DNA of 64,000 nt, taken from Sphingobium sp. GTDB lineage: Bacteria; Pseudomonadota; Alphaproteobacteria; Sphingomonadales; Sphingomonadaceae. The notes below the pieces were generated by a model. The model ran no database searches. It was not told the DNA's origin and saw only the letters and a list, made by a program, of their open reading frames with translations. Positions 1 through 64,000 of the stretch are shown here, piece by piece. Every line of letters starts with the position of its first letter. Within the stretch, counting starts at the first letter, position 1. The stretch lies in NCBI GenBank assembly GCA_020446425.1, contig JAGRES010000031.1, positions 1 to 64,000 of the forward strand, read 5' to 3'. The translations under genes and the position numbers were made by a program.

Positions 1-84
1 AATCAGGCCTTGCTCGACACCTACAGGCGCGTCATCGCCCAAAGAGAGCGCGGCGCGCAACCCAAAGCCAGCCCGGTGCCATAG
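1..84 (+). CDS. C-terminal end of an unidentified protein (partial)
   Basis: The first 27 codons are open in frame 1 and end in TAG at 82-84, eight bases before the rarA start. The visible tail is basic and polar with a Pro/Ala-rich end, so no family can be named. It is on the same strand as rarA and probably in the same transcript. It may be the end of a larger gene, since related bacteria often have an unrelated housekeeping gene before rarA, but this piece is too short to decide. Confidence 0.5.
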   Translation, partial: NQALLDTYRRVIAQRERGAQPKASPVP

Positions 85-92
85 GGCGTATC

Positions 93-1418
93 ATGGCTGA
101 CCTATTCGGAGAGGATAAGCCCACATCTGCGCCCCATTCCGGGCCTTTACCCGAAAATGCGCCGCTGGCGGACCGGCTGCGCCCGCAGAGCCTCAACGAT
201 GTCGTCGGGCAGGAGCATCTGACCGGGCCGGATGGCGCCATCGGGCGCATGGTCGCGGCCGGCAAACTGAGCTCGATCATTTTCTGGGGACCGCCAGGTA
301 CGGGCAAGACGACCATTTCCCGGTTGCTGGCCGATGCCGTTGGCATGCGTTTCGAGCCGGTATCGGCGGTTTTTACCGGTGTCGCGGACCTGAAAAAACT
401 GTTTGCCGCCGCGCGCGAGCATGCACGCCTTGGCCAGCGCACCCTGCTTTTCGTAGACGAAATCCACCGCTTCAACCGCAGCCAGCAGGACGGTTTCCTG
501 CCCTATGTCGAGGACGGCACGATCACGCTGGTCGGCGCGACGACGGAAAATCCGAGTTTTGAACTCAATGCCGCGCTGCTTTCCCGTGCGCAGGTGCTGA
601 TCCTGCGCCGTCTCGATAATATGGCACTGGAAAAGCTGCTGGAACGCGCGGAAGCGTTGATGGAACGCCCGCTGCCGCTTCAGCCCGAAGCGCGCGAAGC
701 GCTGATCGCGTCAGCGGATGGCGATGGCCGTTTCCTGCTCAATCAGGCGGAGACGCTGTTTTCCGTCGATATTGACGAGCCGCTCGACCCGGCAGGGCTG
801 TCCGCGCTGCTGCATCGCCGTGTGGCCGTGTATGACAAGGACCGCGAGGGGCATTATAACCTCATCTCCGCACTGCATAAGTCCTTGCGCGGGTCGGACC
901 CGCAGGCCGCGCTCTATTATCTCGCGCGCATGCTGGTGGCTGGCGAGGAGCCGCTTTACGTGCTGCGCCGCATGGTGCGCTTTGCCAGCGAGGATATCGG
1001 CCTTGCCGACCCGCAGGCACTGGTCCAGTGCCTCGCCGCCAAGGACACCTATGAATTTCTGGGCTCGCCCGAGGGCGAACTGGCGATCGTGCAGGCCTGC
1101 CTCTATCTCGCCACCGCGCCCAAATCGAATGCCGCTTATAAGGCGCAGAAATCAGCCTTCAAATCAGCGAAGGAGACAGGCTCGCTGATGCCGCCCGCCA
1201 ATATATTGAACGCCCCGACCAAGCTGATGAAGGATATCGGCTATGGCGCGGGCTATGCCTATGACCATGACGCGCCGGAGGGCTTTTCGGGCGACAATTA
1301 CTGGCCGGAGGAGATGCAGCCCGCGACATTCTATAGCCCCACGGATCGCGGGTTTGAGAAACGCATCGCCGAGCGCATTGCCTATTGGATCGAACTGCGG
1401 GAAAAACAGCGCGATTGA
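93..1418 (+). CDS. rarA: Replication-associated recombination protein A (RarA/MgsA), AAA+ ATPase
   Basis: This is a 441-residue clamp-loader-like AAA+ ATPase of the RarA/MgsA/WRNIP1 family, which acts at stalled replication forks. Walker A GPPGTGKTT lies at residues 66-74, Walker B VDEIHRFN at 121-128, and the sensor-1 segment GATTENPSFELN near 148-159. The C-terminal half carries the MgsA-type region (EDIGLADPQAL, NAAYKAQKSA, GYAYDHD). Length and domain order are normal for the family. The ATG at 93 gives the expected N-terminus, with a short LFG motif that may bind SSB or the clamp. The next gene starts 48 bp downstream on the same strand. Confidence 0.96.
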   Translation: MADLFGEDKPTSAPHSGPLPENAPLADRLRPQSLNDVVGQEHLTGPDGAIGRMVAAGKLSSIIFWGPPGTGKTTISRLLADAVGMRFEPVSAVFTGVADLKKLFAAAREHARLGQRTLLFVDEIHRFNRSQQDGFLPYVEDGTITLVGATTENPSFELNAALLSRAQVLILRRLDNMALEKLLERAEALMERPLPLQPEAREALIASADGDGRFLLNQAETLFSVDIDEPLDPAGLSALLHRRVAVYDKDREGHYNLISALHKSLRGSDPQAALYYLARMLVAGEEPLYVLRRMVRFASEDIGLADPQALVQCLAAKDTYEFLGSPEGELAIVQACLYLATAPKSNAAYKAQKSAFKSAKETGSLMPPANILNAPTKLMKDIGYGAGYAYDHDAPEGFSGDNYWPEEMQPATFYSPTDRGFEKRIAERIAYWIELREKQRD

Positions 1419-1465
1419 CGGGTACAGCATTTGCCAATCGGCGTGCCCTACCCTATCTCATCCCC

Positions 1466-2038
1466 ATGCCGATGGAACCGCCACCCGAATTAGCCGACCT
1501 GTCGCTAACCGACATAGCGCGACTGGTGGCCGAGCGCCGATTGCCGCCGGTTGAGCAGTGGAATCCCGATCATTGCGGCGACAGCGAGATGCGCATTGCA
1601 AGCGACGGCACCTGGTTTCATCAGGGTTCGCCCATCGGTCGCAGGGAAATGGTGCGGCTGTTCTCCACCATCTTACGGCGCGAACCCGACGGAGGCTATG
1701 TTCTGGTCACGCCGGTCGAGAAACTCTCTATCGAGGTGGAGGACGCGCCCTTCATCGCCGTCGAAGTCACCAGCGAAGGTGAAGGCCGGGGGCGCGAGCT
1801 CGCCTTCCGGCTCAACACCGGCGATCTGGTGATGGCGGATAGCGGCCATCGCATCGAATTGCGCGGTTCCGGCGATGAACCGCGCCCCTATCTTCACGTA
1901 CGTAGCAGGCTGGAAGCATTGATTGCGCGCCCGGTTTTCTATGAACTCGCCAACATCGCCATAAGCGAACAGGACGGCGAGGATAGCGCCATGGGAATAT
2001 GGAGCCACGGCACGTTTTTCGAGCTGCAAACCCGATGA
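1466..2038 (+). CDS. DUF1285 family protein
   Basis: The product is about 190 residues of unknown function and matches the DUF1285 family. Hallmarks are the N-terminal segment with VEQWNPDHCGDSEMRI, then DGTWFHQGSPIGR and a mixed beta core with TPVEKLSIEVEDAPF. No signal peptide or membrane segment is seen. The start is taken at ATG 1466; ATG 1472 is equally possible and neither has a clear ribosome site. An upstream in-frame ATG at 1385 lies inside rarA and is unlikely. The stop overlaps the next start as ATGA, so this gene is translationally coupled to the NUDIX gene. The function in the cell is not known. Confidence 0.85.
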   Translation: MPMEPPPELADLSLTDIARLVAERRLPPVEQWNPDHCGDSEMRIASDGTWFHQGSPIGRREMVRLFSTILRREPDGGYVLVTPVEKLSIEVEDAPFIAVEVTSEGEGRGRELAFRLNTGDLVMADSGHRIELRGSGDEPRPYLHVRSRLEALIARPVFYELANIAISEQDGEDSAMGIWSHGTFFELQTR

Positions 2039-2631
2039 CACTGGCCCAGCGGCTCAAGGCCATGCTCGACCATGGCCACGCACAGGATATGGAGATCAAA
2101 CCCGCCGACCTTCGGCTAAGCGACACGGTGTCGCTGGCTCCGGCAGCTGTGCTCATCGCTGTTACCGACCGCGATGAGCCGGGCGTCATCCTGACCCACC
2201 GGGCATCCCACCTGCGCAAACATGCAGGACAGGTCGCGTTTCCCGGCGGGCGCGTCGATACGGCAGACGCCGATGTCATAGCAACGGCCCTTCGCGAGGC
2301 GCAGGAGGAAATTGCGCTCGACCCTGCCGATGTTGAAATCATCGGCGTTTCCGACCGCTATCGCACATTTACAGGCTTCGATATTCATCCGGTGCTGGCG
2401 GTTGTGCCGCCAGACCTGCCCCTCGTTCCCCATGAGGCCGAAGTCGATTCCCTGTTCGAGGCCCCTCTGGATTTTCTGCTCTCACCCGATAACCGGGCGC
2501 GCAAAGAGCTGGAATTTCAGGGCGCGATCCATCATTATTATGAGATCTTCTGGGAGGAAAATCGCATATGGGGCGTTACCGCCGCCATAGTGGCCAATCT
2601 GTCGAAACGTCTGGGGTATGACAATGGCTAG
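2035..2631 (+). CDS. CoA pyrophosphatase-type NUDIX hydrolase (NudL/Nudt7 family)
   Basis: This 198-residue NUDIX protein carries the UPF0035/CoA-pyrophosphatase signature LTHRASHLRKHAGQVAFPGG, followed directly by a NUDIX box ending ALREAQEEIAL. The family cleaves CoA and its thioesters to 3',5'-ADP and phosphopantetheine. The ATG at 2035 overlaps the previous stop by 4 bp. A longer reading from 1999 would sit inside DUF1285. The gene overlaps the following cca start by 8-14 bp. The DUF1285-NUDIX-cca order suggests one operon. Confidence 0.92.
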   Translation: MTLAQRLKAMLDHGHAQDMEIKPADLRLSDTVSLAPAAVLIAVTDRDEPGVILTHRASHLRKHAGQVAFPGGRVDTADADVIATALREAQEEIALDPADVEIIGVSDRYRTFTGFDIHPVLAVVPPDLPLVPHEAEVDSLFEAPLDFLLSPDNRARKELEFQGAIHHYYEIFWEENRIWGVTAAIVANLSKRLGYDNG

Positions 2632-3835
2632 CCTGCCCGATACGCTGTGGAATGAGCGTCCCGGCTTTCAGGACCTATGCGCGTTGCTGGGTGCCCAGGA
2701 CGGGCATGTACGGATAGTCGGTGGCGCAGTGCGCGACTGGCTGCTGGGCATAGACGTCAACGATATTGATCTCGCCACCCCGCTGCTGCCCGATGAGGTG
2801 ATGCAGCGCCTGTCCGCAAAAGGCATCAAGGTCGTGCCCACTGGCATCGCGCATGGCACGGTAACGGCGGTTATCCATCATCACCCCGTGGAAATCACTA
2901 CCTTGCGGCGCGATGTCAGTACGGATGGCCGCCGCGCGATCATATCCTATACCGACGACTGGCGCGAAGATGCCGCGCGGCGCGATTTCACAATGAATGC
3001 GCTCTATGCCGACCCGATCAGCGGGGAAATCCATGATTATTTCGGCGGAATGGACGATCTGAAAGGCGGTAACGTCCGCTTCATCGGTTCGGCGGCGCAG
3101 CGCATTGCGGAAGATCATCTGCGCATATTGCGCTATTTCCGCTTTCTCGCCCGTTTCGGCGCCCTCCCCCCCGATGAGGAGGCCTATCGCGCCTGCACGG
3201 ACAATGCCAACAGCCTGATGGCGCTTTCGCGTGAGCGGATCGCCGACGAATTGCTGAAGCTTCTAGCACTGGCCGATCCGCTCGCGGTGCTGCGGCTGAT
3301 GATCAAGGGCGGCATATTCGTGCCGATTGTGCCGGAAATTGGCGGGGTCGGCCTGGACAGGGTGAGCGTTCTGATCGAGCGGGAGCGCGCAGCAGACCTA
3401 TCCTCTTGGTCGCCGCTATTGCGCCTCGCCGCCCTGCTGCCCCAAGAGCCCATCACTGTGGAGAAAGTCGCGGCGCGTCTGAAGCTGTCCAACAAAGCGC
3501 GGCAGCGTATGGCGGATGCGGTATCGCCGCCACCGGCGCATCGCAACGCGTTCGAGCTGGCCTACAGAATAGGGAATGAAGCGGCAATCGACCAGATATT
3601 GCTCAATCCCGGCATGGATCTGGCCGGTATCGCGGCGATACAGGATTGGCAAAAACCGCGATTTCCGCTGTCCGGACGCGATATCTTGTCTCACGGGGTG
3701 AAAGCAGGGCCGGAAGTGGCGCGCATACTTGCGAAAATTACGGATATGTGGATTGAGCGCGACTTTCCATCACGAGAAGAAACGCTAAAGATAGCGGATC
3801 AGTTGATACCGCGCTTGCTGGACTCAAGCCAGTAA
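2624..3835 (+). CDS. cca: CCA tRNA nucleotidyltransferase / poly(A) polymerase family
   Basis: The product is about 403 residues. The class II nucleotidyltransferase head is clear: IVGGAVRDWLLG, the metal-binding DIDLATPL, TTLRRDV, and the template motif EDAARRDFTMNALY. The neck helix region is RILRYFRFLARFG. It adds or repairs the CCA end of tRNAs, although both tRNAs in this window already encode CCA. ATG 2618 would add two residues; ATG 2624 is used here. The 3' end overlaps the convergent GGDEF-EAL gene by 37 bp. Confidence 0.94.
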   Translation: MASLPDTLWNERPGFQDLCALLGAQDGHVRIVGGAVRDWLLGIDVNDIDLATPLLPDEVMQRLSAKGIKVVPTGIAHGTVTAVIHHHPVEITTLRRDVSTDGRRAIISYTDDWREDAARRDFTMNALYADPISGEIHDYFGGMDDLKGGNVRFIGSAAQRIAEDHLRILRYFRFLARFGALPPDEEAYRACTDNANSLMALSRERIADELLKLLALADPLAVLRLMIKGGIFVPIVPEIGGVGLDRVSVLIERERAADLSSWSPLLRLAALLPQEPITVEKVAARLKLSNKARQRMADAVSPPPAHRNAFELAYRIGNEAAIDQILLNPGMDLAGIAAIQDWQKPRFPLSGRDILSHGVKAGPEVARILAKITDMWIERDFPSREETLKIADQLIPRLLDSSQ

Positions 3836-5568
3836 TTCAGCGCGTCATCGGCATTCATCGGCTTGGCGAAATAATAGCCCTGACCATAGGTGCAGCCGAG
3901 GTCCCGCAGGGCCTCCGCGACCTCGGCATCCTCGATACCTTCGGCTGTGGCTTTCATATTGAGGGCTTTGGCCAGCGACAGGATCGCCTTGGTGATAGCC
4001 ATTTTGTCCTGATCCACGAGCATGTCCGACACAAAGCTTCTGTCGATTTTCAGCACGTCGATCGGCAGGCTCTGCAAGCTCGCCATGTTGGAGTAACCTG
4101 TTCCGAAATCGTCCATTGCAACGGCAATATGCGATTTCTTGAGCGCATTGAGCAGCAAGAGGCTTTTTTCCGGATCGCCCACGATCGCGCTTTCGGTCAA
4201 TTCGATCGTCAGGCGGTCCCCCTGCTGTTCTGCTTCCTGCAAAGCACGGGTTATTGTGGCGATGACATCGTCACGAACCATCTGGATCGGCGATAGGTTC
4301 ACGTTCATCTTCACCGGCACGCGCATACCCATTTTGGCGTCCCATGACCGCAGCTGGCACATCGCTTCCTGCAGGGCCCACCGGCCAAGTTGCACCACGA
4401 GACCGGATTCTTCCGCAACCGGAATGAAATCGACGGGGGATATGACGCCCATTTCCGGGTCTTCCCAGCGCGCCAGTGCTTCAAACCCGACCACGGTGGA
4501 CGATGCCAGTTCGATAATCGGCTGATACATCAGGTTGAGGCCGCCATTGGCCAATGTATCGCGCAACTGGCTCTCGATCAAAAAGCGCCGCCGCGCGATC
4601 TTCAGCTCGCCGGGCTGGTATAGCTCCGCGCGGCCGGTTTTCTTGCCCGATCGCGCTGCCGTCTGCGCCTGCCGGATCAGTTCGTCGGCCTCCGCTTCCG
4701 CAACCGGAACAAGTGAGCAACCGATTGCGCAGTCGATGGATATCTCAAGGTTGGCGAGACGGACCGGAGCGGTAATCGTATCTTTGATACGTTTCACAAG
4801 GTCATGGATATGATCTTCGCCCTGCGGGATCGTGCAGCAAATGCCGAACTCGTCTCCCCCTAGTCGCGCAAGCAGAATATCATCGCCCAGACGCGCCTTG
4901 AGCCGGGCCGCAACGGCGAGAATGAGTTCGTCGCCAGCCATCGTACCCAGCGCTTCGTTGATCCTGCTGAAACGCATCAGGTCGATAATGATCACGCTGA
5001 TTCCGGTGTCCGGGTCCTCCCCGTCGAAATCCAGCAACATCGACTCAACGGCCTCGCCAAAGCCGATGCGATTCGGCAATGCGGTCAGTGTGTCGGATAC
5101 CAGTTCGCGGCGCAGGCTGTCTTCCACACGCCGGTCGGCGGTGCGGTCGATTGCGCTGACAAGTATCATTGGACTGGAGTCAGCGCTGTTTTGAACCCAC
5201 GCCAGGGTGCACATATAGACTTCGGTTCCCAACACGCTTTGACGTTCTATATCGAAACGGGAAACCTCGTTTTTGGACAGGGCAAAACTGCTGATCTGAT
5301 CCAACAGATAGCGCTGCCATTCAACGCCATCTATGTCCGGATTATCAATTAAAGCTTTGAAATGACGCTGGAAAAGAGCGTTGCAATTTTCAATATCGAG
5401 CGTCGCACCGTCATAGGAGACCAATGCAGCGGGATAAGGGAGCGCAAGAAGCCAGGACGGGATGTGCTCGTGGCAATCGCTGCGAGCGACGATGGCAGGA
5501 CATGGGATATGATCGGGCGCTGCAGAGCACCCTTTATCCATCCAGAAATCCGACGACATGTCGTCCAT
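3799..5568 (-). CDS. PAS-like/GGDEF/EAL cyclic-di-GMP signalling protein
   Basis: This 589-residue cytoplasmic protein has a PAS-like sensory region at about 40-150, a GGDEF domain with an intact GGDEF at 237-241, and an EAL domain with EALARW from 363, NVNLSP at 422-427, then DDFGTGYS and the Lys-containing LKIDRSF. Both catalytic centres look intact, so it could make or hydrolyse c-di-GMP; which activity dominates cannot be read. No transmembrane helix is visible. The start at 5568 has a second ATG three codons later, and neither has a strong ribosome site. It lies downstream of parC on the same strand, with a 145-bp spacer in which I see no other feature. Confidence 0.93.
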   Translation of the reverse strand: MDDMSSDFWMDKGCSAAPDHIPCPAIVARSDCHEHIPSWLLALPYPAALVSYDGATLDIENCNALFQRHFKALIDNPDIDGVEWQRYLLDQISSFALSKNEVSRFDIERQSVLGTEVYMCTLAWVQNSADSSPMILVSAIDRTADRRVEDSLRRELVSDTLTALPNRIGFGEAVESMLLDFDGEDPDTGISVIIIDLMRFSRINEALGTMAGDELILAVAARLKARLGDDILLARLGGDEFGICCTIPQGEDHIHDLVKRIKDTITAPVRLANLEISIDCAIGCSLVPVAEAEADELIRQAQTAARSGKKTGRAELYQPGELKIARRRFLIESQLRDTLANGGLNLMYQPIIELASSTVVGFEALARWEDPEMGVISPVDFIPVAEESGLVVQLGRWALQEAMCQLRSWDAKMGMRVPVKMNVNLSPIQMVRDDVIATITRALQEAEQQGDRLTIELTESAIVGDPEKSLLLLNALKKSHIAVAMDDFGTGYSNMASLQSLPIDVLKIDRSFVSDMLVDQDKMAITKAILSLAKALNMKATAEGIEDAEVAEALRDLGCTYGQGYYFAKPMNADDALNYWLESSKRGIN

Positions 5569-5713
5569 AAAAGCCTATGCCCCAACCCCAGCAGCACTAT
5601 TGTTTTGCATGTGCCAGCCCACTCAGCACTTCGCAGAAGCACAGTATAGGATAATTCCTTTTCACATGGTTAAGACGGCCGATATAATTTCATCGCGCCA
5701 TATCGTAACTCTT

Positions 5714-8005
5714 TTATCCGAAACGATTATTCCGCGGGAAGCCAACGGGAGGCATACGTCCTGCCGCACCCCGGGCGACACGCCACAACGCAAGGTCTGT
5801 TTCGGTGCGGGTGCGTCCGCTGTCCCCGCCCATGGCCCAGCTCAGCCCCTCTTCCATACGGAAAGCGATAGCGTCAGATAGCCCGCCATCGCGGTACCGC
5901 TGCAGCGTGACACCCTGGCCGCGCGCCATTTGCGGCAATTCGGCAAGCGGGAAGATGAGTAGTTTGCGGTTCTCGCCTATCACCGCGATGCTGTCCGCGC
6001 TGGCGGCAATAGCATGCACAACGGCGAGCTTAGCCTTGCCCTTGAGGTTCACGACCTGCTTGCCCTTGCGCGTTTCGGCGATGACATCGCCCATGGCCGC
6101 CACAAAACCACGGCCATCGCTGGCGGCGAGCAGCATCTTGCCGTCCGGCGTTGCGGGCAGCAGGGCAACGATCTCCGTGTCGCCATCCAGATCGACCATC
6201 AGCCGCACCGGTTCGCCAAAGCCGCGCCCACCCGGCAGCTTGTCTGCGCCCAGCGTATAGAAACGGCCATTGGCGCATGCGAGCAGCAGTTTGTCCGTGG
6301 TTTGCGCATGGAACGCGAAGAGCGGGCCGTCGCCTTCCTTATATTTGGCGGTCTCGGATGCCGACAGATCGACATGGCCCTTCATCGCCCTGATCCAGCC
6401 GCGCTGTGACAGCAAAACCGTGATCGGCTCGCGCTCGATCATCGCTTCGAGCGGAATTTCGCGAGCGATAGCGGCCTCCTCGACAGCGGTACGGCGCTTG
6501 CCCAGCTCGCTGTCGGGCGCATAGCGTTTGCGCAACGCGGCCAGATCCTTTTTCAGCCGCGTCTTCTGCCGGTCCTTGCTGGCGACCAGTTTCTCCAGGT
6601 CGTCCCGTTCCTCCAGCAGTTCGGCATGCTCGCGCCGCAGTTCCATCTCCTCCAGCTTGCGCAAGGACCGCAGCCGCATGTTGAGGATCGCTTCGGCCTG
6701 CCGGTCGGTGAGGCCGAACTCCGCCATCATCACGTCCTTGGGCTCATCCTCGGTGCGGATGATCTCGATCACCCGGTCGAGGTTGAGATAGGCGATGATA
6801 TAGCCGTCGAGCAGTTCGAGGCGCGCGGCGATCTTGTCCAGCCGGTGCTGCGCACGTCGAACCAGAACGTCAATCTGGTGCGCAAGCCATTGAGTCAGAA
6901 CCTCTTTCAGGCCGAGCACGCGTGGCGTGTTGCTGGCGTCGAGAACGTTCATATTGAGCGAGAAACGCGTTTCGAGATCGGTCAGGCGGAACAAGCTGTC
7001 CATCAGCACATCGACCTCAACCGTACGCGCGCGCGGCTCCAGCACGATACGGATTTCCTCGTCGCTCTCATCCCGCACATCCGCCAGGATCGGCAGCTTC
7101 TTGTCGGTGATGAGCGCGGCGATCTGCTCAATCAGTTTAGATTTCTGGACCTGAAACGGAATTTCGGTGATGACCGCAATCCACTGGCCGCGGCCCTCAT
7201 CCTCCTGATGCCATTTGGCGCGCACGCGCAGCGATCCGCGCCCGCTTTCATAGGCGTCGGAAATAGTCGAGGCGCTATCGACCAGCACGCCGCCGGTCGG
7301 CATGTCCGGCCCGCGCACAATCTCCATCAGTTGCGCATGCTCGGCGGAAGGCTGCTCGATCAACAATGTAGCGGCGTCGATAATCTCGGCGACGTTATGC
7401 GGCGGGATGCTGGTCGCCATACCGACCGCGATGCCAGCCGCGCCATTAGCGAGCAGGTTCGGGAACAGGCCGGGAAAAACTTCCGGCTCTTCCTCTTCGC
7501 CATTGTAGGTTGGGCGAAAATCGACGGTACCTTCGTCGAGACCCAACATGAGGTCGGCGGCGGCCTGCGTCAGCCGCGCCTCAGTGTAACGCATCGCCGC
7601 CGCGTTATCGCCGTCAATATTGCCGAAATTGCCCTGCCCGTCGACCAACGGCGTGCGCAGAGAGAAATCCTGCGCCAGACGCACCATCGCATCATAGACC
7701 GATGCGTCGCCATGCGGGTGATATTTGCCGATCACGTCACCAACGACGCGCGCGCATTTCTTGTAGGACGTATTGTTGCGCGCCGGGTTGGCGACCAGCA
7801 CATCGGGCGCAGCGCCGCTCGGCTCCAGCCTCAGCAGGCGCATTGCCCATAGCAGGCGGCGATGCACGGGCTTCAGCCCATCGCGCAAATCCGGCAGAGA
7901 ACGCGCGGTGATCGTCGAAAGCGCATAAACAAGATAGCGCTCGGAAAGCGCAGTATCGAACGGGTGGTTTTTGATGCTGTCGAACGGATCACGAAAGTCG
8001 GTCAT
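5714..8005 (-). CDS. parC: DNA topoisomerase IV subunit A
   Basis: The protein is 763 residues. The type IIA topoisomerase breakage-reunion domain starts with [12 protein letters not shown], the quinolone-binding region is [16 protein letters not shown], and the catalytic Tyr is Y140 in [13 protein letters not shown] coiled-coil arm and a short beta-pinwheel C-terminus follow. Length and C-terminal layout favour ParC over GyrA. It decatenates daughter chromosomes together with ParE, which is not in this window. Position 101, equivalent to E. coli GyrA Ser83, is Ala (see findings). It lies just upstream of the GGDEF-EAL gene on the same strand. Confidence 0.95.
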
Positions 8006-8061
8006 GAGCGGGCGATAGCAACCAAATACCGGCTTGGCGAGAGGCCAGTATCACCGGAGGA

Positions 8062-8703
8062 TCAATAGGCAATGTAACGGTCCGGCCTGTGCCAGACAAT
8101 CATCACGCTGTTCATCACCGCCATGCCCAGCGCTGACCACAGAAACCGGTCAAGCGGCAGGGTCGCGATTGATAACAAGAGAACACAAAGATCCACGCCG
8201 AGCTGGAATGTGCCGGCCTTCATCTTTCCAGTGTTTTGCAGCCATATCGCCACAACCCCTACCCCGCCCGCACTGGCCCTGTGCCGCGCGGCGATCAGGA
8301 TGCCATTGCCGATAAGGAACGCCCCGCCGACAGCTCCGACGATCGGATGCACATATTCCAGCACGAAAAGGCGCGGCGCAACCAGTGTGAGTACGGGAAC
8401 GAGCAGGCACAATATCAGCGTTTTCAGGGCAAAACCGCGACCCAGCACGAAGAAAGCGAAGATCAGGAACGGCAAATTGACGACCGTGAAGATCCAGCCG
8501 AATTTATAGCCCGTCCAATAAGATATCAGAAGCGAGAGACCGGAAAGCGACCCGGTTACCTGCCCGCATGCTTTCAGTAACATTACGCCGAGCGCGAACA
8601 GCACCCCCGCCTCGGCCAGCGCAAGCGCATCTTCCCATGGCTTATGCGGCGCGGGAGATATAGTGTCGGAACCGGGTTTCAGTTTTTGTTCGGAAGATGT
8701 CAT
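8062..8703 (-). CDS. YitT-family integral membrane protein
   Basis: This 213-residue membrane protein has about five to six hydrophobic helices after a roughly 25-residue polar N-terminus. It resembles the YitT/DUF161 family: AEAGVLFALGVMLLKACGQVTGSLSGLSLLISY, then FTVVNLPFLIFAF and the glycine-rich GAVGGAFLIGNGILIAARHRASAGGVGVVA segment. The physiological substrate is unknown for this family. It ends 56 bp before parC on the same strand and may be co-transcribed with it. It is divergent from purC, with a 247-bp spacer between them. Confidence 0.8.
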   Translation of the reverse strand: MTSSEQKLKPGSDTISPAPHKPWEDALALAEAGVLFALGVMLLKACGQVTGSLSGLSLLISYWTGYKFGWIFTVVNLPFLIFAFFVLGRGFALKTLILCLLVPVLTLVAPRLFVLEYVHPIVGAVGGAFLIGNGILIAARHRASAGGVGVVAIWLQNTGKMKAGTFQLGVDLCVLLLSIATLPLDRFLWSALGMAVMNSVMIVWHRPDRYIAY

Positions 8704-8773
8704 GGCGCGCCATTATCACCGATTAGCGATATTTGCACCCTGCCCCGCTTTGGGTTATGTGCGCCCAAACCAG

Positions 8774-8936
8774 CCCCGGAGCCGCTGATCCTTATTCGAT
8801 TCGCGTTTCCGGGGCGTATAGTTTCTCTGGCCTCTTCCCGGTTCTGACTTGAACCGGAAAGGATCCAGGTTTTGTTTGTTTTCCGTGATTTTCGAGTCAG
8901 CAGATGATCCCATCTGCCTCGCAATCACTATAGTGA
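8774..8936 (+). promoter_or_regulatory. Structured leader of purC (four inverted repeats)
   Basis: The 247-bp spacer before purC holds four perfect inverted repeats in + orientation: CCCCGG/CCGGGG at 8774-8779 and 8809-8814; CCGGTTC/GAACCGG at 8838-8844 and 8851-8857; CAGATG/CATCTG at 8901-8906 and 8911-8916; and the 12-bp palindrome TCACTATAGTGA at 8925-8936, fourteen bases before the purC ATG. No known riboswitch class is recognised. It could be a leader RNA or an operator, or chance structure in GC-rich DNA. Confidence 0.35.
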
Positions 8937-8950
8937 GTAGGCACCCTGAA

Positions 8951-9733
8951 ATGGTCCGTCGCCGCCAGATCTACGAAGGCAAGGCAAAAATCCTCTACGA
9001 AGGCCCGGAACCGGGCACGATCATCCAGTATTTCAAGGATGACGCAACCGCCTTCAATGCCCAGAAAAAGGGCACGATCAACGGCAAGGGCGTGCTGAAC
9101 AACCGCATTTCCGAGCATGTCTTCACGCTGCTCGGCAATATCGGCGTGCCGACCCACTTCATCCGCCGCCTCAACATGCGCGAGCAGCTCGTCCGGCAGG
9201 TCGAGATCGTGCCGATCGAAGTGGTGGTGCGTAATGTCGCCGCAGGGTCGCTTTCCAAACGTCTCGGCATCGACGAAGGCGCGCAGCTGCCGCGCACGCT
9301 GCTCGAATATTATTACAAGGACGATGCGCTCGGCGATCCGCTGATCACCGAAGAGCATATCGCCTGCTTCGGCTGGGCGAGCCAGGAAGAGATGCATGAT
9401 ATCGCCGACATGGCGATCCGCGTAAACGACTTCATGAGCGGCCTGTTCGCCGCCATCGGCATCCGCCTTGTCGATTTCAAGCTGGAGTTCGGCCGCCTGT
9501 GGGACGGCGACTATAGCCGCGTCATCCTGGCCGACGAGATCAGCCCGGACGGCTGCCGCCTGTGGGACATGGAGACCGGCGAAAAGCTGGACAAGGACCG
9601 CTTCCGCCGCGACCTTGGCGGCGAGGTCGAAGCCTATCAGGAAGTCGCGCGCCGCTTGGGGCTGATGCCCGAGGAAAGCGAAGAGCCGACTGTGCTCGAT
9701 CTCGACAAGCACCGGAAGAAAAAGGGCGGCTGA
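8951..9733 (+). CDS. purC: Phosphoribosylaminoimidazole-succinocarboxamide synthase (SAICAR synthetase)
   Basis: The 260-residue protein condenses CAIR with aspartate in de novo purine synthesis. It opens with [16 protein letters not shown] and carries [46 protein letters not shown] and the metal-binding [13 protein letters not shown]. The ATG at 8951 is chosen because the conserved N-terminus starts there; an upstream ATG at 8849 would add an unrelated stretch. It is followed by purS and purQ on the same strand, with a palindromic repeat element in the 227-bp spacer. Confidence 0.96.
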
Positions 9734-9756
9734 GGCTTCGCCCCCACATCCTATCA

Positions 9757-9861
9757 CCGTTCGTTTCGAGCGAAAGTTCGAGCTTGCCGAGAACTGAAGT
9801 CGAGAAATGAGTTCTCGACTGGCTGTCTCTATCACACTCGACAGCCGCCCGAACCGAACGG
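9757..9861. repeat. Dispersed palindromic intergenic element, copy 1
   Basis: This 105-bp element is bounded by CCGTTCGTTTCGAGC and, inverted, GAACCGAACGG. Its core folds as GTCGAGAA-ATGAG-TTCTCGAC. It shares ends, length and core with a second copy at 23036-23141 but differs at many internal positions, so it is a family member rather than a recent duplication. It lies between purC and purS. It resembles the REP-like elements common between genes in sphingomonad genomes. Confidence 0.8.
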
Positions 9862-9960
9862 AGGAGTTTGAAATAACCGGAATCCGCCTTGCCCTCTCCC
9901 GCCATTGCGCTTAGGGGCAAGGCCAAGTTCTTCACCTCGCCAGCCAGGGAGTCGCATCTC

Positions 9961-10194
9961 ATGAAAGCCCGCGTTTTTGTCACACTGAAAAACGGCGTGC
10001 TCGATCCGCAGGGCAAGGCGATTCATCATGCACTCGAAGGCCTCGGTTTCGGCGGCGTCAACGATGTACGCGCGGGCAAACTCATCGAACTGGATCTGGC
10101 CGAGGGCACCAGCGATGCCGACATAGAGGCGATGTGCTCCAAGCTGCTCGCCAATACGGTGATCGAGAATTTCAAGATCGAGAAAGTGGCCTGA
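9961..10194 (+). CDS. purS: Phosphoribosylformylglycinamidine synthase subunit PurS
   Basis: This 77-residue protein is the small dimeric bridge between PurL and PurQ in FGAR amidotransferase. Its typical features are [21 protein letters not shown], the conserved [14 protein letters not shown] and the C-terminal [10 protein letters not shown]. The ATG at 9961 is preceded by AGGGAG at about nine bases; an earlier in-frame ATG at 9889 falls in the spacer and lacks the conserved start. It sits 16 bp before purQ. PurL is not present in the window. Confidence 0.95.
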
Positions 10195-10210
10195 CGGAAG
10201 GACGCCGCCC

Positions 10211-10885
10211 ATGAAAAGCGCTGTCATCGTTTTCCCCGGTTCCAATTGCGACCGCGATATGGCTGTCGCCATCGAGCAGGCGAGCGGCACCAAGCCGATC
10301 ATGCTGTGGCACCGCGAAACGGAAATCCCCGACGGCGTGGACCTGATCGCGGTCCCCGGCGGCTTTTCCTATGGCGATTATCTGCGTTCGGGAGCGATGG
10401 CCTCGCGCTCGCCGGTGATGGCGGCGGTGAAGGCGGCGGCAGAGCGCGGCGTATTCGTGCTGGGCGTATGCAATGGCTTTCAGGTGCTTACCGAAACCGG
10501 CCTGCTGCCCGGCGCGCTGATGCGCAATGCGGGCATCCATTTCGTCTGCCGCGATGTGGCCCTCACCGTCGAAAACAGCCAGAGCGCGTTCACATCACTA
10601 TACGAAAAAGGCGAACAGGTCGTTTTCCCGGTCGCCCATCATGACGGTAATTATTTCGCCGACACCGCAACGCTGGACCGGATCGAAGGCGAAGGCCGCG
10701 TCGCCTTCCGCTATGCGGAGGCCGTCAATGGCTCAGCGCGTGATATTGCTGGCATCCTCAATGAAGGCGGCAATGTGCTGGGCATGATGCCGCACCCCGA
10801 ACGCGCGGTCGAACCCGCCCATGGCAATGTGGATGGCGCGCGCATGTTCAAAGGACTGGTCGAAGGGCTGATGGCCAGCGCCTGA
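10211..10885 (+). CDS. purQ: Phosphoribosylformylglycinamidine synthase, glutaminase subunit PurQ
   Basis: The 224-residue class I glutamine amidotransferase supplies ammonia to PurL. It shows [24 protein letters not shown], the nucleophile Cys87 in GVCNGFQ, and the catalytic His/Glu in [10 protein letters not shown]. All residues of the triad are present and the length is standard. It is the last + strand gene of the pur group; a small gene on the opposite strand follows where purL might have been expected. Confidence 0.96.
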
Positions 10886-10889
10886 TCCC

Positions 10890-11108
10890 TCACATCGGCT
10901 GAATTGATTCCACAAACATGATGTTAGGGGGGTGAAAGTCGCCTTCGACCGCGACATGGCTCTCAATCAGATGGCAGGGGCTGCTGCCCATTTCCAGCCA
11001 ATATTCGGCTCCATCGCTACAACGAAGCGCATAACAATGGTCCTTGAAGAGCAGCACCCCGGTTTCCCGGTGCTTACCTGCGTTGTTCAGATCTGCTTGT
11101 TCTGACAT
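10890..11108 (-). CDS. Small DUF5818-like protein
   Basis: The product is about 72 residues. The stretch RETGVLLFKDHCYALRCSDG followed by AEYWLEMG and HVAVEGDFHPPN resembles the small DUF5818 beta proteins found in sphingomonads, whose function is unknown. The ATG at 11108 is preferred because AGGAG lies eight bases upstream of it; an ATG at 11135 would place that sequence inside the coding region. There is no signal peptide. It is convergent with purQ with only 4 bp between stops, and lies downstream of yhhQ on the same strand. Confidence 0.6.
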   Translation of the reverse strand: MSEQADLNNAGKHRETGVLLFKDHCYALRCSDGAEYWLEMGSSPCHLIESHVAVEGDFHPPNIMFVESIQPM

Positions 11109-11192
11109 CTGGATGGCTCCTGCTGAGCAGGCCATCCTCTCCGGCGTCCATGATACGCATATGGCGCACCGTTACAATAGGGTGTCCGATAA

Positions 11193-11210
11193 ATGTCCAT
11201 TTTGGGACAT
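11193..11210 (-). terminator. Hairpin at the 3' end of yhhQ
   Basis: ATGTCC and GGACAT form a perfect six-pair stem with a six-base loop, touching the yhhQ stop codon. On the - strand it is followed by TTTATC, a weak U-tract. It could be a weak terminator or an operator. The rest of the spacer down to the DUF5818-like start shows nothing recognisable. Confidence 0.35.
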
Positions 11211-11950
11211 CAGACGCTGACCCGGAACGGCGTGAAGCTGGTGCCCTCGTCATAAACGTCCAGCCCTTCGCGGCGTTTGAGCGCACCCACCGCCATATAG
11301 GTGATAGGCGTCAGCAGCGCCTCCCATGTTGTTTTCAGCACGAATTGGCCGATCACCACCTGCGCCAATTGCTCGACAGGCCAGCCCGCCAGCCCATAGA
11401 AGGCAAGCGGGTAGAAAATCAGGCTATCGAGCCCCTGCCCCACGACCGTCGACCCGATGGTGCGCATCCACAGAAAGCGGCCATGGGTCAGCACTTTCAT
11501 CCGCGCCATTACGAAGCTGTTGGCGAACTCGCCCGCCCAGAACGCCGCCATAGAGGCCAGCACGATACGCCAGCTATTACCGAACACCTGTTCATAGGCC
11601 GCCTGTCCCGGCCACCCCGGCGCAGGCGGCAGCGCGATTACGACGGCAGCCATCAAAGCGTAAAAAGCGAGCGCGGCAAAGCCGGTCCAGATCACCCGGC
11701 GCGCCCGGGAATAGCCATAAACCTCGGTCAGAACGTCGCCGATGATATAGCTGACCGGGAAAAACAGTACGCCTGCCCCAAATGTCCACAGGCCAATGAA
11801 CGGCAGATCGACCTGGGCTGGCTTGGACGCCCCTACGATATTGGACAGCAGCAGGATGGCCACGAAGGCCGCCATGATAATATCATAATGGCGCAGCCGG
11901 TGGCCGCTCAATGCGGAGGCGTTTACATCGACAATTTGAGGCTTGTTCAT
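11210..11950 (-). CDS. yhhQ: Queuosine precursor transporter (YhhQ/VUT family)
   Basis: The 246-residue inner-membrane protein has about six hydrophobic helices and the VUT-1/YhhQ signatures: LLLSNIVGASKPAQVDLP, SYIIGDVLTEVYGYSRARRVIW, AFWAGEFANSFVMARMKV and GQGLDSLIFYPLAF. The family imports preQ0/preQ1 for tRNA queuosine modification. Starts at 11959 (MARMNKPQ) or 11950 (MNKPQ) are possible; 11950 is used and neither has a strong ribosome site. A long reading on the opposite strand is a shadow. The upstream spacer is rich in hairpins. Confidence 0.92.
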   Translation of the reverse strand: MNKPQIVDVNASALSGHRLRHYDIIMAAFVAILLLSNIVGASKPAQVDLPFIGLWTFGAGVLFFPVSYIIGDVLTEVYGYSRARRVIWTGFAALAFYALMAAVVIALPPAPGWPGQAAYEQVFGNSWRIVLASMAAFWAGEFANSFVMARMKVLTHGRFLWMRTIGSTVVGQGLDSLIFYPLAFYGLAGWPVEQLAQVVIGQFVLKTTWEALLTPITYMAVGALKRREGLDVYDEGTSFTPFRVSV

Positions 11951-11968
11951 GCGGGCCATGCATATCCG

Positions 11969-12033
11969 GCTTTGCCTTGACGGCAAAGCGGGTTATGGGG
12001 TGTGCGTTCTTGGTTCCGGCAGGAATGCCGGAA
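11969..12033. repeat. Two perfect hairpins between yhhQ and tRNA-Arg
   Basis: GCTTTGCC/GGCAAAGC with a five-base loop covers 11969-11989. TTCCGGCA/TGCCGGAA with a GGAA loop covers 12014-12033. Both are perfect eight-pair stems. They lie in the presumed 5' untranslated region of yhhQ (- strand) and upstream of tRNA-Arg (+ strand). Neither is followed by a T-run in either direction. Confidence 0.6.
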
Positions 12034-12036
12034 TTG

Positions 12037-12120
12037 TACGGTGCCAGCCCGCTCCTCCTCCCAACCTCCCGACAGGGTATGCTTATGGGAGGTTGGGAGG
12101 AGGAGAGGGCCGGAGCCGTA
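12037..12120. repeat. 84-bp palindrome with a perfect 19-bp core
   Basis: The core arms 12052-12070 (CTCCTCCTCCCAACCTCCC) and 12087-12105 are exact reverse complements around a 16-base loop. The outer flanks 12037-12051 and 12106-12120 also pair imperfectly, starting TACGG and ending CCGTA. It is the strongest inverted repeat noticed in the window. It ends 13 bp before tRNA-Arg. There is no coding potential and no transposase nearby. Confidence 0.75.
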
Positions 12121-12133
12121 TCCGACACATGAT

Positions 12134-12210
12134 GCGCCCGTAGCTCAGCTGGATAGAGCATTCGCCTTCTAAGCGAATGGCCGCAGGTTCGAATCCTGCC
12201 GGGCGCGCCA
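12134..12210 (+). tRNA. tRNA-Arg (anticodon TCT)
   Basis: The acceptor stem is GCGCCCG/CGGGCGC with discriminator G and an encoded CCA at 12208-12210. The D-arm is GCTCAGCTGGATAGAGC. The anticodon stem TTCGC/GCGAA holds loop CTTCTAA, so the anticodon is TCT, reading AGA. The T-arm is GCAGGTTCGAATCCTGC. All canonical elements are present. Confidence 0.97.
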
Positions 12211-12288
12211 TTCTATCTTCGATAGAACCGGCACGCTAAGCGCATGGGAACCAACATGCCCGCATCTTTAAAGAAAAGAACTGGAAAT

Positions 12289-12362
12289 TGGAGCGGGTAG
12301 CGGGAATCGAACCCGCATAACTAGCTTGGAAGGCTAGGGCTTTACCACTAAGCTATACCCGC
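12289..12362 (-). tRNA. tRNA-Gly (anticodon TCC)
   Basis: On the - strand the acceptor stem is GCGGGTA/TACCCGC, then T and an encoded CCA (12291-12289). The anticodon stem CTAGC/GCTAG holds loop CTTCCAA, giving anticodon TCC, reading GGA. The T-arm is GCGGGTTCGATTCCCGC. It faces tRNA-Arg convergently with a 78-bp spacer in which nothing else is recognised. Confidence 0.97.
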
Positions 12363-12512
12363 TCGGGAAGCGCGCCTTTGCCATGATTATGGGGCGCTCG
12401 TCAACATAGCCTGTGCATTCCGGCCAGGCAAAAAGATATGTTGAGGCGCTTTACTGTCGTTTTTCTTCATATTCCTCTTACGCACAGGCCCGGCTTGGCC
12501 TATTCTCCACTC

Positions 12513-13688
12513 ATGTCCGGTTCGGTATTGCAGCAATTCGATGTATTCGCGCAGGTCGTCGCGTCGGGAGATATCGCTGCATGCGCCCGGAATCTGGGCC
12601 TTCCACAGGCACAAGTGGTGGCGGCCATGAACAGGCTGGAGGACAGGCTCGGTTTTCAGCTCTTTTCGGTGGTCGCCGGTGCGGTGGAGCTGACACCGGC
12701 AGGCCACAAGGCCGTGCAGGCGCTGGCTGAGCTGTCGATGGAAGGCCAGGAAAAGCTGGCCGACGATATGGCTGGCGGCAGCGACACATTGTCGCTTGCC
12801 CCCGACAATCATGAAGAGCAGCCCGCAATGGCGCTGGCCGATGATGATGTTGAGGAGGAAGCAGATTTCGAGGATGTGGCCGAAATAGCCGAAGCTGAAG
12901 ACATAACAGGTTCGGCTTTTCAGGAAGCGCCCTCGCCGTTGGAGCTCGATGAAAAGCCGGAAACCACGGAAACAGAAGATGAAGATGATGCGCGCCCGAT
13001 AACGCCGAAACATTTCCAGCCGCGCAACCGCAGGCATGAGCGCAAACCATCAAAGCCCGCCCCCGAGCCAGACCAGAATATCATATTGGCGTCGCATCCC
13101 GCCATATTCAGCCATTTTCAAGAAGCGCTGGTCGCATTCGAGCAAGCCAGCCCGGACATCGGCATCACTCTGCGCCTTTCCAGCCTCAATGCGGAGCAGC
13201 TGCGCGGCGTGTTCGACGACAAGCTGGCCGACATCGCCTATTATTATGCACTTGAGGGTAGCAGCGACGAATTCGGCAGCCGTTATGCATGGAGCGAACG
13301 CATATCCCTGTTCGTAGGCAAGAAGCACCCGCTGGCGCGCAATACCGGCCTAGGCGCCGAAGACCTGGACGACATTCCCTACATCGCGTTGGCGCCCGAA
13401 AATATTGCGCGAATATTGGCCGAGCAGGCGCTGGCGCAGAAGGGCCTTACCGTTGGGGAGCCGGTGCTGGAAACCGATGACCTGTACCAGATCATGAAGC
13501 ATCTGGAGGCCGGTGACAGCTATTTCGCTACATTCGGATCGGTTGCGCGCGATTTGGGCAAGATGAGCGGCATTGCCCGCCTGTCCTATTCACAAGGCCT
13601 GCCTCAAGTGCAGGTGCGGCAGGCAGTGCGCGAGGACCTCGCGGAGAACCCTGCTGTGCTCGCACTCGCGGAATTCCTCTTCAGGTAA
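12513..13688 (+). CDS. LysR-type protein with a long acidic linker
   Basis: The protein is about 391 residues. Residues 5-70 form a LysR-like winged helix (VLQQFDVFAQVVASGDIAAC, then MNRLEDRLGFQLF and LTPAGHKAVQ). Residues 90-186 are an acidic low-complexity stretch full of Glu/Asp, then a basic patch (NRRHERKPSK). Residues 188-391 look like a periplasmic-binding-type effector domain (ILASHPAIFSHFQEAL, SERISLFVGKKHPLA, ENPAVLALAEFLF). Ordinary LysR regulators are about 300 residues with a short linker helix. The ATG at 12513 is used because the HTH starts there; one at 12438 is possible. It precedes a metal-type TonB receptor. The ligand is unknown. Confidence 0.75.
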   Translation: MSGSVLQQFDVFAQVVASGDIAACARNLGLPQAQVVAAMNRLEDRLGFQLFSVVAGAVELTPAGHKAVQALAELSMEGQEKLADDMAGGSDTLSLAPDNHEEQPAMALADDDVEEEADFEDVAEIAEAEDITGSAFQEAPSPLELDEKPETTETEDEDDARPITPKHFQPRNRRHERKPSKPAPEPDQNIILASHPAIFSHFQEALVAFEQASPDIGITLRLSSLNAEQLRGVFDDKLADIAYYYALEGSSDEFGSRYAWSERISLFVGKKHPLARNTGLGAEDLDDIPYIALAPENIARILAEQALAQKGLTVGEPVLETDDLYQIMKHLEAGDSYFATFGSVARDLGKMSGIARLSYSQGLPQVQVRQAVREDLAENPAVLALAEFLFR

Positions 13689-13741
13689 ACGCGCAAGCCT
13701 CACGCTTCAGCCCTCTCATTCTTTCATTTCACTTTTACCTA

Positions 13742-13770
13742 TTGATATGTTGTATCATTACAATTAAGAA
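13742..13770 (+). promoter_or_regulatory. Zur-like operator inside a putative promoter
   Basis: TTGTA-TCAT-TACAA at 13750-13763 is a perfect five-pair inverted repeat. The 13-base core GTTGTATCATTAC matches the Zur-type consensus GTTATATTATAAC at 10 of 13 places. It sits between TTGATA (13742-13747) and TAAGAA (13765-13770), which are spaced 17 bases like -35 and -10 boxes, and about 45 bp before the TonB receptor start. Assignment to Zur is inference from this position and the receptor's metal-binding character. Confidence 0.5.
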
Positions 13771-13809
13771 GCGCCCATTCCTCTCCTACCGAAGGACCGT
13801 CACACTATA

Positions 13810-15975
13810 ATGCGCACCGCCTCTTCACTATCGCTCGTTTCTCTTTCGATCATCGCCCTGTCCCAGTCCCAACTGGTCTATGCTCAGGATCAGGCCACAG
13901 CCACACAGGACAGTTATCACCAGCGGCCAGAGCGCGATATTGTCGTCACGGCCATCATCCCGCGCAGCCAGATCGACATTCTCTCGAATGTTTCGGTCGT
14001 ATCCGGCGAGGAACTGACCCGCGACCTGCGCAACACTATCGGTGAAACCCTGAACCGGCAGGCGGGTGTGTCGGCCACCAGCTTCGGCCCCAATGCATCA
14101 CGGCCCGTGCTACGCGGCCTGCAGGGAGAGCGTGTTCGTGTGCTCACCGACGGTATCGGCAGTTTCGACGTTTCCACGACATCGGTAGACCATGCCGTCG
14201 CGATCAATCCGCTGACCGCCGAACGTGTCGAAGTGCTGCGCGGCCCTGCTGCGCTGCTCTATGGTTCCAGCGCGATTGGCGGTGTAGTCAATGTTATCGA
14301 CGCGCGTATTCCACGCCGCCTGCCCAGTGAGCCGGTGCATGTTGAGGGCATCGCTACTTATGGCAGCGCCGCCAATGAACGCACTCTTTCCGGCAAGGCC
14401 GAGGCGCCGCTGGGCGGCGGTTTCGTAGCCCATGTCGATGGCAGCTGGTCGAAGACGGACGACCTGAGGACCGGCGGTTATATCCTCGCCAAGCCGCTGC
14501 GCGCGATAGCAGCGCAGTCGGACGAGGAAGAGATACAGGAAAACGCCATGCTGCGCGGCAAGCTGCCGAACAGCGCCGCGGAAATGTGGGAAGTGGCGGG
14601 CGCGGTCGGCTATATCAACGACAATGGCTCGCTGGGCGTCTCCATCGCCCATACGGATAATCGCTATGGTGTACCCGCCCGCCTTGAAGTCGAGGAAGAG
14701 CATCATGAGGACGAAGACGAACATCATGATGAGGAGGGCGAGGAAGGACACGATCATGCTCATGAAAGCGTCACGCTGGCGATGAAGCAGACCCGCGCGG
14801 ACCTGCGCGGTGAGTTGCACGCAGGCGGCGGTTTCATCGACACGATACGTCTGCGCGCCGGGTTCGCCGATTATCAGCATGATGAAATTGAGGATAATGG
14901 AGAGGTCGGCACGAGCTTCTATGCCAAGGGGCTGGAGGCTCGTGCCGAGCTTGTACAGATGCGCCGGGACGGATGGGACGGCGTGATCGGCGGGCAATTC
15001 TACGCACGCGATTTCCATATAGTCGGCGAGGAGAAATTCCTGCCCGCCAACAGCACGACGCAGTTCGGCCTTTTCACGCTGCAATCGGTCGACTTCGGCG
15101 ATCTGCGCGCGGAAGCGGGTGCGCGCTACGAGCATAGCCGTATCTCCGCCAAGGCTGACAGCGACCTCGGCTTTGCTGCGACGGTGCGGACGTTCGACGC
15201 CCTCTCCTTTTCGGCAGGCGCGAGCTATGCGCTGGTTCCCGGCTGGCGTATCGGCGTGAATGCAGTGCGCAGCGAACGCGCGCCCGCCGCCGAAGAACTC
15301 TATGCGCGGGGCCCGCACGCGGGCACGCAGGCATTTGAACTAGGGAGCCCCAGTTTCGGCAAGGAGAAAAGCTGGGGCCTGGAGGGCAGCCTGCGCGGCT
15401 CCGGCAGCAATTACAGGATAGGCTTCTCGGGCTTCTACAACTGGTTCGACGGCTATATATATGACAGCATCGTCGATGATGCGGCCTGTCTCGCCGTTAC
15501 CGACGACCTCGACTTCCCCTGCTTCCAATATAATCAGGCCAAGGCACGTACCTATGGGTTCGAGGCCGAGGCGGAAGCGACTGTAGCGCGGTGGGACGAC
15601 ATGGCGCTGAGGCTCGATGCCAGTGCAGATTATGTACATGCCACAATCGTGGGCTCGGGCCCTGCCCCGCGCATCCCCCCGCTGCGCATCATGGGCGGCG
15701 CAGAGCTAGGAACTGACCGCTGGACGGGACGGATCGAAGCCGAGCATGCCTTCAAGCAGGACCGTGTCAGCGCGCTGGAAACGGAAACGCCCGGCTTCAC
15801 ACTAATCAACGCCTCGCTGAGCTATAAACCTGTCGCGGGTAACGATGCGACCAGCATCACGCTTTCCGCCAACAATATATTCGATGTGACCGCCCGGCGG
15901 CATGCCAGCGTGCTGAAGGATTATGCGCCGCTCGCGGGGCGCGACATCCGCGTGACCGCCAGATTCGGCTTCTGA
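13810..15975 (+). CDS. TonB-dependent receptor, ZnuD-like (probable zinc uptake)
   Basis: The protein is 721 residues with a signal peptide ending near VYAQD. A plug domain follows (ERDIVVTAIIPR, RPVLRGLQGERVRVLTDGIG, VEVLRGPAALLYGSSAIGGVVNVID), then a beta barrel ending in Phe (RVTARFGF). An extracellular-type loop at about residues 293-320 is extremely rich in His, Glu and Asp (EEEHHEDEDEHHDEE, then GHDHAHES). Such loops mark ZnuD-type outer-membrane zinc receptors. A Zur-like palindrome lies just upstream, which fits. The substrate could also be another divalent metal. The promoter-proximal neighbour is the acidic-linker LysR-type gene. Confidence 0.87.
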   Translation: MRTASSLSLVSLSIIALSQSQLVYAQDQATATQDSYHQRPERDIVVTAIIPRSQIDILSNVSVVSGEELTRDLRNTIGETLNRQAGVSATSFGPNASRPVLRGLQGERVRVLTDGIGSFDVSTTSVDHAVAINPLTAERVEVLRGPAALLYGSSAIGGVVNVIDARIPRRLPSEPVHVEGIATYGSAANERTLSGKAEAPLGGGFVAHVDGSWSKTDDLRTGGYILAKPLRAIAAQSDEEEIQENAMLRGKLPNSAAEMWEVAGAVGYINDNGSLGVSIAHTDNRYGVPARLEVEEEHHEDEDEHHDEEGEEGHDHAHESVTLAMKQTRADLRGELHAGGGFIDTIRLRAGFADYQHDEIEDNGEVGTSFYAKGLEARAELVQMRRDGWDGVIGGQFYARDFHIVGEEKFLPANSTTQFGLFTLQSVDFGDLRAEAGARYEHSRISAKADSDLGFAATVRTFDALSFSAGASYALVPGWRIGVNAVRSERAPAAEELYARGPHAGTQAFELGSPSFGKEKSWGLEGSLRGSGSNYRIGFSGFYNWFDGYIYDSIVDDAACLAVTDDLDFPCFQYNQAKARTYGFEAEAEATVARWDDMALRLDASADYVHATIVGSGPAPRIPPLRIMGGAELGTDRWTGRIEAEHAFKQDRVSALETETPGFTLINASLSYKPVAGNDATSITLSANNIFDVTARRHASVLKDYAPLAGRDIRVTARFGF

Positions 15976-16040
15976 GAGGAACAGCAGGCAGGGCAAATTC
16001 AGGCAATATGTGGTCCAAACTGGATTGGCGCGGCGCAATA

Positions 16041-16057
16041 ATGGCCAAATCGGCCAT
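16041..16057. promoter_or_regulatory. Inverted repeat downstream of the TonB receptor
   Basis: ATGGCC and GGCCAT form a perfect six-pair stem with an AAATC loop, followed by the AT-rich stretch AAATATATAATAT. There is no pure T-run, so it is a weak terminator candidate for the receptor gene or an operator for the Amt-MCP gene 96 bp downstream. Confidence 0.35.
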
Positions 16058-16086
16058 AAATATATAATATAACGCGATATTTTCTA

Positions 16087-16127
16087 TTGAGTTTATGAAA
16101 CATTAACCAATTTATTGCATTGCAATA
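16087..16127 (+). promoter_or_regulatory. Putative promoter with a 15-bp palindrome before the Amt-MCP gene
   Basis: TTGAGT (16087-16092) and TTTATT (16111-16116) are spaced 18 bases and resemble a sigma-70 promoter. The 15-base palindrome TATTGCATTGCAATA (16113-16127) overlaps the presumed -10 and start site. A palindrome in that position is typical of a repressor operator. The binding protein is unknown. No convincing sigma-54 (TGGCAC-N5-TTGC) site was seen, although ammonium transporters are often NtrC-controlled. Confidence 0.4.
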
Positions 16128-16152
16128 CCAAATAAGGGGAATGGTATTGCAC

Positions 16153-18585
16153 ATGCGCAAACGAGGGACCGGCGTTATTGCAATTTTGGCTAGCGGCTTG
16201 TTATTGCAGGCATCTCCTGCGCATGCTGGTTGGATTGAAGCCGACAAGACTGCATTTGATTATGGATGGCTGATTATCGCCGGCATTTTGGTTGCGGCGA
16301 TGCAGATCGGCTTCCTGTTTCTCGAAGCCGGGACCGTCCGGTCGAAGAATAGCATCAATGTCGCCATGAAAAACCTGGTGGACTTTGTCATCTCCGCCCT
16401 GTGCTTTGCACTGATCGGCTTTTCCTTGATGTTCGGGGCATCGCAGGCCGGAATCATAGGCTGGGACCATGGGCTGGCCATGTTGCGTTTCAACGACCTG
16501 CCCACGGAAACCTTCTTCTTCTTCCAAGTCATGTTTTGCGGAACCGCAAGCACTATTGTCTCCGGAGCAGTCGCGGAGCGTATGCGCTTTGGCGCCTATA
16601 TGGTATGCACAATCCTGCTGGCGTCCTTCATCTACCCGGTTGCGGGCCATTGGGCATGGGGCAGCCTGCTGGCCGATACCGGCCAGGGATGGCTCGAAGC
16701 TATGGGTTTCATCGACTTCGCCGGGTCAACGGTTGTTCATGTCATTGGGGGCGCCGCCGCCTTTGCGATGCTTATCCCGCTGGGCCCGCGTATCGGCCGT
16801 TTTGCGAAAGACGGAACCGCTATTCGTATTCAGGGCCACAGCCCCATCTTGACCGTCGCCGGTGTCCTGATCCTATGGATCGGCTGGTTCGGTTTCAATG
16901 CAGGCGGCACGACCGCCGGCACCGATGATTTCGGCCATGCTTTGATGAACACGCTGATGGCAGGTGCAGCCGGTGGCCTAGCTGGTCTTGTTCTGGGCAG
17001 GATCAAGGACGGCTATTATGTCTATGACCGCACGACCAACGGTGTCGTTGCCGGGCTGGTCGCGATTACCGCCGGATGCGTCACATCGTCATTGTTCGGT
17101 GCGACGTGGACCGGCGCGCTGGGCGGGATTGCCGCCATCCTTGGTCAAGACTGGCTGGAAAGACGCTGGAAGATAGATGACGCGGTCGGCGCAGTATCCG
17201 TGCACGCCATTGCAGGCGCCGTAGGCACGCTATGCGTGGCCTATGCCGCACCGCTGGAAAACCTGCCGCATGACCGCTTGACCCAATTGGGCATACAATT
17301 CGCGGGTGTCGCTTCTATCGGCGGCTTCACCTTCCTGTGCCTGCTGCCATTCGCATGGCTTGCCAATCGCATAAACTTCCTGCGCGTGTCGCAGGAGGAC
17401 GAGATGGCGGGCCTCAACGAAGCGGAACATCGCACGCGTCTGGGCACGTCGGACATGCAGGCTGTATTGATGCAGCTGGTGAACGGCGAGAGCGGCCTCA
17501 ACAGCCGCGTATCGACCGAGCAAGGCGCGGAAAGCGAGGACTTGGCCGTAACCTTCAACCAGTTCATGGAAAAGCTGGAAACCGAACAGCAGTCCCATGA
17601 GGAAAAGCTGAAGGCGACCCACGCCAAGGCTGAACTGGAATATACCCGCCGGGAACGCGCGGAGATCGAACGCGCCATCGCCGAAGAGCAACGCCTGCGT
17701 GAAGACGCGCGGGCCGCGAGCCGCCGCGCTGCGCAACTTGAGTCCGTGTTGGCATCGTTCGACCAGACAATAGCGCAAGCGGTGGAGACATTGCTGACAT
17801 CATCAAAGGCGCTGAGCTCAACCGCCAATACGCTTTCCAGCGACGCGGAAGAAACGGAGAAAAATGCTTCGGCAGCTTCGATTAATGCCGAAGATGTGCT
17901 GAGCAGCTCCACAACGGTTGCAGCCGCGACGAACCAGCTCTCGACGACGGTGCGGGAAATTGCCCTGCAGGTGAACACCATGCGTCAGGTGGCGATTGAA
18001 ACCGCGGAAACCGGCAAGGACAGCGAACGCCTCTTCACGTCGCTTGACGACAGTGCAAACCAAATATCGACAATCGTGGACTTCATTCAGAGCGTGGCCA
18101 AACAGACCAACCTGCTCGCCCTTAACGCCAGCATAGAGGCCGCGCGTGCCGGGTCGGCGGGATCGGGATTCGCCGTGGTCGCAGCCCAGGTGAAGGAACT
18201 GGCGCGTCAAACAGGCGACGCCGCCCAGAATGTGCAGGTCTGGATTGATGATGTGACGCAGGCGATCAAACACTCGATCGTTGCAATGAAGCAGGTGGCC
18301 GGTTCCATCGAAAAAACCGAAACCGCCGCCATTTCCGTTGCCGAAATCATCAATGAACAGGCCAGCGCCACGCAGGAAATCAACCAGCATGCGTCCAACG
18401 CGGCCAATATATCGCAAAATTTCACGTCACAGATGAGCGACCTGTCTTCGACGGCGCGGTCGACGAAAACATCCGTTGATGAGGTCAGGAAAGCCTCTTC
18501 GCGTCTCGATGACATGGCGCAGAATCTGAGCAAGGCGCTCAATTCCGAATTCGCCGAGTTCAAGAAGCGCGTCGGTGAAATTTAG
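16153..18585 (+). CDS. Ammonium transporter domain fused to a methyl-accepting signalling domain (Amt-MCP chimera)
   Basis: The single reading frame gives about 810 residues. Residues 1-25 are a signal peptide ending AHA-GW. Residues 30-415 are an Amt/Rh channel with [44 protein letters not shown], the first pore His at about 196 ([14 protein letters not shown]), [14 protein letters not shown], and the second pore His at about 351 ([12 protein letters not shown]). Residues 430-530 are a HAMP-like and coiled-coil linker. Residues 535-810 form a methyl-accepting hairpin whose tip is [18 protein letters not shown] at about 650-667, with [16 protein letters not shown] after it. The start at 16153 best fits the signal peptide; 16120 and 16141 are alternatives. 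No other che gene is in the window. By analogy with Amt-kinase and Amt-GGDEF fusions it is probably an ammonium sensor. Confidence 0.93.
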
Positions 18586-18597
18586 CTCAGAATCTAG

Positions 18598-20196
18598 CTA
18601 GGGCGCCAGCACGGTATCCTTAGCTTCGGGCAGCATGTCGGGATAGTCCAGGTTGAAGTGCAGGCCTCTGCTTTCCTTACGACGCAGCGCCGAGCGGATC
18701 ATCAGGCGGGCGACATCGACAAGATTACGCAGCTCGATAAGATCCGGCGTCACACGGAAATTGCCATAATATTCGTCGACTTCCTGTGCGAGCAGGTCGA
18801 CCCGGTGCTGCGCGCGTTCCAGCCGTTTGTTGGTACGCACGATGCCGACATAGTCCCACATGAAACGGCGGATTTCCTTCCAGTTATGCTGGACGATGAC
18901 CTCTTCGTCGGAATCGGTCACGCGGCTTTCGTCCCACGGTTTGATCGGTGGCGGCGCGGGCAGTTCGTCCCAGTGACCCAGGATATGCTTGGCGGCGGCA
19001 TCACCGAACACAAAGCATTCCAGCAGGCTGTTCGACGCCAGGCGGTTCGCGCCGTGCAGGCCACTTTCCGTTACCTCGCCTGCGGCATAAAGGCCCGGCA
19101 GATCGGTGCGTCCGTGAAGATCAATGATGACGCCGCCGCAAGTATAGTGCTGGGCAGGCACGACCGGGATCGGCTCCTGCGTGATGTCTATATCGAGATC
19201 GAGCAGACGCCCATAAATGGTCGGGAAATGCTCCTTCACAAATTCCGGGCCCTTATGGCTGATGTCGAGATGGACATAATCAAGGCCCAGCCGCTTGATC
19301 TCATGGTCGATGGCGCGCGCGACGATATCGCGCGGCGCAAGCTCGCCGCGCTTGTCATGCTTTTCCATGAAGCGCTTACCGCCGCCGGGCACACCGGGCG
19401 GTAATTTGAGCAAACCGCCTTCCCCACGCACCGCTTCGGTGATCAGGAAATTCTTGACCTCAAGATTATACAGGCAGGTCGGATGGAACTGGTTCATCTC
19501 CATATTGGAGACGCGGCATCCGGCGCGCCACGCCATGGCGATGCCGTCGCCAGTCGCCCCGCGCGGTGCGGTCGAGAACAGATAGGCACGCCCTGCCCCG
19601 CCCGTCGCCATTATCGTCGCACGACCGATAAAGGCATCGACATGCTTGGTCTTGCGGTTGAACGCGTACACGCCCCAGACATGACCTTCGCCCGAATATT
19701 GCTCGCCATGGCGCGACGTAATGAGGTCGATCGCCACCATATCCGGCACCAGCGTGATGTTGGGATTGCCTTGGGCCGCTTTCATCAACGCCGTTTGCAC
19801 GGCCGCGCCGGTGGCATCATCGACATGGACGATGCGGCGGTGACTGTGCCCGCCCTCGCGCGTCAAATGCCAGCGCTCGCCGAATTCGTCGCCTTCATTG
19901 AACGGCACGCCCAGCCCCGCCAGTTCCTCAATGGCGGCCGGCGCGTTGGACACGACAAACTCGACTGTGGCGCGGTCATTCAGGCCAGCACCGGCAATCA
20001 TCGTGTCTTCGATATGCTTCTCGAAACTGTCGCCCGCATCGAGCACGGCGGCAATGCCACCCTGCGCCCAGTTGGTCGATCCGCCATCGAGCGCGCCCTT
20101 GGCAATGACAAGGACCTTCTTGTCCTGCGCCAGATGAATAGCCGCCGTCAGGCCCGCAGCGCCGGACCCGATAATGACGACATCATATTCCTTCAT
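18598..20196 (-). CDS. nadB: L-aspartate oxidase
   Basis: This FAD enzyme of about 532 residues converts aspartate to iminoaspartate, the first step of bacterial NAD synthesis. It shows the dinucleotide motif VVIIGSGAAGLTAAIHLA, the GGSTNWAQGGIAA loop, the substrate segment HSHRRIVHVDDATG, AQHYTCGGV and LHGANRLASNSLLECFVFG. ATG 20196 is preferred because GGAGAGG lies eight bases upstream; ATGs at 20202 and 20214 are alternatives. The stop is convergent with Amt-MCP, 12 bp away. nadA and nadC are not in the window. An ABC ATPase gene lies directly upstream on the same strand. Confidence 0.94.
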   Translation of the reverse strand: MKEYDVVIIGSGAAGLTAAIHLAQDKKVLVIAKGALDGGSTNWAQGGIAAVLDAGDSFEKHIEDTMIAGAGLNDRATVEFVVSNAPAAIEELAGLGVPFNEGDEFGERWHLTREGGHSHRRIVHVDDATGAAVQTALMKAAQGNPNITLVPDMVAIDLITSRHGEQYSGEGHVWGVYAFNRKTKHVDAFIGRATIMATGGAGRAYLFSTAPRGATGDGIAMAWRAGCRVSNMEMNQFHPTCLYNLEVKNFLITEAVRGEGGLLKLPPGVPGGGKRFMEKHDKRGELAPRDIVARAIDHEIKRLGLDYVHLDISHKGPEFVKEHFPTIYGRLLDLDIDITQEPIPVVPAQHYTCGGVIIDLHGRTDLPGLYAAGEVTESGLHGANRLASNSLLECFVFGDAAAKHILGHWDELPAPPPIKPWDESRVTDSDEEVIVQHNWKEIRRFMWDYVGIVRTNKRLERAQHRVDLLAQEVDEYYGNFRVTPDLIELRNLVDVARLMIRSALRRKESRGLHFNLDYPDMLPEAKDTVLAP

Positions 20197-20224
20197 TGAC
20201 ATGGCCTCTCCCAAAGCCGCTTAT

Positions 20225-21172
20225 TCACGCCGCGTCAGCGGTCAGGTTGAGGAATACATCCTCAAGATCCGGCTCGCTGGTCGCAACATCAACGATACCG
20301 AACCCCAGAGCCTGCACAGTCGCCAGCACCTGCCCCGCATTGGCGCGTTCCTTGTTGTATGTGATCGCCAGCATATTCTCGCCCGCCAGCTCGACCTTGT
20401 CGAAGCAATCATGACTCGGAAGAGCCGTTACTTCCCTGTCCACGGTCACCGTGACGATTTTCTCCTGCGCCATATCGACCAGCTCCCGCGTGGGTTTGTT
20501 GGCGATCAGCCTGCCATGGTTGATAATGGCGATGCGGTCACAGAGCTCCTCTGCCTCTTCGAGATAATGCGTCGTCAGCACGATGGTTACGCCCTGATCG
20601 TTCAGTTCGCGCACATAATCCCACAGCTGCTGACGCAGCATGATATCGACGCCCGCAGTCGGCTCATCGAGCACCAATATCGGCGGCGAGTGCACCATGG
20701 CCTTGGCGACCATAAGCCGCCGCTTCATCCCCCCTGACAGGGTACGGGCATAGGCGTCCGCTTTGTCTTCCAGGTGCACGGCACGCAATAATTCCATGGT
20801 CTTGCGCTGCGCCTTTGGCACGCCATAGAAGCCTGCCTGGTTTTCCAAAGTCTCGGCGGGCGTGAAGAAAGGATCGAAGAGTATTTCCTGATTGACGATA
20901 CCGATGCTGTTCTTGGCGTTGCGCGGATTGACGTCAATGTCGAAGCCCCAGATGCGCGCGGAACCACTGGTCTTGGTAACCAGCCCCGCCAAGATGTTGA
21001 TCATCGTCGATTTGCCCGCGCCATTAGGGCCGAGCAGGCCGAATATCTGCCCGCGCGGAATGGCCATCGTCACATCGTCGAGGGCTTTCTTGCCCCCGGC
21101 ATATACCTTGGTCAGCCCTTCGATCTCGATTGCGTTTTGCGATGTTGGATCCTGCGTCATGCCATGTTCCAT
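20225..21172 (-). CDS. ABC-2-type transporter ATP-binding protein (YadG/DrrA-like)
   Basis: The ATPase is about 315 residues with Walker A GLLGPNGAGKST, Q-loop VNQEILFD, signature LSGGMKRRL, Walker B ILVLDEPTAGVD and the switch His in TTHYLEEAEELCD. The roughly 80-residue C-terminal extension ends EPDLEDVFLNLT, typical of YadG/DrrA/CcmA-type exporters. No permease gene is next to it, so the partner must be elsewhere. Starts at 21178, 21172 and 21160 are possible; GGGAAG eight bases upstream favours 21172. It is about 28 bp from nadB and probably co-transcribed with it. Confidence 0.9.
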   Translation of the reverse strand: MEHGMTQDPTSQNAIEIEGLTKVYAGGKKALDDVTMAIPRGQIFGLLGPNGAGKSTMINILAGLVTKTSGSARIWGFDIDVNPRNAKNSIGIVNQEILFDPFFTPAETLENQAGFYGVPKAQRKTMELLRAVHLEDKADAYARTLSGGMKRRLMVAKAMVHSPPILVLDEPTAGVDIMLRQQLWDYVRELNDQGVTIVLTTHYLEEAEELCDRIAIINHGRLIANKPTRELVDMAQEKIVTVTVDREVTALPSHDCFDKVELAGENMLAITYNKERANAGQVLATVQALGFGIVDVATSEPDLEDVFLNLTADAA

Positions 21173-21302
21173 AGCCATGACTTCCCGACTGCGCAAAGGG
21201 CTTAGTTTGTTTCAGTCATACAGCGCGGGCAGGCACCGCAATTCCACATAGGTGGAAGAGATTCTATTGCTGCTTGCGCGATGCGATGATAGAGGCGCGA
21301 AC

Positions 21303-21494
21303 ATGATCCAACCGCCCGAAACCATCCGCACTGACAAGCGTCGCGTTTCCTGCGACGGGTCCAGCGACATTCCCGCCGCGCTCGGCCATCCGCGCGTCTA
21401 TCTCGAAATCGACGAGAAAGGATATGTCGAATGCGGCTATTGCGACCGGCGCTTTGTGCTGATCGGCGGCCCAGCGGATAGCAAGGCGGCATAG
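21303..21494 (+). CDS. Small zinc-finger (CHCC-type, NDUFS6-like) protein
   Basis: This 63-residue protein has the zf-CHCC pattern: Cys in VSCDGSSD, His in ALGHPRVYLEI, and the pair CGYCDRRFVL. The family is the bacterial counterpart of the mitochondrial complex I zinc subunit NDUFS6. Complex I genes are present at the other end of the window, but no direct link is shown. The ATG at 21303 starts the conserved region; an earlier ATG at 21252 overlaps the likely promoter. It stands 81 bp before tldD. Confidence 0.85.
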   Translation: MIQPPETIRTDKRRVSCDGSSDIPAALGHPRVYLEIDEKGYVECGYCDRRFVLIGGPADSKAA

Positions 21495-21575
21495 TTTCGC
21501 ACCGCACCGCCTCAAATCGGGGTGACGCGACCGTTCTTTGCTGGAATAGCGGACCAAAGCCTCTATATCGGTGGC

Positions 21576-23018
21576 ATGACCGATATCACCTCCTCTTTCA
21601 CCGATGCGCGCGGTTTTCTCTATCGCGACGGCATGCTCGACCCTGACAGTGCGCAGAAACTGACCGCCACGGCGCTGGCCAATTGCGAGGACGGCGAGCT
21701 GTACCTGCAATATCGCGCAACCGAGAGCTTTGGCTTTGACGACGGCCGCCTCAAGACCGCCGATTATTCAACCGACAAGGGCTTTGGCCTGCGCGGTGTG
21801 GCGGGCGAAACGACCGGCTTTGCCCATGCCAATGAAATCAGCGCATCTGCCATCGCGCGAGCCGCACAGACGCTGACGCTGCTGGACCCGGCAAGCCAGT
21901 CCCCTGCTGTTGCTCCGGCGCGCACCAACCGGCACCTTTACACTGACGTCAACCCGCTGGAGCTGGTCCCCTTCGCCGAGAAGGTCGCGCTGTGCGCCAA
22001 GATCGACGCGGAAGCCCGCGCCAAAGACCCACGTGTGGCACAGGTTTCGGTCGGCCTGTCGGGAAGCTGGTCGGTCGTCGAGATCGTCCGCGCCGATGGT
22101 TTCAACGCCACTGACATCCGGCCGCTGGTGCGCCTCAACGTCTCGATCATCATGGAAGAAAATGGCCGTCGCGAAAGCGGCTCCTTCGGGATTGGCGGCC
22201 GCTATCTCTATGACGGCGTGATGGAAGAGGTCACATGGCGCCGCGCCATCGACGAAGCCTTCGCACAGGCGGAGGTCAATCTGCGCTCGGTGGCCGCGCC
22301 TGCAGGCGAGATGACCGTGCTGCTCGGCCCCGGCTGGCCCGGCGTGCTGCTGCACGAGGCGGTAGGACACGGTCTGGAAGGCGATTTCAACCGCAAGGGC
22401 ACCTCCGCTTTCACGGGCCGCCTTGGCCAGCAAGTAGCGGCCAAGGGCGTCACGGTGGTGGACGATGGCTCCATCACCAACCGGCGCGGATCGCTCTCCA
22501 TCGACGACGAAGGTACACCGACCAATGAAACGGTGCTGATCGAGGACGGTGTTCTGAAATGCTATATGCAGGACCGGCTGAACGCGCGCCTGATGGGCGT
22601 GGAACCAACCGGCAATGGCCGTCGCGAGAGCTATGCCCATGCGCCAATGCCGCGCATGACGAATACCTTCATGCGTGGCGGCGAGGACGATCCCGAAGAG
22701 CTGTTGTCGCGCGTAAAAGACGGCATCTTCGCCAAGAGCTTCGGCGGCGGACAGGTCGATATCGTTTCCGGCAAATTCGTTTTCTCCTGCACAGAGGCCT
22801 ATCGGGTGAAGGACGGCAAGATCGGCGACCCGATCAAGGGCGCGACGTTGATCGGCGACGGTCCTGAGACCATGGGCCGTATCACCGGCATCGGCAATGA
22901 CATGGCGCTGGACGAGGGCATCGGCATGTGCGGCAAGGGCGGCCAGAGCGTACCCGCCGGTGTGGGTCAGCCGACGCTGCTGATTGATCGCCTCACCGTG
23001 GGTGGTACGGGGGGATGA
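21576..23018 (+). CDS. tldD: Metalloprotease TldD
   Basis: This 480-residue protein is the catalytic subunit of the TldD/TldE (PmbA) protease. The zinc motif HEAVGH lies at about residues 260-265, preceded by LLGPGWPGVLL. Other family features are GRRESYAH, MPRMTNTFMRGG and the C-terminal GKGGQSVPAGVGQPTLLI. The ATG at 21576 is chosen; an ATG at 21522 would add 18 residues of poor match. TldE/PmbA is not in the window. A palindromic repeat element separates it from the UbiH-type gene. Confidence 0.94.
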   Translation: MTDITSSFTDARGFLYRDGMLDPDSAQKLTATALANCEDGELYLQYRATESFGFDDGRLKTADYSTDKGFGLRGVAGETTGFAHANEISASAIARAAQTLTLLDPASQSPAVAPARTNRHLYTDVNPLELVPFAEKVALCAKIDAEARAKDPRVAQVSVGLSGSWSVVEIVRADGFNATDIRPLVRLNVSIIMEENGRRESGSFGIGGRYLYDGVMEEVTWRRAIDEAFAQAEVNLRSVAAPAGEMTVLLGPGWPGVLLHEAVGHGLEGDFNRKGTSAFTGRLGQQVAAKGVTVVDDGSITNRRGSLSIDDEGTPTNETVLIEDGVLKCYMQDRLNARLMGVEPTGNGRRESYAHAPMPRMTNTFMRGGEDDPEELLSRVKDGIFAKSFGGGQVDIVSGKFVFSCTEAYRVKDGKIGDPIKGATLIGDGPETMGRITGIGNDMALDEGIGMCGKGGQSVPAGVGQPTLLIDRLTVGGTGG

Positions 23019-23035
23019 CAAGCAGCCCCTCCTCC

Positions 23036-23141
23036 CCGTTCGTTTCGAGCGCAGGTTCGAGCGCCAGCCGAGAACCGAAGTCGAGAAACTGGTTCTCGGC
23101 TTGCTTTCTCGACAAGCTCGAAAGCAGCTCGAACCGAACGG
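23036..23141. repeat. Dispersed palindromic intergenic element, copy 2
   Basis: This 106-bp element starts CCGTTCGTTTCGAGC and ends GAACCGAACGG, like the copy at 9757-9861. The core stem GCCGAGAACC/GGTTCTCGGC is a perfect ten-pair hairpin around GAAGTCGAGAAACT. It fills most of the tldD-ubiH spacer and stops two bases before a possible start codon at 23143. Confidence 0.8.
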
Positions 23142-23154
23142 AATGGAAGAAATA

Positions 23155-24375
23155 ATGACCCCCTCCAGTCATTTCGACATCATCATCATGGGCGGCGGGC
23201 TCGTTGGCCTGACGCTGGGTATTGGTCTGTCGAAACATGGCGTGCGCTGCGCGGTGATCGACCCGGCCCAGCCGGAAACCACGCTGGCGCCCAATTTCGA
23301 TGGGCGTGTTTCCTCGATATCGAGTGCAAGCTGGAAACTGTTTCAGGCGCTGGGGATTGCCGAGCGGCTGGAGGGCAAGGGCTGCCCCATTGAACGCATC
23401 TGGGTGTCGGACGGGTTGCAGCCGGGCGTGCTCGACTTCGCGCCACCGCAAGACGACGACACGCCGATGGGTATCATGTTCGAGAACCGCGAGACGCGCC
23501 TTGCCCTGCGCGATGCGGCGCTGGCGGCAGAAAATCTCACATTGTTCCAGCCGGATCGCGCAACCCATGTGAAGCGGACACTCGAAGGCGTTTCGGTGAC
23601 GCTGGACAGCGGCACACAGCTCTCCGCTTCACTGCTTGTCGGCGCCGAAGGACGTGGCAGCCCGACGCGCGAGGCGGCGAATATTCCGGTCGCCAAATGG
23701 TCCTATAATCATGTCGCGATGGTCACGGCGATCACCCATGAGGTGAACCACGCCAACACGGCCTATGAGATTTTCTATCCTGGCGGTCCATTCGCTATCC
23801 TGCCCATGCAACCGGGCACCCGCTCAGCCATTGTCTGGACTGTGCCCAAGGCCCAGGCGGCGGGCATGCTGGCGCTGGGCGAACGCGGCTGGGCGGCGGA
23901 AGCACAGAAGCGTATGGGCGGGTTCCTCGGGGAAATACAGGTTGCAGCGCCGCGCTCCTCTTACCCGCTGGGCTATCATCGCGCCGCGCGTATCACGGAC
24001 ACTCGCCTTGCGCTGGTCGGTGACGCAGCGCACGGCATCCACCCCATTGCGGGGCAAGGCGTCAATCTCGGCTTTCGCGATGCCGCCGCACTGATCGAGG
24101 TGATCGTCGATGGCATGCGCCTAGGCCTTGAACCGGGCGATGCGCAGCTCCTCACCCGGTACCAGCGCTGGCGCAGCCTCGATACGCTGAGCGTCACGGT
24201 GGCGATGGACGGCCTTGTTCGCCTGTTCGACGTGCCGGGACGCATCCCCTCCGCCATTCGCCGTGCAGGGCTGGCCGCTGTGCAGAAGATGGGACCGCTG
24301 AAGGACCGCTTCATGGCCGAAGCACGCGGCGAAAGCGGAGCATTACCGGTGCTGTTAACAGGTGAAACGGTCTAA
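23155..24375 (+). CDS. UbiH/UbiF/VisC/COQ6-family FAD-dependent hydroxylase
   Basis: The 406-residue flavoprotein monooxygenase has the N-terminal FAD motif IIIMGGGLVGLTLGIGLSKHG, the middle motif LLVGAEGRGSPTREAA and the FAD-binding GDAAHGIHPIAGQGVNLGFRDA. Members hydroxylate the ring in ubiquinone synthesis; which position this one modifies cannot be read. The ATG at 23155 has GGAAG six bases upstream and is preferred over 23143. Both follow directly after repeat copy 2. The stop is 9 bp before the next + strand gene. Confidence 0.92.
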   Translation: MTPSSHFDIIIMGGGLVGLTLGIGLSKHGVRCAVIDPAQPETTLAPNFDGRVSSISSASWKLFQALGIAERLEGKGCPIERIWVSDGLQPGVLDFAPPQDDDTPMGIMFENRETRLALRDAALAAENLTLFQPDRATHVKRTLEGVSVTLDSGTQLSASLLVGAEGRGSPTREAANIPVAKWSYNHVAMVTAITHEVNHANTAYEIFYPGGPFAILPMQPGTRSAIVWTVPKAQAAGMLALGERGWAAEAQKRMGGFLGEIQVAAPRSSYPLGYHRAARITDTRLALVGDAAHGIHPIAGQGVNLGFRDAAALIEVIVDGMRLGLEPGDAQLLTRYQRWRSLDTLSVTVAMDGLVRLFDVPGRIPSAIRRAGLAAVQKMGPLKDRFMAEARGESGALPVLLTGETV

Positions 24376-24384
24376 AGGAGCTAT

Positions 24385-25251
24385 ATGGTCAAGACCCGCA
24401 CGCATGCGATTACGACAATCGCCCTCACCCTCTCCGCCTGCACAATCACTATCGACCAGAACAAACTCTACAAGACCGACATGGCCCAGCCGCGCGAGGG
24501 CGAACTGAGCGCGCCAAAAGGATATGTGCTGGACGACCGCATCGTCGAACTGCCGGGGTTGGGCAACCTTCATGTAGCACGCCTCGACAATCCGAAAACC
24601 GAGGCGGTCATCATCTTCAATGGCGGCCGGGGCAATTTCGTCGCGCTGCAAACGGTGCGCATGCGCCGCCTCGCTAAGGCGACGGGCATGGACATCATCC
24701 TCTATGATTATACGGGGCGCGGTGGCACGGATATTCCCCTGTCGACGGACAACAGCCTCGCGACGGGACCGGCGCTGATCGACTATGCGAAGAAGGCCGG
24801 CTGGATCAAAAATGCCAAGCTCTATGCCTATGGTTTTTCCTTCGGCGGCAGCCAGGCCTCCGCCATGATCCGCAAGGGCGGTTTTGATGGCCTGATCATC
24901 GAAGGCAGCGCGCCGGACGTGAAAGGCATTGGCGAGGATTATCTGCCCGGCGTCGTGCGCCCCTTCGTCAAGCTGAAGGTCGACGAGGAAATGCAGCGCT
25001 TCCAGTATTATGACTATGTGCGGGACGCGAAAATCCCGGTGCTGCTTCTATCGAACACCGAAGACGAGGTGGTCCGCACCGAGCATATGCAGGCTTTTTA
25101 TGACGACCTCAAACGCGATGGCGCGAAGGTGTCTTTTATAAAAACGCCGGGCGGGCATGGTGACTCGCTGGAACAACCGGACGCCCAGACTGCGATCCAG
25201 ACCTTTGTCAGTCAATCGAAGCCAGCCGCCACAACCGCCACCAGTATGTAG
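24385..25251 (+). CDS. Alpha/beta hydrolase lipoprotein
   Basis: The protein is 288 residues. The N-terminus has a lipobox LSAC with the lipid-bearing Cys at residue 19. The hydrolase fold shows the nucleophile elbow GFSFGG (Ser152), a likely acid Asp in LSNTEDEVV and a His in GGHGDS. The strand-turn YDYTGRGGT after the oxyanion region is typical of this fold. AAGGAG lies upstream at good spacing. It is probably a periplasm-facing esterase or peptidase-like enzyme; the substrate is unknown. It ends 1 bp from the convergent GT41 gene. Confidence 0.85.
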   Translation: MVKTRTHAITTIALTLSACTITIDQNKLYKTDMAQPREGELSAPKGYVLDDRIVELPGLGNLHVARLDNPKTEAVIIFNGGRGNFVALQTVRMRRLAKATGMDIILYDYTGRGGTDIPLSTDNSLATGPALIDYAKKAGWIKNAKLYAYGFSFGGSQASAMIRKGGFDGLIIEGSAPDVKGIGEDYLPGVVRPFVKLKVDEEMQRFQYYDYVRDAKIPVLLLSNTEDEVVRTEHMQAFYDDLKRDGAKVSFIKTPGGHGDSLEQPDAQTAIQTFVSQSKPAATTATSM

Positions 25252-25252
25252 A

Positions 25253-27496
25253 TCAGCCTTCGACGGTGATGTCGGCGGGCTGCTGCCCCTTGAAGAAGCG
25301 GTTATAGGCCTCTTCATAGCCGGTCTCTACCTGGCGCACGAACCGCTCGGTATCGAACAGCGGCGTGGTCAGGCGATTGTCGGCCAGCCTTTGCCTGACC
25401 TCTGCCATTTTCGCGGGATCGGTCGCCAGCTCCAGAGCACGCGCCTCATACTTTTCCGACGTTTCGGTGACCATGTCCGGCAAGCCCACGGCATGCAGCA
25501 AGCTGCCCGCGACACGCGCGGCAAAACCATTGCCCATGCGCGTCAGCACGGGCAACCCTCCCCATAGCGCATCGCTGGCGGTGGTGTGCGCGTTCACGTT
25601 GAAGGTATCAAGGAACAGGTCGGCGAGATGCTGGCGCGCAAGGTGCTCCGGCACCGACATCGGTTCGGCGAAGATTACACGGCTGCCATCGACGCCTCTT
25701 TTTTCCGCCTCTTTCCTGAGGTTGGTTTCCGCCCAGTGATTGCCCTTGTAGAGCCACAGAACACTGTTCTCCACCTTGGTAAGCAGGCGCATCCAGACGT
25801 CGAACTCCTCCGGCGTGATCTTGTAGGTGCTGTTGAAGCACGCAAAGACGAAGGCGTCCTCCGGCAGTCCCATATCAGCGCGCGTATAGTGCCGGTCGGC
25901 AATCTCGCGCTGATTGTCATTCACCTGATAACTGTCAGGCATATAGATCACGCTTTCCGAATAATGTGCGCGCTGCTCATCCGGGATCACGACCTTGTCG
26001 GCGATCATATAGTCGATGAAATCCGCGCCGGTAGTTCCGGGATATCCAAGATAGCTGACCTGCACAGGCGCAACCCCGTGTGCAAAAATGCCGAGACGTC
26101 CGCCCTTGGTGTGACCGTTCAGGTCAATGGCGATATCGAGACCTTCCTCGCGCGCGAATGTGGCAATGCGATCGTCCTGCATATCCTGGACATCATGGAA
26201 ATGATCGAACAGACCGACATAGTCGCTGCTGTCCTTATTCCCACAGGAGAAGCCATGCACCTCAAACCGGTTGCGATCATGCAGTTCGATCATCCGGCAG
26301 ATCAGGAGCATGACGGCATGGTTGGAGAAGTCGGACGAGAAATAACCGATACGCAGTTTCTCAGAGCGGGATGACGGAGGCGAGAAGGAGAAGCGCTCCG
26401 CCTTTTTGATGCTCAGATCAATGCGCAACGACGATCTCAGCTTGTGGCGTTCCGGGCTATCCTCAAGCGCGAGCATGCCCCATGGCGCCACTACCCTGTC
26501 GGCGACCCCAAGTGCGGGAACCTTGTGCATTTCCGACGCCATGCCGTCCCAATCACAGATATGGCCTTGCTGGTGCAATTTCATGCCAAGCGAAATTGCA
26601 TCGTCCGGATCAGCAGCGAGTGCACGATCAGCCGACACAATCGCTTCGTCACGCAGGCCGAAGCCGAGCAGGAGCGACCCTATTTCACGATGCGCGTCAG
26701 CATAGGCCGGATCTTGTGCAATGGCGCGCTCGAAGCACAGCAGAGCTTCACCCTTCTTGCCCTGCTCGCTTCGCAACATACCCAGATTGTAATGCGCCTT
26801 GGCATATGTGGGCTCAAGCGCCAGCACATGCTCATAATAGGCAGCGGCCTTTTCGCTGTTGCCGAGCTCGCGCCATGCATTGGCGATATTGTTATAGGCG
26901 TCGGTATAGTCAGGTTTCAGCTTGATGGCGTTGCTGAGGTTTGCAATGGCGCCATGGCAATCACCGGCCGCATAAAGCAGCGCGCCCAGATTATTATAGG
27001 CGGCAAGATAGTCCGGCTTATACTGAATTGCCGCGCGATAGCTTACCGCGGCCTCTTCATCCCGCCCCATATTCTGCAACACGACAGCTAGGTTGAAATG
27101 CGCTTCGGCACGTTCCGGCTGATTGGCCAAGGCGGTGCGAAAGCAGGCAACAGCCCGGTCGCCCTGTCCCATGGCGTAATAGGCCTGGCCCAGCACATCC
27201 TGAACGAAAACCGATTGCGGGTGTTGGAACGCCAGAGCCTCGCCTGCCTCAACCGCTTCCGCGAACCGGCCCGCATTGATCAGCGCAACCAGACGGTCCG
27301 TATCCTGCGGCGAAATGCCGTCGAACAACAGGCTCTCATTCTGTGTCTGCCGCAGTTCATCGAGCCCCTTGCGCGCGCGGGCGTTTGCCGGGAATTGCAG
27401 CAGGACGCCCTGGTAAAGCCGTTCAGCCTCGACATAATCGCCGCGCTTGGCCGACCGCTTCGCGGCCATCAATGTGGACTCTAGAGACTTCGCCAT
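25253..27496 (-). CDS. TPR-containing O-GlcNAc-transferase-like protein (GT41/SPINDLY)
   Basis: The protein is about 747 residues. The first half is TPR repeats (for example AEAHFNLAVVLQNMGRDEEA, AYNNLGALLYAAGD, AKAHYNLGMLRSEQGKK). The second half is a GT41 catalytic region: IGYFSSDFSNHAVM with the conserved His, YLGYPGTTGADFIDYMIAD, CFNSTYKITPEEFDVW with the UDP-binding Lys, and NAHTTASDALWGGLPVLT. The residues equivalent to the key His and Lys of human OGT are present. It is likely cytoplasmic. The ATG at 27496 is preferred over 27550. The acceptor protein is unknown; flagellin or other surface proteins are possibilities but no such gene is in the window. Confidence 0.9.
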   Translation of the reverse strand: MAKSLESTLMAAKRSAKRGDYVEAERLYQGVLLQFPANARARKGLDELRQTQNESLLFDGISPQDTDRLVALINAGRFAEAVEAGEALAFQHPQSVFVQDVLGQAYYAMGQGDRAVACFRTALANQPERAEAHFNLAVVLQNMGRDEEAAVSYRAAIQYKPDYLAAYNNLGALLYAAGDCHGAIANLSNAIKLKPDYTDAYNNIANAWRELGNSEKAAAYYEHVLALEPTYAKAHYNLGMLRSEQGKKGEALLCFERAIAQDPAYADAHREIGSLLLGFGLRDEAIVSADRALAADPDDAISLGMKLHQQGHICDWDGMASEMHKVPALGVADRVVAPWGMLALEDSPERHKLRSSLRIDLSIKKAERFSFSPPSSRSEKLRIGYFSSDFSNHAVMLLICRMIELHDRNRFEVHGFSCGNKDSSDYVGLFDHFHDVQDMQDDRIATFAREEGLDIAIDLNGHTKGGRLGIFAHGVAPVQVSYLGYPGTTGADFIDYMIADKVVIPDEQRAHYSESVIYMPDSYQVNDNQREIADRHYTRADMGLPEDAFVFACFNSTYKITPEEFDVWMRLLTKVENSVLWLYKGNHWAETNLRKEAEKRGVDGSRVIFAEPMSVPEHLARQHLADLFLDTFNVNAHTTASDALWGGLPVLTRMGNGFAARVAGSLLHAVGLPDMVTETSEKYEARALELATDPAKMAEVRQRLADNRLTTPLFDTERFVRQVETGYEEAYNRFFKGQQPADITVEG

Positions 27497-27677
27497 AAGG
27501 ATGCTTCTCACCGATCTGCTGCAGGGGCGATCAGGTAATGAAGGCACCACGCTGATGAAGGCGCGCGATATCGTACATATCCGGAACCGTCCCCTTGGTT
27601 CTCAGCCGGTTATCGCGGGATTTTCCTAAAAAGCTGTTAACCATGATTGGCACGGCAACGGCCTCACCGCCCCCCCT

Positions 27678-27706
27678 CTTGAAAGGCAAATTTCCGTTCC
27701 TAAATT
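27678..27706 (+). promoter_or_regulatory. Putative sigma-32 (RpoH) promoter of hsp20
   Basis: CTTGAAA at 27678-27684 and CCTAAATTT at 27699-27707, about 17 bases apart counted from CTTG, match the heat-shock consensus (CTTGAAA then CCCCAT-type box). The predicted start is near 27711, about 89 bp before the hsp20 ATG. The remaining spacer 27497-27677 holds only the GT41 gene's start region and a C-rich tract. Confidence 0.6.
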
Positions 27707-27712
27707 TCATAT

Positions 27713-27797
27713 GTCCGGGCACGCGATGTGACGGACAAACCGGGCGCCATAATGGGCCCGAAAAATAGTGTTCAACTCGCTCAACAAGAGGTTTTGA
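27713..27797 (+). promoter_or_regulatory. ROSE-like RNA thermometer leader of hsp20
   Basis: Three successive hairpins are readable in the untranslated leader. The first is 27713-27736 (GTCC/GGAC enclosing CAC/GTG). The second is 27741-27760 (CGGGC-CCA/TGG-GCCCG with one bulged G). The third is 27772-27797, pairing ACTC and flanks with the ribosome-site GAGG at 27788-27791. The third 5' arm contains TCGCT, fitting the UYGCU motif of ROSE elements, which keep the ribosome site closed at low temperature. Pairing was done by eye. Confidence 0.5.
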
Positions 27798-27799
27798 TT

Positions 27800-28288
27800 A
27801 TGCGTAACTTTGATTTGACTCCCTATCGCCGTTCCACCGTCGGTTTCGACCGCCTGTTCGACCTGATCGAAAACAGCGCGCGTGTGGCGCAGGGCGATAA
27901 TTATCCCCCTTTCAATATCGAGCGCCTTTCCGAAGACCGCTATCGCGTCACATTGGCGGTAGCCGGATTCCGTGAGGATGAACTCGACATCGTGGCCCAG
28001 CAGAATTTGCTGCAGGTCTCGGGCCGCAAGGCGGAAATCGGTTCGGACGAACGCGCCAAGTTCCTGCATGTTGGCATCGCCAACCGCAGCTTTGAGCGCC
28101 GCTTCGAGCTTGCTGATTTCGTGCGCGTCGAAAATGCGGTACTGGCCGACGGCCTGCTCGTGATCGAGCTGCTGCGCGAAGTGCCGGAAGCAATGAAGCC
28201 CAAGAAGATCGCCATCAATGGTGGTCAGCTGGTCGAGATCAACGACGCGGCTGGCAAGTCCGAAAAGAAGGATCGCGACGCGGCGTAA
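27800..28288 (+). CDS. Small heat-shock protein, Hsp20/IbpA family
   Basis: This 162-residue alpha-crystallin-type chaperone has the IbpA-like N-terminus MRNFDLTPYRRSTVGFDRLFDL, the core YPPFNIERLSEDRYRVTLAVAGF, FLHVGIANRSFERRFELAD and the C-terminal anchor MKPKKIAI. It holds unfolded proteins during heat stress. The ATG at 27800 has AAGAGG eight bases upstream; an ATG at 27728 lies in the leader hairpins. It is flanked by a heat-shock promoter and a possible terminator, so it is probably monocistronic. Confidence 0.95.
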   Translation: MRNFDLTPYRRSTVGFDRLFDLIENSARVAQGDNYPPFNIERLSEDRYRVTLAVAGFREDELDIVAQQNLLQVSGRKAEIGSDERAKFLHVGIANRSFERRFELADFVRVENAVLADGLLVIELLREVPEAMKPKKIAINGGQLVEINDAAGKSEKKDRDAA

Positions 28289-28301
28289 CCGCAAATAGAA
28301 A

Positions 28302-28327
28302 CGGGGGACGGTTTTCCCGCTCCCCCG
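28302..28327 (+). terminator. Hairpin downstream of hsp20
   Basis: CGGGGGA at 28302-28308 and TCCCCCG at 28321-28327 form a perfect seven-pair stem 13 bp after the hsp20 stop. The following bases (CTTCCCTCTCCT) are pyrimidine-rich but not a T-run, so termination may be weak. Confidence 0.5.
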
Positions 28328-28350
28328 CTTCCCTCTCCTACCTCGGCAAA

Positions 28351-28384
28351 TAAAAAAGGCCTGGGGTCGTAACCGGCCCCGGCC
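28351..28384 (-). terminator. Rho-independent terminator of pyrG
   Basis: GGCC-T-GGGG at 28358-28366 pairs with CCCC-GGCC at 28377-28384. On the - strand the stem is followed directly by six T residues (28357-28352). It lies about 105 bp after the pyrG stop. Confidence 0.8.
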
Positions 28385-28488
28385 TCATTCACTCAGAATC
28401 TGAATCTTTGCACTTTCATGTCCGCTCCACCAGGCGAATCGTGAACGCCGCACGGTAGTGGCGAATCCTTACAACGCAAGCAAACTGT

Positions 28489-30123
28489 TCAAACCAGCCG
28501 ACTCTGCTTCAATGCTGCGGCGATGAAACCGGCAAACAGCGGATGCGGATCGAACGGTTTTGACTTGAGCTCAGGGTGGAACTGCACACCGACAAACCAG
28601 GGATGATCGGGCCGTTCGACGATTTCCGGTAAAGTGCCGTCAGGCGACATGCCGGAGAAAATGAGCCCGCCCTTTTCAAGCGGTTCACGATAACTGGCAT
28701 TGACTTCATAGCGATGCCGGTGCCGCTCGCTGATATCCTCGGCCCCGTAAATGCCGGCCACAACACTATTGCCAGTCAGTTTGGCGGGATAGGCGCCCAG
28801 CCGCATCGTACCGCCCAGATCGCCATCCGCGCTGCGCTTTTGCAAACCTTCCTCGCTCATCCACTCGGTGATGAGGCCGACAATGGGTTCACTGGTTTCA
28901 CCGAATTCAGTGGTCCATGCATCGTTGATACCCGCCGTGTTGCGCGCACCTTCGATACAGGCCATTTGCATACCCAGACAGATGCCGAAAAAAGGCACAC
29001 CGCGCTCACGCGCGAAGCGCACCGACGCAATCTTGCCCTCGCTGCCGCGCACACCGAAACCGCCGGGCACCAATATGCCGTGCATCGGCTCGAGTTGCGC
29101 CGCGATGTCGCTGTCCGGCTGCTCAAACAGTTCGGCGTCGATCCATCTGATATGGACCTTTACCCGGTTGGCGAGGCCGCCATGCACCAATGCTTCATGC
29201 AGCGATTTATAGGCGTCGGGCAGCCCGACATATTTGCCGACCACACCGATGGTGACCTCGCCCTCAGGATTGGCGTAGCGGTCCATGATGTCGATCCAGC
29301 GCTCCAGCGCAGGCTCGGGCGCAGTCTCGATACCGAATGCGCGCAGCACTTCGTCATCCAGCCCTTCGGCATGATATTGCGCGGGCACGGAATAGATATT
29401 GGGCGCATCGAGCGCCGGGATGACCGCTTCGGGGCGTACATTGCAGAATAGCGCAATCTTGGCCCGCTCACTCTCCGGCAAAGGCTGTTCGCAGCGGCAG
29501 AGCAATATATGCGGCTGAATACCGAGCGAGGTCAGCTCACGTACGCTGTGCTGTGTCGGTTTGGTCTTCAGCTCGCCAGCCGCCGCAATATAAGGCACCA
29601 GCGTCACATGCACGAAAATCGACTGGAGGCGGCCAAGGTCATTATGGAGCTGGCGAATCGCTTCCATGAACGGAAGGCTTTCGATGTCGCCGACCGTGCC
29701 ACCAATCTCGCACAGCACGAAATCGAGATCGTCCGTGTCGGCTGTGGCGAAGGCTTTGATCTCATCGGTTACATGCGGGATGACCTGAACCGTCGCGCCC
29801 AGATAATCGCCCTTGCGCTCCTTCGAGATGATGGTCTGGTAAATGCGCCCCTGCGTCACATTGTCGGACTGACGCGCGGAAACGCCGGTAAAGCGTTCAT
29901 AATGGCCGAGGTCGAGATCGGTTTCGGCACCGTCGTCGGTGACGTAGACCTCGCCATGCTGATAGGGAGACATCGTGCCCGGATCGACATTGAGATAGGG
30001 ATCGAATTTCCGGATACGCACGCGGAAACCACGCGCTTGCAGCAGTGCTGCAAGGGATGCGGCCATAAGGCCTTTTCCAAGCGAGGAGACCACGCCGCCG
30101 GTGATGAATATATACCGCGCCAT
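28489..30123 (-). CDS. pyrG: CTP synthase
   Basis: This 544-residue enzyme aminates UTP to CTP. The N-terminal synthetase has [35 protein letters not shown] and [12 protein letters not shown]. The C-terminal glutaminase has PGGFGVRG, the nucleophile Cys in FFGICLGMQ and the HPE triad end in [11 protein letters not shown]. Length is standard. It follows secG on the same strand, with a GC hairpin (GCGCGCG/CGCGCGC, about 30163-30180) in the 89-bp spacer. A rho-independent terminator lies downstream. Confidence 0.97.
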
Positions 30124-30212
30124 GGGAGTGAAGGCTTACCCTTATTTCACGAGTGAGGGCAAGCGCGCGAATCCGCGCGCCTGAAAAAAATTATTATTCG
30201 AAAGTCAGCTGC

Positions 30213-30593
30213 TTATTGCGCCAGCGGCACAGCGCTGTTCGATCCGGCCTGATCAACGCTCTGGGCTGCGCCAGCAAGCGGGTCGTCCGACGCCGGAGCA
30301 GCGGGCTGTACCGGTGCGCCACCAGCGGGCGCTTCCTTCACCAGCGAGGTATCAATCTGCGACGGTGCATGCTTCACCGATGCGATGACCGCCAGCACGA
30401 TGGAAAGGCCGACGAACAGGATCGCCAGTATCTTCGTGGTGCGCGTAAGGAAGTCTGCCGCACCGCGCGCCGACATCAATCCGGACGGGCTGCCGCCCAC
30501 GCCAAGGCCGCCGCCTTCGGAACGCTGCATCAATATGACGGCGACAAGCGCGGCGGCGATAATAGCCTGCACGACGAGGAGAAAAGTGAACAT
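30213..30593 (-). CDS. secG: Preprotein translocase subunit SecG
   Basis: The protein is 126 residues with two membrane helices (MFTFLLVVQAIIAAALVAVILMQ is split by the usual conserved QRSEGGGLGVGG loop, followed by LTRTTKILAILFVGLSIVLAVIA) and a long Ala/Pro-rich periplasmic or cytoplasmic tail common in alphaproteobacteria. It is an accessory part of SecYEG. The start at 30593 gives the canonical N-terminus; 30611 would add six residues. In many alphaproteobacteria secG sits between tpiA and pyrG; here a TonB receptor lies between tpiA and secG. Confidence 0.93.
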   Translation of the reverse strand: MFTFLLVVQAIIAAALVAVILMQRSEGGGLGVGGSPSGLMSARGAADFLTRTTKILAILFVGLSIVLAVIASVKHAPSQIDTSLVKEAPAGGAPVQPAAPASDDPLAGAAQSVDQAGSNSAVPLAQ

Positions 30594-30684
30594 GAACTGT
30601 GCGTTCCGCAATTAATTGAACCGTTGCCCCCGCCCTTAGCCGGGAAGGGGCGCAAGTTCAATGGCTGCAACGATCAGAATGCTC

Positions 30685-32763
30685 TCAGAATTTGACGCGC
30701 GCTGTGAAGCGGGCGTTGATCGGCGCGCCGGTCGATATGTTATTGTTGTTGTGCGCATCCGAATAATAGGTTTCGTCGAGGGCGTTTTCGATATTCACCT
30801 GCAGCTGCACCTTCTCGGAAGCCTTGAAGAAGAATGCGGCATCGACACGCGTGAACGAAGGCAGGCGCGTGGACGCACTGCCGCCCACTGCATTGTGAAG
30901 CGACGCATATTGGCTCGACTGATGGATCACGCCAAGCCCCACGCCCACGGAAGGATTGAAATCATAACGGTTCCATAGCGCGAACTGGTGCTTGGGCACC
31001 TGGGCGACGCGGATATCGTCATTGGACTTTATATGCGCATCCTCCCATGTGTAGCCGCCGCTGACCTGCCATTGTTTTGTGAGGTGCCCGGTCAGCGCCA
31101 GTTCCAGACCGCGTGTGCGGGTTGTACCGCTGGGGATACTCACCGAGGGATCAGCAGGATCAGGGGTTGTCGTATTGGTCCGGTCAAGCTGGAACAGCGC
31201 GGCGGAAACATTCAGGTCCGGGCGGATGTTCCATTTTGCGCCAACTTCATAGTTGGTGAATTTTTCGGGAGCCAGATTCTCGTCCGTAGTGCTGAGCACG
31301 AGAAACTGATCGCCCGAGCGCGGCAGGAACGACTGGCTGTAGCTGCTATAGATCGAGATATTTTCCTGCGGCTTCAGGATCAGGCCGAAGCGCGGCGAAA
31401 ATTTGTCATCCGTGCGCCCGAAGGAGCGGTTGTTATCAGCGATATCAACACCATCAATCTCAAAATGATCGTAGCGCACACCCACGATCACGTCGACATG
31501 ATCGCCGATGCTGATCTGGTCCTGCGCATAGGCCGAGAAGAACTCGACATTGGACTCACGGTTGCGGCTGATCGCCGGGAAGCTGACGGTGGGATAGACG
31601 ATGTTGGAAAGGTCGAGCGTACCACTGGAAAGCACAGCGTTCAGGCGCCGGTTCTTTGAATCCTGGTCACCATATTCAACGCCAAGCAAAATCTTGTTCG
31701 CAAGGCCGCCCAGATCGACATCGGCGACGAGGTTGCTCTGCGCGATGAAGTTCTGGCGCTCCGTAGGGTCAGTATAGCCTGACAGGGAAACGGTGCCATT
31801 GGGTTGCACTGCGCCACTGGTGTAGACGTTCGTGTAAAACTTATCATAGTCGCCATAGAGCAGCGTGGTCGACCAGTTCAGGCCCTCGGCCAGTTCGCCA
31901 TCGAGACGCGCTTTGACGATATGCGCTTCCACTCCGGTGCGGTTGACTCCGGGAACACCGAAAAACGTATCACGATGCCCGGGTAGCGGCGCACCATCGA
32001 GCGAGGGAATACCACGGTCGGTTACGCGGTCGTCCTTCACATATTCATAGGACAGGCCCGCCTGCCATCCTTCGGCCAGTTCCGCCGCCACATAAGGATT
32101 CACCGCATAGCGTTCACCGCCGTAATAATCGCGATGATTGTCGAGATTCTCGTAAAAGGCGTTGATGCGGAAAGCCGCATTCCCGCCAATCGGCGCGTTG
32201 ATATCAGCGGAAAGGTCATAAGCGCCAAAGCTGTTCACGCTCGCTGTTCCGGCGACAAGCAACCGGTCATTGAGCGGCGTCTTTTGCACACGATTGATGA
32301 TGCCGCCACCGCCGCCGCGACCGAAGATCATCGCATAGGGGCCTTTGAGGACTTCCACGCGCTCGATATTGTAGAGGTTGCGGAAATACTGAACGTCGTC
32401 GCGCACGCCATCGAGGAAGAAGTCGGCGGTCGTATTCTGTCCGCGCAACGTGATCTGGTCGCGATTGCCCTCGCCCTGCCCTACGGTCGCGCCGGGCATA
32501 TAGCGCAGGACATCGGCGATGCTGTGCTGCGCCTGGTCTTCGATCTGCTCGCGTGTGATAACACTGATGCTCTGGGGGACGTCGATCAGCGGCGTATCGG
32601 TCTTGGTCGCGGTAACGGAGTTGAGGGTGATATAGCCCTCGGACTGGCCGATGACGAGAATTTCACCGTCCACGGCCTCGCCGCCCTCCGATGCAATGGC
32701 CAGTGCGGGGGCCATCGCGGGCACAGATGCCAGCGTCATCGAAAACAACAGCAAGGACTTCAT
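30685..32763 (-). CDS. TonB-dependent siderophore receptor
   Basis: The protein is 692 residues with a signal peptide ending near LAIASEG. The siderophore-receptor plug has VTATKTDTPLIDVPQSISVI, VLRYMPGATVGQGEGN, TLRGQNTTADFFLDGVRDDVQY and VEVLKGPYAMIFGRGGGGGIINRV. The barrel ends ARFTARVKF. This pattern matches FhuA/FpvA/Fiu-type iron-siderophore receptors. The exact ligand is unknown. A Fur-like sequence lies upstream. The gene splits the usual tpiA-secG neighbourhood, which suggests insertion. Confidence 0.93.
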   Translation of the reverse strand: MKSLLLFSMTLASVPAMAPALAIASEGGEAVDGEILVIGQSEGYITLNSVTATKTDTPLIDVPQSISVITREQIEDQAQHSIADVLRYMPGATVGQGEGNRDQITLRGQNTTADFFLDGVRDDVQYFRNLYNIERVEVLKGPYAMIFGRGGGGGIINRVQKTPLNDRLLVAGTASVNSFGAYDLSADINAPIGGNAAFRINAFYENLDNHRDYYGGERYAVNPYVAAELAEGWQAGLSYEYVKDDRVTDRGIPSLDGAPLPGHRDTFFGVPGVNRTGVEAHIVKARLDGELAEGLNWSTTLLYGDYDKFYTNVYTSGAVQPNGTVSLSGYTDPTERQNFIAQSNLVADVDLGGLANKILLGVEYGDQDSKNRRLNAVLSSGTLDLSNIVYPTVSFPAISRNRESNVEFFSAYAQDQISIGDHVDVIVGVRYDHFEIDGVDIADNNRSFGRTDDKFSPRFGLILKPQENISIYSSYSQSFLPRSGDQFLVLSTTDENLAPEKFTNYEVGAKWNIRPDLNVSAALFQLDRTNTTTPDPADPSVSIPSGTTRTRGLELALTGHLTKQWQVSGGYTWEDAHIKSNDDIRVAQVPKHQFALWNRYDFNPSVGVGLGVIHQSSQYASLHNAVGGSASTRLPSFTRVDAAFFFKASEKVQLQVNIENALDETYYSDAHNNNNISTGAPINARFTARVKF

Positions 32764-32803
32764 TATTACCCCCCTAACATCAGAAATCGAGGGCGCTAAT
32801 AAA

Positions 32804-32823
32804 GATATTGATTTTAATTTGCA
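32804..32823 (-). promoter_or_regulatory. Fur-like box before the siderophore receptor
   Basis: The sequence GATATTGATTTTAATTTGC, read on the + strand, matches the 19-base Fur consensus (GATAATGATAATCATTATC) at 13 places by hand alignment. It lies in the AT-rich region about 40 bp upstream of the receptor start. Control by Fur, or by a related iron regulator such as Irr, is inference. Confidence 0.45.
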
Positions 32824-32894
32824 ATAGCTTCTTGCTGCAAAGCAACATAGCGGCGCGGATTGCTAACGCCGCATGCCGACAAACTATTTGCTTC

Positions 32895-33641
32895 TCAGCC
32901 TGCAGCGGCCTCGATAATCGGACCGAACTTCGCAGCGGTCAGGCTCGCGCCGCCAACAAGGCCGCCATCAACATCGGCAATGGCGAATATATCCTTCGCG
33001 TTATCGGCATTGACCGAACCGCCATAGAGCACGCGCATGCCGTCGGCTTCGCCCGCGCCAATCAGATCGCGTAGCTTGCCGCGAATCGCAGAATGCATCT
33101 CGTCGATCTGCTCCATGGTCGGGATACGACCCGTCCCGATTGCCCAGATCGGCTCATAGGCGATGGAGAGCCAATCCGCGCCTGCCCCCTCCGGCAAGGA
33201 TGCCGCGAGCTGGTCCAGCACGAAATCTATGGCCTTGCCGCTGTCACGTGTCTCCAGGCTTTCACCGAGACACAGGATGACCTTCAGACCCTCTGCCTTG
33301 GCCGCAAGGGCCTTGGCCGCGACATCGGCGCTGGTTTCATGCTGATCGGTGCGGCGCTCGCTATGGCCGACAATTACAGACGTCGCACCCGCCTCTTTCA
33401 GCATCGCAGCGGAAAGGCAGCCGGTATGCGCACCGCTTTCCTTCTGGTGGCAATCCTGCGCACCAATGAATGCGCCGCCCGCCTTACCGCTCGCCGAAGC
33501 GATCAGGGTTGCAGGAACGCACAGGCCAACCTCAACACCGGCATGGCTGCTCGCAATTGCGCCAATGGCTTCCACTTCGCCAAGCTGAGCCTTCAGGCCG
33601 TTCATCTTCCAGTTGCCGACCACCAGCATCGTGCGCGCCAT
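32895..33641 (-). CDS. tpiA: Triosephosphate isomerase
   Basis: This 248-residue glycolytic enzyme has the catalytic Lys in VVGNWKMNG, the catalytic His in IVGHSERR and the catalytic Glu in YEPIWAIGTG, followed by the phosphate-binding VLYGGSVNADN and GLVGGASL. The length is normal. AGGAGG lies four bases before the ATG. It is divergent from ppiD. The downstream neighbour is the siderophore receptor rather than secG. Confidence 0.97.
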   Translation of the reverse strand: MARTMLVVGNWKMNGLKAQLGEVEAIGAIASSHAGVEVGLCVPATLIASASGKAGGAFIGAQDCHQKESGAHTGCLSAAMLKEAGATSVIVGHSERRTDQHETSADVAAKALAAKAEGLKVILCLGESLETRDSGKAIDFVLDQLAASLPEGAGADWLSIAYEPIWAIGTGRIPTMEQIDEMHSAIRGKLRDLIGAGEADGMRVLYGGSVNADNAKDIFAIADVDGGLVGGASLTAAKFGPIIEAAAG

Positions 33642-33794
33642 ATTTCCTCCTGAGCATTATTCCGGGTTGCCTGTTGGTACGCCGCGATAGCGTCTTGTCC
33701 CTCAGAGTCCAGTCCCCGCTTGATGGGACGGGCTTGTCAGCCTAAAGCGACACTTATTTTTGCACATAGCAGGCCAGCCTGGCCGGGACAGACC

Positions 33795-35738
33795 ATGATC
33801 ACATTTTTCCGCCGCCTTATCGGATCGAAACTCGGAGCCTTTCTGGCCCTTGCCTTTCTGGGGCTTGTCGCCTTTGCCTTTGCCGCTGGCGATGTCAGCA
33901 ATACGGGCGGCTTCGGTTCCTCTACATCCTTTGGCGGATCGGGCACCAAGATCGGCAGCCAGTCGCTTTCCGAATCGGAACTGCAAACCCGCACCCAGCG
34001 CGTGTTCGAGCAACAGCGGCGCGAAAATCCCGGCATGAAGATCGACGAGTTCCTGTCGCTGGGCGCTGTGCCGCAAATCTATGACCAGCTGGTGGCTGGC
34101 ATCACATTGAACGAATTCGCCCGCCAGCAGGGCGTGTTTGTATCCAAGCGCATGGTCGATGCCCGCATAGCCGAGATACCAGCGTTCCACGACGCAGCCG
34201 GCAAATTCAGTCAGGAACTGTTCCGCCAGATGCTGTCCGCCCAGGGCCTGAGCGAAAAGGCGTTGCGTGAGGATATATCCAAGGAACTGACCGGCCAGAT
34301 GATCGTCGGCGCGGCCGGCTTTGGCACCAAATTGCCCGACAGCATGGTCCTGCCCTATGCATCGCTGTTGCTGGAGGCGCGTTCGGGCCGCATCGCCGCC
34401 ATTCCTTCGGTTGCTTTCCTGCCCAAGGACAAGCCGACCGACGAACAGGTCAAGAAATTCTATGCGGACAATGCCGATCGCTACACCATACCGGAGCAGC
34501 GCAGTCTGCGTTATGCCGTCGTGGATACGGACCGTTTCGCGCAGGCCGCAGTGCCCAGCGACGCAGAGATCAAGGCCTATTACGACAAGAACAAGGCGAA
34601 ATATGCAGCAAAGGAAAAGCGCACCATCGAGCAGCTGATTCTGCCGACGGAAAGCGCCGCGAAGGAGGCTGCATCTGCTGCATCGCTGGATGCTGCGGCA
34701 AAAGCCAGCGGCCTGTCGGTCGCGAAGTTCGACGCGAAGACCAAAGAGGCCTTTGCAGGCGACAGCTCGCAAGCCGTCGCCGACACTGTATTCGCCGCAC
34801 CGCAGGGCCAATCGGTCGGGCCGGTCAAGCTGGCGCTGGGCTGGGCCGTTTTCCGCACCATAGCCATCGACACGGTAGCGGAGAAAACCCTCGATGCCGC
34901 CAAGCCGGAAATCGCCGAGGCGCTTAAAACCGAGAAACAGGGCCGTCTGCTCTCCGATTTCATCGCGAAGGTGGATGACGATGTCGCCAATGGCGCGACC
35001 TTTGACGAGGTAGTGAAGGATAATGGCCTGAAAGCCGAAACGACGCCGCTGCTGCTCTCCAACGGCCAGAATGTGCAGGATATGAACTATCGCCCGTCAA
35101 GCGATGTCGGCGCCATATTGAAACCCGGTTTCGAGATGGAGAATGACGACGATCCGCAATTTGCGCCCGTCGTCCAGCAACAGCGTTACGCGCTTGTCGA
35201 TGTGGCGGAAATCGCTGCCCCCGCGCCTCCGCCACTCGAAAAGGTAAAGCCCGTCGTGATGCAGCAATATGCGCTGTCCGAAGGTGCGAAGAAGGCCAAG
35301 GCGCTGGCCGCCAAGCTGAAGCAGGAGGTCGACAAGGGCAAGCCGCTCGACAAGGCGCTGGCCGACGCGGGCACCCGCCTGCCCCCCATACAGAAAGTAG
35401 GCGGCAAGCGCGCCGATCTGCTGCGCACCGACAAGAGGCCGCCAGCGGAAATCTCCATCCTGTTCGCAATGGCGCCGGGCACTGTGAAAACAATGCCCAT
35501 CCCCAACGACCAGGGCACGTTCATCATCATGCTGGACGAAATTCAGGAAGGCGATGCGGCTGAGGTTCCCGGCCTGGTTGACAAGGTGCGCGGTGACATC
35601 ACCAATGTGGTGTCGAGCGAATATGCCGACCAGCTGGAACGCGCGATCGAGCGTGATCTGGGCGTACAGCCCAACCCCGCTCTGGTCGGCAAGGTGACGC
35701 AGGAGCTGCGCCGCATCAACGGCGCTGGCGCGCAATAA
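33795..35738 (+). CDS. ppiD: Peptidylprolyl isomerase-type periplasmic chaperone (PpiD/SurA_N family)
   Basis: This 647-residue protein has one N-terminal membrane anchor (LGAFLALAFLGLVAFAFAAGDV) and a large periplasmic part. A SurA_N-type helical region (QTRTQRVFEQQRR, LGAVPQIYDQLVAGITLNEFARQQGV) precedes parvulin-like segments that look divergent. The family helps outer-membrane proteins leave the Sec translocon. The ATG at 33795 is chosen because the anchor starts right after it; an upstream ATG at 33720 lies in the promoter. The stop is 7 bp before trpE. Confidence 0.88.
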   Translation: MITFFRRLIGSKLGAFLALAFLGLVAFAFAAGDVSNTGGFGSSTSFGGSGTKIGSQSLSESELQTRTQRVFEQQRRENPGMKIDEFLSLGAVPQIYDQLVAGITLNEFARQQGVFVSKRMVDARIAEIPAFHDAAGKFSQELFRQMLSAQGLSEKALREDISKELTGQMIVGAAGFGTKLPDSMVLPYASLLLEARSGRIAAIPSVAFLPKDKPTDEQVKKFYADNADRYTIPEQRSLRYAVVDTDRFAQAAVPSDAEIKAYYDKNKAKYAAKEKRTIEQLILPTESAAKEAASAASLDAAAKASGLSVAKFDAKTKEAFAGDSSQAVADTVFAAPQGQSVGPVKLALGWAVFRTIAIDTVAEKTLDAAKPEIAEALKTEKQGRLLSDFIAKVDDDVANGATFDEVVKDNGLKAETTPLLLSNGQNVQDMNYRPSSDVGAILKPGFEMENDDDPQFAPVVQQQRYALVDVAEIAAPAPPPLEKVKPVVMQQYALSEGAKKAKALAAKLKQEVDKGKPLDKALADAGTRLPPIQKVGGKRADLLRTDKRPPAEISILFAMAPGTVKTMPIPNDQGTFIIMLDEIQEGDAAEVPGLVDKVRGDITNVVSSEYADQLERAIERDLGVQPNPALVGKVTQELRRINGAGAQ

Positions 35739-35745
35739 TCGCCAC

Positions 35746-37263
35746 ATGAGCATTTTCGCCGCCGCTGACAAAAACGCCGTCCGCACCGCCCTGGCATCCG
35801 GCCAGTCGGCGCTGTTGTGGCGCAAACAGGTGGCGGATACTGAAACGCCGATCTCCGCTGCGCTCAAACTCATGGAGCCGGGGCGTGGCGATTTCCTGCT
35901 GGAATCGGTCGAGGGCGGCAGTGTGCGCGGGCGCTACAGCCTGCTGGGGCTCGATCCCGACCTCGTGTTTCGCGCCGAAGGCAATGACGCGCAGATCAAT
36001 CGCACATGGCAAACGGACAAGGCGGGGTTTGAGCCGGTAGCAGGCGGCGCGCTCGATGCGCTGCGCACGCTGGTGCAGGAATGCCGCGCGGAGATGGACC
36101 CTGCCCTGCCCCCCGCACTGGCCTGTCTGGTCGGTCATTTCGGCTATGAAACCATCGGGCTGGTCGAGAAGCTGCCGCGCCCCGCGCCCAACCCCATCGC
36201 CCTGCCCGATATGCTGTTCGCACGGCCAACGGTGATCCTCGTCTTCGACCGGCTGGAGGATGCGCTCTATATGGTCGCGCCGATCTGGGCCGCAGGAACG
36301 ACTGATATCAATCGCGCTATCGAAGCGGCGCAGGACCGGCTGGATGCCGCCGCTGCCCGGCTTGACGGACCGACACCGCCTGCGCCCGCGATTGACACAC
36401 CCGGGGCCATCGACTTTCAGCCGGTGCTGCCAGAGGGCAAATATCGGGACATGGTGCTGCGCGCGAAAGACTATATCGTTGCGGGCGATATTTTTCAGGT
36501 GGTGCTCGCCCAGCGGTTCACCGCGCCCTTCCCGCTGCCGCCACTGGCGCTCTATCGTTCGCTGCGCCGGATCAACCCGTCGCCCTTCCTCTATTGCCTC
36601 GACATGCCCGGCTTCGCGCTGATCGGCTCCAGCCCGGAGATATTGGTGCGCGCGCGCGATGGCGAAGTGACGATCCGCCCGATCGCAGGCACCCGCCCGC
36701 GCGGTAAGACAGCAAGCGAGGACGCCGCCAACAAGGCCAGCCTGCTTGCCGACCCAAAGGAGCGCGCGGAACATCTGATGCTGCTGGACCTGGGCCGTAA
36801 CGATGTCGGCCGTGTGGCGGCGGCGGGAACCGTGACCGTGACCGACAGCTATACGGTCGAATTCTACAGCCATGTAATGCACATCGTCTCGAACGTGGTG
36901 GGCGAGATCGCGCCGGGCAAGGACGCGCTCGACGCCCTCTTCGCGGGCTTCCCGGCAGGCACCGTCTCAGGCGCACCGAAAGTCCGGGCTTGCGAGATCA
37001 TCGCCGAGCTGGAACCGGAAACGCGCGGCGCCTATGCGGGCGGCGTCGGCTATTTCTCGCCCGATGGGAATATGGACAGCTGCATCGTGCTGCGCACCGC
37101 CGTGTTGAAGGACGGCGTCATGCATGCGCAAGCGGGCGCTGGCATCGTCGCGGACTCAACGCCCGAATATGAGCAGCGCGAATGCGAGGCGAAGGCGGGC
37201 GCGCTGATGGCCGCCGCCAAGGAGGCAGTGGCACTCGCCAAGCAGGCGGGATATGGGCAGTAA
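35746..37263 (+). CDS. trpE: Anthranilate synthase component I
   Basis: The 505-residue enzyme makes anthranilate from chorismate with TrpG-supplied ammonia. The N-terminal feedback segment FLLESVEGG resembles the tryptophan-binding LLES region. The catalytic half has PEGKYRDMVLRAKDYI, VLAQRFTAPF, PIAGTRPRGKT, LLDLGRNDVGRV and AGTVSGAPKVRA. Its gene starts 7 bp after ppiD. It is separated from trpG by an unrelated hydrolase gene. Confidence 0.96.
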   Translation: MSIFAAADKNAVRTALASGQSALLWRKQVADTETPISAALKLMEPGRGDFLLESVEGGSVRGRYSLLGLDPDLVFRAEGNDAQINRTWQTDKAGFEPVAGGALDALRTLVQECRAEMDPALPPALACLVGHFGYETIGLVEKLPRPAPNPIALPDMLFARPTVILVFDRLEDALYMVAPIWAAGTTDINRAIEAAQDRLDAAAARLDGPTPPAPAIDTPGAIDFQPVLPEGKYRDMVLRAKDYIVAGDIFQVVLAQRFTAPFPLPPLALYRSLRRINPSPFLYCLDMPGFALIGSSPEILVRARDGEVTIRPIAGTRPRGKTASEDAANKASLLADPKERAEHLMLLDLGRNDVGRVAAAGTVTVTDSYTVEFYSHVMHIVSNVVGEIAPGKDALDALFAGFPAGTVSGAPKVRACEIIAELEPETRGAYAGGVGYFSPDGNMDSCIVLRTAVLKDGVMHAQAGAGIVADSTPEYEQRECEAKAGALMAAAKEAVALAKQAGYGQ

Positions 37264-37318
37264 GCGCGATCGCCCATCTCTCTCCGCAATCGGCGGTGAA
37301 CAGCGAAAGGCGATATTC

Positions 37319-38404
37319 ATGCGCCTGTTGATGGTTTTCGCCGCGCTTGCGCTGGCCCCGGTTACGGCCTTGGCCGAAGAGCAGGCTGCAAAAGACAGCG
37401 CCTCGCCAGAGGTGGTCAGCGGCGTTTATATCGCGAAGGATTTCACCTTTCACGGTGGTGAAACCCTGCCCGAAATCCGGCTCGCCTATACGACCATCGG
37501 CACTCCTCATCGCAATGCCCGGGGAGAAATAGACAATGCAGTGATGCTGCATCATGGCACCGGCGGCAACGGCACGAACTTTCTCAATCCCGCCACCCGC
37601 GACACGTTTTTCGGGCCGGGCAAGCCATTCGATGCCCAAAATCACTATATCATCCTGCCGGATGCAATTGGTCACGGCACATCATCGAAGCCGAGCGATG
37701 GGAAGCGCATGGCCTTTCCGCACTATAGCTATCGTGACATGGTAGAGGCCGAACATCGCCTTCTTACCGAGCATCTGGACGTGAAAAATCTCAAGGTTGC
37801 AATGGGCATTTCGATGGGATGCATGGTCGTGTTCGAATGGGCCGTCACCTATCCGGACTTCATCCAGAAGGCCATTCCAATGGCATGCTATCCAGCAGAA
37901 GTCGCTGGACATAACCGGCTGCAACGCGCTCTTGCCGTAGAGGCGATCAAGTCCGACCCCGCATGGCAAGGTGGAGATTATACTGAGCAGCCCGTCGCGG
38001 GCATGCGGGGCATGGCGCTCCTGTCCGCCCTGATGCGCCGCAACCCGCTTTACGATCAGGCGCATTTTCCCACCGGCGCAAAGGCTGACGAAATGATCGA
38101 AGGCGTCGTCGCGCAAGCCAAGAAGCAAACGCGTGACGCCAATGACGCGATTTATCAGATAGACGCCTATCGCGGATATGACCCCTTACCGGAGCTTGGC
38201 AAGATCCAGGCCGATATATTGTGGATCAACTTCGCGGATGACCTCATCAACCCGCCCGGTTTGGGCCTGGCAGAGGAGGCTGTTAAAAACTCTTCTAAGA
38301 TACGGTTTCATCTGGTGCCCGCGAGCGAGGAAACATATGGGCACATGACCCTTATAAAGCCCGAATTCTGGTTGCAGGAAATCGAAGCTTTTCTCGCGGA
38401 ATAG
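37319..38404 (+). CDS. Exported alpha/beta hydrolase (MetX-like) inside the trp operon
   Basis: The protein is about 361 residues with a signal peptide ending TALA-EE. It has homoserine-acetyltransferase-like hydrolase features: LHHGTGGNGTNF, ILPDAIGHGTSSKPS, the nucleophile elbow GISMGCM (Ser at about 165), an Asp in NFADDLINPP and a C-terminal His in YGHMTLI. The signal peptide argues against cytoplasmic methionine synthesis; a periplasmic esterase or acyltransferase is more likely. AAAGG lies upstream of the ATG at 37319. It sits between trpE and trpG on the same strand with gaps of 55 and 36 bp. Confidence 0.85.
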   Translation: MRLLMVFAALALAPVTALAEEQAAKDSASPEVVSGVYIAKDFTFHGGETLPEIRLAYTTIGTPHRNARGEIDNAVMLHHGTGGNGTNFLNPATRDTFFGPGKPFDAQNHYIILPDAIGHGTSSKPSDGKRMAFPHYSYRDMVEAEHRLLTEHLDVKNLKVAMGISMGCMVVFEWAVTYPDFIQKAIPMACYPAEVAGHNRLQRALAVEAIKSDPAWQGGDYTEQPVAGMRGMALLSALMRRNPLYDQAHFPTGAKADEMIEGVVAQAKKQTRDANDAIYQIDAYRGYDPLPELGKIQADILWINFADDLINPPGLGLAEEAVKNSSKIRFHLVPASEETYGHMTLIKPEFWLQEIEAFLAE

Positions 38405-38440
38405 AATTGGGTACCTCGCGATGCGGAATGAAAGCCTGAT

Positions 38441-39025
38441 ATGATACTCGTCATCGACAATTATGACAGCTTCACCTGGAACCTGGTCCATTATCTGATG
38501 GAGCTGGGGGCCGAGGTGAATGTCGTGCGCAATGACGCGATGAGCGCGGGACAGGCGATCAGTTCGGGCGCGGATGCATTTCTGCTCTCGCCCGGTCCTT
38601 GCACACCCAACGAAGCGGGCATCAGCCTTGATCTGGTTGGGGCATGTGCTGACGCGAAGAAACCGCTGCTCGGCGTATGCCTGGGGCATCAGTCTATTGG
38701 CCAGTATTTCGGCGGGCATGTCGTGCGCGGTGGCCTGATGCATGGCAAGACCTCTCCGGTCGAGCATGACAGCACGGGCCTGTTCGCAGGGCTTCCCTCG
38801 CCTTTCACGGCAACGCGCTATCACTCGCTAATCGTCGAGGATATCCCGGAGTGCCTGGCTATCAACGCGACGAGCGAGGATGGTTCGGTGATGGGTTTTC
38901 GCCACAAGGAACTGCCGATCCACAGCGTCCAATTCCACCCCGAGAGCATTGCCACTGAGCATGGTCATGACATGCTGGCCAATTTCATGAAGATTGCTGG
39001 GCTGCCGGTAAAAGAACGGGCCTGA
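38441..39025 (+). CDS. trpG: Anthranilate synthase glutaminase component II
   Basis: The 194-residue class I glutamine amidotransferase partners TrpE. It shows [29 protein letters not shown], the nucleophile Cys in GVCLGHQ, the interface RYHSLIV and the triad end [14 protein letters not shown]. It might also serve p-aminobenzoate synthesis, as related proteins do. It is 3 bp before trpD. Confidence 0.95.
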
Positions 39026-39028
39026 GCC

Positions 39029-40021
39029 ATGGCCGTCTTTCCAGACCCCACCCAGCCACTTTCTGCGCAAGAAGCGCATGATGCATTCGCCGCAATGCTG
39101 GATGGCGCGGGCACGGACGAGGAAATCGCGGCGTTCCTCGTGGCGCTGGCCGAGCGCGGCGAGACAGCCACGGAAATCGCCGCCGCCGCGAGAGCGATGC
39201 GCGAGCGCGTGATCCCTGTAAAAGCGCCCGAGGGGGCCATCGACGTATGCGGGACGGGCGGTGACGGACACCACACGCTCAATGTCTCGACCGCTGTCGC
39301 ACTTGTCGTTGCGGCCTGCGGCGTGCCCGTTGCTAAGCATGGCAACCGCGCAGCGTCGTCAAAAGCGGGCGGCGCGGATACGCTGGAGGCGTTGGGCGTA
39401 AATCTCGCCATATCGCCTGAAGTCGCGGAGCAGCAGCTCGCGGATCTGGGCATATGCTTCCTGTTCGCGCAAAATCACCACCCCGCGCTCAAACGCATGG
39501 GGCCGATCCGCAAGAACATAGGTCGCCGCACCATCTTCAACCTGCTTGGTCCCCTCGCCAATCCGGCAGGTGTGAAGCGCCAGCTTGTCGGTGTCGCCAA
39601 GCCGGAGCTGGTACCGGTTTATGCGGAGGCCATTGCCCAGCTCGATATGGAGCATGCCATAGTCGTATGCGGTGAAGAGGCGGTGGACGAGCTGTCGCTG
39701 GGCGGCGCCAATCATGTGATCGAGGTGCGCGGGGACCAGATCGGCCCACTCCAGCGCATTTCTGCCGCCGATGCCGGGCTGCCAGCCAGCCCGCTCGAAG
39801 CCATTCGCGGCAGCGATCCGGCGGAAAATGCCGCTGCCCTGCGCGCGCTTCTGATGGGAGAACATAGCGCCTACCGGGATGCAGTATTGCTGAACAGCGC
39901 CGCTGCGCTCATGGTGGCGGGTGAAGTCACGAACCTGCGCGACGGCGTCGAGGAAGCTGCCGAGGCCATAGACAAGGGACTTGCCAACGCGCTGCTGAAT
40001 TGCTGGATTAGCTGGAAATGA
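39029..40021 (+). CDS. trpD: Anthranilate phosphoribosyltransferase
   Basis: This 330-residue enzyme attaches phosphoribosyl to anthranilate. It carries the PRPP-binding CGTGGDG, the [20 protein letters not shown] segment and [11 protein letters not shown]-type text ([13 protein letters not shown]). The length is standard. Its stop overlaps the trpC start as ATGA, so they are translationally coupled. trpF, trpB and trpA are not in this window. Confidence 0.96.
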
Positions 40022-40818
40022 CCAACAAGCTGATTGAGATTTGCAACACCAAATATGGCGAAGTGGCGGAGCGTAAAGCCGCTGTGTCGCTCGCGGACTT
40101 GCAGGCGCGCGCCGCTGCGCAGACGCCGCCGCGCGGGTTTCGCCGTGCGCTCGACAAGGCGGCGGAAAATGGCTTTGGCTTGATCGCTGAAGTCAAGAAA
40201 GCGTCGCCATCCAAAGGCCTGATAAGAGAGGATTTCGATCCACCCGCTCATGCTGCGGCCTATCAGGCAGGCGGTGCGGCCTGCCTCTCGGTACTGACCG
40301 ACGCGCCCTATTTTCAGGGGCATGAGGAGTATCTCATCGCCGCGCGCGCGGCCTGCCAGCTTCCCGTGCTGCGCAAGGATTTCATGGTCGACCCGTGGCA
40401 GGTGCTCGAAGCGCGCTCCATCGGTGCCGACGCGATCCTGATCATCGTCGCGGCGCTGGAAGACACGCAGATGGCCGAAATAGAAGCCGCCGCGTTAGAG
40501 CTGGGCATGGATGTGCTGGTCGAGGTGCATGATCGTGTGGAAATGGAGCGCGCCGCGCGCTTGCGCTCGCGCCTGATCGGCGTCAACAACCGCGACTTGC
40601 GCGATTTCACCGTCGATTTCGCCCGCACCTATGAGCTGATTTCCCATGCGCCCGAAGGCTGCACCTTCGTGGCGGAAAGCGGCCTTACCGGTCATGATGA
40701 CCTGCTCGAAATGGCGGAGCATGGCGTGCGTTGTTTCCTGGTTGGTGAGGCACTGATGCGCCAAAACGATGTCGAAGCGGCGACCCGCGCACTGCTCACC
40801 GGGAAAGCGCTGGCATGA
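40018..40818 (+). CDS. trpC: Indole-3-glycerol phosphate synthase
   Basis: This 266-residue TIM-barrel enzyme closes the indole ring. It has [13 protein letters not shown], the substrate-binding [44 protein letters not shown] and ESGLTGHDD. It is a single-function TrpC without TrpF. It overlaps trpD upstream and moaC downstream by 4 bp each (ATGA). Confidence 0.96.
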
Positions 40819-41291
40819 GCGATCTCACCCATATCGACGCCAAGGGCGCGGCCCATATGGTCGATGTATCCGGCAAGGTGGAAACTACGCGGCAGGCCAT
40901 CGCCGCCGGGCGCATCGATATGTCACCGGAGGCGGCAAAAGCCATCGTCGAGGGCAATGCAAAGAAAGGCGATGTGCTGGGCGTGGCGCGCATTGCCGGC
41001 ATCATGGCGGCGAAGAAGACATCGGACCTCATCCCGCTATGCCACCCCTTGCAAATCAGCAAGGTAACGCTCGATCTTGAGGCTGACCGCAAAGGCGTGA
41101 CCGCCACAGCCACCGTGCGCATATCCGGCCAGACCGGGGTCGAGATGGAAGCGCTTACCGCAGTTTCCGTCGCGCTGCTGACCGTGTACGATATGGCCAA
41201 GGCGCTCGATAAAGGCATGATAATTCGCGATATTCGCCTGATCGAAAAGACCGGCGGCAAATCCGGCGACTGGCGAGCCGAAACGGCATGA
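40815..41291 (+). CDS. moaC: Cyclic pyranopterin monophosphate synthase (molybdenum cofactor)
   Basis: The 158-residue protein acts in the first stage of molybdenum cofactor synthesis with MoaA. It has [33 protein letters not shown] and the C-terminal [20 protein letters not shown] with [14 protein letters not shown]. All are typical. It overlaps both trpC and moeA by 4 bp, so Mo-cofactor and tryptophan genes share one transcript. Confidence 0.96.
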
Positions 41292-42469
41292 GCCTGCTGC
41301 CGGTTGCCGAGGCGCAGTCGCGGCTGCTGGACATGGCGAGCGCCCTGCACGATGAGTCGGTACCCATAGCGCAAGCCGCTGGACGCTGGACCAGCCGACC
41401 GGTCATCGCCGCGCGCACCCAACCCGCGCTCGATCTCTCCGCCATGGATGGCTATGCGATCCGCTTTGCCGACATGCCCGGCCCGTGGCAGGTTATCGGC
41501 GAAAGCGCGGCGGGCGGGGCTTATGAAAGCACGGTCGAACCCGGCCAGGCCGTGCGCATTTATACGGGCGCAGCGGTGCCTCAGGGCGCGGATACGGTAA
41601 TCGTGCAGGAGGATGTTGCGCGCGATGGCGACCGGCTCACCCTTACCGGCGATGGCCCCGGCAGCATGGGCCGCCATATCCGCAAGGCGGGATCGGATTT
41701 CGGCGAGGGCGGCGAGATCATAGCCGCCGGAACACGCCTCAACGCCCAGCATGGTGCGCTCGCCGCACTGGCGGGACATGGCGCGCTGCCCCTACCCCGC
41801 ATGCCGCGCATTGCCCTGCTCTCCTCCGGCTCGGAGCTGGTGCCGCCGGGCCAGCAAGCGGGCCCGCACCAGATACCCGCTTCCAACGGCGTCATGCTGC
41901 AAGCCATGCTGGGGGCCCTGCCCTGTGAGGCCATAGACCTCGGTATTATCCCAGACGACCTCGATACGCTTACCGCCTGCCTTGCGGACCTGACCGAGCA
42001 TGACATCGTCGTCACGACTGGCGGTGCGTCGGTGGGCGATCATGATCTGGTGAAGCCCGCGCTCGAAGCCGCTGGCGGGACGATAGATTTCTGGAAAATC
42101 GCCATGCGCCCCGGTAAGCCGCTGATTTCCGGCAGACTTGGGCATGCGCTGTTCCTCGGCCTGCCCGGCAATCCGGTTTCGACATTTGTCACCGCAACGC
42201 TGTTCCTGCTGCCGCTGGTGCGCAAGATGGCGGGATGTGCTTCTCCACTGCCGCCCGTTGAAAACGCCATTCTGGGCGTCGACATGCCCAAAGCGGGCGG
42301 ACGCGACGATTATGTGCGGGGGGCTGTGAATAGCGGGAAAGTGGCGCCCGTCTATACGCAGGACAGCGCAGCGACCTATGCCCTCTCGCTTGCCAATTGC
42401 CTGATCCGCCGTCCCGCGGGAAGCAACGCCGCGCAGGCAGGCGAAATGGCGGAGATCATCCCGCTCTAG
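41288..42469 (+). CDS. moeA: Molybdopterin molybdotransferase
   Basis: This 393-residue enzyme inserts molybdate into adenylated molybdopterin. It shows [82 protein letters not shown] and [14 protein letters not shown]. Domain order and length are normal. Its stop is 67 bp before lexA; the lexA promoter starts only 8 bp after the moeA stop. Confidence 0.95.
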
Positions 42470-42476
42470 CACGTGC

Positions 42477-42519
42477 TTGACATGTTCTCCTGCGTTTCCT
42501 ATACGTTCCTCATTCGTTC
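42477..42519 (+). promoter_or_regulatory. lexA promoter with two LexA (SOS) boxes
   Basis: TTGACA (42477-42482), a 17-base spacer, then TATACG (42500-42505) form a strong sigma-70 promoter. A perfect alphaproteobacterial SOS box GTTC-N7-GTTC covers 42505-42519, overlapping the end of the -10 box and the likely start. A weaker GTTC-N7-TTTC covers 42484-42498, exactly 21 bp upstream. This fits autorepression of lexA. Confidence 0.85.
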
Positions 42520-42536
42520 CCGATATGAGGGTCATC

Positions 42537-43217
42537 ATGCTGACGGCAAAGCAACAGGAACTGCTGGTTTTCATCCAGAAGCGGCTCGAGGAAGGTGGCG
42601 TATCGCCCTCTTTCGATGAGATGAAGGACGCGCTCGACCTCAAATCAAAGTCGGGTATTCACCGCCTGATCAGCGCGCTGGAGGAACGCGGCTTCATCCG
42701 TCGCCTGCCCAATCGCGCGCGGGCGCTGGAAGTGCTGAAGCTGCCTGACGGTCTTCCCAAGGCGCCCGACAATGTGACACCGCTGCGACCGGTTACGACC
42801 TCCGCACCGAGAGAAATACCGATCGCTGCCAATGACGTAGTGGAAATCCCGCTGCATGGCCGTATCGCCGCCGGTGTGCCAATTGAGGCGATGGAAAGCG
42901 ACACGATGCTTTCCGTGCCTGCCGCGCTGCTCGGTTCGGGCGATCATTATGCGCTGGAAGTGTCCGGCGATTCCATGATTGATGCGGGCATTCTCGACGG
43001 CGATTATGCGCTGATTCAGCGGACCGAAGTGGCGCGCGAGGGCCAGATCGTCGTTGCGCTGGTCGAGGATAGCGAAGCGACGCTCAAATATTTCCGGCGC
43101 GAAGGGCCGCGCGTGCGGCTCGATCCGGCCAATGCCGCTTATGAGCCGCAGATATATGACCCGCAACAGGTGCGCATTCAAGGCAAGCTTGCCGGGATTT
43201 TGCGGCGCTATAACTGA
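42537..43217 (+). CDS. lexA: SOS-response repressor LexA
   Basis: This 226-residue repressor has an N-terminal winged helix ([40 protein letters not shown]), the self-cleavage Ala-Gly in [11 protein letters not shown], the catalytic Ser in [10 protein letters not shown] and the catalytic Lys in EATLKYFRR. The ATG at 42537 has GAGGG about six bases upstream; an ATG at 42525 is less likely. It ends 3 bp from the convergent comEC stop. Confidence 0.96.
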
Positions 43218-43220
43218 GTT

Positions 43221-45356
43221 TCAGCGTGCTACCCACGGGTGGCGATCCTCGGGGTTGCGCACACTTATCCATCGCCAGTCATCCAGATAAACGGAGACGC
43301 CGCCCGTCCGGCTCAGATGCGCGCGGTCCAGCTTCAGCCAGCGCGGATTGCATGCAGCAGGCAGGCGACGGTCGCTGACAAAAATATCGGCCCGGTTGCA
43401 CAGGTCGATCAACTCCTGCCACGGCACACGCAGGCTGGTGCGCGTCGCAACAATCAGCCAGTCCCGCTCCGGGCGGCGGACCAGTACCGAGCATATATCG
43501 CGGCTGCACTGCGTATTATTCGCATTCTCCAATGACGGCATGGCCTCGGATATCGCGTCACCCTCGCCATATCCCGCCGACGCAGACAGGGCATCGCGCA
43601 CATAGTCCCCAGCCCGGCCACGCAGCAGCGCCAAGGCGCCATCGGCCTGACGCACTGCCATATGACGGCCATCGCCCGTCACCACCATGTCCGGCTGAGG
43701 CGACAGCGCCATCATCACGCCCCCTGCCAGCGCGACCGGCAGGCCCGCATAGCGGATATGGGTCCGCCACAATATGAACCACAGCGCGCCCAGTACCATC
43801 AGCGTCAGCGCAGCGTCGGGAAAATGCGGTAAGGCCCAGGTCGACAGCGGGTGCGCCGATACCTGATGCGCAACCCAGAGCAACCCGCCCAGCGCTTTGC
43901 CCGTCACCCACCAGAAGGGCGCGCCCAGTCCCACGCCATCGAACAGCAGCGCCAAAGCTTCGGCAGGCATGATTACAAAGGTCGTGAGCGGGATCGCCAC
44001 GAGATTGGCCAGCGCGCCCAGCAAGCCAGCCTGATGAAAATGGAACATTGCAATCGGCATCAGCGCAATTTCAATCGCCAGCCCCGTCACAAACAGCGCG
44101 ACCAGCCCGCGCATCACCTTGTAGACGAAACCCTCTTCCCGTGCATGCGTGAGCGCCCGGAACCATCCCGTTTCCGCCAAAGCCACGATAACGGTCACCG
44201 CCGCAAAGCTCATCTGGAAACTTGGCCCGACCAGCGTTTCCGGCCAGATCAGCAGCACAATGAGCGCACCCGCCGCGACAAGCCGCAGGCTGATCGCCTC
44301 TCGCCCCAGCGCCAATCCGCCCAATACCAGCAACGCGGCGATGCAGGACCGCACCGTTGGCACCTGCGCGCCAGTGAGCAGCGTATAGCCTATACCTGCC
44401 GCCGCACCCGCCGCCGCCGCGATCAGCATCAACGGCATCGTCAGCGCCAGCCTCGAACTCAATGCCAGCAGGCGGTAAACGAGAAAAATCACGCCTGCGA
44501 TGAGCGCAGACACATGCAAACCACTGATAGAGAGCAGATGTGCCAGTCCGCTGCGCCGCATAGCTTCTGCATCCTGTTCGCTGATCGCGCCGCGGTCGCC
44601 GGTGGCCAGCGTCGCGGCAATCGCCCCCTCTGCCCCGCCCAGACGGCTCAAAACATGCGCGCTCAAACGCTGGCGAATATTTCCGCCCGTTTCCTCGGCC
44701 TGCTCAATGATCCGGATGGGTTTCATCGCCTTGCCGGTCGCGCCCAACCCCATGAAATAGGCCTGACGTGCAAAGTCATAGCCGCCCGGCACGGCTGGAG
44801 GGGGCGGCGGCATGAGACGGCTGCGCAGGGATATGCGCGCGCTTTGCGCAATCCCATCCACATAGTCTTCATCGGGCAGATTCACGCGAACGCGCGACGG
44901 CAGGTCCGGGCGCTGCTCCGGCGCGATCACCAGACGCACACGTTGCTGCGCCGGTTGTGGTTCGACCGCCAATATGCGCCCCTCAATCTGCGTGAAGACG
45001 GGCCGGACAAGCGGCGGCTCACCGCCCATGAGCGCCCTGCCCCATATCAGGGCACAGCCCAGGGCTGCCCATAGCGCCCCCGCCGCGATCAGCATCCTCA
45101 GCCGTCCGCCACGCGGCAAACGAAGCGCAACCAGCGCCAGCATCGCACATAATCCGATCCAGCCGACCCACAGCTTCGGCGTCGGCAAGGCAAACCATGC
45201 GGCTATGCCCAGCGCCAGCGCGACAGGCACCCAGAGCGCCACGCGCTCCCGCTCCGCCTCCAGCGCCGTCTCGATCCATGTATCAATCTGTGACGCTGCA
45301 ACCGCGAACGAAGTTCTGTGCAGCGCAACATGCGTTTGAGATTGGAGAAAAGCCAT
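43221..45356 (-). CDS. comEC: ComEC/Rec2-family competence protein
   Basis: This 711-residue multi-spanning protein forms the DNA-uptake channel in competent bacteria. An N-terminal DUF4131-type region (about 20-200) precedes the competence domain with HLLSISGLHVSALIAG, LTGAQVPTVRS and a row of hydrophobic helices. The C-terminal part resembles a reduced metallo-hydrolase lacking any visible HxHxDH motif, so it is probably not a nuclease. No other competence gene is in the window. It is convergent with lexA and divergent from gltX. Confidence 0.92.
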   Translation of the reverse strand: MAFLQSQTHVALHRTSFAVAASQIDTWIETALEAERERVALWVPVALALGIAAWFALPTPKLWVGWIGLCAMLALVALRLPRGGRLRMLIAAGALWAALGCALIWGRALMGGEPPLVRPVFTQIEGRILAVEPQPAQQRVRLVIAPEQRPDLPSRVRVNLPDEDYVDGIAQSARISLRSRLMPPPPPAVPGGYDFARQAYFMGLGATGKAMKPIRIIEQAEETGGNIRQRLSAHVLSRLGGAEGAIAATLATGDRGAISEQDAEAMRRSGLAHLLSISGLHVSALIAGVIFLVYRLLALSSRLALTMPLMLIAAAAGAAAGIGYTLLTGAQVPTVRSCIAALLVLGGLALGREAISLRLVAAGALIVLLIWPETLVGPSFQMSFAAVTVIVALAETGWFRALTHAREEGFVYKVMRGLVALFVTGLAIEIALMPIAMFHFHQAGLLGALANLVAIPLTTFVIMPAEALALLFDGVGLGAPFWWVTGKALGGLLWVAHQVSAHPLSTWALPHFPDAALTLMVLGALWFILWRTHIRYAGLPVALAGGVMMALSPQPDMVVTGDGRHMAVRQADGALALLRGRAGDYVRDALSASAGYGEGDAISEAMPSLENANNTQCSRDICSVLVRRPERDWLIVATRTSLRVPWQELIDLCNRADIFVSDRRLPAACNPRWLKLDRAHLSRTGGVSVYLDDWRWISVRNPEDRHPWVAR

Positions 45357-45437
45357 GCTAGTGGGCGTGCCATCTTACAAAAATGTCGCAGCGCGCCACC
45401 CGCCGGCGCGCCCTATCAAGTGTCGGAGAAAAACTGA

Positions 45438-46889
45438 GTGAGCGCAACTGGTGAAAAAAAGCCTGTCGTCACGCGGTTTGCGCCCTCGCCTACCGGATTC
45501 CTGCATATAGGCGGAGCGCGCACCGCCCTGTTCAACTGGCTGTTCGCGCGTCACCATGGCGGCAAATATCTGCTTCGAATCGAAGATACCGACCGCGCGC
45601 GCTCTACGGACGAAGCGATTGACGCCATTCTGGACGGGCTCGACTGGCTTGGACTCGCCAGCGACGAGCCGCCGGTATACCAGTTTCAGCGCGCGGCGCG
45701 CCATGCCGAAGTCGCGCATCAGCTGCTCAACGCCGGTCACGCCTATAAATGCTTCGCTAAGCCGGAAGAGCTGGCCGAACTGCGCGAGCAACAGCGCGCG
45801 GCGAAACAGCCGATGCGCTATGACGGGCGCTGGCGCGACCGTGACCCGGCGGAAGGCGGGGACAAACCCTTCGTCATTCGCCTGAAAGCGGCGCGCGAAG
45901 GCGAGACGGTGATAGAAGACGCCGTACAAGGCCGGGTGGTGGTGCAGAATGCCGAGCTGGACGACATGATCCTGCTCCGCTCGGACGGCACGCCCACCTA
46001 TATGCTGGCCGTGGTGGTCGACGATCATGACATGGGCGTCACCCATGTGGTCCGCGGCGATGACCACCTGAACAACGCCTTCCGTCAGCTCGGTATCATC
46101 CGGGCTATGGAGTGGGAGGAGCCCGTTTATGCGCATATCCCGCTGATTCATGGCTCAGACGGCGCCAAATTGTCGAAACGCCATGGCGCATTGGGCGTGG
46201 ACGCCTATCGCGACGAGATGGGTTTTCTGCCCGAAGCAGTCTGTAATTATCTGCTGCGCCTGGGCTGGGGCCATGGCGACGAAGAAATCATCAGCCGCGA
46301 CCGCGCGATTGAATTGTTCGATCTGGCAGGCGTTGGCCGCTCGCCCTCGCGCTTCGACTTCAAGAAGCTGGAGAATCTCAACGGTCACTATATCCGCGAG
46401 GCCGGCGATGGCCGTCTGGCTGAACTGGTCAGGGGCCGGGTTGAGGCGCTGATCGGCAGAACGCTGTCTGACGCCGAAACGGCGACCCTCGCCGATGCGA
46501 TGCCATCATTGAAGCCGAGGGCCAAAACTCTCGATGAAATCGCTGATGGCGCGACATTCCTCTATGCTCAGCGCCCGCTTGCCTATGATGAAAAGGCGAG
46601 CGCATTGCTGGACCAAAAGGGTCTGGCGCTGATTGCCGCCTGCGTCGATGCGCTTACCGGTTTGGAAAGCTGGTCGGTAGAAACTATAGAAGAAAAGATA
46701 CGCGGGGTTGCGGAATCAGCGGAATTGGGTTTAGGGAAAATCGCGCAGCCCCTGCGTGCAGCTCTTACAGGGCGTACGACCTCCCCCGGGATATTCGATG
46801 TCCTTGCCTTGATGGGCAAGGAAGAAGTTTTGATGAGATTGACGGATGCAGCTGCATATGGCGCCGTCATGCAGAAACAGGGAGTATGA
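45438..46889 (+). CDS. gltX: Glutamyl-tRNA synthetase
   Basis: This 483-residue class I synthetase has the HIGH-type motif in [62 protein letters not shown], and the KMSKS-type motif KLSKRHG. The C-terminal anticodon-binding region is helical. Its length is standard. It is divergent from comEC with an 81-bp promoter region and its stop touches the start of gltA (1 bp between them). Confidence 0.96.
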
Positions 46890-46890
46890 C

Positions 46891-48177
46891 ATGGCGGATA
46901 ATTCGGCCAAAATCGACATCAACGGCACAGCCCAGGACTACGGGATTATAGACGGCTCTGTCGGACCGCAGGTGGTCGATATTCGCAAATTCTATGCGAA
47001 TACCGACATGTTCACATATGATCCGGGGTTCACATCCACGGCAAGCTGCGAATCCGGCCTGACCTACATTGATGGCGATCAGGGCATATTGCTGCACCGC
47101 GGCTATCCGATCGACCAGCTCGCCGAACAGTCAAGCTTCATGGAAGTCGCCTATCTGCTGCTGAATGGCGAACTGCCGGGCAAAAACGATCTGGACACCT
47201 TCACCAACACCATCACACGCCACACCATGGTGCATGAGCAGCTCAGCACCTTTTATCGCGGTTTCCGCCGCGACGCCCACCCGATGGCGATCATGTGCGG
47301 CGTCGTCGGCGCGCTGTCGTCCTTCTATCACGACTCGACCGACATCAACGATCCAGTGCAGCGCCGCATCGCCAGCCACCGCCTGATCGCGAAAATGCCG
47401 ACCATCGCCGCAATGGCTTATAAATATTCGGTGGGTCAGCCCTTCGTCTATCCGCGCAACGACCTGAGCTACACCGGCAATTTCCTGAACATGACTTTCT
47501 CGGTGCCTGCCGAGGAATATCATCTCGACCCGGTGATCGTCGATGCGATGGACAAGATCTTCATCCTGCATGCCGACCATGAACAGAATGCTTCGACCTC
47601 GACCGTGCGCCTTGCCGGTTCGTCGGGTGCCAACCCGTTTGCGTGCATCGCAGCGGGCATCGCCTGCCTCTGGGGCCCGGCGCATGGCGGCGCGAACGAG
47701 GCTGCCCTCAACATGCTGCGTGAAATCGGCACGCCGGACCGGATCCCCGAATATATCGCCCGCGCGAAGGACAAGAACGATCCGTTCCGCCTGATGGGCT
47801 TCGGCCACCGCGTGTACAAGAATTTCGACCCGCGCGCCAAGGTGCTCTCCAAGGCCGCGACCGACGTCCTCGACAAGCTTGGCATCAGCGATCCCGTGCT
47901 CGACACCGCGCGCGAGCTGGAGCAGATCGCGCTCAAGGACGATTATTTCGTCGAGAAGAAGCTCTACCCGAATGTCGACTTCTATTCGGGTGTCATCCTG
48001 TCGGCCATCGGCTTCCCGACCGAGATGTTCACCGTGCTGTTCGCGCTGGCTCGCACCGTTGGTTGGGTCGCGCAGTGGAACGAAATGATCTCCGACCCAG
48101 CACAGCGTATCGGCCGGCCGCGCCAGCTCTACACTGGCCCGACGATGCGCGACTATGTGCCGGTCGACAAGCGCTGA
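46891..48177 (+). CDS. gltA: Citrate synthase (type II)
   Basis: This 428-residue enzyme joins oxaloacetate and acetyl-CoA. It has [34 protein letters not shown], the catalytic His in [21 protein letters not shown], the second His in [12 protein letters not shown], and [14 protein letters not shown]. Catalytic Asp lies in the C-terminal [15 protein letters not shown] is positioned six bases before the ATG at 46891. A rho-independent terminator follows. Confidence 0.97.
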
Positions 48178-48200
48178 GCCGGATCATCATGGAATTTGAA

Positions 48201-48227
48201 GGGCGGGCCTGCGGGTCCGCCTTTTTT
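48201..48227 (+). terminator. Rho-independent terminator of gltA
   Basis: GGCGGGC pairs with GTCCGCC (one G-T pair) around a short loop and is followed by TTTTTT. It ends 24-50 bp after the gltA stop and overlaps the last bases of the convergent histidine-kinase-like gene. Confidence 0.85.
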
Positions 48228-49602
48228 ATGCGTCTGCAGCCGGTAATGTGAGCGTGAAACGTGCCCCCTGCCCCGGTGCACTGTCGATGGTGATATCGCC
48301 CTGCATCGCACGCGCCAGACGGCGCGAAATATAGAGGCCGAGGCCGGTGCCACCCGCATCGTCGCGGCCCAGGCGCTCGAACTTGTCAAACACCCGTTCC
48401 TGATCTTCCAGCGCGATGCCGCGCCCCTGGTCAGCCACTACGAGCACCGCAACGCCATCCTCTACCTCGGAGCGCAGCCAGATAGTCGAATCCTCTGGCG
48501 AATAGCGAATGGCATTATTGAGCAGATTGACCGTGATTTGCAGCGCGCGGCGGAATTCGCCTATCGCCGGTGCGCTTTCATCCGCTTTCGGCGCTTCGAT
48601 GCGGATCTGCCGGTCGGCGGCCTTGACACCGAGCAGCCCCGCCGCGCGGCGCGCTATATCCGCCAGATCAACATCTTCGCTGGCAACAGTGAAGTTGGCG
48701 CGATCAATGGCCTGCAGGTCGGCAAGGTCGTCGACCAATTCCATCAGGTGGCGGCCCGCATCAGCAATGTCAGAGGCATAGGACGCGTAATCGCCGCGCA
48801 ATGGTCCCTCGATCTTGCCCTTGATCGTCTCAGCATTGGCGATGATGCGGCCCAGCGGCTGGCGCAGCGCGAAATCCAGCCGCCGTCCGAAATCCGGGAA
48901 GGCCGGCTCTGTCTCGGCGACATCCGCGGCCTCCGCGCTTACCGCCGCTGCTGGAGCCACTTCTTCCTCGGCGATGCTGGCCTTGCCACGATAGCCAAGA
49001 AACGAACCATCGGCATCGAACAACGGATGGCCGGACAGGTAAAATCGCTGGGTTTCATCGGATAGGAGGCGCACCGGTCGTGCAAAAAAAGCGCGCCGGG
49101 CGACAATATTGGCCGTCACCCCGCGGCGGGACACACTGTCTTCAGTGAAAATTTCAAAAAACTCGTCACCGGCCTGTGCGAACCCCTGCCCATCGCCGAC
49201 ATGAATGAAGCGCATCTGCGCATCGGTACGCCATTCGGCGCCCTCCGGCGCGAGCGCGACCTCGGCAAAACGCGACGCCGCATTTTCCATCACATTGACA
49301 TGCGGGGTTTCCTGCCACTCGGAAAAGCCCATCTCGACACCACCGTCCTCGACCGGACGGGCGCGGACCCAGACGCGAATATCATATTCATCGCCGCCAA
49401 TGAGCAGCGGACGCGCGATCAATATCTTCAGGCGGCGCGCCAATCGCGCCACCGAGGCGATTTGCGGTACGGCGATGCGCCCATCAGCCTCGCCACCAGC
49501 AGCCTCCTGCAATTTCAGGATGATGTCGTCAGCGCGGAGTATCCTGTCCGCCGCGTCGAGACACGCGGTTACGGCCTGACTGGCGACGGTTTCAACGGAC
49601 AT
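48226..49602 (-). CDS. Histidine-kinase-like protein lacking the phospho-accepting His
   Basis: The protein is about 458 residues. A PAS-like region lies in the middle (about 130-210, FYLSGHPLFDADGSFLGYRG). The dimerisation helix shows LDFALRQPLGRII where kinases have SHELRTPLNAII, so the His is Phe (about residue 244). The ATPase part looks intact: LNNAIRYSP (N box), VADQGRGIALEDQERVF (G1/F), GGTGLGLYISRRLA (G2). It can probably bind ATP but not autophosphorylate in the usual way. The gene overlaps the end of the upstream DUF2336-like gene. Starts at 49602 and 49611 are possible. Confidence 0.85.
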   Translation of the reverse strand: MSVETVASQAVTACLDAADRILRADDIILKLQEAAGGEADGRIAVPQIASVARLARRLKILIARPLLIGGDEYDIRVWVRARPVEDGGVEMGFSEWQETPHVNVMENAASRFAEVALAPEGAEWRTDAQMRFIHVGDGQGFAQAGDEFFEIFTEDSVSRRGVTANIVARRAFFARPVRLLSDETQRFYLSGHPLFDADGSFLGYRGKASIAEEEVAPAAAVSAEAADVAETEPAFPDFGRRLDFALRQPLGRIIANAETIKGKIEGPLRGDYASYASDIADAGRHLMELVDDLADLQAIDRANFTVASEDVDLADIARRAAGLLGVKAADRQIRIEAPKADESAPAIGEFRRALQITVNLLNNAIRYSPEDSTIWLRSEVEDGVAVLVVADQGRGIALEDQERVFDKFERLGRDDAGGTGLGLYISRRLARAMQGDITIDSAPGQGARFTLTLPAADA

Positions 49603-50683
49603 TGCCGCCATCCAGTCCGCGCAGCAGTGACAGGCGGTCGCGGAAAATCTCGTCCAGGCGGAAACCGGCTATGGAAGCGCGCGCCTCTTCGAGCGGCATA
49701 TCCTCATATTGGTCGGCATATTCGACCAGAACCGCATCCTCGACCCCGCGCGCGATACTGCGCCGGCCAAGCACGAAACGCACGGCTACCTCACGCGGGA
49801 AACCGGCGGCGCGGCACATATTGAAGAGCATCTGCTCGGAAGCTTCGGAAACAAGGCTGGCCATATGCTTGAATTCAATTGAGTTCCGGTCGCTCATGAT
49901 CGCAATCAAGGCCAATATATGCTTGCCCCGCGCCAATGCCACAAGCTGATCTTCACTGAGATCCATGGCCCGCATCTGTAATGCCAATAGCGACGCCTGT
50001 GCGAAAGGCGTGCTGCCCTCGTCATGACGCGCCAGAACCGCAGCACCGGCCCGGTCCATCAAAGGCATGAGTTCCACAGCTGGCATCAGGTCGCTGCGCA
50101 TCAGGGCTTCGGCAATCAGCGCCGCAACGGTCCATACCAGATCCTGCATGGCCTCGGCGGGCAGGTCCGTGCGCATCGCCACATAATCCGGTCCGCTGTC
50201 CCGCCATGCCGTCTGAACATAGGCGAGCGCGGATAACTGCGTAGCGATATCGCCGGTAAAATCATGCTGCTGCTCGATTTCCTCGATGGCGGCAGGCATG
50301 GTGAGAGGGTCCTGCCCCATCAGGCTGAGCGCTGCGCGATCACGCATGTGACGCAACAGGGTGACACTCAATATGGCGGGCTTGTGCTGAACCGCGCGCC
50401 AGCAATGGTCAGGTGACAGGGCTCCAGCGAGATCGAGGCCGGCCACAGCAATGCGCTCCAGCTCCAGTTTCAGGGCCATTTCAACCGCCGAAACACATCC
50501 GCCGACATGACGGCGGGTCCGCGCGATCAGCGCATCGCTCCACCGCGCTTCGCGGCCGTCGAACAGGCGCTCCAGCATCATACGATGGCGCAACCCATCG
50601 CCCTGCGCATTCCATAGCGGAAACGGCAGATCATGGGCGCCCTGTCCAGAGGCCCCGAAAGATGCAGGCGATAGCTCGCTCAT
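49592..50683 (-). CDS. DUF2336-like protein
   Basis: The protein is 363 residues, mostly helical, with no membrane segment. Features such as ERLFDGREARWSDALIARTRRHVG, KHILALIAIMSDRNSIEFKHM and the C-terminal GFRLDEIFRDRL resemble DUF2336 proteins of alphaproteobacteria, which have no assigned function. It ends inside the start of the kinase-like gene (11-20 bp overlap), implying co-translation. It follows the membrane nucleotidyltransferase-like gene by 84 bp. Family assignment is moderate. Confidence 0.65.
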   Translation of the reverse strand: MSELSPASFGASGQGAHDLPFPLWNAQGDGLRHRMMLERLFDGREARWSDALIARTRRHVGGCVSAVEMALKLELERIAVAGLDLAGALSPDHCWRAVQHKPAILSVTLLRHMRDRAALSLMGQDPLTMPAAIEEIEQQHDFTGDIATQLSALAYVQTAWRDSGPDYVAMRTDLPAEAMQDLVWTVAALIAEALMRSDLMPAVELMPLMDRAGAAVLARHDEGSTPFAQASLLALQMRAMDLSEDQLVALARGKHILALIAIMSDRNSIEFKHMASLVSEASEQMLFNMCRAAGFPREVAVRFVLGRRSIARGVEDAVLVEYADQYEDMPLEEARASIAGFRLDEIFRDRLSLLRGLDGGNVR

Positions 50684-50767
50684 TGCATCAACAGTAAGCG
50701 AATGAGGTAAATTTCCGCTAAACTCTATAATATTGGGCTCTTGGCGCCAGATGACCGCGATACACTC

Positions 50768-51961
50768 TTATCGGCCCAGGCGTTTCAGAGTCATCGCGCC
50801 CAGCGACACTATGGCGAGGAGAGTGACAACGGTATAAGCGATGACCAGCTTTGCTGTTATAATGCCCGCCAGCAATATCAGGCATATGGTGCCGCTGCTG
50901 ACATAGGCCCAGGCCGGTATGGGCCTAGCCTTTTCGCGGTCGAGTATAAGCAGGGCGAGAGCGGCGATCAGGGCGAGATACAGCCCGTCAAACCGCGCGC
51001 CGGACCAATATCCAAGCAGCGCAACACCGCACAAAACCAGCGCCGGGACGAGGAAACGCATCCAGCCATGCGCCGCGCCCATGCGTGTCATCGACACGAT
51101 ATGCCCCGCAACCATATCGGCGAACAGTGCCAGCAGAAAAAGCAACAGCGCCACCAGATTCCAGCCCGGAACAAGCGCCGCCAGTCCGCCCAGAGCCACT
51201 GCGCCCGCACCCCAGCGGATATGGCCGGCCGACATTTGCTGACGCAACAGCCGCATCGACACCATCCGCGCTATGGGATCGAGCGTATAGGCCTCCACCC
51301 CCACAACCGCATGATCGCTGTTAACCGGGCGGCTGAGCGATTTTCCGACAAGATCGGCAGTCTGCTGGTTTTCCACCAGCGCCAGCCGCCCTTCCAGCAC
51401 GTCGGAACGCTCTACCACGATGCGGGCAGGCTGCTTCTGGACTATGGCGCGCAGCAATGTCAGCGCCAGATCCCAGTCGCCAATCAGGTCCAGCGTGTTG
51501 AATAGGGTCTGCGGCGTCATCCGCGCGACGCCAGCCCAACGATGAACGGCGTCTATCCGCTCCAGATGCGCCGTGGCGGCATCGTCATCGACAACCAGCA
51601 GCGCATCGCCCTCGGCCTTGCCAAGCTCACTCACATAGCGCTGATCGACGACCATGCCATCGGCGAACAGCAGGGCGTCGCTATCGCGCGGGAACAGGCG
51701 CACCAGCGACGCCATGTCGCGCATCAGATGTACGTCCAGTCCCTCACCAATCAGGCGGTCAACCATCCGCGACCATATCGGCGTGACCTGGTCCACCATG
51801 ATGAAAATCGCCTGCGCACCGGCATGGGCGGCCTGCCGCGCCTGATATTCAATCAGCATCTGCGACGCAAAAATGAGCTGTCCGCGCAATATGTCCGTTT
51901 TGTCGCCGGACACCGCCGTCGCATTGAGAATCGCCGCCAAAGGCATGAAAGGACCCGCCAA
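50768..51961 (-). CDS. Nucleotidyltransferase-like protein with C-terminal membrane domain
   Basis: The protein is 397 residues. The N-terminal roughly 200 residues have an alternating alpha/beta pattern (AQAIFIMVDQVTPIWSRMV, DALLFADGMVVD, DALLVVDDDAA) that resembles sugar-nucleotide or NTP transferases such as the inositol-phosphate cytidylyltransferase part of IPCT-DIPPS. No clear GXG...PKP motif is seen. The C-terminal half has about five to six hydrophobic helices (VLCGVALLGYW, ALIAALALLIL). No CDP-alcohol transferase motif is visible. The function is unknown. It lies between the HPt-like and DUF2336-like genes. Confidence 0.7.
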   Translation of the reverse strand: MAGPFMPLAAILNATAVSGDKTDILRGQLIFASQMLIEYQARQAAHAGAQAIFIMVDQVTPIWSRMVDRLIGEGLDVHLMRDMASLVRLFPRDSDALLFADGMVVDQRYVSELGKAEGDALLVVDDDAATAHLERIDAVHRWAGVARMTPQTLFNTLDLIGDWDLALTLLRAIVQKQPARIVVERSDVLEGRLALVENQQTADLVGKSLSRPVNSDHAVVGVEAYTLDPIARMVSMRLLRQQMSAGHIRWGAGAVALGGLAALVPGWNLVALLLFLLALFADMVAGHIVSMTRMGAAHGWMRFLVPALVLCGVALLGYWSGARFDGLYLALIAALALLILDREKARPIPAWAYVSSGTICLILLAGIITAKLVIAYTVVTLLAIVSLGAMTLKRLGR

Positions 51962-52043
51962 TTATTAGGAAGGGCCTTTTTCGCAAGCCGCCGCCCCTTA
52001 TGCAAGCGGATCGGCAAAGAAAATCAGAGAGGCTTCGGGATTG

Positions 52044-52346
52044 TCAGTCGACGGAAAGCACGGTCAAGGCTGAACGCAAGCGCCGCAGCATCTTGGCATC
52101 GCCGGGCGCCGTATGCTCGGCTTCATCGACCAGCGCGATCATGTGAACCACACCGAAGCTGCCGCACAGCCCCTTGAGCCGCCACAGCGCGAGGTGCCAG
52201 CTGCTGTCATCAGTCGCACGGGAAAGGAGGTCAATCTGCCGGTCCGCGCTTTCGAGAAATGCACGGCGCAGGTCATGCAGCAGAGCGGGATCATCCCCCA
52301 CAGCCGCGACCAGAGAAGCGTTTAGATTGCCACCTTCGTAAGACAT
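52044..52346 (-). CDS. HPt-like protein lacking the phospho-accepting His
   Basis: This 100-residue helical protein resembles HPt domains (LLHDLRRAFLESADRQIDLL, then LKGLCGSFGV). In HPt proteins the phospho-His lies in HxLKG; here the corresponding position is Trp55 (LWRLKG). Another His at position 51 is four residues earlier. It starts the - strand cluster and faces the TipN-like gene divergently, with about 83 bp between starts. It cannot take phosphate at the usual site. Confidence 0.75.
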   Translation of the reverse strand: MSYEGGNLNASLVAAVGDDPALLHDLRRAFLESADRQIDLLSRATDDSSWHLALWRLKGLCGSFGVVHMIALVDEAEHTAPGDAKMLRRLRSALTVLSVD

Positions 52347-52429
52347 CAGATTGCTTATACAGGCTTTGGGTTAACAGTCTGTTGCAGATTCGGATTTGCT
52401 CCGCCGGAAAAACTGGTACACAGTATGTC

Positions 52430-54775
52430 ATGATTGGGGACAGAAAAGTCGTCGGCTTGCGGCGCGAGGAGCAAATGGCGCACATTAACGCCCTGGAAGA
52501 GCATGAGCTTTTGCTGGACACCAGCACGGAAGCCGAGTTTCATCGGGAGCCCGGCGGCCTTTACGATCAGCACGAATATGAGACACTTGGCTATGAGGAA
52601 GCCTATATTGCTTCTTCGCCGCTGATGACGGTCGCCAGAGCGGCTCTCATCATTGCCGCGGTCGCATGGATCGGTTTCGCCGCCTACCTGTTCTACCAGC
52701 GCGGCTTTGCGCTCCCCGCGCTGGAGCAGGTCCCCTATATCGCGACCGTCATTTCCATGCCGCTGGTGCTGGCCGCGATTCTGTACCAGCTGCTGCTGCG
52801 CAACAGCATTGGCGAGGCCGACCGCTATGGCCGGATTACCGCTCAACTGCGCAAGGAAAGCGAAGCGCTCGACATGCGCCTCGCCATCGTCAACCAGCAG
52901 CTGGATACCGCGCGGGAGACGATGAAGCAGCAGGCATCACTGCTGGAGCAATATGGCGCCTCAGCCAGCATCAACCTGGAGTCTACGGCGCAAACATTAT
53001 CGCAGCATGCCAGCACCTCGGCGCAGCAGGCCGAGCTGATCGAGCGTGCAGGCCTGTCTCTCGCGCACCAGTTCGGGCAGCTGATCGACGTGTTTCCCGC
53101 CGTTGAGGAACGGGCGCAGCGTGTATCGGAGACACTCACCAGTGGAAGCGAGACCCTGCACGAGAAGGTGGATCGGCTGGAAGCACGGCTGGAGTCTCTG
53201 ACCAAGCTGACAGAAGAGGCGCGCTCGCGCACATTGAGCGCAACGCAGAGCCTCACCGCGCAACTGATGCAGGTGCAGGATTCAACGCGTTCGGCCAGTG
53301 AAGAAATCAATGGATTGGCGGATCTGAGCACCAATCGCGTCACCACAGCCATTGAACAGGCGCATCAGGCGCTGAACGATACGGGCGCAGCGCTTGAAAC
53401 CCATATGGAAAATCTCAATTCGATCGTCGACCAGTCGCAAGGCGCGCTGGATTCGATCGGAGGCAAGGCAGTGGCCGCCTATGGCGAATCCATTGCCGAA
53501 ATAGAGCATCGCCTACGCGCTCTGGACCGCATGGTACAGGATCAGAGCCAGGTCGTCATCGGCATGAGCGAGGAGCTGACAAGCCGCGTCGATACGGTGA
53601 GCAGCCGGTTCCAGAGCATAGAGAGCGACGGCTTGCAAAGCACCGAGCGGCTGACCGTGGCGCTGGACGAGCTCGCCAATCGCACCCTGCGGCTTGATGA
53701 GGCGTTGCGCAGCGGGAATGATGCGGCTGATGCAATGATCGCGCGCTCCGAAGCGCTGATGACCGCGCTGGACGCCAGTGTGCGCGAGCTTGATGAAAGC
53801 CATCCGGCCGCCATCGCGCGGCTCGACGACCGGGTCGAGAACAGCCGCCGCATCCTCGCGGCGCTCACGCCCGAAATCGAGCAGCTGGAAGCCGTTTCCG
53901 CCGCCATATTGGGGCGCGCCAAGGACACCGAAGAGCTGCTCAGCGGTCAGGGCAAGAAGCTGACCGAGTGGCTGCAAAATGGCGAGCAGGCGCTGCTTTC
54001 CAACCAGGAACAGATAACGGCATTGCAAAGCGCCATCGAGGCGGCGGACAGCGGAGCCAAGCGCCTGGCCGACAGTTCAGGGCCGCAACTTGTCGCGACC
54101 CTTATTCGCGTCAAGGAAATGGCCGAGCAGGCGGGCGAGCGCGCCAAGCAGGCGCTGACCCGCGCCATTGCGGAAGCCACCGACGAGCTGGGCGAAGCGA
54201 GCGAACAGGCGCTGTCGCAGCGCCTTGGCGAAACCTTCCAGCTGCGCATTGAGGAAGTCAGTGCGATCTCCGACCGCGCGGTTAAGGCCGCGCATGTCGC
54301 ATCCGACCGCCTGATGCGGCAATTGCTGACCATCGCGGACACCACCGCCAGCATCGAGCAGCGGATCGCGGAGGCGGAGCAGGCCGCTGCCAAGCGCGAT
54401 CAGGACAATTTCTCACGCCGTTCGGCACAGCTCATCGAATCGCTCAACAGCCTCGCCATCGACGTGACGTCGATGCTGGCACAGGATGTGAGCGACGCGA
54501 GCTGGACATCCTATCTCAAGGGCGACCGCGGGGTATTTGCCCGCCGTGCCGTGCGGCTTCTCGACACCAGCGACTTGCAGTCCATCGGTAATTTCTACGG
54601 CACGGATGAAGGTTTCCGCGACAATGTAAACCGCTATATCCACGATTTCGAGGCCATGTTGCGCAATGTCCTGGCGACCAGCGACGGCAATTCGCTGGGC
54701 GTTACGCTGCTCTCGTCGGATATCGGCAAGCTCTATGTGGCTCTTGCGCAGGCTATCGACCGCCTGAAAGACTGA
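52430..54775 (+). CDS. Large coiled-coil membrane protein, TipN-like
   Basis: The protein is about 781 residues. A charged N-terminus (about 1-65) precedes two membrane helices at about 69-89 and 102-124. A coiled-coil-rich Ala/Gln/Glu region runs to about 690. The C-terminus is a conserved-looking globular part (SYLKGDRGVFARRAVRLLD, VNRYIHDFEAMLRNVL, TLLSSDIGKLYVALAQAI). This layout resembles Caulobacter TipN, a cell-pole marker, but homology is not shown. The start may instead be 52475, where GAGGAG is present but only three bases away. It is divergent from the HPt-like gene. Confidence 0.75.
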   Translation: MIGDRKVVGLRREEQMAHINALEEHELLLDTSTEAEFHREPGGLYDQHEYETLGYEEAYIASSPLMTVARAALIIAAVAWIGFAAYLFYQRGFALPALEQVPYIATVISMPLVLAAILYQLLLRNSIGEADRYGRITAQLRKESEALDMRLAIVNQQLDTARETMKQQASLLEQYGASASINLESTAQTLSQHASTSAQQAELIERAGLSLAHQFGQLIDVFPAVEERAQRVSETLTSGSETLHEKVDRLEARLESLTKLTEEARSRTLSATQSLTAQLMQVQDSTRSASEEINGLADLSTNRVTTAIEQAHQALNDTGAALETHMENLNSIVDQSQGALDSIGGKAVAAYGESIAEIEHRLRALDRMVQDQSQVVIGMSEELTSRVDTVSSRFQSIESDGLQSTERLTVALDELANRTLRLDEALRSGNDAADAMIARSEALMTALDASVRELDESHPAAIARLDDRVENSRRILAALTPEIEQLEAVSAAILGRAKDTEELLSGQGKKLTEWLQNGEQALLSNQEQITALQSAIEAADSGAKRLADSSGPQLVATLIRVKEMAEQAGERAKQALTRAIAEATDELGEASEQALSQRLGETFQLRIEEVSAISDRAVKAAHVASDRLMRQLLTIADTTASIEQRIAEAEQAAAKRDQDNFSRRSAQLIESLNSLAIDVTSMLAQDVSDASWTSYLKGDRGVFARRAVRLLDTSDLQSIGNFYGTDEGFRDNVNRYIHDFEAMLRNVLATSDGNSLGVTLLSSDIGKLYVALAQAIDRLKD

Positions 54776-54810
54776 CTACTACGCTAATTCTCAATAGTGA
54801 CAGGGCTTTA

Positions 54811-55080
54811 TCACCGGTGATCGCCGACTATGTCGAGATCGTCGGTCGTGATCCATCCGTTGACATAATTGGCGTAATAGAGGCCGAACAGCACCAGCGA
54901 CAATAAGGTCGCCCGGATCACAACCTTCAACGGGCTGAAATTGCTCGGCGCACTATCGGCCTGCCCCTCGACCATCTTTTCCCCCGTTTCATTGGGCGTC
55001 TTGATGCCAATGGGCAGCACGAAAAACGCGCTCATCACCCAGAACAGGAAATATATGGCGAATATGGCGAAGAGGTTCAT
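54811..55080 (-). CDS. DUF1467 family membrane protein
   Basis: This 89-residue protein has two hydrophobic helices (FAIYFLFWVMSAFFVLPIGI and ATLLSLVLFGLYYANYV) and matches DUF1467, a family of unknown function usually next to rnj in alphaproteobacteria. AGGAGG lies eight bases before the ATG. It is downstream of rnj with a 27-bp gap and is the last gene of the nuo-rnj transcript. It is convergent with the TipN-like gene. Confidence 0.88.
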   Translation of the reverse strand: MNLFAIFAIYFLFWVMSAFFVLPIGIKTPNETGEKMVEGQADSAPSNFSPLKVVIRATLLSLVLFGLYYANYVNGWITTDDLDIVGDHR

Positions 55081-55107
55081 AGCCAGGACCTCCTAATCAG
55101 TGTGCCG

Positions 55108-56748
55108 TCAAATGTCGATGATCAGCACATCGACAATGGGCTTTTTGCCCGTCCAGCGCGTGGCGCAGCGCCGCACGGCGAGGCGTACACGCTCCCGCAG
55201 CGCCTCTTCATCGCCCTCGCCGCCAGCGGCCACCGCCTCGGCGGCTTCTTCCTGCGCTTCGGAGATGAAGGCGTCGCGATCTTCCTCCAGAGGGATACCT
55301 TGCAGGCGGAGCTGGGGCTGCCCCGCCAATTGCCCCTTGCCGTTGCGCGCCACGGCAACGCTGATCTGGCCATTATAAGCCAGCTTGCGCCGTTCGTTGA
55401 TCGTCGCGCCATCCGCAGGCAGGATCACATCGCCATCCAGCACCAGACGACCATTGGTTTCATGACCGATGACCTCCGCCGTTCCCGGCGCAAGGCGCAC
55501 AAGATCGCCATTTTTCTGAACCACCGCATGCGGAATGCCATGCCCCAGCCCCAGCCGCGCCTGCGCCTTCATATGGCGCATTTCGCCGTGCACCGGCATC
55601 AATATCTGCGGGCGTAACCATTCATACATGGCGAGCAGTTCCGGCTGACCCGGATGCCCTGACACATGGATATGCGCCTGTTTCTCGGTGACCATTTGTA
55701 CACCCGTTTCGGCAAAGGCATTTTGCACGCGGCCAATGGCGATTTCATTGCCTGGTATCTGTTTGGAGGAAAATACGACCGTGTCGCCCTCGCCTAGCTT
55801 GATGGGATGCGTGCCCTCGGCCATACGGCCCAGCGCGGCGCGCGATTCCCCTTGCCCGCCGGTCGCGACAATCATTACGCTGCGTCCCGGCAAGTCCATC
55901 GCCAGATCCCAGTCGATAAGCGGCGGGAAATCGTGCAGGTAGCCACTGGCTTTCGCCACCGACATAATGCGGTCGAGCGAGCGGCCCGCCATGCACAGCT
56001 TGCGCCCGCAAGCCTTTGCCACATCGCCCAGCGTTTTCAGGCGCGCAACGTTCGACGCAAAGGTTGTGACGACCACACGGCCGCTCGCCGCCTTGACGAC
56101 ATCCATCAACCCCGCGCGGACATCGGCTTCCGACCCGCTGGCTTCCGGGTTGAATACATTGGTGCTGTCACACACCAGCGCCAGTACGCCTTCATCGCCA
56201 ATCTTGCGCAGTTCGCCTTCGGTCGCCGGGTCGCCGATCAGCGGCTCGTCATCCAGCTTCCAGTCGCCGGTGTGGAATATCCGGCCATAGGGTGTCTCGA
56301 TCAGCAGTGCATTACCCTCAGCAATCGAGTGCGCGAGCGGCACATAGCGAAAGCCGAACGGGCCCAGATCGAAGCTGCCGCCCATTTCGATGACATTGAG
56401 CTCGACGGTGTCGAGCAGCCCTTCTTCCTCCAGCTTGCCACGGATCAGCCCTGCGGTGAACGCTGTGGCATAGAGTGGTACGCCCAGCTCTCCGGCGAGA
56501 TAGGGCAGCGCGCCGATATGATCCTCATGCCCGTGGGTCAGCACGATGCCGAGCAGGTCCTTGCGCCGTTCCTCGATGAAAGAAAGATCGGGGAAAATCA
56601 GGTCGATGCCGGGATAATGCGGATCGGCGAAGGTCACGCCCAGATCGACCATCACCCATTTGCCGCGACACCCGTAGAGATTCGCATTCATGCCAATCTC
56701 TCCCGACCCGCCAAGGGCCAGGAAGAGAAGCTCGTCACCAGGCGTCAT
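55108..56748 (-). CDS. rnj: Ribonuclease J
   Basis: This 546-residue metallo-beta-lactamase/beta-CASP nuclease has the zinc motif HGHEDHIGALPYL, HTGDWKLDDEPL, the beta-CASP motif TTFASNVARLKT, VIVATGGQGESRAAL and HVSGHPGQPELLAMYEWLRPQ. It has 5'-exonuclease and endonuclease roles in RNA processing. Its start overlaps the coaX stop by 1 bp (TGATG). This position in the nuo-birA-coaX-rnj cluster is conserved in alphaproteobacteria. Confidence 0.95.
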   Translation of the reverse strand: MTPGDELLFLALGGSGEIGMNANLYGCRGKWVMVDLGVTFADPHYPGIDLIFPDLSFIEERRKDLLGIVLTHGHEDHIGALPYLAGELGVPLYATAFTAGLIRGKLEEEGLLDTVELNVIEMGGSFDLGPFGFRYVPLAHSIAEGNALLIETPYGRIFHTGDWKLDDEPLIGDPATEGELRKIGDEGVLALVCDSTNVFNPEASGSEADVRAGLMDVVKAASGRVVVTTFASNVARLKTLGDVAKACGRKLCMAGRSLDRIMSVAKASGYLHDFPPLIDWDLAMDLPGRSVMIVATGGQGESRAALGRMAEGTHPIKLGEGDTVVFSSKQIPGNEIAIGRVQNAFAETGVQMVTEKQAHIHVSGHPGQPELLAMYEWLRPQILMPVHGEMRHMKAQARLGLGHGIPHAVVQKNGDLVRLAPGTAEVIGHETNGRLVLDGDVILPADGATINERRKLAYNGQISVAVARNGKGQLAGQPQLRLQGIPLEEDRDAFISEAQEEAAEAVAAGGEGDEEALRERVRLAVRRCATRWTGKKPIVDVLIIDI

Positions 56749-57545
56749 CAGTTCGATAGGCTCCGTTTATAAATCATCGCCAGACCGTCGATAGTCAGGT
56801 CCGGCACTATCATGTCGAAAAGGTCTGTATGACTGTCGAACAGGACAGCCAAGCCACCAGTGGCAATAATTTTTGCGGGTCGTCCGATCTGCGCGCGCAG
56901 CCGCTCAGCCAGTCCCTCCATCATGGCGACATAACCCCAAAACACGCCAATATGCATCTGCTCTTCGGTCGTGCGGCCGATAACAGACTCATTTTCTGGT
57001 TCTTCGATCGCGATACGCGGCAGCTTGGCCGTCGCGCCCACAAGGGCATCGAGCGACAGGTTGATGCCCGGCGCGATAATACCGCCCTTATAGGCGCCGG
57101 TATAATCCACGACGTCGAATGTCGTCGCCGTACCGAAATCTATGGCGATCAGGTCGCCCTTCACCAGTGTATGCGCAGCTATGGCATTGACGACCCGGTC
57201 CGCGCCGACAGATGCAGGCTCAACCACATCGAGTGCGATGCCCCATGCCGCCTTGCCTTCGCCCGCAACCAGCGGCTCGATATGGAAATATTTATTGGCC
57301 AGCACTTCCAGATTATGCAGCGCCCGAGGCACAACAGTGGCGATGATGACGGCATTGACGTCGTCCATCGCATAGTCTTCCAGCGCCAATAGCTGATTGA
57401 GCCAGACCGCATATTCATCAGCCGTCCGGCGCGGGTCCGTAGCAATCCGCCAACGCGTGCGGATAGTCGGCTGTTCATTGCCATCGCCGATATCCACCAG
57501 CGCAAACACCACATTGGTATTACCGGCATCAATCGCCAGCAGCAT
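56748..57545 (-). CDS. coaX: Type III pantothenate kinase
   Basis: This 265-residue enzyme phosphorylates pantothenate, the first step of CoA synthesis. It has the ATP-binding start [18 protein letters not shown], the [13 protein letters not shown] segment with [28 protein letters not shown] and [13 protein letters not shown]. The length is typical. It lies 26 bp after birA and overlaps rnj by one base. Confidence 0.95.
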
Positions 57546-57571
57546 CGGCCTTCTCCACTATCAATTCGCCG

Positions 57572-58294
57572 TCATACCAGAAAAACGTCGCCCGCATGAA
57601 TGGCACGGTTCACGCCATCCGCCAAGCGCAGGATGAGTGCGCCTTCGCTGTCGAGCGTCTCAAAGCGACCTTCAACACGTTCACCATCGGGCAGCGAAGC
57701 GATAAGCGGTGTACCCGCAGGATACGCCCGCGTCAGCCAGGCGCGTATCACCGGCTCCGTCCCATAAGTGCGCCAGCGCTCCAGCCACAGGGAAAAACGC
57801 TCGGCGATCAGCACCAGTAGCGACGCCGCGTCGCAATGCGTCACGCCCAACATGGCAAGGCATGTCGTCATCCGGTCCGGCACATCGGGTGCGTCGGTAA
57901 TGTTGATGCCAATGCCGATGATGATGGCATCGCCTTCGCGCTCCAGCAGCATACCGCACAGTTTCGCATGACCGGCCATGATGTCGTTGGGCCATTTCAG
58001 TTTCAGCGCATTCTCGCCGGTAAAATCGGACAATATCTCATGCACCGCCACCGCTGCGACAAACGCCAGTGTGGCGGGCGAAGGATCGCGCGGAGACAGG
58101 CGCACCAATGTCGAAGTGAAGAGGTTACCGCTAGCGTCTTCCCACGTACGGCCCATGCGGCCTTTGCCCGCGCTCTGCCGCTCGGCGCGCAGCCATGTAC
58201 CCTCGCCTACGCCTTCGCGGGCAAGCGCCTTCATATCCTCATTGGTTGAGCCGGTTTCCGCTACCGTGCGGATATCGGGGCTGGCCTGGTTCAC
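57572..58294 (-). CDS. birA: Biotin--[acetyl-CoA-carboxylase] ligase
   Basis: This 240-residue enzyme attaches biotin to the carboxylase carrier. It has TGSTNEDMKALAREG, the biotin/ATP loop RQSAGKGRMGRTWEDASGNLFTS, KWPNDIMAGHAKLCGML and GIGINITDAPDVPD. There is no N-terminal HTH, so it is a catalytic-only BirA, not a repressor. It sits between nuoN (9-bp gap) and coaX. Confidence 0.95.
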   Translation of the reverse strand: MNQASPDIRTVAETGSTNEDMKALAREGVGEGTWLRAERQSAGKGRMGRTWEDASGNLFTSTLVRLSPRDPSPATLAFVAAVAVHEILSDFTGENALKLKWPNDIMAGHAKLCGMLLEREGDAIIIGIGINITDAPDVPDRMTTCLAMLGVTHCDAASLLVLIAERFSLWLERWRTYGTEPVIRAWLTRAYPAGTPLIASLPDGERVEGRFETLDSEGALILRLADGVNRAIHAGDVFLV

Positions 58295-58303
58295 CAGCCC
58301 AGA

Positions 58304-59752
58304 TTACAGCGCGGCGGCTGCGGCCTTGCTGGTGGCATCCAGCAGCGGGTTGAGCAGATAGCCAAGAACGATGATGGCGGCACTGACAGCGATCAGCGCG
58401 CTTTCCAGCGTGCTACCCGCGGGGGCATATTCGCCCGCCGGTTCATCGAAATAGATCGTCTTGATGATCTTGAGATAATAGAAGGCGCCGATCACCGAAG
58501 CGGCGATACCAAAGACCGCCAGACCGGTAAGGCCCGCAGCGACCGCTGCGTCAAACACCAGGAACTTGGCCCAAAAGCCCATCAGCGGCGGAATACCGGC
58601 AAGGCTGAACATGAATATGGCGAAGGCTGCGGCCAGCCCTTTGCGGCTTTGCGACAGGCCGGCGAGGCTGGCGATATCCTCAACCGGATTGCCATCTGCG
58701 TCGCGCATCTGAAGCACGCACAGGAAGCTGCCCAGCGTCATCACCACATAGATGGCGAGGTAGCTCATCACTGCAGCCACGCCCTCGGCAGTACCTGCCG
58801 CGAGGCCGACGAGTGCGAAGCCGACATTGTTGATCGACGAATAGGCGAGCAGGCGCTTGATGTTGCTTTGGCCGATGGCGGCCACTGCGCCGAACAGGAT
58901 CGAAGCGAGTGCGACGAAAATGACGATCTGCTGCCAGCTTGTCAGTGCGCTACCCATAGCTTCCATCGACACCCGCACGAGCAGGCCCATGGCGGCAACC
59001 TTGGGCGCGCTGGCGAAGAAAGCCGTGACCGGGGTCGGCGCACCTTCATAGACGTCGGGGGTCCACATGTGGAAAGGCACGGCGCTGATCTTGAACGCCA
59101 GCGCAGCGAGCACGAACACGAGACCGAAGAGTTCACCGTTGGAGAGCCCGTCCGCCATAGCGGTGGCGATGCCGGTATAGCTGGTCGAGCCGGTGAAGCC
59201 GTAGAGCAGCGAAATACCATAAAGCAGGATACCGCTGGCCAGTGCGCCAAGTACGAAATATTTGAGGCCCGCTTCCGCGCTACGCCCGTCCTGGCGCATG
59301 AAGCTGGCGAGCACATAGGCGGCCAGGCTGTTGAGTTCGAGGCCGACATAGAGCGTGAGCATATCGCCTGCCGAAACCATGAGGCCCATGCCTACCGTCG
59401 CGAATATGATCAGCACCGGATATTCAGCGCGAATGGCGCCGCCAATACCCGAATTGCCGGTCGCGAAGAAGCGTGGCGCAATCACTATCGAAACAGCCGC
59501 CGCGACATAGATCAATACCTTGGCGAATGCGCCAAAAGCATCCGCACGGTAGAGACCGTCAAAAGCCTCGCCGCCGGTGCTGGGCAGGCCGCACAGGCTC
59601 CAGCCCGCAACGGCCAGTGCCGCGACAGCCAGCCAGCCAACAAGGCGCGCGCTGTTATCGCCACCGAAAGTAGCGACCATGAGAAGGATAAGCCCCGCGC
59701 CGGTCAGCAGCAGCTCCGGCATGGTCATCAGCAGGGATGCGGTCTCGATCAT
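58304..59752 (-). CDS. nuoN: NADH-quinone oxidoreductase subunit N
   Basis: This 482-residue antiporter-like membrane subunit of complex I has about 14 hydrophobic helices. Typical text includes LTLYVGLELNSLAAYVLASFMR, EAGLKYFVLGALASGILLYGISLLYG, KISAVPFHMWTPDVYEGAPTPVTAFFA and SSINNVGFALVGL. It pumps protons across the inner membrane. Its start overlaps the nuoM stop by one base; birA follows. Confidence 0.97.
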   Translation of the reverse strand: MIETASLLMTMPELLLTGAGLILLMVATFGGDNSARLVGWLAVAALAVAGWSLCGLPSTGGEAFDGLYRADAFGAFAKVLIYVAAAVSIVIAPRFFATGNSGIGGAIRAEYPVLIIFATVGMGLMVSAGDMLTLYVGLELNSLAAYVLASFMRQDGRSAEAGLKYFVLGALASGILLYGISLLYGFTGSTSYTGIATAMADGLSNGELFGLVFVLAALAFKISAVPFHMWTPDVYEGAPTPVTAFFASAPKVAAMGLLVRVSMEAMGSALTSWQQIVIFVALASILFGAVAAIGQSNIKRLLAYSSINNVGFALVGLAAGTAEGVAAVMSYLAIYVVMTLGSFLCVLQMRDADGNPVEDIASLAGLSQSRKGLAAAFAIFMFSLAGIPPLMGFWAKFLVFDAAVAAGLTGLAVFGIAASVIGAFYYLKIIKTIYFDEPAGEYAPAGSTLESALIAVSAAIIVLGYLLNPLLDATSKAAAAAL

Positions 59753-61317
59753 CAGTGCGCCTCCCCGGCTGCCGTTTCATGGTCTGTTGCGTGATGTTCC
59801 TCGGCAACGGGCTTCGCTGTGCCCATGGCGAGATGCGCATCCCCCTCCGGCTTGGCGGGCGCGAGCCGCGCCACCACCGCCTGCACGTCAGCGCGCATGG
59901 GCGCAAGGAAGCTCTCGGGATAGATGCCCATCCACAATACACCCAGCGCGATAGGAACGAGCATGACGATCTCGCGCATAGTGAGGTCGGGCATCGCGGC
60001 GGCATCGGCGTTCTTCTGTTCGCCGTAGCAGATGCGGCGATAGAGATAGAGCATATAGGCCGCGCCCAAAATGATGCCGGTAGTGCAGATGATCGCCACC
60101 CAGCTCGACGCTTCGTAGACGCCCATCAGCGACAGGAATTCACCGACAAAGTTGGACGTGCCCGGCAGGCCGACCGACGCCATGGTGAACAGCATGAAGA
60201 GTATGGCATATTGCGGCATGTTGATCGAAAGGCCGCCATAGCGGTCGATCTCACGCGTGTGCAGACGGTCGTAGATCACACCAACGCACAGGAACAACGC
60301 ACCCGAAACGAGGCCGTGGCCCAGCATCACCATCATTGCGCCCTCGATGCCCGCCTGATTGAAGGCGAACAGGCCGACGGTGACGATGGCCATATGCGCG
60401 ACCGACGAATAGGCGATCAGCTTCTTCATGTCCTGCTGCACAAGGGCCACCAGCGAGGTGTAGACCACCGCGACCATCGACAACGCGAACACCAGCCAGG
60501 CAAATTCGGCCGAGGCATCGGGGAACATCGGCAGCGAGAAGCGGATGAAGCCATAGCCACCCATCTTCAGCAGCACACCAGCAAGAATGACGGAACCTGC
60601 GGTCGGCGCCTGAACGTGCGCATCGGGCAGCCATGTATGCACCGGCCACATCGGCATCTTCACCGCGAAGCTGGCGAAGAAGGCGAGCCACAGCCATGTC
60701 TGGACATGCGGATCGAAATTATACGCCATCAGCGTCGGGATATCGGTTGTGCCCGCCTCGCGCGCCATCCACAGCATCGCGATCAGCATCAGCACCGAAC
60801 CGAGCAGCGTATAGAGAAAGAACTTATAGCTGGCGTAAATGCGGTTCACGCCGCCCCAAATACCGATGATGAGGTACATCGGAATAAGGCCCGCTTCGAA
60901 GAAGATATAGAAAAGGAACAGGTCCTGCGCGGCGAACACGCCGATCATCAGCACTTCCATGAACAGGAAGGCGGCCATATATTCGCCGACGCGCTTCTGG
61001 ATAGCTTCCCAGCTCGCCAATATGCAGATCGGCATCAGGAAAACCGTAAGCGCGATCAGCAGCAGTGCAATGCCGTCAATCCCCATCGCCCAGGCGAAGC
61101 GGCCGAAAATCGGTGCATATTCCTGAAACTGCCATTGCGGCGCAGTCATGCCCTGATCGAAATTCATCCACAGCACAACGCCAAGCGCCAGATCAATGAG
61201 CGTGGCGACAAGTGCGATCATGCGCGCAGTCGAAGCGCCCGAGAACAGGCAGGCGACAGCGCCCGCCATCGGCACGGCCAGCATCAGCGAGAGAAGAGGA
61301 AAGCCGAATGCGTTCAT
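59752..61317 (-). CDS. nuoM: NADH-quinone oxidoreductase subunit M
   Basis: This 521-residue antiporter-like subunit carries the conserved membrane Glu region [21 protein letters not shown], the Lys region in [29 protein letters not shown], and [17 protein letters not shown]. The C-terminal tail (after about 480) is a His-rich polar extension ending ETAAGEAH. It overlaps nuoL by 4 bp and nuoN by 1 bp. Confidence 0.97.
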
Positions 61318-63314
61318 GGTCTTGTGATCGCCCAGGTTACCGCAGCGGCGAGCCCGATCAGCACCACCAGCGCATAAGTGTAGAGATATCCGGATTGCAG
61401 CTTGCGCGTCACCCGCGTGCCCGCGACCACAAGTGCGGCCATGCCATTGGGACCGAAGCGGTCAATCGTGCCCTCATCCCCACGCTTCCATAAGAAGCGG
61501 CCAATGGCGAAGGCGGGCTTGACGAAAAGAACGTTGTACAGCTCGTCGAAATACCATTTGTTGAGCAGAAAATCATAGAGCGCATAGAATTGCGCGACAA
61601 ACTTCTGTGGCCAGTCGGTATGGCGGATATAGGCCATCCAGGCGATCCACAGACCCGTGAGCATAACAGCCGCAGGTGCGAGCTTAACCCAGAGCGGCAC
61701 CTCGTGCATTTCGTGCATCAGGTGCGTATCGAAGGCGAGCGTGCTGGCTTCCCAGAAATGCGCGCCATGTTCGGCATCGACAAATTGGTGGTGGAAGCCA
61801 AAGCCCGAGAACACAGCACCGATGGAAAGCACGGCGAGCGGGATGAGCATGACCCATGGGCTCTCATGCGGATGATAGCCGCCGGTGCTGTCTTCCGCCG
61901 TCTCCGGCGTCTTGTGAACGCTGTGTTGAATATGCTCGGACTCGATCCAGCGCGGCTTGCCAAAGAAGGTGAGGAACACCAGACGCCAGCTGTAGAAGCT
62001 GGTGAGCAGCGCCGCCGTCACGCCAATATAGAAGGCCGATGTGCCCGCCCCGCCCGCCGCGTAGGCGGCTTCGAGGATTGCGTCCTTGGAATAGAAACCC
62101 GCGAAACCGAACACCCCGATAATGCCGACGCCGGTGATGGCGAGCGTACCCGCCGTCATCGCCCAGAAGGTAAGCGGGATATGTTTCCGCAGGCCGCCAT
62201 AATAGCGCATGTCCTGCTCGTGGTGCATCGCGTGGATGACCGAACCAGCGCCGAGGAACAGCAGCGCCTTGAAAAAAGCGTGCGTGAACAGGTGGAACAT
62301 CGCAGCGCCATAGGCACCGACGCCAGCGGCAAAGAACATATAGCCGAGCTGCGAACAGGTCGAATAGGCGATCACGCGCTTGATGTCGTTCTGCACTGTG
62401 CCAACGGTCGCCGCGAAGAAGCATGTCGCCGCGCCAACCCAGGTGACCACTGTGAGTGCTGTATCGCTGGTCTCGAACATGGGTGACAGGCGGCACACCA
62501 TGAACACGCCCGCGGTCACCATGGTCGCGGCGTGGATCAGTGCGGAAACCGGCGTCGGGCCTTCCATCGCGTCCGGCAACCATGTGTGCAAGCCAAGCTG
62601 GGCGGACTTGCCCATCGCACCGATGAAGAGCAGCAGACAGAGCACCGTCATCGTGTCGAAACGGTGGCCGAGGAACCCGATGGTCGAACCAGCCATGGCA
62701 GGTGCGGCTTCAAGGATTTGCGGAATGGAGATGGTGTCGAACACCAGATAGGTGCCGAAAATGCCCATCATGAAGCCGAGATCACCGACGCGGTTGACGA
62801 CGAACGCCTTGATCGCTGCGGCATTGGCCGAGGGTTTGCGGAACCAGAAGCCAATGAGCAGATAGGAAGCGAGGCCCACGCCTTCCCAGCCGAAGAACAT
62901 CTGCAGCAGGTTATTCGCCGTCACCAGCATCAGCATGGCGAAGGTGAAGAGCGAAAGATAGGCGAAGAAGCGCGGCTGATCCGGGTCTTCCTCCATATAG
63001 CCCCAGCTATAGAGGTGGACGAGCGCCGAGACCGTGGTGATGACGACGAGCATCACGGCGGTCAGTGTGTCGACGCGCAGCTCCCACATCGCCTGAAAAC
63101 TGCCGGAGTTTATCCAGGTGAAGACCGGCGCGGTATAGGCTTCCGCATTTCCGGTGACGAAGCTGAGGAAGATCGGCCAGCTCAGCGCGCAGGATATGAA
63201 CAGCGCGCCGGTGGTGATGATCTTGGCGGGCACATTGCCCAGCGCCTTGTTGCCCAGCCCCGCGACAATCGCGGCGAGCAGCGGCAGGAAAACGATAAGC
63301 TGGATGGAATTCAC
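61314..63314 (-). CDS. nuoL: NADH-quinone oxidoreductase subunit L
   Basis: This 666-residue subunit is the largest antiporter-like protein of complex I. It has [66 protein letters not shown] and [14 protein letters not shown]. Its C-terminal helices include the lateral arm that runs along NuoM and NuoN. It is 7 bp from nuoK and overlaps nuoM by 4 bp. Confidence 0.97.
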
Positions 63315-63321
63315 GGTCAGC

Positions 63322-63627
63322 TTATCCCTTCATCCGGTTGGCGTCATCGACGGCGATAGTGCCGCGCGAGCGGAAATAAATGACGAGAATGGCGAGGCCG
63401 ATGGCCGCTTCGCCCGCCGCCACGGTGAGCACGAACATGGAGAAGACCTGCCCCACCAGATCGCCGAGGAAGGCACTGAATGCGACGAGGTTCAGGTTCA
63501 CCGCGAGCAGGATCAGCTCGATCGCCATCAGGATGATGATGATGTTCTTGCGGTTGATGAAGATGCCGAGCACGCCCATCACGAACAGGATGGCGCTGAC
63601 CACCAGATAATGTTGCAGGCCGATCAC
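63322..63627 (-). CDS. nuoK: NADH-quinone oxidoreductase subunit K
   Basis: This 101-residue protein has three membrane helices and the conserved Glu residues in [18 protein letters not shown] and in [21 protein letters not shown]. Length is standard for NuoK/ND4L. Its start overlaps the nuoJ stop (ATGA) by 4 bp. Confidence 0.97.
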
Positions 63628-64000
63628 AGCTCCACCCCCTGCCCCACGGGCTGATTGACGTTGACGACCGCGTCCTTCGGGTTGCGGCGGTTCTGTTGGG
63701 CAATATTCTGTCCGCGTACGCCGCTACGCGCCCGATGCGTCAGCACAATCGCGCCGATCATCGCGACGAGCAGGATGATGCCCGCCGCTTCGAACAGGAA
63801 GATATAGCGCGTGTAGAGCAGCGCACCGATGGCTTCGATATTGTGCATATCGGTGGGCACAGGCGCAGCACGTCCAGCCAACTCGACGGGGCCGGCCTGC
63901 CAGATGCCGACGCCGAGCAGGATTTCCGCGAGTAGTACCAGCGCGATCAGCATGCCGAAGGGCAGATAGCTGACGAAACCGGCGCGCAGCTCCGCGAAGT
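63624..64000 (-). CDS. nuoJ: NADH-quinone oxidoreductase subunit J (5' end outside the window)
   Basis: The open frame runs to the window edge, giving 124 residues of the C-terminal part ([15 protein letters not shown], then [53 protein letters not shown]). This matches NuoJ/ND6, normally about 200 residues, so roughly 75 N-terminal residues are missing. An internal ATG at 63953 is not the true start. It overlaps nuoK by 4 bp. Confidence 0.94.

Follow-up and report, generated by a model that had tools for sequence, protein, structure and literature searches.

The window, by which we mean the whole 64,000-nucleotide stretch of Sphingobium sp. DNA that was analysed, contains an open frame on the + strand at 16120-18585 which, read from the ATG at 16153, encodes an 810-residue protein. 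The protein joins an Amt-type ammonium channel to the signalling hairpin of methyl-accepting chemotaxis proteins (MCPs), and we call this architecture Amt-MCP. Its features are as follows:

16153..18585, +: Amt-HAMP-like-MCP gene, 810 aa plus stop (open frame and Pfam)
16153..16230, +: N-terminal hydrophobic segment, probable signal peptide, residues 1-26 (by eye)
16267..17433, +: Ammonium_transp domain, residues 39-427 (Pfam)
16303..16326, +: helix 1 part of a Ks-Amt5-like ammonium site, Q51 ... E58 (alignment)
16372..16383, +: helix 2 part of the site, N74 and D77, with F78 at the Ks-Amt5 T51 position (alignment)
16552..16563, +: helix 4 part of the site, T134 and S137, the latter Thr in Ks-Amt5 (alignment)
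16906..16908, +: Gly252, replacing the selectivity-filter Ser, AmtB S219 (alignment)
17470..17580, +: HAMP-like stretch, residues 440-476 (sub-threshold Pfam; relative L106 above cut-off)
17623..18036, +: helical connector forming the N-terminal arm of the hairpin, residues 491-628 (alignment and inference)
18037..18486, +: MCPsignal domain, residues 629-778 (Pfam)
18112..18171, +: hairpin tip, residues 654-673, Ser668 and Ser671 at the places of Tsr E391 and R394 (alignment)

The fusion and its surroundings

A first-pass annotation had read a one-frame fusion from the letters, and both domains indeed stand far above their Pfam cut-offs: the full Amt domain at 354 bits (E 1e-105, cut-off 23.2) and MCPsignal at 102 bits (E 4.5e-29, cut-off 34.6). 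The general NCBIfam amt model, TIGR00836, also passes its cut-off (366 vs 343 bits), so automatic annotation would probably label the gene an ammonium transporter. The HAMP-like linker described in that annotation is weak on its own score, as the HAMP profile reaches 12.4 bits in the window protein, below the Pfam cut-off of 25. At the same place, L106 scores 29.8 bits, above the cut-off, and L107 22.7 bits, below it; for the six other Amt-MCP proteins of that set, Pfam lists no HAMP. By homology, the window protein likely has one. The MCP half would lie on the correct side of the membrane, because the Amt C-terminus is cytoplasmic according to PMC10433425.

Two congeners carry the fusion at similar length: G604 (792 aa, 67% identity over 768) and G1052 (808 aa, 65% over 802). 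Against each of them, pN/pS was 0.28-0.34 in all four segments, the Amt domain, the HAMP-like stretch, the helical linker and the MCP, with dS near saturation. Purifying selection acts on Amt, linker and MCP alike. Shared length and uniform selection argue that the fusion is not a sequencing error, the danger raised in the first-pass annotation, and 14 further distinct proteins have the same architecture, with both domains above the Pfam cut-offs in all 15 proteins examined. An error that joined two genes, or a gene in decay, would fit the odd hairpin turn and missing strict methylation motif of the window copy, but with linker conservation equal to that of the domains this explanation is hardly credible, and we reject an assembly or frame artefact.

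The surroundings are not shared. Between positions 5 and 30 kb of the window and the two congener loci, the fusion itself is the sole match, and the surrounding genes differ. A common che neighbourhood was rejected, as none of the nine neighbours run through Pfam is a che gene. A plasmid origin was likewise set aside: 273 plasmid records match in tblastn and none covers 80% of the protein. So was an upstream sigma-54 site: the window holds 11 two-mismatch matches where chance predicts 14.4, and not one of them precedes the gene. No sigma-70-like site was found on the + strand before the gene.

Just upstream, at 13810-15975, lies the gene of a TonB-dependent receptor, one of whose loops, HHEDEDEHHDEEGEEGHDHAHE, is rich in His, Glu and Asp; it possibly serves metal uptake. 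Two tRNA genes face each other at 12134-12207 (+) and 12292-12362 (-).

The Amt half

In a PDB search, the best solved relatives were Ks-Amt5, the Amt-histidine kinase of Kuenenia stuttgartiensis (6eu6, E 7e-83), and 8qj3/8qpf, entered as 'Ammonium transporter' (4e-82), with E values some 37 orders of magnitude better than that of Af-Amt1 (2e-44); AmtB followed at 1.3e-28. We take 8qj3/8qpf to be Sd-Amt1, an Amt-HAMP-diguanylate cyclase with a GGDEF output. Ks-Amt5 resembles the window protein in combining a sensor-type Amt with a C-terminal transducer, but its output is a histidine kinase (HK) and that of the window protein an MCP. PMC5764959 describes Ks-Amt5 as lacking a HAMP, and as having lost transport and holding two NH4+ by Q24, E31, N47, D50, T51, T109 and T112. 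The aligned window residues are Q51, E58, N74, D77, F78, T134 and S137: five of the seven are identical, one is conservative (Ser for Thr) and one differs (T51 to F78). All seven positions match in 8qj3/8qpf, F78 and S137 included, whereas AmtB, about 29% identical to the window protein, has 0/7.

Four of these residues, QEND (Ks-Amt5 24/31/47/50), occur in all eight Amt-MCP rows, 32 of 33 Amt-HK rows (the 33rd is truncated there), all five Amt-GGDEF rows and four of five other-tailed Amts; AmtB and Af-Amt1 do not have them. Because 36 of the 73 unfused rows also carry QEND, we rejected the idea that the site residues identify fused Amts; what they mark is a wide clade, and by themselves they are no proof of sensing. 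In a 56-row tree, in which the long branches of L154, Ks-Amt5 and 8qj3 call for caution, the 52 fused Amts separate from four unfused rows with support of 100/99 (SH-aLRT 93 in a wider tree). These sequence comparisons place the Amt half among the sensor Amts already known to carry a fused transducer.

With AmtB-type transporters the window protein has in common the fold family, the pore His pair, the Phe gate and the Trp, and it keeps H196, H351, D188, F128, F248 and W169. Thus, the two histidines and the Asp that the first-pass annotation had pointed out are present, but the ten-residue segment it quoted ends in Gly252, not in the filter Ser. Gly252 aligns with AmtB Ser219 and Ks-Amt5 S227, and 8qj3/8qpf keeps the Ser. 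Among 127 aligned Amts, this position is Ser in 122, Gly in four (the window protein and three Amt-MCP kin) and Pro in one. The residues that block the Ks-Amt5 pore, F27, Y30 and F34, correspond to F54, L57 and T61; only the first is kept, and since the other two are small, the pore may not be closed.

These features bear on whether the Amt half still conducts ammonium while signalling, as a transceptor would. The retained pore residues, the two small residues at blocking positions and the match to the NCBIfam subfamily model all favour conduction, as does the fusion being the single Amt match in its own genome and in G908. Against it stand the sensor-type site and clade and the Gly at the Ser219 position, and we consider a transceptor unlikely. 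The earlier suggestion that conduction may be retained therefore fares poorly: with a Ks-Amt5-like site largely kept and the filter Ser replaced, sensing is better supported than conduction as the predicted role of the Amt half.

The argument from a single Amt match is also undermined by the assembly. Contig 31 (91,500 bases) ends within a glnK-like frame (L164, 91384-91500) that is 90-95% identical over 39 aa to the GlnKs of G604 and G1052. Because the contig end cuts this glnK, and glnK adjoins an unfused amt in both congeners, an ordinary glnK-amtB is probably hidden in the gap past the end, which speaks against the fusion being the organism's only ammonium channel. G908, rated 95% complete, likewise shows no Amt match besides the fusion, and P-II was not found there. 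Every other genome among the 94 of the genus has at least one Amt frame of <600 aa, judged by eye among the matches listed. A sigma-54-like site, TGGCACGGTCCTTGCT, lies upstream of the L164 glnK-like gene.

The Amt half could instead sense another cue, such as another amine, K+ or pH, or serve as a mere membrane anchor. Gly252, found in four sphingomonad-family rows, could alter selectivity; the retention of pore and site residues under selection, however, makes either version very unlikely.

The signalling half and its CheA partner

The MCP half shares with Tsr-like MCPs the MCPsignal domain, the tip motif and a long helical hairpin, and it differs from them in a longer C-arm, an altered turn and its sensor, an Amt channel in place of a periplasmic ligand domain. 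In Tsr (numbered from the K-12 tsr frame, L178), the turn directly after the tip is AGEQGRGF. The two congeners retain the usual turn (AGE/DAGRGF), and the window protein has AGSAGSGF. Neither a strict nor a loose consensus for methylation sites matches the window protein, in which the N-arm place reads ATNQLS (ATEQMS in the congeners) and the C-arm place NEQASAT. Of the methyl-accepting hairpin named in the first-pass annotation, then, the tip and the domain match hold, and the turn and methylation places depart from the norm. The methyl-accepting status of the window MCP is unproven, which is a separate matter from signalling to CheA; in this copy, the altered turn and methylation places could make adaptation, or coupling to the kinase, less effective.

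The window MCP half has a C-arm seven residues longer and groups apart from Tsr and the receptors of the contig-5 che operon in a receptor tree with long branches, which holds 10 of the genome's own receptors (11 of 13 others were compared at the tip). It shares the longer C-arm and its tree region with a minority of receptors, C10_104857, C20_95964 and C23_2466. An odd turn, AGSSGMGF, also occurs in the receptor at contig 20, 95964-97718 (L100). In another, at contig 25, 44842-45951 (L097), the C-terminal arm of the MCP ends 53 residues past the tip glutamate; this is a truncated or unusual receptor.

The genome has 14 MCPsignal matches, the Amt-MCP included, three H-kinase_dim matches (CheA), six CheW-domain matches, three of them inside the CheAs, and five flagellin_N matches. 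CheA, CheW, CheR and CheB are all present, in three sets:

Contig 5: CheB, CheW, response regulator, CheD, CheB, CheR, CheA, two MCPs
Contig 10: response regulator, CheA, CheW, CheR, CheB
Contig 25: HPTransfase, CheA, CheW, response regulator, CheB, CheR

The output toward a CheA pathway that had been proposed from the window alone thus finds its machinery elsewhere in the genome. The partner, which had been left open, can be narrowed. Two other Amt-MCP carriers, G604 and G068, have one CheA found each, orthologous to that of contig 25 with gene order kept; contig-25 CheA is 52.9% identical over 817 aa to the first and 39.9% over 823 aa to the second, while the other two CheAs reach 34-37% over ~390 aa. 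Because the sole CheA found in each carrier is of this type, we favour the contig-25 set as the likeliest partner of the window protein, with contig 10 a further candidate.

What this pathway controls is less certain. G604 has two flagellin_N matches, and its contig-25-type CheA, being the only one there, is the only candidate for control of swimming. G068 (L154, L180) is rated 100% complete and has an Amt-MCP and one contig-25-type che set; it gave no flagellin_N match, so the chemosensory pathway fed by the ammonium sensor could conceivably act on something other than swimming, such as gene regulation, pili or the cell cycle. An HPTransfase-domain gene adjoins the contig-25-type set in all three genomes looked at, which fits such an output. 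Given the flagellin matches and lone CheA of G604, we regard this alternative as distinctly unlikely.

Spread, origin and proposed function

Amt-MCPs are rare and scattered. Long Amt frames (at least 797 aa) occur in 3 of the 94 genomes of the genus. Wider surveys were made at E <=1e-100, a threshold that misses divergent fusions. At family level 2 of 397 genomes had a protein matching both halves, at order level 3 of 396 and at class level 4 of 385, in overlapping samples; with a Salibacterium protein as query, 8 of 397 genomes of its order in the Bacilli had one. A related-locus search kept 80 of 571 confirmed relatives. We found 15 distinct Amt-MCPs in all, in Alphaproteobacteria and Bacilli, each with Pfam Ammonium_transp and MCPsignal. 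The other matches were GGDEF fusions in three genomes of the family sample, HK fusions (one in the order sample, 13 in the class sample), all classed by sequence motif (Pfam checks covered the 15 Amt-MCPs and one HK), and four Amt-only matches in the Bacilli survey. Five Amt-GGDEF rows are consistent with the earlier statement that such fusions are known.

The eight Amt-MCPs in the 56-row tree fall in several places, mixed with HK and GGDEF fusions, and well-supported branches force the MCP label to change four times or more. A single origin was rejected for these eight, as the one-clade constraint gave AU p 0.002; seven later Bacilli proteins are outside the Amt trees. The MCP halves of other lineages are 21-30% identical to that of the window, no nearer than most receptors of its own genome.

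We propose that the window protein is an ammonium chemoreceptor that signals via a CheA, and give this reading a probability of about 0.55. Ammonium would enter an Amt trimer by its periplasmic vestibule (F128, W169) and be held in the intramembrane site (Q51, E58, N74, D77, T134, S137) rather than passed on in bulk. A shift of the C-terminal helix would then act through the HAMP-like linker on the MCP hairpin, which would pair with other hairpins and control the CheA kinase, most likely the contig-25 one, leading to a flagellar or other motile response. The data show the fusion and its conservation under selection, the placement among sensor Amts, the site residues, and the genome's CheA, CheW, CheR, CheB and flagellins; that ammonium is the ligand, that bulk conduction is lost, that the HAMP-like stretch does the coupling, which CheA is the partner and what behaviour follows are all inferred.

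In the literature searched, which did not extend to a key 2024 paper on sensor Amts, we found no report of an Amt-MCP, nor of a bacterial receptor dedicated to ammonium taxis. The nearest papers are PMC5764959, PMC8534201, PMC7438415, PMC10433425 and PMC12918730, and a reference line in PMC12245846 is close to the topic. What sets the window protein apart is the MCP output, as the transducer-fused sensor Amt is itself already known.

More tentatively, and at somewhat less than even odds, sensor Amts may be a plug-in ammonium module that has captured chemoreceptor outputs several times, yielding dedicated ammonium-taxis receptors. The six hairpins that make up a trimer of dimers would come from two Amt trimers, and the threefold symmetry of the channel could build the unit of a receptor array. 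If so, a nutrient channel serves as the sensor of a chemoreceptor, and the symmetry problem of a trimeric sensor on dimeric hairpins arises. Nature would also provide a series of near-identical ammonium sensors with MCP, kinase or GGDEF outputs, with two kinds of output even inside one genome.

In genome G743, an Amt-MCP (L107) and an Amt-HK (L122) are sister rows whose Amt domains are 69% identical; they are a natural pair for output-swap studies. Three further Amts, L013, L012 and L061, have C-terminal tails of 815, 144 and 172 aa that match none of the output motifs searched and are possible further outputs.
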